Assembly (NCBI GenBank): GCA_017848795.1 | Contig: JAFIHG010000040.1 | Coordinates: 1 to 44,201 of the forward strand | Length of the DNA stretch: 44,201 nt | Reading direction: 5' to 3' | Source of the DNA: Candidatus Nanopelagicales bacterium | GTDB taxonomy: Bacteria; Actinomycetota; Actinomycetes; S36-B12; CAIYMF01 | Shown here: in pieces, positions 1 to 44,201 of the stretch | Layout: each line of letters begins with the position of its first letter | Numbering within the stretch: position 1 is the first letter of the stretch | Translations under genes and position numbers: made by a program | The notes under the pieces: model-generated | Database searches by the model: none | Seen by the model: only the letters and a program-made list of their open reading frames with translations | What the model was told of the DNA's origin: nothing

Positions 1-380
1 CCGAGCAGGCCGGCCAGGTGCACCCGGCGCGCGGCCGAGTACTGCGAGATCCGCAACGTCTGGGACACCTCCAGCACCCCGGCCCGCTCCCCCAACGCAC
101 TGCACCGCGCCTCCGCCTGCGCGGCCCGCTGCTGGCCCGACCCCGCGTCCTGCGCGCCGGGGCGCTGCACCCTGCGCGCCAGTGCAGTACCGGCCGTTGC
201 CGCCCGTGCCGCGAGCACCCGCACCGCGGCCAGGCACACCGCGTTCGCGTGCGCCACCTGCCGCTCCGCCGCCCGGGTGAACTCGATCAGCTCGCCATCC
301 GAGAGCGCGGCCGGGTCGGTCGCGGCCAGCACCCCGGCCGCCGCCCCACCCGGCACGGTAATCGCATCCATGTCCAACAT
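1..380 (-). CDS. DUF222 (13E12-type) HNH endonuclease, N-terminal part, cut by window edge
   Basis: Reading leftward from ATG at 380 gives an uninterrupted 126-codon frame that runs off the window. It begins MLDMDAITVPGGAAAGVLAA and continues with LSDGELIEFTRAAERQVAHA, an alanine-rich helical region typical of the DUF222 domain at the start of actinobacterial 13E12/HNH proteins. The HNH nuclease domain would lie beyond the edge and is not visible, so the nuclease assignment rests on family knowledge. The start is supported by a -10-like TACCGT six bases upstream (387-392). An in-frame ATG at 371 is the alternative. The gene sits about 130 bp from a large palindromic repeat array. Such genes are often multicopy, and their cellular role is not established. 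Confidence 0.72.
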   Translation of the reverse strand, partial: MLDMDAITVPGGAAAGVLAATDPAALSDGELIEFTRAAERQVAHANAVCLAAVRVLAARAATAGTALARRVQRPGAQDAGSGQQRAAQAEARCSALGERAGVLEVSQTLRISQYSAARRVHLAGLL

Positions 381-386
381 GGGACG

Positions 387-392
387 ACGGTA
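387..392 (-). promoter_or_regulatory. -10 box of the DUF222 gene (leaderless)
   Basis: TACCGT on the minus strand, six bases before the ATG at 380. This matches the TANNNT-N6-8-start geometry seen at many genes in the window. No convincing -35 is seen. Confidence 0.45.
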
Positions 393-590
393 GACGACAC
401 CACCGACACCCGTTCAGCGCCGCGATCGACGATCGGGAGCGTCGAATCACATCTGCAACACAACGACAATCGCTCACAGGCGCCGCTTCAAGACAGCGGC
501 CGCGACCACGCGTTGGTCGAGCACAGTCGCGTCAACTTGGGGCCTGGCGGCGCGCCCGGCGACGCATGAAAGACCGGGCGGGCACTCGGT

Positions 591-644
591 GGTCGAGCGG
601 AGTCGAGACCACGCCCGTGATCATGGTCTCGACTACGCTCGACC
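591..644. repeat. A-loop-A' hairpin, first copy
   Basis: The 20-bp arm at 591-610 and its near-perfect complement at 625-644 are separated by a 14-nt loop containing TGATCA. As RNA or single-stranded DNA this would form a stem of about 20 bp with very few mismatches. Confidence 0.75.
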
Positions 645-842
645 AACGGATGGTTGCGTCCCATTCTTTCGGGCGGACCTTTGCAACGGGGGTCTCGACT
701 ACGCTCGACCTCCGAAGGGCAGACCTTCGCAATGTGGTTCGCCTCAAATGGCTGACATCCACACGGTGGTCGAGCACAGTCACGTCAATTCGGGCCTGCG
801 GGCGCGCCCGGCGGCGCATGAAAGACCGGGCGGGCACTCGGT

Positions 843-896
843 GGTCGAGCGTAGTCGAGACCACGCCCGTGATCATGGTCTCGACTGCGCTCGACC
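843..896. repeat. A-loop-A' hairpin, second copy
   Basis: The arms at 843-862 and 877-896 differ from perfect complementarity at one position (a G-T pair as RNA). The 14-nt loop is identical to that of the copy at 591-644. Conservation of both arms and loop suggests the whole hairpin is the unit that spreads or is maintained. Confidence 0.75.
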
Positions 897-1178
897 GACT
901 GCTGGTTGCGTCCCGTTCTTTCGGAGCGGACCTCTGTGGGGTCTCGACTACGCTCGACCGACGGCTGGTTGCGTCCCGTTTTTCGGGGCGGACCTTTGTG
1001 GGCGTCTCGACTGCGCTCGACCAGCTGCTGGTTGCGTCCGTTCTTTCGGGGCGGACGTTTGCAACGGGGGTCTCGACTCGGCCGCACGGGCCGGCCTTTC
1101 AGCGCGCGGCCGGCGAATGCTCGCCTTCACTTCCCGTTCGGATCGCTGCCAATCGCTCTCGTCTGGCACGCTTTTCGC

Positions 1179-1541
1179 ATGGTGACCGACCCTGACGCCG
1201 TCCGTACGGAGTTGCTGGCGTACGCGCTCACGTACCCGGACGCCCATATCGAGTACCCCTGGGGTGAGACCGTCGTCAAGGTCGGCAAGCGGGTCTTCGC
1301 GTTCTTCGGTGTCGATGGCGAACCCGCATCGGGCCTGACTGTGAAGCTGCCGGAGTCGGCGCCGGTCGCCTTGCAGACGCCTGGCGTGGCGCCGAGCGGG
1401 TACGGCCTGGGCAAAGCAGGCTGGTGCCGGGTGGCCCTCGGATCAGCGAACGTCGAGCCGGAGTTGCTGCGAGAGTGGATCGACGAGAGCTACCGCGCCG
1501 TGTGCCTGCAGCGCCACCGTCGCATCCTCGACGCCGGATAG
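1179..1541 (+). CDS. MmcQ/YjbR family protein
   Basis: A 120-residue protein beginning MVTDPDAVRTELLAYALTYP. The motif PDAHIEYPWGETVVKVGKRVFAFF, followed by LTVKLP and GYGLGKAGWCRV, is the usual pattern of the small MmcQ/YjbR (CyaY-like fold) family. These are cytoplasmic proteins with a proposed DNA-binding role and no established reaction. The length fits the family. I chose the ATG at 1179 because the open frame upstream lies entirely in the repeat array. A weaker -10-like CACGCT sits six bases before it. It is a lone gene, transcribed towards the converging dapE. Confidence 0.85.
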   Translation: MVTDPDAVRTELLAYALTYPDAHIEYPWGETVVKVGKRVFAFFGVDGEPASGLTVKLPESAPVALQTPGVAPSGYGLGKAGWCRVALGSANVEPELLREWIDESYRAVCLQRHRRILDAG

Positions 1542-1566
1542 GCGCGCAGGCGGACCTGGTGTGCGT

Positions 1567-2679
1567 CTACGAGGTCAGCCAGCTGCGCAGACCGGACTCG
1601 ACGGCGCGCAGTTGCGCAGTGGGCGTGTACTCGTCACGGGTGTGGGCGAGGATCGGGTTGCCCGGCCCGTAGTTGACGGCCGGGACACCGAGCGCGGCGA
1701 ACAGCGCCACGTCGGTCCAGCCGTACTTCGGCGCCGGGGTCGCTTCGACCGCGCGGACGAACGCCCGGGCCGCCGGCTCCGACAGTCCGGGCAGTGCGCC
1801 GTCGACCGCGTCGACGATCGTCACGTCGTACCCGTCGAACACCTCGCGCAGGTGCGCCTCGGCCTCCGCACTGCTCGTCGTCGGCGCGAAGCGGTAGTTC
1901 ACGGTAAGCACCGCCTCGTCCGGGATGACGTTGCCGGCGACGCCTCCCGAGACGCCCACGGCGCTGAGTCCCTCCCGGTACTCGAGCCCGTCCACGACGA
2001 CGCGCCGCGCGGCGTACGACTGCAGTCGCTGCAACGGACCGACGAGCTTGTGGATCGCGTTGTCGCCCTTCCAGGATCGGGCGCTGTGGGCGCGCCGTCC
2101 GAAGGTGCGGATCTCCGCTCGCATGGTGCCCTGGCAGCCCGCCTCGATCCCGGCGTCGGACGGCTCCATCACGACCGCGAAGTCCCCGAGCAGCCAGTCC
2201 GGATGGGTCTCGGAGATCCGGCGCAGCCCGTTGTGCACCGCCTCGACCTCCTCGGCCTCGTAGAAGACCCAGGTGATGTCGCGGCTCGGGTCGGGCAACG
2301 TCACCGCCAGGTGCAGGGCGACGGCGATGCCGCCCTTCATGTCGCATGCGCCGAGCCCGTACAACCGTTCCTCGCCATCGACGGTGACGATGTGCGAGGG
2401 CAGGTTTCCCGCCTCCGGGACGGTGTCGAGGTGGCCGGCGACGATCACCCGTTGGGTACGGCCCAGCTCGGTGCGCGCGACGATCGTGTTGCCGTCGCGC
2501 ATGACCTCGAGGTGGTCGCAGTCGCGCAGCGCGCGCTCGACCGCGTCTGCGAGCGCCTGCTCCTCGTGACTGACGCTCTTGATGTCGACGATGGCCGCGG
2601 TCAGGCTCACCACGTCGGACCGGGGCGCCAACAGCGGCGCGCTGGCCGGCGCGGGCAGGAAGGTGGGGTCCACGCTCAC
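1567..2679 (-). CDS. dapE: Succinyl-diaminopimelate desuccinylase
   Basis: A 370-residue M20-family metallopeptidase that hydrolyses N-succinyl-LL-diaminopimelate to LL-diaminopimelate and succinate in lysine/peptidoglycan precursor synthesis. Visible active-site motifs are AGHLDTVP (metal His about 83), GACDMKGG (bridging Asp about 113), YEAEEV (catalytic and metal Glu about 143-144), VVMEPSD and the C-terminal AHTRDEY (metal His). A dimerisation-domain insert containing [20 protein letters not shown] lies between them. The actinobacterial form is usually about 350-370 aa. GTG 2679 is preferred over the longer frame to 2781 because TACGGT lies seven bases upstream and the extension overlaps dapD. 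It is divergent from dapD, another enzyme of the same pathway, with only 38 bp between the starts. Confidence 0.93.
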
Positions 2680-2717
2680 CCGCCCCACCGTACCCACGGG
2701 GACGTAGGGTGCGGCAC
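2680..2717. promoter_or_regulatory. Interleaved divergent promoters of dapE and dapD
   Basis: The minus-strand -10 TACGGT (2687-2692) is seven bases before the dapE GTG. The plus-strand -10 TAGGGT (2705-2710) is seven bases before the dapD ATG. The two boxes lie in an imperfect inverted repeat (ACCGTAC ... GTAGGGT). The -35 region of each promoter would fall on the other's -10, so RNA polymerase could probably occupy only one at a time. No good -35 consensus is visible. Confidence 0.55.
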
Positions 2718-3650
2718 ATGATCGAGCTGGTGCACTCGCCTGCCTCCGGGGTGGGCATCGCGACGTACGACGACGACACACTGCTCGACGTCTGGTTCCC
2801 CTCGCCTTCCTTGGGCCAGACGCCGCAGCCCGAACCGGATCTCGCGGCGCTCGAGCGCCACGACGAGCTGCGCGGGGTGCGTACGGCGGTGGTGAGCGTG
2901 CAGATCGCGGACCTCGCCGCGCCGCCGGCCGATGCCGCGGACGTCTGGTTGCGGCTCCATCTGCTCTCCCACCGGCTGGTGATCCCCCGATCGTTGTCCA
3001 TGGACGGCGTGTTCGCGACGCTGGCGAACGTCGCCTGGACCAGCCTCGGCCCGGTGCCCATCGACCGGCTCGATGCGGTACGCCGCCGCGCCCGGCTGGC
3101 GGGCAGCCCGCTCACGGTCCACGGGGTCGACAAGTTCCCCCGGATGGTCGACTACGTGGTCCCGTCCGGGGTGCGCATCTGCGACGGCGACCGGGTCCGG
3201 CTCGGTGCGCACCTCGCGGCCGGTACGACGGTCATGCACGAGGGGTTCGTGAACTTCAACGCCGGCACCCTCGGTTCCTCGATGGTCGAGGGACGCATCT
3301 CCGCGGGCGTGGTCGTGGGCGACGGCACCGACGTCGGCGGTAGCGCCTCGATCATGGGCACGCTGTCGGGCGGTGGCACCCATGTGGTGACCATCGGGGA
3401 ACGCTGCCTGATCGGTGCGAACGCGGGCGTCGGGATCTCGCTCGGCGACGACTGCGTGATCGAGGCCGGCACCTACATCACCGCCGGATCAAAGATCACC
3501 ATGCCGGACGGCTCGGTGCTGCGCGCGCGTGAGCTCTCGGGACAGAGCGGCCTGCAGTACTGGCGGAACTCGCTCACCGGACGGCTGGAGGCCACACCGC
3601 GCAGCGGTTCCTGGGGCGGGCTCAACACGGCGCTGCACTCGGCGAACTGA
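2718..3650 (+). CDS. dapD: 2,3,4,5-tetrahydropyridine-2,6-dicarboxylate N-succinyltransferase
   Basis: A 310-residue protein that transfers succinyl from succinyl-CoA to tetrahydrodipicolinate in the lysine/DAP pathway. The N-terminal half is the actinobacterial DapD domain ([20 protein letters not shown]). The C-terminal half is a left-handed beta-helix of hexapeptide repeats, running from the region with [20 protein letters not shown] through [20 protein letters not shown]. The conserved MVEGR stretch carries the family's catalytic Glu. It ends in a short tail (SGQSGLQYW). I chose ATG 2718 over GTG 2709 because TAGGGT lies seven bases upstream and the length matches mycobacterial DapD. Its 3' end overlaps the converging gene by 29 bp. 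Confidence 0.94.
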
Positions 3651-4884
3651 GCTCGCCGCGCCTACCGCCGCCGCCAGCAGCCTGCCGGGCCCTGCCGTAC
3701 GCGGCGACGACGGCATCGAGGCGGGCGCTCGGCGCCGGGACGGTACGCCCCCGCAGCTTGGCCACCGCGAGCTCGGGCTGGTCGCTGACCTCAACCCCAC
3801 GTAGAGCGCTGCCGGGCACGAACACGCCGTCGTGCGTGGCGGTGCGGAACGCGGCCAGCCCCCACTCGGCGACCTCCGGGAGCCGGTCGACCGCGACCTG
3901 GACGGTCGGCCGTGCCGCATCGCGGGACAGCGCCCCGGTGAGCAGCCGGCGGACCAGCGCCGCTTCGCCGCGTACGGCCGCCGAGGGCGGAGTCGTGGTC
4001 CGCAGCTCCGACAGCGTCGTGCGCAGCGTCCGCCACGCACCCGGCGCGCTCGTGGGCCATCCTGCTGCCGCCGCGAATCCGTTGAGGTCGGTCGCCACGG
4101 CGGCGAGGTCGGCCAGTGTCGTCGTCGACACCCGTGGGGTGTGCGCGAGCCGCCACGCGTACTGCCGCAGCTGGGCGAGGCGGTCGGCGAGCTCGGCCGC
4201 CGCCGGCGCGGACCGGGGCCGTGAGCGCGCCGGCCCCAGTCCGGCCAGGACGCAGGGACGGCGTGGTGCCGTCTGGCGGCAACGCTGCGCGGTACCGGCG
4301 AGCCGGGCCGGGTCGCCGACCATGCGTGCGAGCTGCGCCGCACCGATGCCCGTACGCCCTGCCTGTGCGGCGAGCACCTCGGCGCATCGCGCTGCCTCGA
4401 GGACGACGTCCGCCACCAGGCCGGCCGCGCGGAGCACCTGCTGCGGGTCCTGCAGCATCACCGCCTCCGCCGAACGCGGCGCGCCCCCGGCATCGAGGTG
4501 GGTGGCGAGCAGGTCGGCCGCGGCACGGACCGTCACCGCCGCGCTGCGGCACCGCGTGGCGACGACCGAGGGAGCGCCGATGGGATCGGCGGGTCGGTGG
4601 GTGAGCAGTGCACCGAGCGAGGCCATCGGCGCCGGTACCGGTTCCAGCTGCCTCCAGAGCCGACTCCAGAGCGCGCCGAGCCCGTCGAGCGCCTCGCTGC
4701 AGGCGACGATCGCGCCGAACGCGGCCGGTCTCGTCCAGCCACCGCTGCCACCGGCTCGCGCCGCTTCGCGAAGGTCTGTACCGGCGTCGCGGAGAAGCGA
4801 CGCGAACGTCGTGGGTGGAAGCCAGGGCGCCCCCGGCGTCTGTCGCGCGTACGGTCCTTCGGTCTCGAGCAGTGCGGCGGTCAC
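3622..4884 (-). CDS. Hypothetical alanine-rich protein at the end of the Tad operon
   Basis: A 420-residue protein of unknown function. It starts at GTG 4884 behind a strong Shine-Dalgarno (AGGAGG, 4890-4895). It is rich in Ala, Arg and Leu and predicted mainly helical, for example [20 protein letters not shown] and [18 protein letters not shown] see no signal peptide, no clear membrane segment and no catalytic motif. The tail is low-complexity ([20 protein letters not shown]). It lies 95 bp downstream of the LysM-BTAD gene on the same strand, so it may be the last gene of the pilus operon, though the gap and its own SD allow separate expression. A palindrome GAACCGGTTC (4944-4953) lies in the gap. 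It overlaps the 3' end of dapD by 29 bp. Confidence 0.7.
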
Positions 4885-4979
4885 GGCAACCTCCTGGTGG
4901 GCGTACGCCCGCGACGGGTAGTTGCCGTTCTGTGTGCCAGCCGGAACCGGTTCTGCGGTTCGGGAGCGCGCGCGGCGCC

Positions 4980-7751
4980 TCAGCGAGTGCGTGCCTCCTG
5001 CAGCAGCGCGACGGTCTCGGGCATCAGCTCGTCCTCGTCGAGCTCGAGCGACTCGAACGCGGCGGCCATCCGGGTGACGGCCCGGTCGACCTCACGGGCG
5101 TCACCGCGCCGGAGGGCCGCCCGGATCGCGTCCCGGTGCAGCTTCTCGCTGCCCGGCTCGACCAGGAGCCCGCGGGCGGCGGCACGCGCGGCACCTGCCG
5201 CATCGCCGGCGCCGAGCCGGAGCACCGCGGCGACGTGGGCGACATCGACGATGACGGCCACCATGTCCTGCGCGTCCGCCTCTGCCCACACGTACGACGT
5301 CGGGTCGATGCCCTGGAACGGGCGCCCGCGCACCACCGCGAGCGCCGCCTCCAGCCCGTCCGGAGAGGACTGCGCGAGCGCCGCGCGCGCAGCACGCACG
5401 AACTCGTACCAGTCGCAGTCGATATCAGCCAGCAGCCGGTACTCGCCTTCGTCGGCGACGAGGGGCAGGTACGGGCGGCCTTCGGGATCGCGGCCCAGCC
5501 ACTGCCGCGCCCGCGACACGAACGGGTTCCGCGTGCTGCGCCCGACCCGGCGCCCGGGCCACATGACCTCGTCGAGCTCGTGACGGCCGGCGCCCGGGTG
5601 CAGCACGAGGTACGTGACCAGCTCGGTGGCGCGTCGCACCCGTCCCGGCAGCTGGCTGTCGTCGACGCCGCTCACCTCGACCGGGCCCAGTACGCGCACC
5701 ACGGGTGACCCGGCGCGACCGGGGGCGGGGACCGACACAGCTGCCAGCACCGCGTCCAGCGCGGCGACCAGCTGGGGATCGGCGGGTTCCGGAGCTGCGC
5801 TGGGCGTCGGTGGCGCCAGCAACTCAGCGAGGTGCGCCCGGTCCGTGGAGGTCAACGCGCCCGGCACGACGCGCACGTCCGCGGGCCGCAACCGCCAGTA
5901 CGGTCCCTCGGGTTCCGGGCGCAGCGACCAGCCGTCCTCTCCTCGCGCCACGACGGCCGCGCCCGACCAAGGCTCGGGCTGCACGGCCAGCTCACGCGCG
6001 ACGACCACCTGCGGTGCCCACGTCTCGTCCGCCGCGTCCTGGGAGCGCGCCTGCGCGGTGTCGGCGAGGCCGGCCTGGCCGAGGACGCGGCGCACCTCAC
6101 GCTGATGGTCCTCGATCGCCGCTGCGGCCGCCTCCCGGTCCAACCCGACCGGCCCGCCCGACCCCACAGCCCCCGCCTGCGGCTCGGGCTCGTCGGCGAC
6201 CGCCAGCGAGATCGCCCCACGCCGCGCGCGGTCGGTGAGGTCGAGCGTCATGGCAGCCAGGATCGGTTCTGCCTGCTCGGGTTCCCCCGCGACGTGCAGG
6301 GCGCCCGCCGCTTCGAGGTTCGCCATGACCAGGTCGGGACCGTCCATGCCCACGCTCACCAGCGCCGGGCACGGATCGATCCGGTCCGGGTCCGGCGTCA
6401 GCTCCGGCACCGGCCCGTCCCAGACCCAGCTCGTCGTTCCTTCGACGCGGTACGGCGACGGTGGCGGGCCGTCCTCGGGTCCGGCGAGGAGCAGCTCGAG
6501 GCGGTCGGCCCGGGCCCGTACGAGCGCGATCCTGGGCAGTGGCCGGTCCCCGGCCCGGCACCCGTCCGCCAGCAGCGCCAGGCCGACCCGCACCCGCTCG
6601 GCGGTTGGCGTCGCCGGCACGGCACGCAGCAGCCGTTCGGTGCCCACAGCGCTCCGGCGGTGGCGCTGCCCGGTGGGGCGGGTACGTTCCGCGCGCCGGC
6701 GCTGCCGGGCCAGCTCGGCGAGGACCCCGGCGATCGTGACCGCACCGAGCCCCAGTGCCACCAGCGGCGCGGCCTCCGGGACCCGGGCGTCTTCCGCAGC
6801 GGCAAGGGTCGACGCCGTTCCCTGCGCGCTTCCCGGAGAGTGCGCAGCCTCGCTGCCCGCGGCCGCGTGCTGCGGCACCTCGCGCGGTGCGGATACCGGG
6901 TCGTACGGCGCCCTGTCGACGAGCGTCGCCGCGGGTGGCAGGGGCACCGGCTCGGGACGCTCGGCTACGGCTCGCGGTGGGTGCTGCTCACGCTTGTCGG
7001 CGCGCTGACGGTGCGCGTGGGGGTCGGCGCCGCGAGCGTCGTCCGGTAGCCGCAGCACCCAGCCCGGGTAGATCCAGTGCGGGTCGGTGAGGCGTCTGCC
7101 GTCGGGCTGGAGTACGCCGCGGTTCAGCGCGACGATCTCCTTGTAGCGCAAGCCGGATCCCAGATGCCGTTCCGCCAGGCCCCACAACGTGTCGTGCCGT
7201 TGCACGGTCACGGTCGGCCCGGTGCGGTGCTCGCGCGGCGCGACCCTGCGTGGTGCCGGCGTCCGATCGCCTGTAGAAGCAGCGGGCTCGGCATGCGGCA
7301 CTGCGGCCTGCGCCGCGACGGGAACTGTCGCGACCGCTGTCGCACGTGGTGCGCTGGGAGCGCTCGGAGCGGTGAGCAGCACGACGACCGCGGCGACCAG
7401 CGCCGCCGCGCCGCGCTGGGCGGGGGCCAGGAGCGGCAACCGCGGAGTGGGGCGGCGGCGCACGACGGCCGACACCTCGGCGACGGTCGCCGCTGCGAAG
7501 GCGGCCCACGCGGACCAGGCGACGGCGACCAGGCCGAGGCGCAGCAGGCTGCCGTCGTCCGCGCCGAGCAGGGCCGGGACCACATCGGGCCAGGAGCGCA
7601 CGCCGGCCGGCAGGGCGGGCCGGGCGACGACGGCGAGCACGAGCGGCAGCACGAGGAGCAGCACCACCAGCAGCAGGGCGGAACCGAGGCCGGCGAGGAC
7701 CTCCCCGCGCGGACGCGCTCGCCGCACCTCGACCGGTACCGCGCGGCTCAT
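4980..7751 (-). CDS. Membrane protein with LysM and SARP/BTAD-type domains (Tad locus)
   Basis: A 923-residue protein. Residues about 20-42, 70-92 and 114-128 look like membrane segments. A LysM peptidoglycan-binding domain follows at about 180-235 (TVTVQRHDTLWGLAERHLGS ... HWIYPGWVLRLP). A Pro/Ala-rich linker leads to a fourth membrane segment near 328-345 and then a basic stretch (RQRRRAERTRP). The C-terminal ~240 residues resemble a winged-helix plus bacterial transcriptional activator domain (RVLGPVEVSG, RATELVTYLVLHPG, then TPR-like helices ending in EVDRAVTRMAAAFESLELDE). Four membrane segments would put LysM outside and the BTAD part inside. The ATG overlaps the TadG-like gene by ATGA. 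Similar LysM/BTAD proteins accompany actinobacterial Tad loci, and their function is not established. Confidence 0.85.
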   Translation of the reverse strand: MSRAVPVEVRRARPRGEVLAGLGSALLLVVLLLVLPLVLAVVARPALPAGVRSWPDVVPALLGADDGSLLRLGLVAVAWSAWAAFAAATVAEVSAVVRRRPTPRLPLLAPAQRGAAALVAAVVVLLTAPSAPSAPRATAVATVPVAAQAAVPHAEPAASTGDRTPAPRRVAPREHRTGPTVTVQRHDTLWGLAERHLGSGLRYKEIVALNRGVLQPDGRRLTDPHWIYPGWVLRLPDDARGADPHAHRQRADKREQHPPRAVAERPEPVPLPPAATLVDRAPYDPVSAPREVPQHAAAGSEAAHSPGSAQGTASTLAAAEDARVPEAAPLVALGLGAVTIAGVLAELARQRRRAERTRPTGQRHRRSAVGTERLLRAVPATPTAERVRVGLALLADGCRAGDRPLPRIALVRARADRLELLLAGPEDGPPPSPYRVEGTTSWVWDGPVPELTPDPDRIDPCPALVSVGMDGPDLVMANLEAAGALHVAGEPEQAEPILAAMTLDLTDRARRGAISLAVADEPEPQAGAVGSGGPVGLDREAAAAAIEDHQREVRRVLGQAGLADTAQARSQDAADETWAPQVVVARELAVQPEPWSGAAVVARGEDGWSLRPEPEGPYWRLRPADVRVVPGALTSTDRAHLAELLAPPTPSAAPEPADPQLVAALDAVLAAVSVPAPGRAGSPVVRVLGPVEVSGVDDSQLPGRVRRATELVTYLVLHPGAGRHELDEVMWPGRRVGRSTRNPFVSRARQWLGRDPEGRPYLPLVADEGEYRLLADIDCDWYEFVRAARAALAQSSPDGLEAALAVVRGRPFQGIDPTSYVWAEADAQDMVAVIVDVAHVAAVLRLGAGDAAGAARAAARGLLVEPGSEKLHRDAIRAALRRGDAREVDRAVTRMAAAFESLELDEDELMPETVALLQEARTR

Positions 7752-8185
7752 GGGCGCTCCGTCCTGACCCCGGGCACGAGCTCGACGGTGGCCGTGCCGG
7801 TGGCGCTGAGTTGTCCGATGCCCACCAGTCCCAGGAACACCGTCCGGCTGGTGGAGCGCACCTCGATGGTGAGGCTGCGACGGTCGGGTGCGATGGCCAC
7901 CGTGCCGTCCGTTCCGGTCGCGGCGAGGTAGCGGCGGGCCGCCGCCACGGCACGCGGGACCTCGACACGCGGCCGCTCACCGGCGACGGCCGCCGCCAGG
8001 TCGATCTGCTGACCGGCGGCACGCCCCGCTTCCGCGGCGATCCGGTCCGCCCGCTGCAGCGCCCGGACCTTGCCGCCACCGTCGACGACGAGTCCAGCCA
8101 TCACGAGCAGCGCCAGGACGGCGGCGGCGAAGAACGCGGTGACCGACCCGCGGTCGGTCCCGCTCCGTGTTGCAACGGCGGTCAT
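7748..8185 (-). CDS. TadG-like / pilus-assembly minor protein
   Basis: A 145-residue protein with a short N-terminus, one hydrophobic segment and an extracellular part. It begins MTAVATRSGTDRGSVTAFFA, then AAAVLALLVMAGLVVDGGGK, the pattern of TadG/Rv3660c-neighbour proteins in actinobacterial Flp loci. The residues after GS do not contain the Glu at +5 found in TadE proteins, so it may not be processed by prepilin peptidase. ATG 8185 shares one base with the stop of the preceding tadE (TGATG), and its own stop overlaps the next start by four bases. The longer upstream frame overlaps tadE and is not used. Confidence 0.8.
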   Translation of the reverse strand: MTAVATRSGTDRGSVTAFFAAAVLALLVMAGLVVDGGGKVRALQRADRIAAEAGRAAGQQIDLAAAVAGERPRVEVPRAVAAARRYLAATGTDGTVAIAPDRRSLTIEVRSTSRTVFLGLVGIGQLSATGTATVELVPGVRTERP

Positions 8186-8619
8186 CAGCGGGCCCGGTAG
8201 GTGTCGAGGACGGACACCGCTGTCGCGTCGACCTGCCGCGAGCCCGGGAGCCCGGGGACGCCTTGGTCGGCGAGCGCGATCGCGCATCCCACCGACACGC
8301 TGACCTGGGCGTCGGCCCCGACCGGCCGGTGGAAGCCGGCCGTGTCGACGGCCACCCGCAACGAGCGGCACTGCACGCCCTGCCCGGTGAGGTTCTCCCG
8401 GACGGTACGGCTCGCTGCCTGCTCGGCCGCCGCCGCGGTGCGCGCGACGGAGGCGGCGCGGGCACCGGCCGCGGCCGCATGCTCGACGACCGCTGCCGCC
8501 GCCTCGATGCGCGCCGCCACCACCACGAGCCCGAGCACGAGCAGCAGCGCCGGTCCGAGCACCGTGAGCTCGAGCGTCACGCTTCCGTCCTCACCGGCGG
8601 TCCGGCCCTGCCGGATCAT
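8185..8619 (-). CDS. tadE: TadE family pseudopilin (second copy)
   Basis: A 144-residue protein with a class III (type IV pilin-like) leader. MIRQGRTAGEDG is followed by SVTLELTVLGPALLLVLGLV: a Gly cleavage site, Glu at mature position 5 and a hydrophobic helix, as in TadE pseudopilins. The rest is an Ala-rich helix and a small extracellular domain with two Cys (GVQCRSLRVAV and VGCAIALAD) that could form a disulfide. ATGA overlap with the upstream tadE and TGATG coupling to the next gene indicate one operon. It acts at the membrane as a minor pilin or assembly factor. Confidence 0.85.
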   Translation of the reverse strand: MIRQGRTAGEDGSVTLELTVLGPALLLVLGLVVVAARIEAAAAVVEHAAAAGARAASVARTAAAAEQAASRTVRENLTGQGVQCRSLRVAVDTAGFHRPVGADAQVSVSVGCAIALADQGVPGLPGSRQVDATAVSVLDTYRAR

Positions 8620-9017
8620 GCCGCGCCGTCGGGTACGAAGCGTTCGACAGTGGACTCCGCCGACTGCGTGACGGTCAGCCCGGCGACACCGGGCAGCACG
8701 GAGAGCGCCCGGCCACGCACCTCGACCCGGACCCGGTCGGGGCCGACACGGCTGACGGTCACCGCGGTCTGGGAGAGGCTGTCACCCGCGGAACGGGCCA
8801 AGAAGCGTTGCGCGCGTATGGTTCCATCGCGCAACTGTCCGCCGTACGAGGTCGCCGCCGAGGCGCCCTCCTGCGCCGCGGCGAGCGCCAGGTTCCGCGC
8901 GTACGCCCAGAGCGCGACCTGCACCACCGTGAACACGAGCAGCAGCAGTGCCGGGCCGAGCACCGCGATCTCGACCGTGGCCGAGCCGCGGTCGTGGGTG
9001 CGCCGGACCGGGTGCAT
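8616..9017 (-). CDS. tadE: TadE family pseudopilin (first copy)
   Basis: A 133-residue protein beginning MHPVRRTHDRG, then SATVEIAVLGPALLLLVFTV: Gly cleavage site, Glu at mature +5 and a pilin-like hydrophobic helix, all diagnostic of TadE/F pseudopilins. A helical segment (LALAAAQEGASAATSYGG) and a beta-rich tail (VTVSRVGPDRVRVEVRGRAL) follow. It lies 6 bp downstream of the Flp pilin gene and overlaps the second tadE by four bases. It probably works with Flp and the second TadE in pilus initiation or at the tip. Confidence 0.88.
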   Translation of the reverse strand: MHPVRRTHDRGSATVEIAVLGPALLLLVFTVVQVALWAYARNLALAAAQEGASAATSYGGQLRDGTIRAQRFLARSAGDSLSQTAVTVSRVGPDRVRVEVRGRALSVLPGVAGLTVTQSAESTVERFVPDGAA

Positions 9018-9023
9018 CGGTGC

Positions 9024-9218
9024 CTACTTCAGCTGCTCGGTCCGCGAGGTGACGGCCGCGGTGAGGGCGGCGACCAGCACGCCGGCGATCGCCAGCAAGC
9101 CGAGGGCGATGACGACCATCTCGAGCGTGCTCACACCGTCCTCGCGACGGCGCAGCCGGTCGAGCAGCCGCTCGGACTCGCCTCGGGCGATCACCATCAT
9201 GATCGGGATGTGGTGCAC
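9024..9218 (-). CDS. flp: Flp-type pilin
   Basis: A 64-residue prepilin. The basic leader ends LLDRLRRREDG, followed by VSTLEMVVIALGLLAIAGVL. Cleavage after Gly28 would give Glu at mature position 5 and a very short mature pilin of about 36 residues that is nearly all hydrophobic helix plus AVTSRTEQLK. This is the expected form of a Tad/Flp major pilin, at the short end of the range. GTG 9218 has GAGGAG six bases upstream. The gene lies between tadC (33 bp gap) and tadE (6 bp gap). Several Met codons inside the leader could be alternative starts. Confidence 0.87.
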   Translation of the reverse strand: MHHIPIMMVIARGESERLLDRLRRREDGVSTLEMVVIALGLLAIAGVLVAALTAAVTSRTEQLK

Positions 9219-9251
9219 GGGATCTCCTCTCGTTGCTGGAACTCTGGTGGG

Positions 9252-10121
9252 TCAACCGAAGACGATGCGCGCGAGCGCGGGATAGCCGAGCAGCAGCAGG
9301 AACGCGACGCCGAGCATGGCCACCGGGGCCACCATCTGCTCGGAGGCGGAGTTCGCCCGCGTCGCGCTCTCCGCGAGCAGCGCGCCGCGCAACGAGGCGG
9401 CACGGGAACGCAACGTTCCGTACACGCCCGCCCCGTCCTCCCCGGTCAGGCGCATGATCTGGGTGACATCGGTGAGCTCGGGCACACCGAGCCGCGCCCC
9501 GAGTCGTTCGAACGCGTGCCACGGCGCCTCGCCGGCCAGCTGGGTGCGCGTGAGCGCGTCACGCACGAGGTCGAAGAACCGCGCGTCGCCGATCGCCGCC
9601 GCCCGTTCCAGCGCCTCGCCCACCCCGGCGTCCGCCGCCCGTTCCAGCGCCACCAGCTCGAGGTAGACCCACAGCGCGTGGCGGATCTCCTCGCGCGCCG
9701 CGGCGGCACGCCGTACGACGTCCACGTCCGGGACGAGGAACAGTGCGACGCCCAGCGCGGCACCGGCGATCAGGGGCATGGCGAACGGCAGCCGGAGTCC
9801 GACGAGTGCCATGACGAGGGAAAGCAGCGGCGGGAAGAGCAGCCCGAGCAAGGCGTATCCAAGCTTGCGCAGGGTCAGCTCGGAGGCGCTCGTCCCGAGC
9901 AGTTCCAGGTCCTGGGAGCGGGCGGAGGGTACGACGAGCCGTGTCACGCGGTCGAGCAGTCCGTGCAGGCCGCTGCCCGGCAGCGGTGACTCGTGCCCGG
10001 CGGGCGGACCGTGACGCAGTCCTTCGGCGGCGACCGGGTCCGGGACCAGCGGGGTCAGCCACCACAACAGCGCCGCGAGCCCGGCGCCGATGAAGGCACC
10101 CACGAGCAGCCCGGCCGTCAT
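9252..10121 (-). CDS. tadC: TadC-type pilus platform protein (T2SS F domain)
   Basis: A 289-residue integral membrane protein. It starts MTAGLLVGAFIGAGLAALLW (first membrane helix). After a loop come two helices around LRKLGYALLGLLFPPLLSLV and LPFAMPLIAGAALGVALFLV. A GspF/T2SSF cytoplasmic domain follows (REEIRHALWVYLELVALERA ... MRLTGEDGAGVYGTLRSRAA), and a last helix is at AMLGVAFLLLLGYPALARIV. The family forms the inner-membrane platform that couples the TadA motor to pilin extrusion. The ATG overlaps the tadB stop by four bases (ATGA). The long frame extending upstream to 11,126 is antisense to the TadA and TadB reading frames and is not used. Confidence 0.9.
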   Translation of the reverse strand: MTAGLLVGAFIGAGLAALLWWLTPLVPDPVAAEGLRHGPPAGHESPLPGSGLHGLLDRVTRLVVPSARSQDLELLGTSASELTLRKLGYALLGLLFPPLLSLVMALVGLRLPFAMPLIAGAALGVALFLVPDVDVVRRAAAAREEIRHALWVYLELVALERAADAGVGEALERAAAIGDARFFDLVRDALTRTQLAGEAPWHAFERLGARLGVPELTDVTQIMRLTGEDGAGVYGTLRSRAASLRGALLAESATRANSASEQMVAPVAMLGVAFLLLLGYPALARIVFG

Positions 10122-10984
10122 CGCTGCTCCTCCGTGCGGGAACGCGCCGCCAGCAGCCGCGGGCGCGGGGCGGAGAGGGTCATCGCGTGCATCCAGCCGA
10201 GGGAGACCGCGAACAACACGGCGATCGCCAGCAGCACGAGCTGGCCCAGCGGCGTGGCGTACGGCGCCAGGTAGCCGCCGGTCAGCAGGCCGATGCCGAC
10301 CACCGCGAGGGTGATCACGGTGACCGCACGGGCCGTCGTACGCGGCCGCGCCCGGTCCGCCTCGACCCCGCGTCGCATGGCGACCTCCTCGCCGAGCGCG
10401 TCCGCGATGGCGACGAGGGCTGCCGCGAGCCCGGGCCCGCGGCGGCGCTGAGCGAGCAGCAGGGCCGCGACCGCGAGGTCGGCGGACGCGTCGTCGATGT
10501 CGGCGGCGAACGCGCGCAGTGCGTCTTCGAGCGGCCAGCTCGCCGCGACGCGGGAGGCCAGGGTGGTGACCTGGGGGCGTACCGGCTCGGGCGCGCTGCG
10601 GCTCGTCACGACGACCGCCTGACCGAGCCCGACGCCGACCACGAGGACGTCCGCCAACCGGCGCAGCCAGTCCTCGACGGCCTCGATGCGCACGATGGCG
10701 TGTGCTGCCCGGCGGCTGCCGGTGAACAGGTACGGCACCCCCCACACCACCAGCCCGGCGACGATGCCGCCCGCCGGCCACCGGGTGAGCACGCCCACCA
10801 CGAGTGCGACGAGTGCGGCCACCGCGACCCGGCTCCCGCGGTCCCGCAGCGCGAGCAGCGCACGACGCGGTCCGCCGGTCCCGGCCGCCGTGACAGGGAC
10901 CGGCCGGACGCCGAGGACGACCAGGACCAGACCCGCTGCGCCGGCGGCGCCCAGCGCCAGCGCAGCCACGGCGGCGCTCACCAT
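10118..10984 (-). CDS. tadB: TadB-type pilus platform protein (T2SS F domain)
   Basis: A 288-residue membrane protein paired with TadC. The N-terminal helix is VAALALGAAGAAGLVLVVLG. Two helices lie near AVAALVALVVGVLTRWPAGG and IVAGLVVWGVPYLF. A GspF-like cytoplasmic region follows (EAVEDWLRRLADVLVVGVGL ... LLLAQRRRGPGLAAALVAIA), and C-terminal helices lie at VTVITLAVVGIGLLTGGYLA and LLAIAVLFAVSLGWMH. The start is ATG 10,984 (7-bp overlap with tadA) or GTG 10,981, which would give a GTGA overlap. It forms the platform with TadC. Confidence 0.9.
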   Translation of the reverse strand: MVSAAVAALALGAAGAAGLVLVVLGVRPVPVTAAGTGGPRRALLALRDRGSRVAVAALVALVVGVLTRWPAGGIVAGLVVWGVPYLFTGSRRAAHAIVRIEAVEDWLRRLADVLVVGVGLGQAVVVTSRSAPEPVRPQVTTLASRVAASWPLEDALRAFAADIDDASADLAVAALLLAQRRRGPGLAAALVAIADALGEEVAMRRGVEADRARPRTTARAVTVITLAVVGIGLLTGGYLAPYATPLGQLVLLAIAVLFAVSLGWMHAMTLSAPRPRLLAARSRTEEQR

Positions 10985-12483
10985 GGGACGCTCCCGTCCT
11001 GCCGGGCGTGGCGCGCCGCCGGCCCGGACCAGGAACCGGCGGCTTCGAGGAAGGCGGGGTCGAACCCGGCGCGTACGAGGTCGGGCAGGCAGGCCGGACG
11101 GTGGCGGGGCACGGCACGACCGTCATGGCCGGGTCCGTACACCGTCGTCATCACCGGCCGCCCGAGCTCGCCGATCCCGTCGATCTCGACCACCTCCGAG
11201 ACGTACCTGCGCCGCCGCACGGAACCGGCGGGGCCGACCGGGTCGTCGGTCATGGCCAGGTGGACGACGAAGTCCACGGCCCCTGCCGCCAGCCGGTACG
11301 CGAACGTGTCGGTCATGCCGACTCCCGCCGACAGGCACAGCGTGACGAGCCGGTCGAAGGCGTGGTGGGCGGACCGCGCGTGCAGCGTGCACAGCGATCC
11401 GTCGCCGGTGCTCATCGCCTCGAGCATCGGCAGCACTTCCGGACCGCGGACCTCGCCGACGATGATGCGCCGCACGTTGAGCCGCAGCGCGTCGATCACC
11501 AGCTGCGAGAGCGTGACCTCGCCGCGACGGCGGCCCTCGGCGTCGGTCTCCGCGCTGCCTTCCCGGGCCTCCATCGCGACGAGCCGGGGGTGGCGCTCGG
11601 GCAGGTCGTGCAGGTGCAGCTCGTACTCCCGCTCGATGGTGGCGAAGCGTTCGAGGGGCGGGAACTCGTTGGCGAGCGCGCGGATCAGCGTCGTCTTGCC
11701 TGCGTTCTGCAGGCCGGTGCACACGATGTTCTTCCCGGCGCGAAGCGCGGCGCGCAGCAGTGCCTCGAGGCCGTCGTCGAGGGTTCCCAGCCGCACCAGA
11801 TCGGACAGGTCGATGTCACGGATCCGGTGACGTCGGATGACCAGCTGCGGACGCGGTGTGGTCCAGCCGATCGCGGCGAGCCGGCTGCCGTCGTCGAGCC
11901 GCAGATGGATGCTCGGGTGCGCTGTCGTGAAAGTCCTTTCACCGGAGCCCGTTCTGGCTCCGAGGTGTTGCACGAGCGCGATCAGCTCGTCGTCGGAGGA
12001 CGCGATGGCGGGGCCGCGCTCGTGGCGGCCGTCGAAGTACGAGAGCCAGACGTCGTCGCAGCCGTTCGCCTCGATGTTCTCGATGTCCGGGTCGTCCACC
12101 AGTGGCTGCAACCGGCCGAGCCCGAACAGCGCGGCCATCACGGCCTCGCCGATCTCGATCTCCTCCTCGACGCTCCACGTCGTGAGACCGGCGTGCGCCC
12201 GCGCGTACGCCCGCGTCGCGAGCACCTCCCCGAGCAGCGTGCGCGCCAGTTCCCGCCGGGCGCCGGGATCGCTCACCGGGGTCTGCTGGAGCCGCTGGGC
12301 GAGCCGGTCGGCAACGATCGCGCGCAGCTCGGTGACCAGCTCGTGGTCCAGCCCGCCGTTCGGCGGCCGGCTGGCGCCCACCGGCGTGATGTCCGCCGGC
12401 GACACCCGCGTCGTCCCCCGGCCGGCCCACTGCTCGCCGGCGGCCGGGTCGGCGTACCGGCTCCACGGCCGGGTCTCAGACAC
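10978..12483 (-). CDS. tadA: TadA/CpaF secretion ATPase
   Basis: A 501-residue hexameric VirB11/PilT-type ATPase that powers Flp pilus assembly on the cytoplasmic face. An N-terminal helical region (DHELVTELRAIVADRLAQRL) is followed by the CpaF signature LVDDPDIENIEANGCDDVWL. Walker A is GLQNAGKT (residues 257-264, Lys263). An Asp/Glu box lies at ATIEREYELHL and a Walker B-like stretch at RRIIVGEVRG (about 338-347). The His box region is MSTGDGSLCTLHA (about 357-369). The basic C-terminal tail reads PAARHARQDGSVPW. It overlaps tadZ by 8 bp and tadB by 7 bp, so it is translationally coupled. Confidence 0.95.
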   Translation of the reverse strand: MSETRPWSRYADPAAGEQWAGRGTTRVSPADITPVGASRPPNGGLDHELVTELRAIVADRLAQRLQQTPVSDPGARRELARTLLGEVLATRAYARAHAGLTTWSVEEEIEIGEAVMAALFGLGRLQPLVDDPDIENIEANGCDDVWLSYFDGRHERGPAIASSDDELIALVQHLGARTGSGERTFTTAHPSIHLRLDDGSRLAAIGWTTPRPQLVIRRHRIRDIDLSDLVRLGTLDDGLEALLRAALRAGKNIVCTGLQNAGKTTLIRALANEFPPLERFATIEREYELHLHDLPERHPRLVAMEAREGSAETDAEGRRRGEVTLSQLVIDALRLNVRRIIVGEVRGPEVLPMLEAMSTGDGSLCTLHARSAHHAFDRLVTLCLSAGVGMTDTFAYRLAAGAVDFVVHLAMTDDPVGPAGSVRRRRYVSEVVEIDGIGELGRPVMTTVYGPGHDGRAVPRHRPACLPDLVRAGFDPAFLEAAGSWSGPAARHARQDGSVPW

Positions 12484-13225
12484 TGCTCGACTCCTTCGCC
12501 AGGGAGCTCAAGCGGGCCGCCGCGACGTGCGCGGCGCGGGCCAGCGGCGAGCGGCTCGGCACGGTGTCGGCGGACCGTGCACCCGCCAACCGCCGTACGC
12601 CGCGCACGTCCATGGGCAGCGCGGCGACGACCTCCACGCCCAGTGCCTTGCTGACCTCGCCCGCACCGTACGGCGCGCGCTCACCCACGAGCAGCGCGGC
12701 GCGGCGCTGCGCGGGCGCCTGCGGCAGCAGGGACCGCACCGCCTGCGTGAGGCTGACGGACTCGAACGTGGAGCGCAGCACCAGCACGACGACGTCCGCG
12801 GCGTCCCGTACCGGGGTCGCTTCGTGCCGGCTGCCCCACCGCCCGAGATCCACGAGCACGTCGAGCTCGCGTTCCTCGCAGGTCCGTTCGATCGCCTCGA
12901 CGAACGCCGGCCAGTGCTCCCCGACGCTGGCCGCACCGGTCGCGTCCGGCAGCCCGGGCACCAGCCAGCGGGTGCCGTCGCCGTCGAGCGCGTACATCTG
13001 GTCCTCGAGCGACGAGCGACCCGCGGCCGCGACCCAGCCGAGCAGGCCGCGGCCGTCGCCGAGTCCGTACCGCTGGTACTCGCTGACCGGACCCGCCCCC
13101 GAGACGTCGAGGTCCAGCAGCAGCACCTGGCGCCCGGTGGCGACCGGCCAGGCCACCATCAGCGCGGTCGCCCACGTCGACACTCCCGGACGGCCCTTGG
13201 CGGCGAGCAGCGCGAAGACCGTCAT
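12476..13225 (-). CDS. tadZ: TadZ/CpaE-like ParA-superfamily ATPase with degenerate P-loop
   Basis: A 249-residue protein beginning MTVFALLAAKGRPGVSTWAT. The deviant Walker A of ParA/MinD proteins (KGGxGKS/T) is recognisable, but the second Lys is replaced by Val (K10-G-R-P-G-V-S-T). The switch region VLLLDLDVSGAG and the later DVLVDLGRWG and ADVVVLVLRSTFESV strands fit the SIMIBI fold. TadZ/CpaE proteins localise the Tad machine at the cell pole, and some have atypical nucleotide sites. GTGA-type coupling upstream and an 8-bp overlap with tadA place it in the operon. Confidence 0.85.
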   Translation of the reverse strand: MTVFALLAAKGRPGVSTWATALMVAWPVATGRQVLLLDLDVSGAGPVSEYQRYGLGDGRGLLGWVAAAGRSSLEDQMYALDGDGTRWLVPGLPDATGAASVGEHWPAFVEAIERTCEERELDVLVDLGRWGSRHEATPVRDAADVVVLVLRSTFESVSLTQAVRSLLPQAPAQRRAALLVGERAPYGAGEVSKALGVEVVAALPMDVRGVRRLAGARSADTVPSRSPLARAAHVAAARLSSLAKESSSV

Positions 13226-13911
13226 GAGGCGCCTCGTGCCTCGAGCACGAGCGCCACCCGGCCGGTCGCCGACCAGGCCGCGAGCACGGGACCTTGCGCG
13301 GCGTCGACCGCGACATCGATCACGTTGACGCCGTCGAGGTCGGTGGGCCCGACCCGCACCACCGTGGCGGTGATCGTCGACGGGGTGCCGGGCGGCGGAT
13401 CGGCGTCCTGCGGTGGGGTGCTGACGACGCGGACCACGTCGCCGGCCGCGAGCTCGACCGCGGGCATCCGGCTGGCCCGCAACGCCACCCCGACGAGCAC
13501 CTGACCCGAGAGCGGCGGGGCGACCGGCGCGACCGCCTCCGGCGCCAGCAGCGTGCCCGCCAGCAACGGAACCGTCGCGGTCTGGCCGAGCAGCTCGGAG
13601 ATCCGGTCGGCGGGCACCGTCGGGACGGCCGGATCGACCGACACCTCCGCCGTCGTGAGATCGGCACTGGAGAGGACCGCGCCGTACGGCACGGGGCGCG
13701 CGACCGCGACGACGGCGACGCGGTCCCCGGCGCTGCCGACCAGCCAGGCGGTTCCGAGCGCGCCGGTGGCGACCAGCGCGACGCCGAGCGCGACGAGACC
13801 GGGACGGCGCCGGGTGCGCACCTGCGGCGCCTGCGGCGCGACCGGCATCGGCCGTCCGGTGCGGCGGTTTCGGCCGTCCGCGGTTCCCGGCCCCGGCGCG
13901 AGAGCCGTCAC
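13222..13911 (-). CDS. SAF-domain protein, CpaB/RcpC-like
   Basis: A 229-residue protein with a basic N-terminus (QVRTRRRPG), one membrane helix (LVALGVALVATGALGTAWLV) and an extracellular SAF domain (VAVARPVPYGAVLSSADLTT ... LLAGTLLAPEAVAP). A second beta domain follows (VELAAGDVVRVVSTPP). CpaB/RcpC proteins help assemble Flp pili outside the membrane. GTG 13,911 overlaps a short upstream ORF by GTGA. ATG 13,848 (MPVAPQAP) is an alternative start nearer the helix. It is followed by tadZ with a 4-bp overlap. Confidence 0.85.
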   Translation of the reverse strand: MTALAPGPGTADGRNRRTGRPMPVAPQAPQVRTRRRPGLVALGVALVATGALGTAWLVGSAGDRVAVVAVARPVPYGAVLSSADLTTAEVSVDPAVPTVPADRISELLGQTATVPLLAGTLLAPEAVAPVAPPLSGQVLVGVALRASRMPAVELAAGDVVRVVSTPPQDADPPPGTPSTITATVVRVGPTDLDGVNVIDVAVDAAQGPVLAAWSATGRVALVLEARGAS

Positions 13912-13964
13912 GGCCGGGTCCCCGACCGTACCGTCCCGGCCCGGCGGCCGATCACGAGCCTCAT
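13908..13964 (-). CDS. Possible 18-codon leader ORF coupled to the CpaB-like gene
   Basis: ATG 13,964 starts MRLVIGRRAGTVRSGTRP and stops at TGA 13,908, overlapping the downstream GTG by four bases (GTGA). A good Shine-Dalgarno (GGGGTGAGG) lies about four bases before the ATG, while the downstream GTG has none of its own. This is the arrangement of a short ORF that brings ribosomes to the next gene. The peptide is basic and matches nothing I recognise. It could also be chance, with the true start of the SAF protein elsewhere. Between 13,965 and 14,172 I see no other gene. Confidence 0.35.
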   Translation of the reverse strand: MRLVIGRRAGTVRSGTRP

Positions 13965-14172
13965 GGCCTCACCCCCTGGCGCGCTGCTGAAGGCACCGGC
14001 CGTGGCTGGGGGTCGACGCCCGCCTGCAGGGCACCCTGTGTAGCGCGCGGAGCGCGTGGCTGTGGTCCGTTCGGCGGAATTGTCGTTACCGCACCGGGTA
14101 TCCCGCGCGTCGCGAACCGCCCCGAACCGGGACATCCGTCGCTTCCCGTCCCACCAGCCACAACCGTCGCTC

Positions 14173-14955
14173 TCATGACGCGCGCCGGGCAGGTGCGACG
14201 CAGCAGGTACGGCGGGTCGTCGCATAAACCACGGCCCGCACCTCGGGTTCGGCAAGGATCTCGGTGCCGTTGCGCGCGACCCGCTCGATCAGGCCCGGCC
14301 AGTCGGGTCGGCCGACCAGCAACGCCGCGACGCGCCGGGCGTCGCCGACCGGCACCCCGCAGCGCTCCGCGACCGTCCGCCACGGCCGACGGCGCCCCTC
14401 CGCCCGCGCCGCTGCCCACTCGACGAGTGCGAGGACGTCCTCGTGCTCCCAGCCGGCGGCGGCGAGCAGCTCGGTCACCGCGGCGAGGACCGGCGCGCCG
14501 GTCGCCGACTCTCGGGGAGCGGGCAGCCCGTACCCCCGCTCGCTTATCGCCTCGAGGCTCACGGGGGGTGCGACACCGCGGTCCCGCAGCCGCCACGCGG
14601 TACGTACCGTCGTGCCGTACCGGTGCGCGAGCGCCTCGCCGAGCACCGCGCGGCGGACCGCGACCGCCACCACGCCCCACGGTGACCCGGTCCGGCGGGT
14701 CCGTCCGCTCGCCAGCAGCTCCCAGGCGGCCGCCCATCCGGTGGCGATCGCCTGGTCGGCGGCCGCGCCGCGCAGCCCGGTGCGCCGGACTTGCGGGATC
14801 ACGACCTGGTCGTGGGCGTACCGCAGGACCGCACGCCCGGCCGGCCCGTCCCAGCCCTCGTCCGCGATCCGCACCAGCGCCCGGCGCAACCCGGCTGCGG
14901 ACGCCGGGCCGGTCGTGGCCTCGGTGGGATCGGTGGGGTCGTACGACGGTGTCAT
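14173..14955 (-). CDS. Putative sigma-factor-like/HTH protein heading the Tad locus
   Basis: A 260-residue protein not assigned to a named family with certainty. The ATG has an excellent Shine-Dalgarno (GAGGAGGT). The segment AAADQAIATGWAAAWELLAS, then WGVVAVAVRRAVLGEALAHR, resembles sigma-70 region 2. Near residue 205, WRTVAERCGVPVGDARRVAA looks like a region-4 helix-turn-helix. The middle (PVLAAVTELLAAAGWEHEDV) is helical. No membrane segment or signal peptide is seen. It lies just upstream of the pilus genes on the same strand, with a 209-bp gap before the short leader ORF, so a role in pilus gene control is plausible. The sigma reading is my inference. Confidence 0.6.
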   Translation of the reverse strand: MTPSYDPTDPTEATTGPASAAGLRRALVRIADEGWDGPAGRAVLRYAHDQVVIPQVRRTGLRGAAADQAIATGWAAAWELLASGRTRRTGSPWGVVAVAVRRAVLGEALAHRYGTTVRTAWRLRDRGVAPPVSLEAISERGYGLPAPRESATGAPVLAAVTELLAAAGWEHEDVLALVEWAAARAEGRRRPWRTVAERCGVPVGDARRVAALLVGRPDWPGLIERVARNGTEILAEPEVRAVVYATTRRTCCVAPARRAS

Positions 14956-15036
14956 GGTCGACCTCCTCGCAAGGGTCCCCGAGCCGGCCCCGGCGTACCC
15001 GTTCGCGTCGACCCTGACGAGGGGTGGTTGCCATGC

Positions 15037-15082
15037 TGCTTGCCACGCTGCACGTCACGCGGGGCCGGCGCCGTGGCAAGCA
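15037..15082. repeat. 11-bp perfect inverted repeat in the regulator/TetR intergenic region
   Basis: TGCTTGCCACG (15,037-15,047) and CGTGGCAAGCA (15,072-15,082) are exact complements around a GC-rich 24-nt centre. They lie between the divergent regulator (start 14,955) and TetR (start 15,296) genes. The site could be an operator or an mRNA hairpin in the 5' region of the pilus regulator. The rest of 14,956-15,295 holds a possible -10 TACGAT at 15,219-15,224 for TetR and no convincing gene. Confidence 0.5.
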
Positions 15083-15295
15083 CACGCGCCGCTCGCACCG
15101 CGGCTATGGACAGCGCGCGGGGCGATCGGTCATTGTTCAGCGACAACACCGTCGCGCGGTGCCGCGCGCCCTGCTCCGCCGGTTGGAGCAGGCGTCGGAC
15201 GGCGGTAAGGCGGCGCAATACGATCAGTCGGAACGGACCACCCGCATGATGTCCGCCGGGCGCGCCCGTACGGGTCCAAGGAGCGAGGCCAGCCG

Positions 15296-15904
15296 ATGAG
15301 CGTCGACACACCAGCCGGGAACCAGCCGCGTGCCCGCCTGCGCGACTCCGAGCGCAGCAAGCGGGCACTGCTGAAAGCGGGAACGGAGCTGTTCGCGGAG
15401 AAGGGCTACAGCAGGGCGCGGCTGCGTGACATCGCCGAGCGGGCCGGGCTCGACGCGGCGCTGGTCATCCGCTACTTCGGGAGCAAGGAAGGCCTCTACC
15501 GGGCGACCCTCGACCAGGACGACGTGGCCAACCTGCCGCTCGGTGCCCCGCTCGGGCCCGGTTCGGTGGAGCAGCTCGTCGCGCAGCTCGTTGCGCGCGC
15601 GATGAACCGGTGGGAGTCGGCGGGGATCGGCCCGCTCGCGCTGTCGTTGAGCCGTCCGGACGCCGGTGAGGAGACCCGGATCGAGGTGCGCAAGCGCGTC
15701 GACTCGGTCGTCGAGCCGCTGGCGGCCGCCGCCTCCCAGGCGGGCGTGGAGAACGCGCGCCTGCGGGCGGAACTCGCGGTCGCGGCACTCGTCGGTGCGG
15801 GCACGATCCGCTCGCTGGCGAGCCTGGACGCCCTCACCGAGGCGCAGCGCTCCGAGGTCGAGACGCTGCTGCGTGTCACGATGACCGCCGCCCTCACCGG
15901 GTGA
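15296..15904 (+). CDS. TetR/AcrR family transcriptional regulator
   Basis: A 202-residue repressor-type protein. The N-terminal helix-turn-helix at about residues 20-70 is typical: RSKRALLKAGTELFAEKGYS, then LRDIAERAGLDAALVIRYFG and SKEGLY. The C-terminal ligand/dimer domain is helical and includes LVAQLVARAMNRWESAGIGP. The ATG is preceded by GAGCGAGG about 5 bases upstream. Its target cannot be read from the sequence. The nearest divergent gene is the putative pilus regulator 340 bp away, with an inverted repeat between them, and TetR proteins often control a divergent neighbour. Downstream it converges on the kinase remnant, whose reading frame ends inside this gene on the other strand. Confidence 0.92.
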   Translation: MSVDTPAGNQPRARLRDSERSKRALLKAGTELFAEKGYSRARLRDIAERAGLDAALVIRYFGSKEGLYRATLDQDDVANLPLGAPLGPGSVEQLVAQLVARAMNRWESAGIGPLALSLSRPDAGEETRIEVRKRVDSVVEPLAAAASQAGVENARLRAELAVAALVGAGTIRSLASLDALTEAQRSEVETLLRVTMTAALTG

Positions 15905-16271
15905 GGGCGTTCCCTGCCGCCGAGCCTCCGCTCATGCTCCTGCACGTCGGAGATCACGAGGTACACGAACTCGATACGTGCACCTGTGCGTGAGGCCGCA
16001 GTACGCCAGGTCTGCCGAGCTGGTTCGCTGGCGTTGACCGCATCGACGACGACATCGTGGCCGAGTCGCAGATTCTGCTCCGCCATCGCACGCGCCGCCG
16101 CGTACGCAGCGATGCCGACCTGCCGCCCTGACGGCAGCCCGCAGGCGAGGATCGACTCCTCGACCGCGTCGACGGACAGGTGGGCCGATCTCGTGCGCGA
16201 AGCGACGATCTCGGCGATGCTCGTCTTCCCGAACCGGGCAGGCCGGAGATGACGACGAGGCGTGCGGTCAC
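15905..16271 (-). pseudogene. P-loop kinase (AAA family ATPase-like), frameshifted and 3'-truncated
   Basis: Starting at GTG 16,271 (GTGA overlap with the higA stop) the frame reads MTARLVVISGLPGSGRR. The expected Walker A GLPGSGKTS is broken: the DNA has GGTTCGGGAAG where one more C would give G-S-G-K-T. After a one-base shift near 16,230 the other frame continues convincingly: GKTSIAEIVASRTRSAHLSV, then VEESILACGLPSGRQVGIAA, HDVVVDAVNASEPARQTWRT and IEFVYLVISDVQEHERRLGG. That frame then loses similarity after RERPHP and runs antisense into the TetR gene, so the usual C-terminal part is missing. This is a decayed small-molecule or zeta-like kinase, or, for the frameshift only, a sequencing error. 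Confidence 0.72.
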
Positions 16272-16588
16272 GCGCCTGCCAGCGGTGTGATCGCAGCGAT
16301 CTTGTCGCGCAACGCCCGGCGCTGCAGGCGCAGCTCGTAGTTCGACTGCAGGTTCATCCAGAGCTCCTCGGACGTGCCGAAGTAGCGCGCCAGACGGATC
16401 GCCGTGTCCGCGGTGATACCTCGCTTGCCGTGCACGATCTCGTTGATGCGCCGCGGCGGCACTCCGATCGACACGGCGAGCTTGTTCTGCGTGATCCCGA
16501 AGCCCTCAATGAAGTCCTCCATCAGGATCTCCCCCGGATGGATCGGTTCGATCAGATCGGCCTCAGCGGTAGTCGACGAGTTCGACAT
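16268..16588 (-). CDS. higA: HigA-family antitoxin (XRE helix-turn-helix)
   Basis: A 106-residue antitoxin. IEPIHPGEILMEDFIEGFGI is the classic HigA/VapI opening. The helix-turn-helix follows (ITQNKLAVSIGVPPRRINEI, VHGKRGITADTAIRLARYFG), then the SEELWMNLQSNYEL motif. It neutralises HigB and represses the operon. ATG 16,588 has GGAGG eight bases upstream and lies 26 bases inside the end of higB. The longer upstream frame is antisense to nothing and merely runs through higB in another frame. Its stop overlaps the kinase remnant start (GTGA). Confidence 0.93.
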   Translation of the reverse strand: MSNSSTTAEADLIEPIHPGEILMEDFIEGFGITQNKLAVSIGVPPRRINEIVHGKRGITADTAIRLARYFGTSEELWMNLQSNYELRLQRRALRDKIAAITPLAGA

Positions 16589-16844
16589 TGTCCGCACCTC
16601 CCTCACTCCAGACGAAGCAGAGACGCCATTGCGCGTCGACGCGGACGCTGTGCTGCCCGCGTCGGTCACCGACCAGACGCTCCAGCCGGTTCCCCGGCGG
16701 GATCCGGAGGTCCTCGACATCCTTCGCCGCATGGATCAGCTCGAGGTTGCGCATGTCCGCCCGCTGCACCATCCGGTCGACGCCCTTGACGTACTGCTCA
16801 TGCCAGATGCGCTCGGTCTCCTTGCTGCCGAACGATCTGATCAC
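16563..16844 (-). CDS. higB: HigB-family toxin (RelE-like mRNA interferase)
   Basis: A 93-residue RelE/HigB-fold toxin, MIRSFGSKETERIWHEQYVK through DLRIPPGNRLERLVGDRRGQ and HSVRVDAQWRLCFVWSEGGA, ending NVELVDYR. These are the usual HigB motifs. The family cleaves mRNA on the ribosome. The toxin gene comes first, as is usual for higBA. GTG 16,844 has TACGAT six bases upstream and no SD, so it is probably leaderless. It lies 33 bp beyond the ychF stop on the same strand, so readthrough is possible. Confidence 0.93.
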   Translation of the reverse strand: MIRSFGSKETERIWHEQYVKGVDRMVQRADMRNLELIHAAKDVEDLRIPPGNRLERLVGDRRGQHSVRVDAQWRLCFVWSEGGADNVELVDYR

Positions 16845-16850
16845 GAGGCC

Positions 16851-16870
16851 ATCGTATGACGCGACGCGTC
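16851..16870 (-). promoter_or_regulatory. higBA -10 box with adjacent palindromic operator
   Basis: The -10 is TACGAT (16,851-16,856), six bases before the higB GTG. Directly upstream, in the spacer, is the 13-bp palindrome GACGCGACGCGTC (16,858-16,870). This is a likely HigA binding site for autorepression by blocking polymerase. The short AT-rich stretch to 16,896 contrasts with the surrounding GC content. Confidence 0.55.
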
Positions 16871-16877
16871 AATAACG

Positions 16878-17951
16878 CTACACGTTAAATCTGAATTCCA
16901 CTACGTCGCCGTCCTGCATGACGTAGTCCTTGCCCTCCATACGGGCCTTGCCCGCCGCCCGCACCGCGGCGACCGAACCGGCGGCGACGAGGTCGTCGTA
17001 CGAGATGACCTCCGCCTTGATGAAGCCCTTCTGGAAGTCGGTGTGGATCACGCCCGCCGCCTCCGGTGCCGTGGCGCCCTTGCGGATCGTCCACGCGCGG
17101 CTCTCCTTGGGCCCGGCTGTCAGGTACGTCTGCAGTCCGAGGGCGTCGAAGGCGGCGCGCGCCAGCGTGGTGAGCCCCGGCTCGGTGAGGCCGACCGACT
17201 CCAACAGCTCGAGCGCCTCGTCGTCGGTGAGGTCGGCGAGCTCGGCCTCCGTCCGGGCGTCGAGGAGCACGGCGGGCGCCGGCGCCACGAGGTCGCGCAG
17301 CTCGCTCGCCACCCGCTCGTCGGCGAGCATGTCGAGATCGACGTTGAAGACGTACAGGAACGGCTTCGCCGTAAGGAGCGACAGCTCGCGCAGCGGCGCG
17401 GGGTCGAGGCGGGCGGCGAAGACCGTCGTACCTTCGGCAAGCACCTGCTCGGCCTGCTCGGCGGCGGCGAGGGCCGGCTCGTTCCGCTTGTCGGCGCGGG
17501 CTTCCTTGCGCAACCGCGGCAACGCTTTCTCGAGGGTCTGCAGGTCCGCGAGGATGAGTTCGGTGTTGATGGTCTCGATGTCGGCCTTGGGCGCCACGAC
17601 GCCCTCGACGTGCACGACGTCGGGGTCGCCGAACACGCGCACGACCTGGCAGATCGCGTCGGACTCCCGGATGTGGGCGAGGAACTGGTTGCCGAGCCCG
17701 GCCCCTTCGCTGGCGCCCTTCACGATCCCGGCGATGTCGACGAACGACACCGTGGCCGGCAGTTGCCGCTCGGAGCCGAACAGCTCGGCGAGGACCGCCA
17801 ACCTCGGGTCCGGCACGCCCACCACACCGATGTTGGGCTCGATCGTCGCGAACGGGTAGTTCGCCGCGAGCACGTCGTTCTTGGTCAACGCGTTGAAGAG
17901 CGTGGACTTGCCGACGTTGGGCAGGCCGACGATGCCGATGGTGAGGGCCAC
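16878..17951 (-). CDS. ychF: YchF/Obg-like ATPase
   Basis: A 357-residue universally conserved P-loop NTPase of the Obg family that binds ribosomes and prefers ATP in most species. The P-loop is GIVGLPNVGKSTLFNALTKN (residues about 6-25). The G2/G3 region has FATIEPNIGVVGVPDPR and VDIAGIVKGASEGAGLGNQF. A helical coiled-coil insertion follows (ETINTELILADLQTLEKALP), and the C-terminal TGS domain ends DGDVVEFRFNV. The GTG start is supported by a TAGACT box eight bases upstream. It is followed by higBA on the same strand. Confidence 0.96.
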   Translation of the reverse strand: MALTIGIVGLPNVGKSTLFNALTKNDVLAANYPFATIEPNIGVVGVPDPRLAVLAELFGSERQLPATVSFVDIAGIVKGASEGAGLGNQFLAHIRESDAICQVVRVFGDPDVVHVEGVVAPKADIETINTELILADLQTLEKALPRLRKEARADKRNEPALAAAEQAEQVLAEGTTVFAARLDPAPLRELSLLTAKPFLYVFNVDLDMLADERVASELRDLVAPAPAVLLDARTEAELADLTDDEALELLESVGLTEPGLTTLARAAFDALGLQTYLTAGPKESRAWTIRKGATAPEAAGVIHTDFQKGFIKAEVISYDDLVAAGSVAAVRAAGKARMEGKDYVMQDGDVVEFRFNV

Positions 17952-17959
17952 GGGCGCTG

Positions 17960-17965
17960 AGTCTA
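17960..17965 (-). promoter_or_regulatory. -10 box of ychF
   Basis: TAGACT on the minus strand, eight bases before the GTG at 17,951. It predicts a leaderless or nearly leaderless mRNA. Confidence 0.45.
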
Positions 17966-17997
17966 GGAAGCGCGGGGCGTACGCCGCAGGGTCAGGG

Positions 17998-18483
17998 TCA
18001 CGGGCCGAGGACCGCCAGCAGGGTGGCGCGGGCGGCGGCGTAGAGGCCCGGCGCCTCGCTCTCCCGCGGGCCGGCGACGTTCAGCACGAGGTCCGGGCCG
18101 AAGCCGGCGAGCCAACGCGCGATCTCCGCCACGCTGTCCGGGGTCGTCACCAGCAGCGGCCTGCCGAGGTCCCGCGCCGCCCTGGTCGTCAGGTCGGTGC
18201 CCTGCGAGGCACAACCGTCCGGTCGGAGCACCAGGGTGGCGTCGCTGTCGCGGACGTTCCATGCGGTACGGACGGCAGGATCGCGCGCGGGTGTCTCGCG
18301 CAGCGCCGGATAGCGGGCGAGCAGGCCGGGCGCTCGCGGCAGGTCCTCCGCCGCGCCGCCACGCGGGCACCAGCCGCCGTACCCGATGCCGAGCCGCAGC
18401 GCGACGTCGAGCGCCGCCCGGTCGGGCCCGGTCTGACCGCCGGAGACGATGCGCACCACCGTCAGCCTGCCAGCGGCCGGCAC
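17998..18483 (-). CDS. SLOG-superfamily protein (putative molybdenum carrier/YpsA-related)
   Basis: A 161-residue protein. VRIVSGGQTGPDRAALDVAL, then GYGGWCPRGGAAED, is the pattern of the 'putative molybdenum carrier' and YpsA-type SLOG (Rossmann-like) proteins that bind nucleotide-type ligands. Further motifs are NVRDSDATLVLRPDG, LVTTPDSVAEIARWLAG and LNVAGPRESEAPGLY. There is no signal peptide. The start is GTG 18,483, or an internal GTG just before VRIVSGGQ. It lies 5 bp downstream of the large membrane protein gene, so the two may be co-transcribed. The molybdenum-carrier name comes from family annotation, and there is no local support for it. Confidence 0.8.
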   Translation of the reverse strand: MPAAGRLTVVRIVSGGQTGPDRAALDVALRLGIGYGGWCPRGGAAEDLPRAPGLLARYPALRETPARDPAVRTAWNVRDSDATLVLRPDGCASQGTDLTTRAARDLGRPLLVTTPDSVAEIARWLAGFGPDLVLNVAGPRESEAPGLYAAARATLLAVLGP

Positions 18484-18488
18484 GCGCG

Positions 18489-20375
18489 TCAGTCGCTCCG
18501 TACGAGCACGACGGCGTCACCGGAGCGGTAGGCCTCGCGCCACGCGCCCGACGCCAGCAGTAGCGGCAGGTCGAGCTGGCGGTCCTCGCCGTACACCACC
18601 CGTTCGCCGACCAGCAGGTAGCGCACGTCGAGGTCGTCGGCGATCCGGCGCACCTGCGGGTCGACGCCCAGCTGCGCCGCGTGCTGCAGCAGGTACCACC
18701 GGTCCTGCCAGCCGGCGCGGTACCAGAGATCGCTCTTCGGACCGAACACCGGCGCGACCCCGTCGAGCGGGTACATCCACATCGAGCCGTCGTGCGAGTC
18801 GTTGAGCACCCGCTCGCCCGGCCGGGTGTGCGCGGCGAGCCACGCGTACGCGTCCCGGTCGGAGGCGGTCACCACCGAGTACGCGTCGTAGGTACGCGAC
18901 CCGATAGTCGCGCAGATCGCCACCGCGGGTGCAAGGAGCAGGACACCGAGACCGACCGTGACGGCGCCCACGCGCAACGGCGCCCGTCCCAGCAGCCGCG
19001 CGATGCCGATGCCGACCAGCATCCCGACCGGCACGGTCAGGGTCGCGAGCAGCCGAAAGCCGTTGCTGTACCAAGGAATCGCCAGCCGGTGGGCCACGGT
19101 GGACCCGGTGATGCAAGCCCAGGCGAGCAGGGCGAGCAGCCCGCTCGCCACCGTCATCGCGACGACGACCCGGTCGGCCCTGGCGACGGCCAGGCCCAGT
19201 ACGAGCAGCGCACTGAGCACCCAGGCGAGAAGCACCTGCCGGCCGCCCCACTCGTCGGCGAGCGTGGGAGCGGAGAGCAGCCCGAGCCAGCCGTCGTGCA
19301 GGGCGTCGAGAGGCGCCTCCGCGGGACCGGGGGTTCCGGCGGCGCGTTCCGACAGCCCTCCCCCGAGCAGCGCGAGGACCGGCCCGAGCGCCAGCAGACC
19401 GGTCGCGGCGGCCGCTCCGGCACCGCGCAGGGCGGCGCGCCACCTGCGGCGCTGCCTCGCGCAGACGGCGCCCAGCGCGGCGGCGCCCAGGACGGCGCAC
19501 GTCACGACTTCCGAGCTGTGGACGGCGAAGACTCCAGCTACGGCAGCACCGAGCAGCACACCGGCCCGGGCCCCGTGCCGGGGCAGCGCGAGCGTCAGCA
19601 GCAGGCCCGCCGGCATCAGCGCGATCCCGGACACCATGGCGAGGGCGCCCCACGGCAGGTGACCCCACGGCATCGCGGGCAGCGCGGCGACGACCAGCGC
19701 GGAAGCACCGGCGGCGGCACCCGGGAGGACACCGGCAGGACGCGCCGCCCGGGTCACGGCGCGGGTGAGCGCGAAGGTCCCGACGGGCAGCGCCACCGCG
19801 ACGAGGGTCGCCGTCTGCACGTGCAGCGCCGCGCCGGGCTCGAGCCCGGTGAGCTGGACGAGGAAGGACGCGACAAGGTGCAGCGCGAGCGGGTAGAACG
19901 CGACACCGCCTGCGCCGTCCCCCAGGTCGGTCGCGATGATCCGGTCGGGCGCGATCGTGCCGAGCAATCCGATGCGGTAGGTGAAGATGCCGGCGTTCGC
20001 ACCGTCGTCGTACGTCGGCACGGTCGTGGTCGACCGGATCGCCCACCACCACAGCCCGTACGCGACAACGACCGCCGCTCCCAGCGCCAGGTGCGGGACG
20101 GCGAGCCGTGGCCGGGTCCAGCCGCGGGCGCGCAGCAGCAGGAACCCGCCGACCGCGGCGGCCACGACGACCGGCAACGCCACCGTCCGCCACTGCACCC
20201 GCGCGCCGACGACATCGAGGTAGGACGCCAGGCCGTACAACAGGCCGTACGACACGGCGGGCGCGACGGCGAGCCGGACCAGGCGTGAGGATCCGGGCAG
20301 CAGCCACCAGGTGAGCACGGTGCCGGGCAGCCAGAGCACGACAGCGCACAGCGCGAGGGCCGCGACAACCGCCAT
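18489..20375 (-). CDS. DUF6541-type polytopic membrane protein
   Basis: A 628-residue protein with a dozen or more hydrophobic segments beginning MAVVAALALCAVVLWLPGTV. After about four helices comes a conserved loop, STTTVPTYDDGANAGIFTYR, then further helices and a C-terminal soluble part (SRTYDAYSVVTASDRDAYAW, LNDSHDGSMWMYPLDGVAPV, FGPKSDLWYRAGW). This is the layout of actinobacterial DUF6541 proteins, which resemble GT-C glycosyltransferases. The Asp pair in the first large loop fits that idea, but no activity is established. The ATG has GGAAGGGG upstream. It is divergent from rmuC and followed closely by the SLOG gene. Confidence 0.82.
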   Translation of the reverse strand: MAVVAALALCAVVLWLPGTVLTWWLLPGSSRLVRLAVAPAVSYGLLYGLASYLDVVGARVQWRTVALPVVVAAAVGGFLLLRARGWTRPRLAVPHLALGAAVVVAYGLWWWAIRSTTTVPTYDDGANAGIFTYRIGLLGTIAPDRIIATDLGDGAGGVAFYPLALHLVASFLVQLTGLEPGAALHVQTATLVAVALPVGTFALTRAVTRAARPAGVLPGAAAGASALVVAALPAMPWGHLPWGALAMVSGIALMPAGLLLTLALPRHGARAGVLLGAAVAGVFAVHSSEVVTCAVLGAAALGAVCARQRRRWRAALRGAGAAAATGLLALGPVLALLGGGLSERAAGTPGPAEAPLDALHDGWLGLLSAPTLADEWGGRQVLLAWVLSALLVLGLAVARADRVVVAMTVASGLLALLAWACITGSTVAHRLAIPWYSNGFRLLATLTVPVGMLVGIGIARLLGRAPLRVGAVTVGLGVLLLAPAVAICATIGSRTYDAYSVVTASDRDAYAWLAAHTRPGERVLNDSHDGSMWMYPLDGVAPVFGPKSDLWYRAGWQDRWYLLQHAAQLGVDPQVRRIADDLDVRYLLVGERVVYGEDRQLDLPLLLASGAWREAYRSGDAVVLVRSD

Positions 20376-20555
20376 CGACGCCCCTTCCAGCCCTGGTGGC
20401 GTCGACGAACGCCGTGCGCCCGGGGGACCCTACTGGCGCACGCCGGGGCCGGGCGCGGCCCACACCGGTGCGACGCCCGGTCCCTGCCGAGCGTTCCCGC
20501 CGGCCGCGTCACCGCGGGTCCGGGCACTGTCGGAGGTGGGCCGCACAGTGGTGCC

Positions 20556-21734
20556 ATGCGCGAACCTGCTGTGCTGGTGCTCGTACTGACCGTCGGCGTC
20601 CTGCTCGGCATCGCCCTCGCCGTAGGTGCGGTGCGCTGGGCGGCCCGCCGCCGCCTCGCGGGCGCCTCGCACCGCGCCCTACCCGATCCGGGCGCCCAGG
20701 GCGCCGCAGAGCGGGCTGCGGTGCAGGCCTTGGTGCGCCCGCTGCAGGACACCCTCGCGCGGGTGAGCGACCAGCTCGCGCGGGCCGAGGTGGAGCGGGC
20801 GGCGGCGCAGGCCGAGCTGCGCGAGCAGGTGCGCCGGACCGCCGAGGGCACCGAGTCGCTGCGCGCCGAGACCGGGCGCCTCGTCACCGCGCTGCGCCGC
20901 AGCGAGGTCCGCGGCCGCTGGGGCGAGGTGCAGTTGCGCCGCCTGGTGGAAGCCGCCGGGCTGCTGGAGCACGTGCACTTCACCGAACAGGCGCACAGCG
21001 CGGGTGCGGACGGCGACCCGACGCTGCGCCCCGACCTGCTGGTCCACCTCGCCGACGGCCGGCACGTCGTCGTCGACGCCAAGGTGCCGCTCTCGGCCTT
21101 CCTCGACGCGTCCGCTGCCGTGGACGACGCCCACCGGGACGCGGCGCTCGCACGGCATGCCACGGAGGTCCTGCATCACGTCGAGCGGCTCTCGGCGAAG
21201 GAGTACTGGCGGCGGCACGACTCACCGGAATTCGTCGTGCTGTTCCTCCCCGCCGAGTCGTTCCTCGCCGCGGCCCTCGACGTCCGGCCGGACCTGCTGG
21301 AGCTGGCCTTCGCCCGCGACGTGGTCCTCGCGACACCGACGACCCTGCTGGCGTTGCTGCGCACGGTCTCTTACGCGTGGCGGCAGGACGCCGCGGCGCG
21401 GGGCGCGGCAGAGGTGCACGCCCTGGGTCGCGAGCTGCACACCCGGCTCGCGACCATGGGCGGCCACCTCGCGCGCCTGGGGAGCAGCCTGGACAGCGCG
21501 GTCGACCAGTTCAACCGGACCATCGGATCGCTCGAGAGCCGGGTGCTGGTCAGCGCACGCCGCCTGGCCGACCTCGGCGTCGTCGACGCCACCGCGGCCG
21601 ATGCGGGCCTGGCGCCCGTGCACCCGATCACGGCCGTGTCCCGCCGCCCCACCGCCGCGGAGCTCACCGAGCCCGACGCGCCGCAGGCAACGGCCGCGAT
21701 GGACCGGCACAGCGATCGCGTCCCGTACCGTTGA
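20556..21734 (+). CDS. rmuC: DNA recombination protein RmuC
   Basis: A 392-residue protein. The N-terminal membrane helix is VLVLVLTVGVLLGIALAVGA. A coiled-coil region follows at about 50-110 (VRPLQDTLARVSDQLARAEV). The RmuC domain begins RSEVRGRWGEVQLRRLVEAA and continues RPDLLVHLADGRHVVVDAKV, the PD-(D/E)xK-like nuclease core. Further motifs are SAKEYWRRHDSPEFVVLFLP and DVVLATPTTLLALLRTVSYA. RmuC limits DNA rearrangements, and its mechanism is not settled. ATG 20,556 has only a weak -10-like CACAGT six bases upstream. The stop TGA lies inside the promoter/start region of the next gene. Confidence 0.93.
   Translation: MREPAVLVLVLTVGVLLGIALAVGAVRWAARRRLAGASHRALPDPGAQGAAERAAVQALVRPLQDTLARVSDQLARAEVERAAAQAELREQVRRTAEGTESLRAETGRLVTALRRSEVRGRWGEVQLRRLVEAAGLLEHVHFTEQAHSAGADGDPTLRPDLLVHLADGRHVVVDAKVPLSAFLDASAAVDDAHRDAALARHATEVLHHVERLSAKEYWRRHDSPEFVVLFLPAESFLAAALDVRPDLLELAFARDVVLATPTTLLALLRTVSYAWRQDAAARGAAEVHALGRELHTRLATMGGHLARLGSSLDSAVDQFNRTIGSLESRVLVSARRLADLGVVDATAADAGLAPVHPITAVSRRPTAAELTEPDAPQATAAMDRHSDRVPYR
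21726..21731 (+). promoter_or_regulatory. -10 box of the DUF6542 gene inside the rmuC 3' end
   Basis: TACCGT, six bases before the GTG at 21,738, overlapping the last codons of rmuC. It predicts separate leaderless expression of the downstream gene. Confidence 0.4.
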
Positions 21735-21737
21735 CCC

Positions 21738-22685
21738 GTGAGCTCCCGGCCGGACAGCCCGCCGACCCCGCAGGGTCCGACGCGGCACTCCTACGATGCG
21801 CTGTTCGGCGACGAGGACGCGCCCCCGGCCGCACCGCCCGCGCCGCCCGCCGCCGCGCCCCCCGTACCGCCGGCGGAGCGGCCGGCAGAACCGACGTCGT
21901 ACGACGACCCGGTGCACGAGGAGCCGTACCGCCCCGCGGCTGCGGCGGCGGTGCAGGCGGAGCCGGCCGACCCGGTCCAACCGGCGCGCAAGGTCGACCT
22001 GGGCCGGGAGAGCGGCGAGCCGGAGCCGGTGCGGGCCGCCCGTACCGTCGACACCGGCCGGCTCTACCACTCCGCCGGTGCCGCTGCGGTCGCCGACGCC
22101 ACCGGCGCGATCCCGGCTCTCCGCGACGCGCCGCCGGAGGCGGCGGTCGACGCAGCCACCCCCCGACCGCCGGAGCCGTCCGTGCCCGAACCTCCTGCCC
22201 GCGTGCTCGAGCCCTCTCCCGAGGTGGACGTGACCCGGTACGAAGCCGTCGCCGGACAGTCCGCCCCTGCCGGACCCTCGGTCCTGGGCGATGCCGACCG
22301 CGGGCTGACCTACCTCGGCGCCGTCACGGTGATCGGCGTGCCCACCCTGCTGGTCGGGTTCGCGCAGGCGCTGATCTGGAACCGCATCGGCTGGCTGACG
22401 GGCCTGGTGCTGCTGGTCACCACCGGCTACGCCGCGCTGACCCTGCGACGGACCGACCACGCGGCCGCCGTGGTCGTCCCCTCGCTCGCATTCCTCGTCA
22501 CGACGTTGCTCGCCGGCCAGCTCACCCTCACCGAGGGCGGCTCGCTGCTGGTGCGCGAAGGATTCATGATCGTGCGCACCCTGGCGGAGAACGCGCCATG
22601 GGTGCTCGGCGCGACACTGCTCGCCGCCGTCATCGTGCTGGTGCGCCGCCGGCGTGCCCGCGGCGGGCGCCCGTCAGCGCTCTGA
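21738..22685 (+). CDS. DUF6542 membrane protein with long Pro/Ala-rich N-terminus
   Basis: A 315-residue protein. Residues 1 to about 180 are low-complexity, acidic and Pro/Ala-rich ([20 protein letters not shown]) and probably disordered in the cytoplasm. The C-terminal third has four membrane helices: [57 protein letters not shown] and [20 protein letters not shown]. Order and spacing match DUF6542 proteins, which usually sit beside ispH in actinobacteria, as here. The function is unknown. It starts 3 bp after the rmuC stop. The last 12 bp overlap the converging ispH. Confidence 0.85.
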
Positions 22686-23663
22686 AGCCGGGCGCGGGCT
22701 GCGGACTTCCTTGGGCAGTGTGAAGACGAGCCGCTCGCGGGTCGCCTCGACCTCCTCGACCTCGTCGAATCCGTGCGCGGCGAGCCAGTCGAGCACGTCG
22801 CGTACCAGGATCTCCGGCACCGAGGCGCCACTGGTGAGACCGACGGTCCTGACGCCGTCGAACCACAGCGGGTCCAGCTCGCCGGCGGTGTCGATGCGGT
22901 AGGCGGCCGCCGCTCCGGCGTCGCGTGCCACCTCGACGAGCCGTACCGAGTTCGACGAGTTGGCCGAACCCACGACCACCATGACGTCCGCGCGCGACCC
23001 GATCAGCTTGACCGCGTTCTGCCGGTTCTGCGTCGCGTAGCAGATGTCGTCGCTGGGCGGGTCGACCAGCTGCGGCACGCGCGCCCGCAGCCGCTCGACG
23101 GTCTGCGCCGTCTCGTCGACCGAGAGTGTCGTCTGGGACAACCAGACGACCTTGTCGCCGTCCGGAACCTCGACCTCGGCCGCGTGGTCGGGGTCCTCGA
23201 CCAGCGTGATGTGCGCGGGCGCCTCGCCGGTGGTGCCGACGACCTCCTCGTGCCCCTCGTGGCCGATGAGCATGATCCGGTAGCCGTCGGCGGCGAAGCG
23301 CCGCGCCTCGTTGTGCACCTTGGTCACGAGCGGGCAGGTCGCGTCGATGGTGCGCAACCCGCGCGCGGCCGCCTGCTCGTGGACGTCGGGCGCCACGCCG
23401 TGCGCGCTGAACACGACGAGCGCCCCCTCGGGCACCTCGTCGGTCTCCTCGACGAAGACCGCACCCCGCTCCTGCAGCGCCGCGACGACGTACTTGTTGT
23501 GGACGATCTCCTTGCGCACGTACACGGGGGCTCCGTGCAGCTCGAGCGCCCGCTCCACGGTCTGCACCGCCCGATCGACACCAGCGCAGTAGCCGCGTGG
23601 GGCGGCCAGCAGCACACGCCGGCCCGTCGGCACGACAGGGGGTACGGCAGTCACGGCGTCCAT
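22674..23663 (-). CDS. ispH: 4-hydroxy-3-methylbut-2-enyl diphosphate reductase
   Basis: A 329-residue iron-sulfur enzyme of the MEP pathway that reduces HMBPP to IPP and DMAPP. The three cluster cysteines are visible: Cys26 in [13 protein letters not shown], Cys110 in [15 protein letters not shown] and Cys208 in [15 protein letters not shown]. The HGV ([10 protein letters not shown]) and VVGTTGE motifs and the substrate-binding [10 protein letters not shown] are also present. The length is normal. ATG 23,663 lies near RGYC, as in other actinobacterial IspH, and the longer frame to 23,972 overlaps the divergent xseA. The C-terminus overlaps the converging DUF6542 gene by 12 bp. Confidence 0.95.
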
Positions 23664-23696
23664 GGTAGGTCTCACGCCGGACCGGCCCCGCCGCCG

Positions 23697-23702
23697 TACC
23701 CT
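23697..23702 (+). promoter_or_regulatory. -10 box of xseA
   Basis: TACCCT, seven bases before the GTG at 23,710, in the 46-bp gap to the divergent ispH. It supports GTG 23,710 as a leaderless start. Confidence 0.45.
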
Positions 23703-23709
23703 CACCGAC

Positions 23710-24936
23710 GTGGCACTGCAGACCTCGCCCGAGCACCCAGCCGCGGTACGGACGATCGCCCGCGCGCTGCTGTCGTACGTCGACCGGCTCGGCGCGGTGT
23801 GGATCGAGGGGCAGGTCGCGCAGCTGAACCGCCGACCGGGCGCAGGCACGGTCTTCTTCACGCTGCGTGACACCCAGGCCGACATGAGCCTGACGCTCAC
23901 GGCGGCCCCCCGCGTCCTCGCGGCCATGCCGGTGCCGCTCGCGGAGGGACAGCGCGTTGTCGTGCATGCCAAGGCCGAGTTCTACCCTGCGCGCGGGACG
24001 CTCACGTTCCAGGCACGCCAGGTGCGCGCCGTCGGGCTCGGCGAGCTGCTCGCTGCGCTCGAGCGCCTCAAGACGGTGCTCGCCGCGGAAGGTCTCTTCG
24101 ACGGCGGCCGCAAGCGCCCGCTGCCGTTCCTGCCGCGTCGCGTCGGCCTGATCTGCGGACGCGCGAGCGACGCCGAGCGCGACGTCGTCGAGAACGCCCG
24201 TCGGCGCTGGCCCGCAGTGCGCTTCGAGACCCGGGAGGTCGCCGTCCAGGGCACCCGTGCCGTGACCGAGATCACCACGGCGCTGCGCGAACTGGACGGG
24301 ATCGCAGAGGTCGACGTCATCGTGCTGACCCGCGGCGGCGGGTCGGTGGAGGACCTGCTGTCGTTCTCGGACGAGGGCCTCGTACGGGCAGTCGCGGCGT
24401 GCCGGACCCCGGTCGTCGCGGCCATCGGACACGAGAAGGACGCACCGCTCGTCGACCTGGTCGCCGACGTCCGGGCCTCGACGCCGACCGACGCCGCCCG
24501 CCGGGTCGTGCCGGACCTGGCCGAGCAGCTGGGCATCGTCGCGGACCTGCGCGCACGCGCCGCCCGGTCGGTGACGGTCGGACTCGAGCAGGAGGCGCGT
24601 CGGCTCGCCGATCTGCGCGCCCGACCGGTGCTGCGCGCTCCCGACGTGCTGGTCGAGCGCCGCGTGGAGCAGATCGACGCGCTGCTGCTGCGCAGTCGAC
24701 GCTGCGTACGCCACGAGCTGGACCGCGCGGGCGACGACCTGACGCACACGCTCGCCCGGGTACGGGCGCTGTCCCCGGCGGCGACGCTCGACCGCGGCTA
24801 CGCCGTGGTGCAGCGATCCGACGGACAGGTCGTACGGGACCCGGACCAGGCGCCCGCCGGTTCCGCGCTGCGATTGCGGGTCGCGGCCGGGGTGCTCGTC
24901 GCCACCAGCGGCGGCGCCGAGAAGCGGCCGGACTGA
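23710..24936 (+). CDS. xseA: Exodeoxyribonuclease VII large subunit
   Basis: A 408-residue catalytic subunit of the single-strand-specific exonuclease. An N-terminal OB-fold ([36 protein letters not shown]) is followed by the catalytic domain with [40 protein letters not shown] and [21 protein letters not shown] helical C-terminal part ends in the conserved [14 protein letters not shown] 23,710 is preferred over the frame to 23,662 because a -10 box lies seven bases upstream and the protein then starts just before the OB-fold. The partner xseB is 231 bp downstream. Confidence 0.95.
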
Positions 24937-25167
24937 ACCCGCGGGCCCGTCACCGAACTCGCGGTCTCGTTCGCCGGTGGCGAGCGGTCGTGGTCGACCT
25001 CGACGCTCGACGCCTCGTCGGGCCGAGTCGCCTCGGCCGCGAAAGTCGATCGAGGACGCAGCACGAGCGGCGACCGTACCGGCGCGCGATTTCACGCTGT
25101 GCGCGCTTTCACCGAATGCGTTCGTCACCGGCTCGGCCCGCCCGCTGCACTCGATAGGGTCCCTGCC
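24937..25167. other. xseA-xseB intergenic spacer with an xseB -10 box
   Basis: A 231-bp stretch separates two subunit genes that are often adjacent or overlapping. I see no convincing gene in it. TAGGGT at 25,155-25,160 lies seven bases before the xseB ATG and would give leaderless xseB mRNA. A stretch near 25,000 (GTCGACCTCGACGCTCGACG) loosely resembles decayed copies of the repeat family at the window ends, but I would not claim it. Confidence 0.45.
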
Positions 25168-25380
25168 ATGACGGCAGCGGGCGATGCCACGCCGAGCTAC
25201 GAGCAGGCGCGGGACGAGCTCGCGGAGGTGGTGCGCCGCCTCGAAGCAGGCGGTACTTCACTCGAGGAGTCGCTCACGCTGTGGGAGCGCGGCGAGGCGC
25301 TCGCGAAGATCTGCCAGCGCTGGTTGGACGACGCGCGCGCACGGCTCGACGCCGCTCGCGCGACTGCACCCCCCGAGTAG
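25168..25380 (+). CDS. xseB: Exodeoxyribonuclease VII small subunit
   Basis: A 70-residue helical protein, the regulatory small subunit that binds XseA. The sequence [20 protein letters not shown], then [20 protein letters not shown], is the family signature, followed by [17 protein letters not shown] 25,168 matches the normal length and has TAGGGT seven bases upstream. The frame extended to 25,099 adds residues not seen in the family. It converges on the DUF4245 gene. Confidence 0.95.
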
Positions 25381-25413
25381 CACGCACCGGCTAGGGCCGG
25401 TCCCGCGGCGCAC

Positions 25414-26076
25414 TCAGGCGGCGGACGGGCTGGGCGCTGGCCGCAGCACGGTCAGGGTCCCCACGAGCTGCTCGAGTTCCGGCCAGCTCGCCGAGCCCGT
25501 CACCACGTAGGTGATCGCGTTGGCTTTGCCGTCCGCTGCCGGGGCACGTGCCACGAGACTGCGGTCCGCGCCGTCACTCGACTCCAGCCGTTGCCACTGC
25601 CGCCCCGCGGCCTGGTAGGGCGTACCCGTCGGCTGTCCGTCCGCCGTCGCGTCGCGGACGTAGCCGGTGTCGGCGGTGTCGGACTGCTCCAGCGCCGCGT
25701 ACTGCTCACTCGCGGTGATCCAGCCGACGTGCATCGCGACCCGCCCGTCGACCGTGGGGGTGATGCGCGCGCTCGTCGCCTGCCAGCTCTCCGCGAGCCC
25801 GCGCGGTGCGAGCACCGGCCAGTCCACGGAGTCCGCGAATGCCTGCGCCACCGGCTGCCAGTCGACCGTGCGCTCCGGGGTCTGCACCGCGTTCTGCCGC
25901 CACGGCTGGGCGATCACCATGACGAGCGCGCCGACGACGAGCAGCGAGAGCACCATGTCGCGCACGGTCTGGCGCATGCGCCGCCGGGCGCGCTCCTCCC
26001 GCTCGACGGCGGCCTGCGCCCGTTCGGCGGCGACGACCTCCGCCTCGGTCGGCGGCGACGGGACGCTGTGCTCCAC
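25414..26076 (-). CDS. DUF4245 membrane-anchored protein
   Basis: A 220-residue protein with a charged N-terminal cytoplasmic segment (AERAQAAVEREERARRRMRQ), one membrane helix (DMVLSLLVVGALVMVIAQPW) and an extracellular domain. The motif VDWPVLAPRGLAESWQATSA, then MHVGWITASEQYAALEQSD and ITYVVTGSASWPELEQLVGT, is characteristic of DUF4245. In actinobacteria these genes are common beside xseB and glpX, as here. The function is unknown. GTG 26,076 is preceded by GGGAGG at a long spacing. Confidence 0.88.
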   Translation of the reverse strand: MEHSVPSPPTEAEVVAAERAQAAVEREERARRRMRQTVRDMVLSLLVVGALVMVIAQPWRQNAVQTPERTVDWQPVAQAFADSVDWPVLAPRGLAESWQATSARITPTVDGRVAMHVGWITASEQYAALEQSDTADTGYVRDATADGQPTGTPYQAAGRQWQRLESSDGADRSLVARAPAADGKANAITYVVTGSASWPELEQLVGTLTVLRPAPSPSAA

Positions 26077-26118
26077 CCCACCATCCTCCCCGAGCCCGGA
26101 CGGTCCGACGCACCAGCA

Positions 26119-27165
26119 CTACCCGGCCGCGACTTCGATCTCCGTCGCCTTCACTGCGGCCCACACCGTCATGCCCGGGCGCAGCCCCATGGCGCTGACG
26201 GCCGCAGTCGTCACATCGGCGCTGAGCGGCAGCGGCCCGTCCAGACCGATCCGCACCGTCTCCCCGAGGACGTCGACCGAGCCGACCGTGGCCGAGAACA
26301 CGTTCCGCGGCGAGCCCGCCGGCGCCGTGAGGTGGATCGCGACCGCCGTCGGCGAGAACGTCGCGACGACCGGACCGCGCGCCGCGACCGCCGTCTGGAG
26401 CCGGGCGCCGGTCGCCGTGACGAGGGACGAACCCTCGGCCTCACCGCGGACCAGGTTGAGCCCCACCAGCCGTGCGACGTAGGCGGTACGGGGCGAGCGC
26501 GCGAGCCGCTCGGGAGTGTCGAGCTGCACCAGCGCACCGGCCTCCACGACGGCGACGAGATCGGCCAGCGTCAGCGCATCGACCGGGTCGTGCGTGACGA
26601 GCACGGTCACGCCGGCACGTTCCGCGAGGTGGTGGCGTACGTCGCGTCGTACCTCCCATCGGGTCGTCACGTCGAGCGCCGAGAACGGCTCGTCGAGCAG
26701 CAGCAGGTCCGGGCCGCCCACCAGGGCCCGGGCGAGAGCCACCCGCTGGGCCTGGCCCCCGGAGAGCGTCCCCGGGCGTCGCGACTCCAGGTCCGCAACG
26801 CCCAGCCGGGCCAGCCAGTCGCGCGCCGCGGTCGTCGCGTCGCGGCGGGACCCACGACGGGACCGCGGTCCGAACGCGACGTTCTCCAGCACCGACAGGT
26901 GAGGGAACAGCAGCGCGTCCTGCAGCACCACGGACACCGACCGCCGGTGCGGGGCCAGGTGGGTGCCCGCGGTCGGGTCGTCGTACACCCGGCCTGCCAC
27001 CTCGACCCGGCCGGCGTGCGCCTGCAGCCCCGCGAGGGCGCGTACGAGCGTGCTCTTCCCGGCTCCGTTCGGCCCCACGACCGCGAGGACGCCCGAGGCC
27101 ACCGCGAGCCGGAGGTCGACCGTGAACGAGTCCCGTCGCAGCAGCACGTGCGCGTCGAGGGTCAT
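26119..27165 (-). CDS. modC: Molybdate ABC transporter ATP-binding protein
   Basis: A 348-residue ABC ATPase. Walker A is GPNGAGKST, the Q-loop region VVLQDALLFPHLSVLENVAF, the signature LSGGQAQRVALARAL, Walker B LLLLDEPFSALD and the H-loop VTHDPVDAL. After the ATPase comes a TOBE/Mop-type molybdate-binding domain at about 285-346 (SPRNVFSATVGSVDVLGETV ... GLRPGMTVWAAVKATEIEVA), typical of ModC. ATG 27,165 overlaps the modB stop by four bases, and the longer open frame upstream overlaps modB and is not used. It powers molybdate import with ModA and ModB. Confidence 0.94.
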   Translation of the reverse strand: MTLDAHVLLRRDSFTVDLRLAVASGVLAVVGPNGAGKSTLVRALAGLQAHAGRVEVAGRVYDDPTAGTHLAPHRRSVSVVLQDALLFPHLSVLENVAFGPRSRRGSRRDATTAARDWLARLGVADLESRRPGTLSGGQAQRVALARALVGGPDLLLLDEPFSALDVTTRWEVRRDVRHHLAERAGVTVLVTHDPVDALTLADLVAVVEAGALVQLDTPERLARSPRTAYVARLVGLNLVRGEAEGSSLVTATGARLQTAVAARGPVVATFSPTAVAIHLTAPAGSPRNVFSATVGSVDVLGETVRIGLDGPLPLSADVTTAAVSAMGLRPGMTVWAAVKATEIEVAAG

Positions 27166-27998
27166 GACAGCGCCCCGCGCCACCGCCCGCGCAGCGCGAA
27201 CAGCACCGCCACCGACACCACGATGAGCAGCAGCGCGAGCACGAGAGCGTCGTCCTGGTTGCTGCCGTACAGCGCGGCGTATGCCGCGAGCGGCAGCGTC
27301 TCGGTACGCCCCTGCATGCTGCCGGCGAAGGTGATCGTGGCACCGAACTCGCCCAAGGCCCGGGCCCACGCGAGTACGGCTCCAGCGAGGATGCCGTTGC
27401 GCGCCAAGGGGATCCAGACCCGGCGCAGCACGGTCCACGGCCGCGCACCGAGGGCGGCGGCGACCTCCGCGAACCGCGGATCGGCGCTGCGGACCACCCC
27501 CTCGACGGAGATGACGAGGAACGGCAGGGCGACGAACGCCTCGGCGACGACGACGCCGGCGGTCGAGTACGGCAGGGTCAGGCCCGTCGCGTCGTACACC
27601 GGCCCGCCGAGCAGCCCGCCGCGGCCGAACGCGTACAGCAGCGCGATACCGCCGACGACCGGCGGCATGACGAGCGGGACCGTCACCAACGCCCGTGCCA
27701 GCGAGCCGAGCCGGCCGTCGGCACGCGCGAGCAGGAACCCGAGCGGCACGCCGACCACCAGGCACACCACGGTCGCCGCGCTCGCACATCCGAGCGACAG
27801 CACGAGCGCGTCCCGTACGAAGTCCGACCCGAGCCGATCCGGGAGCGAGGACCAGGGCACCCGCAGCAGGACGGCGATCAGCGGCAGCGTGAGGAACACG
27901 ACGGCGATCGCGGCAGGCGCGCGCAGCCCCGCGGGCAGCGGCAACGGCCGGTCCGGCGCAGCGATCGTCGGGGCGAGGCTCGTCGGGCTGGCGCTCAC
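27162..27998 (-). CDS. modB: Molybdate ABC transporter permease
   Basis: A 278-residue permease with about six membrane helices, starting after a short cytoplasmic tail with APAAIAVVFLTLPLIAVLLR. The binding-protein-dependent transport motif that docks onto ModC is EVAAALGARPWTVLRRVWIP ... GAVLAWARALGEFGATITFA, including the ARALGEFGA stretch typical of ModB/CysTW-type permeases. GTG 27,998 overlaps the modA stop (GTGA) and fits the family length. The open frame extending to 28,337 overlaps modA in another frame. Confidence 0.94.
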   Translation of the reverse strand: MSASPTSLAPTIAAPDRPLPLPAGLRAPAAIAVVFLTLPLIAVLLRVPWSSLPDRLGSDFVRDALVLSLGCASAATVVCLVVGVPLGFLLARADGRLGSLARALVTVPLVMPPVVGGIALLYAFGRGGLLGGPVYDATGLTLPYSTAGVVVAEAFVALPFLVISVEGVVRSADPRFAEVAAALGARPWTVLRRVWIPLARNGILAGAVLAWARALGEFGATITFAGSMQGRTETLPLAAYAALYGSNQDDALVLALLLIVVSVAVLFALRGRWRGALS

Positions 27999-28768
27999 GG
28001 GGGCAGGAATCCGTGTGCTTTCAGGACCTGTTGACCGGTCTCGCCCGTCACGAGCGCGACCCAGTCGGCCGCGAGCGCCGGCTGCGACGACCCGGCGACA
28101 CTGACGATCTGGTACGCCGTCGACTGGTTGACGGCGCGCGGCACGGGGACCGTGCGCACCTGGTCCCCTGCTGCCTCGGCATCCGTGACGTAGACGATCC
28201 CGGCGTCGGCGTCGCCGGACTCCACCTTGGCGAGCACGCTCCTGACGTCGGGGTCGCGGGAGGCGATCGAGGGGGTGACACCTGCGGCCGCGAACATCTT
28301 GTCCGCGGCACTGCCGCACGGCACAACGGACGCGCACACCACCACCGTGAGCCCGGGATCGCCGAGATCGCTCACCGAGTCGACCTTGTCGCTCCCCGGT
28401 GGGGTGACGATCGTCAGGGTGTTGCGGGCAAAGGTGACCGGCGCCCCGGCGGCCCTGCCGCCCGCGGTCACGGTCTGCATGGTCGCCGGGCTCGCCGCGG
28501 CGAAGACATCGGCCGGCGCGCCCTGGTCGATCTGCTGGGCGAGCGTGGACGAACCGCCGTACGACAGCTGGACCGTCACGTCGTGGTGCGCCGACTGGAA
28601 CTCGTCGGCGAGGGCGTCGAAGGTCTCCGTCAGCGAGGCGGCTGCGAACACCGTGACCGTGCGGGCGGACCCGCCGCCTCCGCTGCCGCCGCGGTCGGCA
28701 GCGCAGCCGGCAGCGGTGAGCGCAGCGGCGACCAGCAGCGCCGCACCTGCCGCGCGTGCGGTCCTCAC
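27995..28768 (-). CDS. modA: Molybdate-binding lipoprotein
   Basis: A 257-residue periplasmic-type binding protein anchored as a lipoprotein. The signal peptide MRTARAAGAALLVAAALTAA ends in a lipobox with Cys22 (LTAAGC). The mature part has VTVFAAASLTETFDALADEF, YGGSSTLAQQIDQGAPADVF, VTFARNTLTIVTPPG and DADAGIVYVTDAEAAG, the standard ModA pattern for oxyanion binding. GTG 28,768 overlaps the regulator stop by four bases. It is the second gene of the operon. Confidence 0.95.
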   Translation of the reverse strand: MRTARAAGAALLVAAALTAAGCAADRGGSGGGGSARTVTVFAAASLTETFDALADEFQSAHHDVTVQLSYGGSSTLAQQIDQGAPADVFAAASPATMQTVTAGGRAAGAPVTFARNTLTIVTPPGSDKVDSVSDLGDPGLTVVVCASVVPCGSAADKMFAAAGVTPSIASRDPDVRSVLAKVESGDADAGIVYVTDAEAAGDQVRTVPVPRAVNQSTAYQIVSVAGSSQPALAADWVALVTGETGQQVLKAHGFLPP

Positions 28769-29166
28769 GACCCGTCTCCGAGCTCGACCACGACGTTCGT
28801 GGACTTGACCGTCGCGACGGCGAGCACGCCCGGCTCGAGGCCCATCTCGTCGGCCGCCTCGCAGCTCATCAGGCTGACCAGCCGGAACGGGCCGGCCTGC
28901 AGCTCGACCTGCGCCATGACCGTGTCCCTCACGACCCGGGTCACCAGCCCGGTGAGCCGGTTGCGTGCCGAGGACCGCCCGAGCCCTGCCACGTGCGGCG
29001 CGTGGGCCTGCTCGCGGGCGAACCTCGCCAGGGCGGCCCCGTCGAGCATGTAGCGTCCCGCGCCGTCCCGCTCGGCGGGCAGCCGGCCGGCGTCGATCCA
29101 GCGCCGCACGGTGTCGTCACTCACGCCGAGGAGCGCGGCGGCCTCGGCAGCACGGAACTGCGGCAT
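28765..29166 (-). CDS. HTH + Mop/TOBE molybdate-responsive protein
   Basis: A 133-residue protein. An N-terminal MerR/excisionase-type helix-turn-helix (FRAAEAAALLGVSDDTVRRW, IDAGRLPAERDGAGRYML) is joined to a C-terminal molybdopterin/molybdate-binding Mop domain (NRLTGLVTRVVRDTVMAQVE, MSCEAADEMGLEPGVLAVAT, VKSTNVVVEL). It is therefore a likely molybdate-responsive regulator, with a layout different from classical ModE. It heads the mod operon and is coupled to modA by GTGA. ATG 29,166 has TAGGGT seven bases upstream. An inverted repeat at 29,207-29,225 may be its operator. Confidence 0.85.
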   Translation of the reverse strand: MPQFRAAEAAALLGVSDDTVRRWIDAGRLPAERDGAGRYMLDGAALARFAREQAHAPHVAGLGRSSARNRLTGLVTRVVRDTVMAQVELQAGPFRLVSLMSCEAADEMGLEPGVLAVATVKSTNVVVELGDGS

Positions 29167-29173
29167 GCGCCGT

Positions 29174-29179
29174 ACCCTA
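29174..29179 (-). promoter_or_regulatory. -10 box of the mod operon
   Basis: TAGGGT on the minus strand, seven bases before ATG 29,166. The hexamer and spacing are identical to those at dapD and xseB. Confidence 0.5.
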
Positions 29180-29206
29180 CCTCCGCGTTCACGGCTCCTC
29201 GTCCGG

Positions 29207-29225
29207 TTTGCACCCGCAAATGCGG
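29207..29225. promoter_or_regulatory. Overlapping small inverted repeats upstream of the mod operon
   Basis: TTTGC-ACCC-GCAAA (29,207-29,220) overlaps CCGCA-AA-TGCGG (29,214-29,225). They lie 28-46 bp upstream of the mod -10 box, in the divergent region to glpX. The site is a candidate operator for the Mop/HTH regulator. The rest of the gap has no gene. Confidence 0.35.
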
Positions 29226-29299
29226 TACAGCAGATGTGTCTCGCGCGCCGGAGCCCGCACGCCGGCGCGGGTGACCGGCCGCCGCCGCCGGCGGCTGGC

Positions 29300-29305
29300 T
29301 ACGCT
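29300..29305 (+). promoter_or_regulatory. Possible -10 box of glpX
   Basis: TACGCT about 30 bases before the glpX GTG. It would give a short leader of about 23 nt that contains the GAGGAG ribosome-binding site. No clear -35 is seen. Confidence 0.35.
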
Positions 29306-29334
29306 GGCGGCAACCCCGGACCGAGGAGCCCGCC

Positions 29335-30351
29335 GTGACCGCCACCGTCCCGACCAACCACGACGCTCCGGACCGCAACCTCGCCATGGAACTCGTACGG
29401 GTGACCGAGGCGGCCGCGATGGCGGGGGCCCGCTGGGTCGGGCGCGGGGACAAGAACGGCGCCGACGGCGCAGCGGTGAAGGCGATGCGCACCCTTGTCA
29501 CCTCGGTGTCGATGGCCGGGGTGGTCGTGATCGGCGAGGGCGAGAAGGACAACGCGCCGATGCTCTTCAACGGAGAGCGCATCGGTGACGGCACCGGCGC
29601 GGAATGCGACGTCGCGGTCGACCCGATCGACGGAACCACGTTGACTGCCAAGGGAATGCCGAACGCGGTGTCCGTGCTGGCCGTCGCCGAGCGCGGCACG
29701 ATGTACGACCCGTCCGCCGTGTTCTACATGGAGAAGCTGGTCACCGGGCCGGAGGCCGCCGACGTCGTCGACATCACCGCACCGGCGCGGTTCAACCTGC
29801 GCGCGGTTGCCAAGGCCAAGGGCGTACGGGTCGACGACCTCACCGTCTGCATCCTGGACCGGCCGCGTCACGAGGGCATCGTGCGCGAGGTGCGGGAGGC
29901 GGGCGCCCGCATCAAGTTCATCACCGACGGCGACGTCGCGGGCGCGATCATGGCCGCCCGCGCGGGCACCGGGGTCGACCTGCTGCTCGGCATCGGCGGC
30001 ACCCCGGAGGGCGTCATCGCGGCCTGCGCGATCAAGTGCATGGGCGGCATCATCCAGGGCAAGCTCTGGCCCAAGGACGACGCCGAGCGCGCGAAAGCGA
30101 TCGATGCGGGCCACGACCTGGACCGGGTGCTCTCGACCGACGAGCTGGTGACCGGCGAGGACGTCTTCTTCGTGGCGACCGGCATCACCGACGGCGAGCT
30201 GCTGGAGGGCGTGCGGTTCGGCGCGAATGGCGCGACGACGCACTCCATCGTGATGCGCAGCCGCAGCGGCACCATCCGCGAGGTGAAGAGCGAGCACCGG
30301 CTGGCCAAGCTGGGCAAGTACTCGTCCGTGGACTTCGGTCCGGCGCGCTGA
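29335..30351 (+). CDS. glpX: Class II fructose-1,6-bisphosphatase
   Basis: A 338-residue GlpX-type enzyme hydrolysing fructose-1,6-bisphosphate to fructose-6-phosphate in gluconeogenesis. The metal- and substrate-binding motifs are [18 protein letters not shown] and [16 protein letters not shown], followed by [34 protein letters not shown] and [20 protein letters not shown]. The length is normal. GTG 29,335 has GAGGAG seven bases upstream. Its stop TGA is directly followed by the stop of the converging DUF1707 gene, with no base between them. Confidence 0.96.
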
Positions 30352-31062
30352 TCACCCGGTCAGGCGCTTGCGCCATTCCTTCTTGGGTTTGGGCCGCCGG
30401 ACGCTGATCCCGCCGAAGATCGCCGCACCGGTGATGCGCACGATCGGCGCACCGGGCGGCGGCGGTTCGCCGGTGGGCGCGTCGTTCCCGCCGAAGACCG
30501 CTGCCGCCTCGAGCCGGACCACGACGCCCTCCGGGACGACGATGTCCAAGCCGCCGAACACGCAGACCGCCGAGATCTCCGTCTCCTGACTGGTGAGCAC
30601 CGCTTGGGTGAGGTCGAGCCTGCCGCCCCCGAAGATGCACACGGACGTCATCTTCGGTGCGACGACCCAGCGGTCCTTGCGTTCGAACCCCCCGAAGATC
30701 GCGACGGCGTTGGTCTCCGCGCTGCCGGCCAGGTCCGGCGCGATGACCAGGGCGCCGCCCTCGCCTGAGGCGCTCCCGGTGCCCGACGTCACCGCCACGA
30801 CGCCCGCGCCGGGACCCATCGGGACGGCCAGCGTGCCCGGAGGGACCGGCAGGTCGTGCAGGACCGGCACCAGCTCGCCGTACGTCGTGGCCCGGTAGAC
30901 CTCGGCGAGCCGCTCCTCGTGCTCGACGGGCGAGAGCCGCCCCTCGGCGAAGGCGTCGCGCAGCACGCCCGCCACGCGCTCCCTGTCGGCGTCCGAGGCC
31001 CGCATGCGCAGCGCCTGCGACACCGGGTCGTCGTCCTGACGGTCGGGCACCGATGCACTCAC
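30352..31062 (-). CDS. DUF1707 protein with LiaF-like beta repeats
   Basis: A 236-residue protein. The N-terminal DUF1707 (SHOCT-like) domain is at about 15-70: ALRMRASDADRERVAGVLRD, AFAEGRLSPVEHEERLAEVY. The C-terminal half holds five FGG-containing strands at intervals (AVAIFGGFERKD, VCIFGGGRLDLT, AVCVFGGLDIVV, AAAVFGGNDAP, AAIFGGISVRR), a beta-roll like that of LiaF/DUF2154 cell-envelope proteins. There is no membrane helix, so it is probably cytoplasmic or membrane-associated through its basic tail KPKKEWRKRL. GTG 31,062 has TAGCCT six bases upstream. Confidence 0.85.
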   Translation of the reverse strand: MSASVPDRQDDDPVSQALRMRASDADRERVAGVLRDAFAEGRLSPVEHEERLAEVYRATTYGELVPVLHDLPVPPGTLAVPMGPGAGVVAVTSGTGSASGEGGALVIAPDLAGSAETNAVAIFGGFERKDRWVVAPKMTSVCIFGGGRLDLTQAVLTSQETEISAVCVFGGLDIVVPEGVVVRLEAAAVFGGNDAPTGEPPPPGAPIVRITGAAIFGGISVRRPKPKKEWRKRLTG

Positions 31063-31068
31063 CGGCCC

Positions 31069-31074
31069 AGGCTA
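31069..31074 (-). promoter_or_regulatory. -10 box of the DUF1707 gene
   Basis: TAGCCT on the minus strand, six bases before GTG 31,062. Confidence 0.45.
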
Positions 31075-31121
31075 TCCACCTGTCCGGGTCCGGCTGGTGC
31101 CGTCGTGGCAGGCTGACCGCC

Positions 31122-31502
31122 GTGCTCGCCCCCCTCGAAGGCGCCATCGTCGCGGCCGCGGCGTTGCTGGCGCTCATTGCGCTCGGGCTCGCGCTCGCCC
31201 GCCGGGGACGCCCCAGGTGGTACCCGACGGCCCTCCGCATCCTGGAGGCCGCGTTGCTCGCGCAGGCGGCGATCGCGGTCGCCGGCCTCGCCCAGGGGCA
31301 CCGCCCGGACGAACTCATCACGTTCGCGGCGTACGGGATCACGTCCCTGGTGCTCGTCCCGGTGTTGCTGACGCTGTTGTCCAGCCCGGACGAGGAGTAC
31401 GGCGGACCGGTCTGGCCCCACGTGCTGGTGGCCATCGCCTGCACCGCGGTCGCGGTCGTCGTGTGGCGGATGGGGGCTACCTGGCCCGGCACCGGTGGCT
31501 GA
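31122..31502 (+). CDS. Small membrane protein, unknown function
   Basis: A 126-residue protein with four predicted membrane helices: AIVAAAALLALIALGLALAR, LRILEAALLAQAAIAVAGLA, FAAYGITSLVLVPVLLTLL and HVLVAIACTAVAVVVWRMG. A conserved-looking short loop, SSPDEEYGGPVWP, lies between helices 3 and 4. There is no catalytic motif. GTG 31,122 was chosen because it sits just before the first helix and has CAGGCT seven bases upstream, a weak -10. The 3' end overlaps the next membrane gene by 8 bp, so the two are coupled. Confidence 0.75.
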   Translation: MLAPLEGAIVAAAALLALIALGLALARRGRPRWYPTALRILEAALLAQAAIAVAGLAQGHRPDELITFAAYGITSLVLVPVLLTLLSSPDEEYGGPVWPHVLVAIACTAVAVVVWRMGATWPGTGG

Positions 31503-31908
31503 CCGCATCGTCCCCCGCGGACCGGCCACGGCCGTCCTGCTGGCCTACGCGATCTTCACCGTCGCGGCCACGTCGCGCAGCCTGGTGCAGCTGGGCATGT
31601 ACCCGTCGCGGGCTCCGGTGGCGTACTCCCTGTCGCTCGTCGCCGCGGTGATCTACGGAATCGGACTGGTCGCGATGTGGCACGTCAGCCGCGGCGCCTC
31701 GACCCGGGTCGCGCGCGCCTTTTGCGTCGTGGAGCTCTGCGGCGTCGTCGCGGTGGGCGCGCTGAGCCTCGCGGTGCCGGCGTGGTTCCCCGACCCCAGC
31801 GTCTGGTCCGGCTTCGGCAGCGGGTACGGCTTCGTGCCGACCGTGCTGCCGCTGCTCGCGCTCTGGTGGCTGCACACCGTCGACCGGCACCGCGCGGGCA
31901 CCGCCTGA
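31495..31908 (+). CDS. Small membrane protein, unknown function
   Basis: A 137-residue protein with about four membrane helices: TAVLLAYAIFTVAATSRSLV, VAYSLSLVAAVIYGIGLVAM, VELCGVVAVGALSLAVPAWF and VPTVLPLLALWWLHTVDR. The loop FPDPSVWSGFGSGYGFVP is suggestive of an extracellular turn. GTG 31,495 overlaps the preceding gene by 8 bp, so the two small proteins are probably made together and may form a complex. It ends 5 bp from the converging holin-like/phosphodiesterase gene. I do not recognise the family with certainty. Confidence 0.75.
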   Translation: MADRIVPRGPATAVLLAYAIFTVAATSRSLVQLGMYPSRAPVAYSLSLVAAVIYGIGLVAMWHVSRGASTRVARAFCVVELCGVVAVGALSLAVPAWFPDPSVWSGFGSGYGFVPTVLPLLALWWLHTVDRHRAGTA

Positions 31909-31913
31909 ACCGC

Positions 31914-34043
31914 TCAGACCGGGTCCGGCGCCGCGGCGCCCTGCGGGGCGGTCGTCGCCTGCTGTCGCAGCGACCCCCGGTGACCGAGCTGCTCCAGCCA
32001 GCGGACCAGCTGGCGGTGCAGCACCTCGGCCCCGCGGATCACCCCGTCGGTCAGCAGGTCCTCGTTCACGACCAGGTCGACCGGGTGCACCAGCATCGCC
32101 CGGGTCTGCCAGCCACCGAGCCCACCGTGGCAGCCGACCAGCTCCTCGAAGGCGGCGACCTCGTCGAGCGCGAGGTCGTACCCCGAGTTGACGTAGATGT
32201 CGGGCGCGTCCGCGTACTGCGCGACGTGGAGCAGGTCGTCGACCGCGTGCACGTCGAAGTCCGCGAGCGGATCCACACCCTCCACGGTGCCGTCGCGCAG
32301 CCCGCGCACGCCGTCCGGGCCGATCACCAGCGGTCCCCGCGCGCGGGAGTCCACGACGAGGAACCCGATCCACGGCGAGCGCGCCAAGGCTCCGAGCAGC
32401 CCCGGGTGCAGCTCCTCGATCCGTTCCGCCGCAAGCCTTCCGGGTTCGTTGGCGAACCAGACACCGCCGAGGTTGCCGGAGCCGACGACGACGACGTCGG
32501 GCCGATCCGGAGCGCTGGTACGCGCCTCGTCCTCGCCTGCCGGGCCGAGCCGTACCGCGCCGTCCGCGGTCCGGGAGCGCAGCAACCGGCGCGACACCCC
32601 GCCGCTGACCGACTGCTGCGACGCGAGCTGGGACAGGAAGACGTTGACCGGGCCCCACTGCTCGACCGCGCTCGTCGCGGCGGCCACCGCCTCGCCATCC
32701 ATGAGCGACTGCACCGTCGCCTCCAGCGACCTGCCGGTGCGCTGCAGGAAGGTCGCGCCCTGGCTCTGACCGTGGTCGCTCAGCAGTACGAAGCGGTACG
32801 GACGGGGTGCTCGCGCCGCCACCTTCTCGAGCAGTCCGACCACGCCGTCGAGCCCTTCCAGCGACCGCAGCGCCTCTGGTCGCACGACCCCGGCGTGGTG
32901 CGCGACCTCGTCGTAGTCGACGAAGTCGACGTAGACGCTGGGCCTGCCGGCCATCATGGCCTCGGTGACAAGCGCGACGTTGAGGTCCCGCAGCATCACG
33001 TTCGTGATGCCGCGCAGCGCGACGTACGCCCCGCGCCGGCGGATCCGCGGTTCGATGCCGAGGCGCCGCTGGCGCCGGCCCTGGTACAGCTCCTTGACCA
33101 TCTCGCCGACGGTCAGCACGAACGCCCGCACGAACCCGTACGGGTGGGTGAAGAACGCCGCGTACGACCGCGACGGGCCCAGCCCGCTGCGCACCTGGCG
33201 CATCCCGCTCATCGTGAGCAGGCTCTCCGGTGCGTCACCGGAGAAGAGGTTGCTGATCGACACCCCACCGTCGGCGAGCAGCCCGCGGCCGTCGCTGAGG
33301 CGGGCCTCGACGTACGCCGCATCCGGAGGGTGGTTCGAGACGACGAGCCGGCCCGACTCCTTCTCGTACCAGCGGAAAGCCGGCATGTCCTGCACCGTTC
33401 CATGCAGGATGCCGGCCTGGCTCACCGGCGTCGTGCAGGGGATCCGGGCGGTCCACTCCGCGGCGACGTGGCTGCCGGAGCGCACCCAGCGCGAGATCGT
33501 CGGCAGCGTGCCCGACCGGATGCCGAGATCCAGCACCGGGAACGGGACGCCGTCCAATTGCACGAACACGACGCCAGGTACCTCGCTGGTCGGCTGCGCC
33601 GCGCGCCGGCGCCCCGAGCGCCGGATCGCATAGGTCAGGAAGACGTCGTCGGCGTCGGCGAGCAGCACCCACTCGAACACGGCAGCGAGGACCGCGAAGA
33701 TCCACGATGCGATGAACACCGAGCCGAAGCCGTCGTCCTCGATACCGGGCGCGAGTGCCAGCCCGACGTACATCACGATCGCGTTGGCGAAAAGCGCGAG
33801 CAGCCCGGCGCCCCACCACCCGAACGGCAGCATGAGCCGTACCAGCACCGGGCGCAGGACCGCTGCGGTGACCGCGCACCACAGGGCCGCGCCGACGACC
33901 GAGAACGGCTCGGACGCGGACAGGCCCGGCGATATGGCGATGGTGACCGTGAGCACGAGCACTGTCAGCAGGAACCGGGCGACGGAGTTGCGCACGCGTT
34001 GGGCGGTGCTCTGGGGCAGCTCCTGCGGCAGCGCGGCGGTCAC
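31914..34043 (-). CDS. Holin-like membrane domain fused to alkaline-phosphatase-superfamily phosphodiesterase
   Basis: A 709-residue protein. Residues about 22-130 hold four membrane helices resembling the 'phage holin family / Mycobacterial 4TMS' domain (FLLTVLVLTVTIAISPGL, LLALFANAIVMYVGLAL). From about 155 a type I phosphodiesterase/nucleotide pyrophosphatase domain begins: VFVQLDGVPFPVLD (metal Asp about 164), IPCTTPVSQAGILHG (nucleophile Thr about 204-205), YVDFVDYDEVAHHAG, RFVLLSDHGQSQGATFLQ and GCHGGLGGWQTRAMLVHP. The soluble part follows helix 4 in a basic stretch. The substrate is unknown. GTG 34,043 overlaps the upstream MBL-fold gene (GTGA). Confidence 0.88.
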   Translation of the reverse strand: MTAALPQELPQSTAQRVRNSVARFLLTVLVLTVTIAISPGLSASEPFSVVGAALWCAVTAAVLRPVLVRLMLPFGWWGAGLLALFANAIVMYVGLALAPGIEDDGFGSVFIASWIFAVLAAVFEWVLLADADDVFLTYAIRRSGRRRAAQPTSEVPGVVFVQLDGVPFPVLDLGIRSGTLPTISRWVRSGSHVAAEWTARIPCTTPVSQAGILHGTVQDMPAFRWYEKESGRLVVSNHPPDAAYVEARLSDGRGLLADGGVSISNLFSGDAPESLLTMSGMRQVRSGLGPSRSYAAFFTHPYGFVRAFVLTVGEMVKELYQGRRQRRLGIEPRIRRRGAYVALRGITNVMLRDLNVALVTEAMMAGRPSVYVDFVDYDEVAHHAGVVRPEALRSLEGLDGVVGLLEKVAARAPRPYRFVLLSDHGQSQGATFLQRTGRSLEATVQSLMDGEAVAAATSAVEQWGPVNVFLSQLASQQSVSGGVSRRLLRSRTADGAVRLGPAGEDEARTSAPDRPDVVVVGSGNLGGVWFANEPGRLAAERIEELHPGLLGALARSPWIGFLVVDSRARGPLVIGPDGVRGLRDGTVEGVDPLADFDVHAVDDLLHVAQYADAPDIYVNSGYDLALDEVAAFEELVGCHGGLGGWQTRAMLVHPVDLVVNEDLLTDGVIRGAEVLHRQLVRWLEQLGHRGSLRQQATTAPQGAAAPDPV

Positions 34044-34855
34044 GCGCCCATCATGACGCGCTGCCCGGGGTCGGCGACCACCACGCGCCGGTCGTTGTCA
34101 CGCGCTCGTACCTGTCGCGCGAACGTCGTGGCAGGTAGGTGCAAGGTGCGCAGCGCTCCCGGGCGCAGCGAGCGGTAGGACAGCGGCAGCAGCGTGCCCC
34201 AATGGATCGGTACGGACAGCCGCGGTTCCAGGAGGGTCACCGCGTCAGCGGCGCGGCTCGGGTCGAGGTGTCCCTGCCCGAGCGAAGTGCCCCAGCCCCA
34301 CACGGGCAGCAGCGCAAGATCGAGGCCACCGCCCGTCGCGCCGAGGTCCCGCATCCCGGCGAACAGGTCGGTGTCACCGGCGAAATAGCACCGCACTCCG
34401 GCCGCGGAGACGATGTAGCCCTGCGCCGCCGCCCGCGGTCCGAACGGGACACGGAAGCCGTCGTGCTCGGCCGGTACGGCGGTGACGGTCGCTGTTGCGA
34501 CCTGCACGGAGCGCCCTGCGGCGAGCTCGCTGACGTTGCGGAACCCCTGTCCGCGCAACCACTCTCCCGCGCCCGGTGGCACGACCAACCGGGTCTGGGC
34601 GCCCAGTTTCCGCAGTGACCAGAGGTCGCAATGGTCGTGATGCAGGTGGGAGAGCAGCACCGCGTCGATGCGTCCGACCGCGTCCGGCACCGCGTCCGGC
34701 GCCCCTACCCGCCGGAGGAACGCGACGCGGTCGCGCAGCACCGGATCGGTGAGCAGCCGCACGCCGTCCAGCTCGAGCAGCACCGTCGCGTGGCCGAGCC
34801 AGGTCGCCGTCCGCTGCTCGATCCGGTCGCTGCTCACCCGGCGATGCTCTCCCAT
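34040..34855 (-). CDS. MBL-fold metallo-hydrolase
   Basis: A 271-residue metallo-beta-lactamase-fold enzyme of the UlaG/NAPE-PLD-like group. WLGHATVLLELDGVRLLTDP is the usual opening. The metal motif is SHLHHDHCD (His70, His72, Asp74, His75). Later ligands lie in PAEHDGFRVPFG, CYFAGDTDLFAG and SVPIHWGTLLPLS. The substrate cannot be inferred. The start is ATG 34,855 or GTG 34,837 (VSSDRIEQR). It is coupled to the phosphodiesterase gene by a 4-bp overlap, so the two hydrolases may act on related substrates. Confidence 0.9.
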   Translation of the reverse strand: MGEHRRVSSDRIEQRTATWLGHATVLLELDGVRLLTDPVLRDRVAFLRRVGAPDAVPDAVGRIDAVLLSHLHHDHCDLWSLRKLGAQTRLVVPPGAGEWLRGQGFRNVSELAAGRSVQVATATVTAVPAEHDGFRVPFGPRAAAQGYIVSAAGVRCYFAGDTDLFAGMRDLGATGGGLDLALLPVWGWGTSLGQGHLDPSRAADAVTLLEPRLSVPIHWGTLLPLSYRSLRPGALRTLHLPATTFARQVRARDNDRRVVVADPGQRVMMGA

Positions 34856-34898
34856 CGCCGGGAGCGCGCCCGCGCCGGGTGCGACGCACCGGCCGCGG

Positions 34899-35501
34899 TC
34901 AGTACCAGCGGTGCGAGCGCCAGAACGACCAGGCGCGGCACGGAGTCTTGTAGACCGCCTTGATGTAGTAGGCGCCCCACTTGATCTGCGTCATGGGGTT
35001 GGTACGCCAGTTCTTGCCGAACTTGGCCATCTTCTGACCGGGCATCGCCTGCGGGATGCCGTGTGCGCCGCTGCCGTTGTTGTGGGCACGCTCGTTCCAC
35101 GCGCTCTCCTTGCCCCACATCGGGGCAAGGCAGCGCATCTGCTTGCGGTGCCAGCCGTAGCGGACGGCGATGTAGCGCTTCGCGTACCACTTGTTGAACT
35201 TCTTCGTCGCGAACCGGTAGGGCGCCGCGGACGGGCGCAGCGAGTTCCGCGACGCCTTCTTCTTCGTGCGGCGGTCGGGCGCGGCCTTGGCGGTGCGGGT
35301 CGTGGCACCGACCGTACGGGCCGCCGGCATCGCGTGGACCTCTGCAGCGGGCGCTGGGGCGGCCGGGGCGGTGGGAGGCGCTGCGGTGGCGGCGCTCTGC
35401 GACGAGTGCGCCGTCGCTGTGAGGGTCGCGGCGGCCACGGCGCAGGTGACGAGCATGACGGGCAGTACACGCACTGTGCGGTGCTTGCGAGCCGAACTCA
35501 T
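34899..35501 (-). CDS. Secreted lytic-transglycosylase-like protein
   Basis: A 200-residue exported protein. The signal peptide is basic then hydrophobic (RKHRTVRVLPVMLVTCAVAA). An Ala/Pro-rich linker and a Lys/Arg-rich segment follow. The C-terminal SLT/lysozyme-like domain has MRCLAPMWGKESAWNERAHN, with a probable catalytic Glu in KESAWN, then GSGAHGIPQAMPGQKMAKFG and TNPMTQIKWGAYYIKAVYKT, ending WSFWRSHRWY. Two Cys (RCLAPMW and TPCRAW) probably form a disulfide. The layout matches small actinobacterial cell-wall hydrolases. ATG 35,501 has GGAGAAGGAG just upstream. Confidence 0.88.
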   Translation of the reverse strand: MSSARKHRTVRVLPVMLVTCAVAAATLTATAHSSQSAATAAPPTAPAAPAPAAEVHAMPAARTVGATTRTAKAAPDRRTKKKASRNSLRPSAAPYRFATKKFNKWYAKRYIAVRYGWHRKQMRCLAPMWGKESAWNERAHNNGSGAHGIPQAMPGQKMAKFGKNWRTNPMTQIKWGAYYIKAVYKTPCRAWSFWRSHRWY

Positions 35502-35847
35502 GGACTCCTTCTCCGGATCTGCGGGCGCCGGTCGGGGCGCGAGCGCGCACCTGCCGCTGTGGGCCGGATCCGGCGGCCCCCGGGCCGCGCGGCGACGGCC
35601 GGCTGATCGACCGTCGAGGTGCTCAGAACGCCGACGACTCTGACGTGCCGCGTCGAGGCGCGTCCAATCGGGCCGACGTGACGAAAGTCAAAGCGGAGCG
35701 TGGAATGTGCTCCGACACGCAGCGGAATCGGACAAAACGGCGCGGAACTGTGGTTTGCGCCACAGCAGTTCGTCTCGTATTTCGAGATCGGGCCCGGGTG
35801 GTGCGTTGACGGACCGCGCAGGTGCGCTCACTGTCGGTCGAACCGGC
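35502..35847. other. Intergenic region between the PhoH and lytic-transglycosylase genes
   Basis: 346 bp without a convincing gene. It holds a hairpin CTGTGG-6 nt-CCACAG at about 35,748-35,765, a possible end of the phoH transcript, with GTTTTG downstream on the minus strand but no strong U-tract. A TTGACT hexamer lies at 35,686-35,691 on the minus strand, a possible -35 for the lytic gene with a poor -10. The leader would be over 150 nt. I looked for the c-di-AMP (ydaO) riboswitch often found before such genes and did not find its conserved blocks. Confidence 0.4.
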
Positions 35848-37173
35848 TCAGACGACGAGGTCCTCCAGCAGTTCGGTCACGAGCGCCGCGATGGGCGAGC
35901 GCTCGGACCGGGTGAGCGTCACGTGCGCGAAGAGCGGGTGGCCCTTGAGCTTCTCCACGACCGCCACGATCCCGTCATGGCGCCCGACGCGCAGGTTGTC
36001 CCGCTGTGCGACGTCGTGCGTGAGCACGACGCGGCTGTCGCGGCCCACCCTCGAGAGCACGGTGAGAAGCACGTTGCGCTCCAACGACTGTGCCTCGTCG
36101 ACGATCACGAAGCAGTCATGGAGCGACCGGCCCCTGATGTGAGTGAGGGGCAGCACCTCGAGCATGCCGCGACCGACGATCTCCTCGACGACCTCCGTCG
36201 TCGTCACCGCGCCGAGCGTGTCGAAGACGGCCTGCCCCCAGGGACTCATCTTCTCGTTCTCGGTGCCCGGAAGATAGCCGAGCTCCTGACCTCCCACCGC
36301 GAAGAGCGGCCGGAACACAACGACTTTGCGGTGCTGCCGGCGTTCGAGCACCGCTTCGAGGCCGGCGCTGAGCGCGAGCGCGCTCTTGCCGGTGCCCGCC
36401 CGGCCGCCGAGCGAGACGATGCCGACGTCAGGGTCCAGCAGCAGGTCGAGCGCGATGCGTTGCTCGGCGCTGCGGCCGTGGACGCCGAAAGCCTCGCGGT
36501 CGCCACGGACCAGGCGCAGGCTCTTGTCGGCAACCGTTCGCGCGAGCGCGCTGCCCCGCTCGCTGAGCAGCACCACACCGGTGTTGCAGGGCAGGTCGCG
36601 CGCGGCCTCCAGCTCCAGGTTCTCGTTCTCGTACAACAAATCGATGTCCGCACCGGACACGTCGAGTTCGGCCATCCCCGTCCAGCCGCTCTCCGCGGCG
36701 AGCTCGGCGAGGTACTCCTGAGCGGGGAGTCCGACGGCGGAGGCCTTGACCCGCATCGGCAGGTCCTTGGAGACGAGCACCACGTCCGAGCCGCGCGCCG
36801 CCAGGTTGGAGGCGACGGCAAGGATCCGGGAGTCGTTGTCGCCCAGCTGGAATCCCGCAGGTAGCAACGACAAGTCGGTGTGGCCGAGCTCGACGCGCAG
36901 GGTGCCGCCCTGCGCACCGACAGGGATCGGCCCGTCGAGCCGCCCGTGCTGTGCTCGCAGGTCGTCGAGCAGCCGCAACGCCTCTCGCGCGAAGTAGCCG
37001 AGTTCCGGGTGCGAGCGTTTCGCCTCGAGCTCGACCACCACGACCGCCGGGACGACGACCTCGTGCTCGGCGAACCGCAGCGGCGCGCGCGGGTCGGAGA
37101 GCAGGACGGAGGTGTCGAGCACGTGCGTACGGACGCGGTCGGAACGGGGGCTGTCGTGGCGCGGCGTGTGCAC
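35848..37173 (-). CDS. PIN-PhoH family ATPase/RNase (PhoH2 type)
   Basis: A 441-residue two-domain protein. The N-terminal PIN nuclease domain is at about 15-150: [53 protein letters not shown] and [15 protein letters not shown], which supply the acidic residues. The C-terminal PhoH domain has Walker [14 protein letters not shown] and Walker [14 protein letters not shown]. Mycobacterial PhoH2 is an ATP-dependent RNA helicase/RNase encoded with a small antitoxin. No such upstream ORF is visible here. GTG 37,173 has AGGAGG five bases upstream, and TAGCGT at 37,223-37,228 is a possible -10. Confidence 0.93.
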
Positions 37174-37222
37174 GCGGCCTCCTGGGCGCTGCGGGGCCGA
37201 CGGGCGCCGGCCCGGTCAGCCC

Positions 37223-37228
37223 ACGCTA
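37223..37228 (-). promoter_or_regulatory. Possible -10 box of phoH
   Basis: TAGCGT on the minus strand, about 50 bases before GTG 37,173. It gives a leadered mRNA, which agrees with the strong AGGAGG in front of that start. Confidence 0.35.
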
Positions 37229-37299
37229 GGACGGCGAACGGGTGACCCCTGGCACAACACGCCGACGAGGCGACAGCGCTCGCCCTCCCACGCCGTCGG

Positions 37300-38556
37300 T
37301 CAGTAGCGGGGCGCGGGTTCGACGCCGTCGAGTACGCCGTCGAGCATGCGGGCCAGCACGCCCTGCAGCGCATCGACCCCGGTGAGCATGTCCTGCTCCA
37401 AGGTCAGCTCGCGCTCGCAGTGCGAGACCCCGTCGATGCTCGGGATGAACATCATGACCGTCGGCGCCACCGTGTTCATCGCGATCGAGTCATGGCCGGC
37501 CATCGTCTGCATCCGGCGGATGCCGATACCGAGATCGGTCGCGACCTTGCCCACGAGCTCCACCCCCTCCTCCGGGAAGTAGAGGTTGGGCCGGATGTCG
37601 AAGTCCTGCACGATGATCTGGACGTCGTGCGACTCCGCCAGCTCGGCGCAGCGCGCGACCAGCCGGTTCCGGGCGTCCTGCACGATCGCGGGATCGTTGG
37701 CGCGCAGGTCGCCGACCAGGTGCACGCGCCGGTTCACCACGATCGGCGAGTTGGGCTCGACGACGATCTGGCCGACCGAGGAGACCAGCGACTCCGGCGG
37801 GTAGTCGCGGGTGATCTCGTTGAAGGCGATGATGACGTACGAGGCCGCGTACAGGGCGTCGCGGCGGTCCTCCATGAGGGTGGCGCCGGTGTGCGACTGC
37901 TCCCCGAGGATCTCGACGTCCAGCTTCTGGGTGTACCAGCTGGAGTCCACGGCACCGAGCGGGATGCCCTCGCGCTCCAGGATGCGGCCCTGCTCGATGT
38001 GGATCTCGACGTAGCCGGCCGCCGTCGGCGGCTCGTCCCCGCCCAGGTAGCCGATGGACTCCAACGCGTTCCGCACCGTCACCCCGGCGAGGTCGGTGCG
38101 GTCGAGCATCTCGTCGCGGTCCTTGAGCCCGGCGTACACCGAGCTGCCCATGATGGACGGCGCGAACCGACCGCCTTCCTCGTTGAACCAGTCGACGACC
38201 GCGAGGTTGTAGCGCGGCGACACCCCCAGGTCGGTGAAGTGCTGCTGCACCCGCTCGGCGGCGTGCAGGCCCGCCATCACGCCGTACGCGCCGTCGAACC
38301 GGCCGCCGCGCGGCTGGGAGTCGAGGTGGCTGCCCACCAGGATGTACGGGGCGCCGGGGTTGAAGTCGATGAGCGCGAACAGGTTCCCGATGCCGTCGAC
38401 CGTGGTCCTCCACCCGCGGCGCTCGGCGAACGCGCGGAACCACTCGCGTACCTGACGGTCCTCCTCGGTGCCGGCCTGCCGCTCGACACCCCCCGCCTCG
38501 GTGGCACCGATCTGCTCCACCTCGCGCCACGAGGTCATGAAGTCCGTGCTCGCCAT
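37300..38556 (-). CDS. M20-family Zn-dependent amidohydrolase (carbamoylase/allantoate amidohydrolase type)
   Basis: A 418-residue binuclear metallo-hydrolase of the allantoate amidohydrolase / N-carbamoyl-L-amino acid hydrolase group. Metal motifs are VGSHLDSQPRGGRFDGAYGV (His77, Asp88) and DWFNEEGGRF (Glu126/127). EIHIEQGRILEREGIPLGAV carries the next His. The dimerisation insert contains GEQSHTGATLMEDRRDAL, and MQTMAGHDSIAMN and SHCERELT follow near the end. The substrate within the group is uncertain, and no allantoin or hydantoin genes are nearby. ATG 38,556 has AAGGAG 8 bases upstream. The frame extends to 39,243 antisense-like through the next gene but that part is not coding. Confidence 0.88.
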   Translation of the reverse strand: MASTDFMTSWREVEQIGATEAGGVERQAGTEEDRQVREWFRAFAERRGWRTTVDGIGNLFALIDFNPGAPYILVGSHLDSQPRGGRFDGAYGVMAGLHAAERVQQHFTDLGVSPRYNLAVVDWFNEEGGRFAPSIMGSSVYAGLKDRDEMLDRTDLAGVTVRNALESIGYLGGDEPPTAAGYVEIHIEQGRILEREGIPLGAVDSSWYTQKLDVEILGEQSHTGATLMEDRRDALYAASYVIIAFNEITRDYPPESLVSSVGQIVVEPNSPIVVNRRVHLVGDLRANDPAIVQDARNRLVARCAELAESHDVQIIVQDFDIRPNLYFPEEGVELVGKVATDLGIGIRRMQTMAGHDSIAMNTVAPTVMMFIPSIDGVSHCERELTLEQDMLTGVDALQGVLARMLDGVLDGVEPAPRY

Positions 38557-38669
38557 TCTGATCCGCTCCTTCGGTCCGAGAGCCCGCCGACCGGGCCGAT
38601 GGGGACCGGCCCGTGTTCTCTGGTCCAAACCTACGGGGCGGTGGGCACGCGGCCACCCGGGTCCGCGCG

Positions 38670-39431
38670 TCAGGTGCCGTAGCGGCGCTGCCGGGCACCG
38701 TAGGAGCGCAGTGCACGCAGGAAGTCGACCTTGCGGAAGTCCGGCCAGTGCGCCTCCGCGAACCAGAACTCCGAATGCGCGCTCTGCCAGAGCAGGAAGC
38801 CCGACAGCCGCTGCTCCCCGGACGTACGTATGACCAGGTCCGGGTCGGGCTGGCCGCGCGTGTAGAGGTGCTCGGCGATGTGCTCCATGTCGAGCTCGGC
38901 GGCGAGCTCGTCGAGGCTGGTGCCTCGCGCGGCGTGGTCGGCGAGCAGCGAGCGGACGGCATCCACGACCTCGCGCCGCCCGCCGTACCCGACGGCGACG
39001 TTGACGAGCATGCCGGGCACTTCCTTCGTCGCGTCCGCGGCGAGCTTGAGCGAGCGGGCGATCTCGGCGGGCAACAGGTCGAGCGCACCGACCGGGTTGA
39101 TCCGCCAGCGCGCAGTGGCAGCCAGGTCGGTCACCGTCTGCTCGATGATGGCGAGGAGGGGCTCGAGCTCGGCGACCGGGCGGGACAGGTTGTCGGTGGA
39201 CAGCAGCCACAGCGTCACGACGTCGATGCGGACCTCGTCGCACCAGCCGAGCAGCTGCTCGATCTTGTTGGCGCCGGCACGGTGCCCGTGAGCGCTGGGC
39301 GAGCCCTGGTCGGCCGCCCAGCGGCGGTTGCCGTCCAGGATCACACCGACGTGGTGCGGGATGCGCGCCGGGTCGAGGTCGGCGCGCAGCCGACGCTCGT
39401 ACAGCCCGTAGACGAGGTCGGCGAACGCCAC
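38670..39431 (-). CDS. Short-chain cis-prenyltransferase (isoprenyl transferase)
   Basis: A 253-residue UppS-family enzyme that adds isopentenyl units in cis. It starts AFADLVYGLYERRL and has the catalytic VGVILDGNRRWAADQGSPSA, then DVVTLWLLSTDNLSRP, VNVAVGYGGRREVVDAVRSL and DPDLVIRTSGEQRLSGFLLW. It resembles the mycobacterial Z-farnesyl diphosphate synthase (Rv1086) more than long-chain UppS, from the N-terminus and the RRYGT end. I chose GTG 39,431 because GGAGG lies five bases upstream. GTG 39,437 is directly adjacent to that SD. Its product would feed decaprenyl or polyprenyl phosphate synthesis. Confidence 0.92.
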   Translation of the reverse strand: MAFADLVYGLYERRLRADLDPARIPHHVGVILDGNRRWAADQGSPSAHGHRAGANKIEQLLGWCDEVRIDVVTLWLLSTDNLSRPVAELEPLLAIIEQTVTDLAATARWRINPVGALDLLPAEIARSLKLAADATKEVPGMLVNVAVGYGGRREVVDAVRSLLADHAARGTSLDELAAELDMEHIAEHLYTRGQPDPDLVIRTSGEQRLSGFLLWQSAHSEFWFAEAHWPDFRKVDFLRALRSYGARQRRYGT

Positions 39432-39474
39432 GTGCACCTCCGGTCGACGGGTCGACGCTCTCGCGCCGCGACAG

Positions 39475-39480
39475 AGATTA
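39475..39480 (-). promoter_or_regulatory. Possible -10 box of the cis-prenyltransferase gene
   Basis: TAATCT on the minus strand, 43 bases before the start, in the 72-bp gap after purE. It gives a leadered mRNA with the GGAGG ribosome-binding site. Confidence 0.4.
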
Positions 39481-39503
39481 CCGCGCTGACCCGCGGATTC
39501 CGG

Positions 39504-40022
39504 CTACGGCGAGGCCGGCCCGCCGGGTACGGCACGTTCGCGCAGCGCGGCGCCTTTCTGCTGCGCGGTACGGCGCAGCGCCTCCCGGTGCGCGGTCAGC
39601 GCGGTCTGCAGCGCGGGGTCGCCCACGGCGAGGATCCGCGCGGCGAGCAGTCCGGCGTTGCGCGCGTTGCCGATGCCGACCGTCGCCACCGGCACACCCG
39701 CCGGCATCTGCACGATCGACAGCAGCGAGTCCATCCCGTCCAGGTGCCGCAGCGGTACGGGTACCCCGATGACCGGCAGGTCGGTCACCGAGGCGAGCAT
39801 CCCGGGCAGGTGCGCCGCTCCCCCGGCGCCCGCGACGAGGACGCGCAGACCGCGCCCGGCGGCGGCGCTGCCGTACGCGATCATCTGCTCCGGCATCCGG
39901 TGGGCCGACACGACGTCGACCTCGTACGGCACGTCCAGGTCGGCGAGTGCTTCCCCCGCGGCCGACATCACCGGCCAGTCGGAGTCCGACCCCATGACGA
40001 TCCCGACCAGCGCTTCAGCCAT
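39504..40022 (-). CDS. purE: N5-carboxyaminoimidazole ribonucleotide mutase
   Basis: A 172-residue class I PurE that converts N5-CAIR to CAIR in purine synthesis. The signature is [20 protein letters not shown], then [60 protein letters not shown] and [17 protein letters not shown]. The length is normal. The ATG overlaps the end of purK by 8 bp, the expected purK-purE operon with purK first. Confidence 0.96.
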
Positions 40023-41202
40023 CGATCACTCCGGTGAGGTAGTCGGCGGCGTGGTGGGCGCGCCCGAGCAGTGTGGACAGGTCGTCGCCGATGACCGTGA
40101 CGTGCCCGACCTTGCGTCCCGGGCGGACCTGCTTGCCGTACATGTGGATCCGCAGCCCAGGGTCGCGCGCCATGCAGTGCAGGTAGGCGCGGTACATGTC
40201 GGGGTGCTGTCCGCCCAGGACGTTCACCATGACGGCGTACGGCGCGGTCATCCGCGGGGAGCCGAGCGGCAGGTCGAGCACGGCCCGCAGATGGTTCTCG
40301 AACTGCGAGGTGAGGGCGCCGTCGATGCTCCAGTGTCCGGAGTTGTGCGGCCGCATCGCGAGCTCGTTCACCAGCAACCGCCCGTCACGGGTGTAGAACA
40401 GCTCGACGGCCAGCATGCCGTGCACGTCGAGCAGCCCCGCGACCCGCAGTGCGATCCGCTGGGCCGCGATGGCGAGCGCCTCCGGGAGGCCGGGTGCCGG
40501 TGCGACGACCTCGGTGCAGATGCCGTCGGTCTGCACGGTGCGCACCACCGGGTATGCGACCGCCTGGCCGGACGGGGAGCGGGCCACCTGCGCCGCCAGC
40601 TCCGCGGCGAAGTCCACCCGTTCCTCGACCAGCCACGCGGCGCCCTGCGCAAGCGGCGTCACAGCGAGGTGCGCGCGGACCGCCGCAGCGTCGTCGAGGA
40701 CCCACACGCCGTGCCCGTCGTACCCACCGCGCGACGTCTTGAGCACGACGGGCCACCCGACCTGCTCCGCGAACGCCTCGATGTCGGCGGGGGTCCGCAC
40801 CTCCGCCCACCGCGGGCACGGCACGCCGGCCGCCGCAAGCGCCCGGCGCATCACCAGCTTGTCCTGGGCGTGCGCAAGGGCGGCCGGTCCGGGACGCACC
40901 ACCACGCCCGCGTCCTGCAGCGCCGCGAGGTGCTGCGGCGGTACGTGCTCGTGGTCGAAGGTCAGCACGGCCGCCCCCGTCGCCGCGTCCTGCAGCGCCG
41001 TGAGGTCGGTGTGCTCGCCGACGCGTACGTCGCGCACGACCTGCGCCGCGCTGTCGGCCGCGTCCGCTGCCAGCACCCGCAGGCCCACTCCGAGCGCGAC
41101 AGCGGCGGGCGCGGTCATCCGGGCGAGCTGGCCACCGCCGACCATCGTCACGACGGGGAACCCGGCCGCCGCGAGGACGGGCGCCGCGGTCGGGGAGGTC
41201 AC
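40015..41202 (-). CDS. purK: 5-(carboxyamino)imidazole ribonucleotide synthase
   Basis: A 395-residue ATP-grasp enzyme making N5-CAIR from AIR, bicarbonate and ATP. The N-terminal Rossmann part has [20 protein letters not shown] and [16 protein letters not shown]. The ATP-grasp core has [36 protein letters not shown] and [20 protein letters not shown], then [20 protein letters not shown]. The length is normal. GTG 41,202 has TAGGCT eight bases upstream. It is coupled to purE and divergent from the GtrA gene. Confidence 0.96.
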
Positions 41203-41210
41203 GAGCGTGG

Positions 41211-41216
41211 AGCCTA
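41211..41216 (-). promoter_or_regulatory. -10 box of purKE
   Basis: TAGGCT on the minus strand, eight bases before GTG 41,202. Confidence 0.45.
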
Positions 41217-41258
41217 GCGGCGGGCCGCTCCACGGCGACCGGACCGCGGTCGCTCGGT

Positions 41259-41264
41259 TACACT
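41259..41264 (+). promoter_or_regulatory. -10 box of the GtrA gene
   Basis: TACACT six bases before GTG 41,271. GCGACC 18 bases further upstream is a partial -35 match. No ribosome-binding site precedes the GTG, so a leaderless mRNA is expected. Confidence 0.5.
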
Positions 41265-41270
41265 CGCTCG

Positions 41271-41789
41271 GTGGTCGAAGGATCGCGACGTGTCGCCGTT
41301 GCCGCGCGATCCCTCTATTCCCGGGTCCAGCAGCTGGTCCACGAAGTAGCCAAGTTCGGTGTCGTCGGGCTCGTCGCGTTCGTCGTGGACATCGGCCTGT
41401 TCAACGTGCTCCGCGGCATCGACCTCGGCGGTCCGCTCGCCGGCAAACCGCTGACCGCCAAAGTCGTCAGCGTCATGGTGGCGACGACGGTCGCGTACTT
41501 CGGCAACCGGTACTGGACCTTCCAGCACCGGGCACGCACGAGCATGCGCCGCGAGTACGTGCTGTTCTTCGTCCTGAACGGCGTCGGTCTGCTGATCGCG
41601 GTCGGCTGCCTGTGGTTCTCGCACTACGCGCTGGGGTTCACCAGCCTGCTCGCGGACAACATCAGCGCGAACTTCGTCGGGCTCGGCCTGGGCACGCTGT
41701 TCCGGTTCTGGTCCTACCGCAAGTGGGTGTTCCCGGAGGCCGAGGCGAGCGCCGAGCGCGCGGACGAGTCGGCGCTCTCGGCCGGCTGA
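41271..41789 (+). CDS. GtrA family membrane protein
   Basis: A 172-residue protein with four membrane helices: FGVVGLVAFVVDIGLFNVLR, LTAKVVSVMVATTVAYFGNR, YVLFFVLNGVGLLIAVGCLW and LADNISANFVGLGLGTLFRF. The motifs YFGNRYWTF and FRFWSYRKWVF are typical of GtrA, which moves polyprenyl-linked sugars across the membrane in wall polysaccharide or teichoic-acid-like assembly. The C-terminal tail is acidic. The last 76 bp overlap the converging histidine kinase gene, so both C-termini are encoded by opposite strands of the same DNA. Confidence 0.92.
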   Translation: MVEGSRRVAVAARSLYSRVQQLVHEVAKFGVVGLVAFVVDIGLFNVLRGIDLGGPLAGKPLTAKVVSVMVATTVAYFGNRYWTFQHRARTSMRREYVLFFVLNGVGLLIAVGCLWFSHYALGFTSLLADNISANFVGLGLGTLFRFWSYRKWVFPEAEASAERADESALSAG

Positions 41790-43057
41790 GCCTCCGGTTC
41801 GCTCTCCGCGGGCGCGGGGTCGGCGGCCGCCGCGGGCAGGAACAGCGCGAACACCGGCGGCTGCGCGCGTACCAGTTGCAGCCGTCCCCCGTCGGCGGCC
41901 GCCAGCGTGCGCGCCAGGGTCAGCCCCAGACCGTTGCCGTTCTCCGGGTCGGCGGTCACGTGCCGCTCGAACACGCACGGCGCCAGGTCGTTCGGCACCC
42001 CGGGACCCTCGTCGCTGACCTCGATCACCACCCAGCCGTTCGCCGCGCGACCACGGATCCGGGTCGTGCCGGCGCCGTGCCGCAGCGAGTTCTCCACCAG
42101 CGTCGCGAGGACCTGGGACTGCGCCCCGTACGACGCGTACGCCACCAGTCGATCCACGCCCTCGTGCTCGAGGGTGCGCTCCGCGGCTCGGTAGAGCGGC
42201 GCCCACTCGGCGGTGGCGTCGCGGACCAGCCGGTCGACCTGCACGGGTCCGGCGGCCGAGACCCGCGCGCCGCGTGCGACGGCGACGAGGTCCGCAGCCA
42301 CTCCGGCGAGCCGTTCCACCTGACCGAGGGCCTGGGCGGCTTCGTCACGGGCGTCGGCGAGGTCGTCGGCGGCGATGATCTCCTCGAGCCGCAGTGAGAG
42401 CGCGGTCAGCGGCGTCCGGAGCTGGTGGGACACATTCGCGGTCAGCTGCCGCTCGCCCTCCAGCAGGTCGTTGAACGACGACACCCCCCGGTCGACGACC
42501 TCCGCGATGGCGTCCAGCTCGACGATCCCGTACCGGACACCTGTGCCGCGGGTGTCGCCGGAGGCGAGCCGGGCGGTGTTCGCCGTCAGTGCGGCGAGCG
42601 GCCGTACCAGGCGGCGGGAGTAGAACCACGCGCCCACCAGCCCGACGGCGAAGGCCAGCAGGCTGCACAGCAGCACCATCCGGCTGATCGAGGCGAAGCG
42701 GAGCATGGCGGCGGTGCGCGGGATGCCGACCGTCGCGCTCACCTGGCCGACCGTCGCCGTGGAGCGGAAGTACGTGTCGGCGTCGACGGGACCGGTGCTG
42801 ATCTCCCGCCCGTCGGGGAGTAGTGCCGAGACCTGCGCGTCCTGCCTGATCAATAGCGACAGGTCATGGGATGTGGGCGTCCGGCCGAGCTCGACGTACT
42901 CGGCGACCGCGCGCGCGACGACCCGCGCCGCGTCGTCGGTCCGCGACTGCCAGCTCTGCTCGACGAGGGTGTGCACGAGCAGCGTCAGCAGCACCGCCGC
43001 GGTGCCGATCGTCAGTGCGGTGACGCCGATGACGAGCAGCAGGACACGGCGGCGCAT
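41714..43057 (-). CDS. Sensor histidine kinase
   Basis: A 447-residue membrane kinase. TM1 is at about 5-30 and an extracellular sensor of about 90 residues follows. TM2 is near 123-145 (RMVLLCSLLAFAVGLVGAWF) and a HAMP domain near 146-198. The dimerisation/phospho-acceptor motif is LTANVSHQLRTPLTAL with His211. The ATPase domain has LATLVENSLRHGAGTT (N box), VSDEGPGVP (G1) and GNGLGLTLARTLAAADGG (G2). A Pro/Ala/Glu-rich tail ends SALASASGNTHLR. ATG 43,057 shares one base with the response regulator stop (TGATG). The signal is unknown. Confidence 0.94.
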   Translation of the reverse strand: MRRRVLLLVIGVTALTIGTAAVLLTLLVHTLVEQSWQSRTDDAARVVARAVAEYVELGRTPTSHDLSLLIRQDAQVSALLPDGREISTGPVDADTYFRSTATVGQVSATVGIPRTAAMLRFASISRMVLLCSLLAFAVGLVGAWFYSRRLVRPLAALTANTARLASGDTRGTGVRYGIVELDAIAEVVDRGVSSFNDLLEGERQLTANVSHQLRTPLTALSLRLEEIIAADDLADARDEAAQALGQVERLAGVAADLVAVARGARVSAAGPVQVDRLVRDATAEWAPLYRAAERTLEHEGVDRLVAYASYGAQSQVLATLVENSLRHGAGTTRIRGRAANGWVVIEVSDEGPGVPNDLAPCVFERHVTADPENGNGLGLTLARTLAAADGGRLQLVRAQPPVFALFLPAAAADPAPAESEPEAQPAESADSSARSALASASGNTHLR

Positions 43058-43749
43058 CAGCGACCTGGTTCGGCGGCCACCGAGCGCGGTGTCGGCTCGT
43101 AACGCAGGCCGACGCCGCGGACGGTCAGGATGCGCGAGCCGGCGGCGCCGAGCTTGCGCCGCAGCGAGGACACGTGCATGTCGAGCGTCTTGGTGTTGCC
43201 CACCCACTCGGTACGCCAGACGTCGCGCATGATGGTCCCCCTCTCGACAACGCGGCCGGCGCGCTGCAGCAGCAGCTGCAGCAAGTCGTACTCCTTCGGG
43301 GTCAGATAGACCGCGACCCCGCCGACCGTCACGTGCCGGCGCTCGTGGTCGAGCTCGACGTCCCCCACGACGAGCACCGGTTCCTCCTCCGGTGCCGCCC
43401 GTCGCAGCAGCGCGCGGATCCGCGCGGAGAGCTCGTGGATGCGGAACGGTTTCGTCACGTAGTCGTCGGCGCCGGCATCCAGTCCCACCACCAGGTCGCC
43501 CTCGTCCGTCCGCGCCGACAGGATCAGGATCGGCACCCCCGGACGACCCTCGCGCAGCTGACGGCAGACGTCGACGCCGTCCAGGTCCGGGAGTCCGAGA
43601 TCGAGGACCACCAGGTCGGCCTCGGAGGCCACCGTAAGCGCCTCGGAGCCCGTCCGGGCCACGTCGACGCGATAGCCCTGGCGGGCCAGGGCCTGTACCA
43701 GCGGTTCTTCGATCGAGCGGTCGTCCTCGACCAGGAGCACGCGCGCCAC
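43057..43749 (-). CDS. OmpR/PhoB-family response regulator
   Basis: A 230-residue two-domain regulator. The receiver domain is at 1-120 with the acidic pocket (VEDD, residues 8-10), phospho-acceptor Asp50 in LVVLDLGLPDLDG, Ser78 and Lys100 (VTKPF). The C-terminal winged helix (VYLTPKEYDLLQLLLQRAGR, TLDMHVSSLRRKLGAAGSRI, VRGVGLRYEP) binds DNA. It is encoded first and coupled to its kinase. GTG 43,749 has TATCCT six bases upstream and no SD. The target genes are unknown. Confidence 0.96.
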   Translation of the reverse strand: MARVLLVEDDRSIEEPLVQALARQGYRVDVARTGSEALTVASEADLVVLDLGLPDLDGVDVCRQLREGRPGVPILILSARTDEGDLVVGLDAGADDYVTKPFRIHELSARIRALLRRAAPEEEPVLVVGDVELDHERRHVTVGGVAVYLTPKEYDLLQLLLQRAGRVVERGTIMRDVWRTEWVGNTKTLDMHVSSLRRKLGAAGSRILTVRGVGLRYEPTPRSVAAEPGR

Positions 43750-43755
43750 GACCGC

Positions 43756-43761
43756 AGGATA
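43756..43761 (-). promoter_or_regulatory. -10 box of the two-component operon
   Basis: TATCCT on the minus strand, six bases before GTG 43,749. GGAAC, 15 bases further upstream (43,777-43,781), recalls an ECF-sigma -35, but this is weak. Confidence 0.45.
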
Positions 43762-43906
43762 CGCGCGCTACCCCACGTTCCGCGTCCTCATAGCGGTACC
43801 CCGCAGGCTCAGCCCCGTCCGTCAGCCGACCGACGTTCATCGCTACTGACGTCGACCATCGGCAACCGCTCCGCCTCCATCGGAACAGCGGCCGCAACCA
43901 CACGTC

Positions 43907-44201
43907 GGTCGAGCGCAGTCGAGACCGTCATCCCCGTGGTCTCCTTCGAAACAGGGATGCAACCACACGTCAGTCGAGCGCAGCCGAGTCACCTTGCACC
44001 TGGTGGCGCACCTCGGCGCATGAAAGACCGGGCGAGTACTCGGTGGTCGAGCGCAGTCGAGTCACCTTGCACCTGGTGGCGTGCCCGTCGGCGCGTGAAA
44101 GACCGGGCGAGTACTCGGTGGTCGAGCGTAGTCGAGACCACCTCGGTGATCATGGTCTCGGCTGCGCTCGACCGACGACTGGTTGTCCGGTCTTTCGGAG
44201 C
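43907..44201. repeat. Array of palindromic intergenic repeats (right array, cut by window edge)
   Basis: This is the same repeat family and orientation as 511-1080. Core A lies at 43,907-43,926, two variants begin at 43,972 and 44,045, A lies at 44,120-44,139 and A' at 44,154-44,173. The last three units are tandem, with a 73-75 bp period that includes GCATGAAAGACCGGGCGAGT-like sequence and a CACCTTGCACCTGGTGGC linker not present in the left array. The array continues past the edge. From 43,762 to 43,906 I see no gene. Confidence 0.85.
44120..44173. repeat. A-loop-A' hairpin, right array
   Basis: The 20-bp arms at 44,120-44,139 and 44,154-44,173 are separated by a 14-nt loop with TGATCAT. 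The geometry is the same as in the two hairpins of the left array, about 43 kb away. Confidence 0.75.

Follow-up and report, generated by a model that had tools for sequence, protein, structure and literature searches.

The question raised by this locus is what a membrane protein that combines a LysM domain with a winged helix and BTAD of the SARP type does in a Tad pilus operon. The window, meaning the whole stretch of DNA analysed, comprised 44,201 nucleotides of a Candidatus Nanopelagicales bacterium. The gene (4980..7751, (-) strand) encoded 923 amino acids and began with an ATG that shared 4 nt (ATGA) with the stop codon of tadG. The LysM-BTAD gene belongs to the tad operon and is passed on together with it. 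There is about an even chance that it serves as a wall-anchored membrane platform of one actinobacterial Tad pilus clade, FimV/HubP-like in layout, and it may also report on the pilus machine to the cell.

All genes of the operon were on the (-) strand. The families SAF, T2SSE, T2SSF (two genes), TadE, and Tad matched the genes upstream of the LysM-BTAD gene, which bore out the location in a pilus operon proposed by the initial annotation. Starting from the LysM-BTAD gene, these were a tadG-like gene (7748..8185; Pfam Tad, E = 5e-6), tadE2 (8185..8619; Pfam TadE, E = 4e-4, just below the cut-off), tadE1 (8616..9017; Pfam TadE, E = 1e-10), a gene for a flp-like prepilin of 64 amino acids (9024..9218), assigned from its own sequence and position with relatives at the same place, tadC (9252..10121; T2SSF, E = 3e-8), tadB (10118..10984; T2SSF, E = 3e-10), and the tadA ATPase gene (10978..12483; T2SSE, E = 6.5e-22). 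These were followed by a tadZ-like gene of the ParA/MinD type (12476..13225), assigned from its conserved position and a sub-threshold ParA match, a gene for an RcpC/CpaB-like SAF protein (13222..13911; E = 6.6e-9), and, at the operon head, a gene for a sigma-factor-like protein of 260 amino acids (14173..14955), assigned from a structure model and fold matches. Downstream, a gene for 420 amino acids (3622..4884, (-) strand) belonged to no family, and its relative adjoined the LysM-BTAD gene only in locus L025.

The scan of named genomes gave 20 loci, including Nanopelagicales, Sporichthya, Actinotalea, Cellulomonas, Micrococcus, Actinopolymorpha, Streptomyces, and others. The 4-nt overlap of the gene start with the tadG stop was found in the window and in 13 of 19 named loci, and in 4 more the gene started 2-7 nt past the tadG stop. 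Tad genes lay upstream in all 19 named loci having any upstream DNA; in L042 they were separated from the LysM-BTAD gene by 3.5 kb, and L025 began inside the gene. Of the loci drawn across the phylum, 26 held the gene together with sufficient upstream sequence, and Tad genes lay upstream in 24 of the 26. The two exceptions were L088, which had tadG only in a genome without TadA of the linked clade, and L107, where the 12 kb upstream contained no Tad genes and the genome encoded no close TadA. On three of the four annotated plasmids opened (those of Curtobacterium, Kineococcus, and Arthrobacter), the gene had the tadG region on one side and a gene for a prepilin peptidase on the other.

The protein was also tied to one clade of TadA, defined at 279 bits or more, with the next best genome at 155.6. 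The clade was present in 8 of 60 related genomes and all 8 carried the LysM-BTAD protein, the G053 copy being visible only in part, near a contig end. The protein was found in 10 of the 60 genomes, own genome included, and the two without the linked TadA, G001 and G006, were 72% and 78% complete, respectively. The probability of this co-occurrence by chance was 1.8e-8 (1.1e-7 without the own genome), with kinship ignored. Genomes G002 and G008 contained two copies each of both TadA and the LysM-BTAD protein. The own genome encoded two further pilus-type ATPases on other contigs, and the LysM-BTAD protein was not found there.

The initial annotation had called a membrane-tethered SARP-like protein unusual, and this did not hold, as the protein is common within the phylum. 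The middle domain matched in 36 of 396 genomes drawn across the phylum, and the same architecture was confirmed by domain content in 27 of the 396, window included. Excluding the own genome and five weak matches, 31 loci were read, and 28 of them, in 26 genomes besides the window, held a protein of the family. The five loci left out of the upstream count were L105 and L106 (contig ends), L109 (a fragment), L110 (gene not re-found), and L111 (EccC). L098 matched the profile in the phylum draw and had the other domains; it was not a match of the HMM search and stood outside the helix counts. In a search of 72,556 plasmid records, 195 gave a match at E <= 1e-5, linear plasmids among them, and 37 of the 40 matches listed carried a feature named LysM. 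A frameshift artefact was dropped as the origin of the gene because relatives keep the same reading frame. A phage origin was also dropped. The viral_contigs collection had no match to the protein, and four phage records matched it in the LysM part only.

Hydropathy analysis of the protein showed segments at residues ~14-52, 68-93, 105-135, and 324-349, while a further segment at 829-849 fell within the folded BTAD. Hydropathy and charge together placed TM1 at residues 21-45 (7617..7691), TM2 at 68-93 (7473..7550), TM3 at 109-130 (7362..7427), and TM4 at 325-345 (6717..6779), the last followed by a strongly basic stretch. The LysM domain at residues 182-236 (7044..7208) scored above the Pfam cut-off (E = 1.7e-6) and was present in 25 of 27 phylum-draw members having an N-terminus; Pfam listed none in L094 and L097. 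In 27 aligned members, the segments assigned inside contained 21.6 (N-terminus), 15.9 (TM2-TM3 loop), and 27.9 (after TM4) Lys+Arg per 100 residues, and the other three linkers, assigned outside, contained 5.8, 4.7, and 6.0. By the positive-inside rule, this bias places the N-terminus inside, LysM outside, and the C-terminus inside. The four membrane segments predicted earlier, with LysM outside and the winged helix and BTAD inside, were therefore recovered, and the LysM and SARP-like domains lay on opposite sides of the membrane. The alignments left out L025, L028, and L029, which look like duplicates of L002, L003, and L012 because their lengths and BLAST values agree, as well as L009, L016, and L023, which are cut or too divergent.

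A structure model was built from 27 members for residues 355-923. Its mean pLDDT was 87.8 and its pTM 0.58, which makes the individual domains reliable but not their arrangement relative to one another. The stretch ~682-923 matched EmbR (2fez, Z 15.4 over 229 residues) and AfsR (8k60_I, Z 15.2 over 226 residues), and Foldseek gave E = 1e-6 for this tail. The fold is that of an OmpR-type winged helix (residues ~682-779, 5415..5708) followed by a BTAD of TPR-like helices (residues 780-923, 4983..5414), as in SARP transcription activators, and these identities agreed with those first proposed. By sequence, the BTAD was borderline: the Pfam model gave 21.6 bits in the own-genome search and 22.1 with neighbours in the frame, against a cut-off of 22.1; hmmscan at E <= 1 did not list BTAD in the window protein, and 15 of 27 members had it at E <= 0.1. 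The modelled fold supports it. A PDB search with the SARP-like profile matched designed TPR proteins in the BTAD region (E = 8.7e-12) and, weakly, the CadC DNA-binding domain (E = 0.13), and did not reach AfsR by sequence. The tail was present in 28 of 28 phylum-draw members.

Between TM4 and the tail there was a degenerate FtsK/EccC-type domain (residues ~373-647, 5811..6635), identified from fold matches, profile search, and motif scan; this domain was absent from the first description of the protein. Pfam gave nothing convincing here, but the fold search did: residues ~367-648 of the model matched FtsK (6t8b_C, Z 12.8 over 206 residues), TcpA (Z 11.3), EccCb1-D2 (Z 11.1), and the DUF domain of EccC5 (Z 10.0). 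The middle-domain profile reached EccC5 in the PDB at E = 0.026 and, at E = 2e-5, an ORF of L111 that is an ESX EccC by NCBIfam. The Walker A motif GxxxxGK[ST] was absent from all 56 middle-domain stretches except this true EccC, and L101 had a look-alike with Arg replacing Lys. In the model, the middle domain is an FtsK/EccC-type fold that lost its P-loop and is not a motor; without Walker A it would not pump.

The recognition helix was predicted at residues 738-752 (5496..5540), from helix 384-398 of the model and the aligned residues, so that the structure prediction left the DNA-contact helix in place in the window protein. According to passages of PMC10936776, AfsR reads bases with R92 and T88 and holds phosphates with R87, S91, R94, and K95. 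When these positions were placed on the window protein by the SARP consensus, S746, R747, and R749 matched S91, R92, and R94, and the K95 position was Gln. The window helix had a net charge of +5. In the 27 alignment members, 17 of which were found with patterns from the SARP-like domain itself, a basic residue stood at the R92 position in 25 and at the R94 position in 26. In the 27 phylum-draw members, which were selected through their middle domain, the R92 position was basic in 13 and acidic in 8, the phosphate-contacting R94 position was basic in 25, and the helix was net positive in 20. Three ordinary SARPs of the same genome had helices of net +1 to +2, and charge alone therefore does not separate the family from SARPs. 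In L102, L103, and L043 both helix arginines were lost and Tad genes were kept (SAF to tadG in L043 and L102; tadC to tadG on the L103 contig). Judged from these alignments, the window helix is probably fit for DNA, and the family as a whole appears to keep no single reading head.

Operon linkage, the tadG overlap, and the drift of the DNA-reading helix together favour a machine part. As a platform, LysM would grip peptidoglycan and fix the Tad machine in the thick wall, which could replace the outer-membrane parts of diderm Tad systems. On the cytoplasmic side, docking surfaces would be offered by the dead motor domain and the TPR-like BTAD, with the ParA/MinD-like TadZ or the TadA ATPase as the likeliest partner, and docking would make pilus assembly occur at the wall-anchored site, much as the FimV/HubP layout may be taken to serve type IVa pili and polar ParA-type ATPases. 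Decay of DNA-contact residues in members that keep the operon counts for the platform. Several observations count against it: the helix near the window is strongly conserved and basic (base-reading position basic in 25/27, in a set picked partly with patterns from that domain), a feature that a pure scaffold could do without; the SARP-like tail is the best-conserved part, with a mean column identity of 48% vs 31% for the middle domain; L094 and L097 are without LysM; and L107 is without Tad genes nearby or a close TadA. Since the DNA-touching helix is intact in the window lineage, a second, regulatory job is possible there. The protein bears on how monoderms, with a thick wall and no outer-membrane channel, keep a Tad pilus in place, and it is a conserved, operon-locked candidate for this role.

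The main rival to the platform is a possible, though less probable, membrane-tethered one-component activator in the manner of CadC/ToxR with a SARP head, whose LysM and membrane part would sense the state of the wall or of pilus assembly and whose winged helix would switch on the tad promoter, perhaps jointly with the sigma-like protein from the operon head. CadC/ToxR likewise hold a winged helix of broadly this type in the membrane with a sensor outside, but their DNA-binding domain lies at the N-terminus and they cross the membrane once, whereas in the window protein the winged helix comes at the C-terminal end, behind four membrane passes and another large domain. This rival was retained on account of the intact helix in the window protein and of the conservation of the SARP-like part, the highest in the protein. 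AfsR and EmbR as the best fold matches, the weak CadC profile match, the net charge of +5 in the window, the basic R92 and R94 positions of the aligned members, and, in the phylum draw, the basic R94 position and the 20 net-positive helices (set beside +1 to +2 in ordinary SARPs) all argue for it. Against it stand the base-reading position that is acidic in 8 phylum-draw members, the loss of the helix arginines in L102, L103, and L043 though Tad genes remain, and the replacement of the sigma-contacting E76/E77 of AfsR by Gly/Arg in the aligned window protein. The membrane position also restricts promoter access. As a weak test, 11-bp SARP-type direct repeats were sought upstream of the sigma-like and SAF genes and none were found in the window or six relatives; a sigma-70-type promoter search of 3300-15600, likewise a weak test, found none. 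The initial annotation had described a membrane SARP-like protein with a wall sensor that could act on DNA or on a partner. Its topology and domains were upheld, and the helix was intact in the window protein. As the core function, a SARP with a wall sensor was weakened by the base-reading position, basic in only 13 of 27 members, by the three members that lost the arginines and kept Tad genes, and by the absence of LysM from 2 of 27. The overlap with the tadG stop and the strict TadA linkage are the behaviour of a machine part.

The sigma-like protein of the operon head had no Pfam or NCBIfam match, and a PDB sequence search gave nothing at E <= 1. Its model had a pLDDT of 73.6, the Foldseek rows were mostly sigma factors with weak E values (0.085 and up), and in the structural comparison all 50 of the 50 matches listed were sigma or sigma-like chains, with Z 8.6-10.6 and in most cases over region 2. 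Because such Z values come more readily to helical folds, these matches were taken as support, not proof. Relatives were found at the same operon place in L027 and L029-L033 and none were found in L034-L044. In P. acnes, too, the Tad locus is preceded by a sigma factor and an anti-sigma factor according to PMC3666418. The sigma-like gene may leave room for a regulatory role.

SARPs contact sigma region 4, and the tail could therefore hold or hand over the sigma-like protein. We consider it unlikely, if worth stating, that the operon has a checkpoint of this kind, in which the hand-over depends on the seating of the pilus machine in the wall. The sigma-like protein is encoded at the operon head and the wall-gripping, SARP-tailed protein at the operon end, with the dead EccC/FtsK domain as a putative lever linking membrane and tail. 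If true, gene expression would be tied to pilus assembly, as FlgM and sigma-28 tie it to assembly in flagella.

It is rather unlikely that the winged helix binds DNA non-specifically and tethers the chromosome, a plasmid, or incoming DNA to the pilus site. Such a tether would echo the middle domain, whose fold relatives FtsK, TcpA, and EccC pump DNA or protein, and it would suit both the occurrence of the protein on many plasmids and a phosphate-contact Arg that is nearly invariant while the base-reading position drifts. However, the lost Walker A motif speaks against pumping, and the common winged-helix Arg is also typical of OmpR-type folds. That the SARP-like part is a functionless vestige is very improbable: a few members have a degenerate helix, but the tail is present throughout the phylum draw, is the most conserved part, and has L688, G689, W731, R749, D780, and W822 among its least variable positions.

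Compared with known systems, the protein appears to be a Tad component built from parts of SARP, FimV/HubP, and motor, and is none of these proper. It shares with FimV/HubP a LysM outside and a TPR-like domain inside (passages of PMC5285504 and PMC8789113; abstract of PMC12918733). Like the window protein in its Tad setting, FimV/HubP are linked to type IV pilus machinery and to ATPases of the ParA type: passages of PMC5285504 report that the LysM of FimV is needed for localisation of the type IVa pilus machine, and passages of PMC8789113 that HubP binds ParA1 and acts through FlhG. The window protein differs in having four membrane segments instead of a single pass, a dead FtsK/EccC domain, and a winged helix, and Pfam and NCBIfam at E <= 1 listed no FimV family for a C-terminal FimV domain. 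It shares the winged helix and BTAD fold with the SARP regulators AfsR and EmbR (Z ~15 over ~230 residues) but is membrane-bound and pilus-operon-encoded, with the SARP part C-terminal and of weak sequence likeness. Its middle-domain fold is shared with the ESX EccC, FtsK, and TcpA motors, from which the family differs in the missing Walker A and motor.

The literature searched, with subscription papers mostly outside its scope, held no functional study of the LysM-BTAD protein and no mention of its EccC/FtsK-like middle domain, and no description of LysM combined with a dead EccC/FtsK domain and a SARP-like tail was found there. The available text of two Micrococcus luteus tad mutant studies (PMC4322843 and PMC8467076) mentioned no LysM or BTAD gene, and those mutants therefore do not test this protein. 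Pili made by the Cutibacterium acnes plasmid locus were supported in the available text of PMC5696575, which left the LysM-BTAD protein unmentioned. The 'BTAD' matches in PMC12075869 were journal-article codes and not the domain. The domain pair of LysM and BTAD is already in print as a table entry: Table 2 of PMC3666418 (2013) gives Pfam 'LysM, BTAD' for PAGK_2369 of the C. acnes plasmid pIMPLE-HL096PA1. PAGK_2369 occupies the same place in the Tad locus as the window gene, after three TadE genes, and is labelled TadB, with no further discussion in the available text; its homology was judged from the table entry alone. Annotation pipelines name the LysM-BTAD protein a LysM protein or a transcriptional activator, and the pilus link is therefore easily missed.

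Two members of the LysM-BTAD membrane protein family (L094:1721-4327 and L097:1635-4130) lacked LysM entirely and retained the membrane segments, the degenerate FtsK/EccC-type domain and the SARP-like tail. The predicted DNA-recognition helix was without its key basic residues in three others (L102:12519-15656, L103:1877-5077, and L043:9953-13648), and Tad genes were still present at all three loci. On the Streptomyces alboflavus plasmid pMDJK44.1 (L049:11287-15050), the protein was divided between two genes that share 4 nt, one for the LysM membrane part and one for the BTAD, which may reflect either a natural fission or a frameshift. The family protein at L088:11896-16005 had an intact frame of 1370 aa, with tadG as the sole Tad gene left beside it. 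The locus has the appearance of a decayed operon and lies on a contig of 9.5 Mb, at a distance of 0.27 Mb from its end.

The gene downstream of the LysM-BTAD gene (3622-4884, minus strand) encoded a 420-aa product with no family match of any kind, and its relative was found only in L025, adjoining a LysM-BTAD family gene. The L025 record, titled "Acidobacteria bacterium", held the closest relative of the actinobacterial protein of the window and looked identical to L002, whose genome is assigned to the same genus as the window, so the title of the record may be mistaken.

The TadZ-like protein (12476-13225, minus strand) carried KGRPGVST at the site of the MinD-type motif KGGxGK[ST], and because of this replacement its ATPase site may, judging from the sequence, be atypical. 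The first gene of the Tad operon (14173-14955, minus strand) was assigned as sigma-factor-like by fold. A search for a family match to its product obtained none, while the structure comparison of its predicted model pointed to a sigma-factor-like fold in 50 of the 50 matches listed. Relatives of this gene were kept in L027 and L029-L033.
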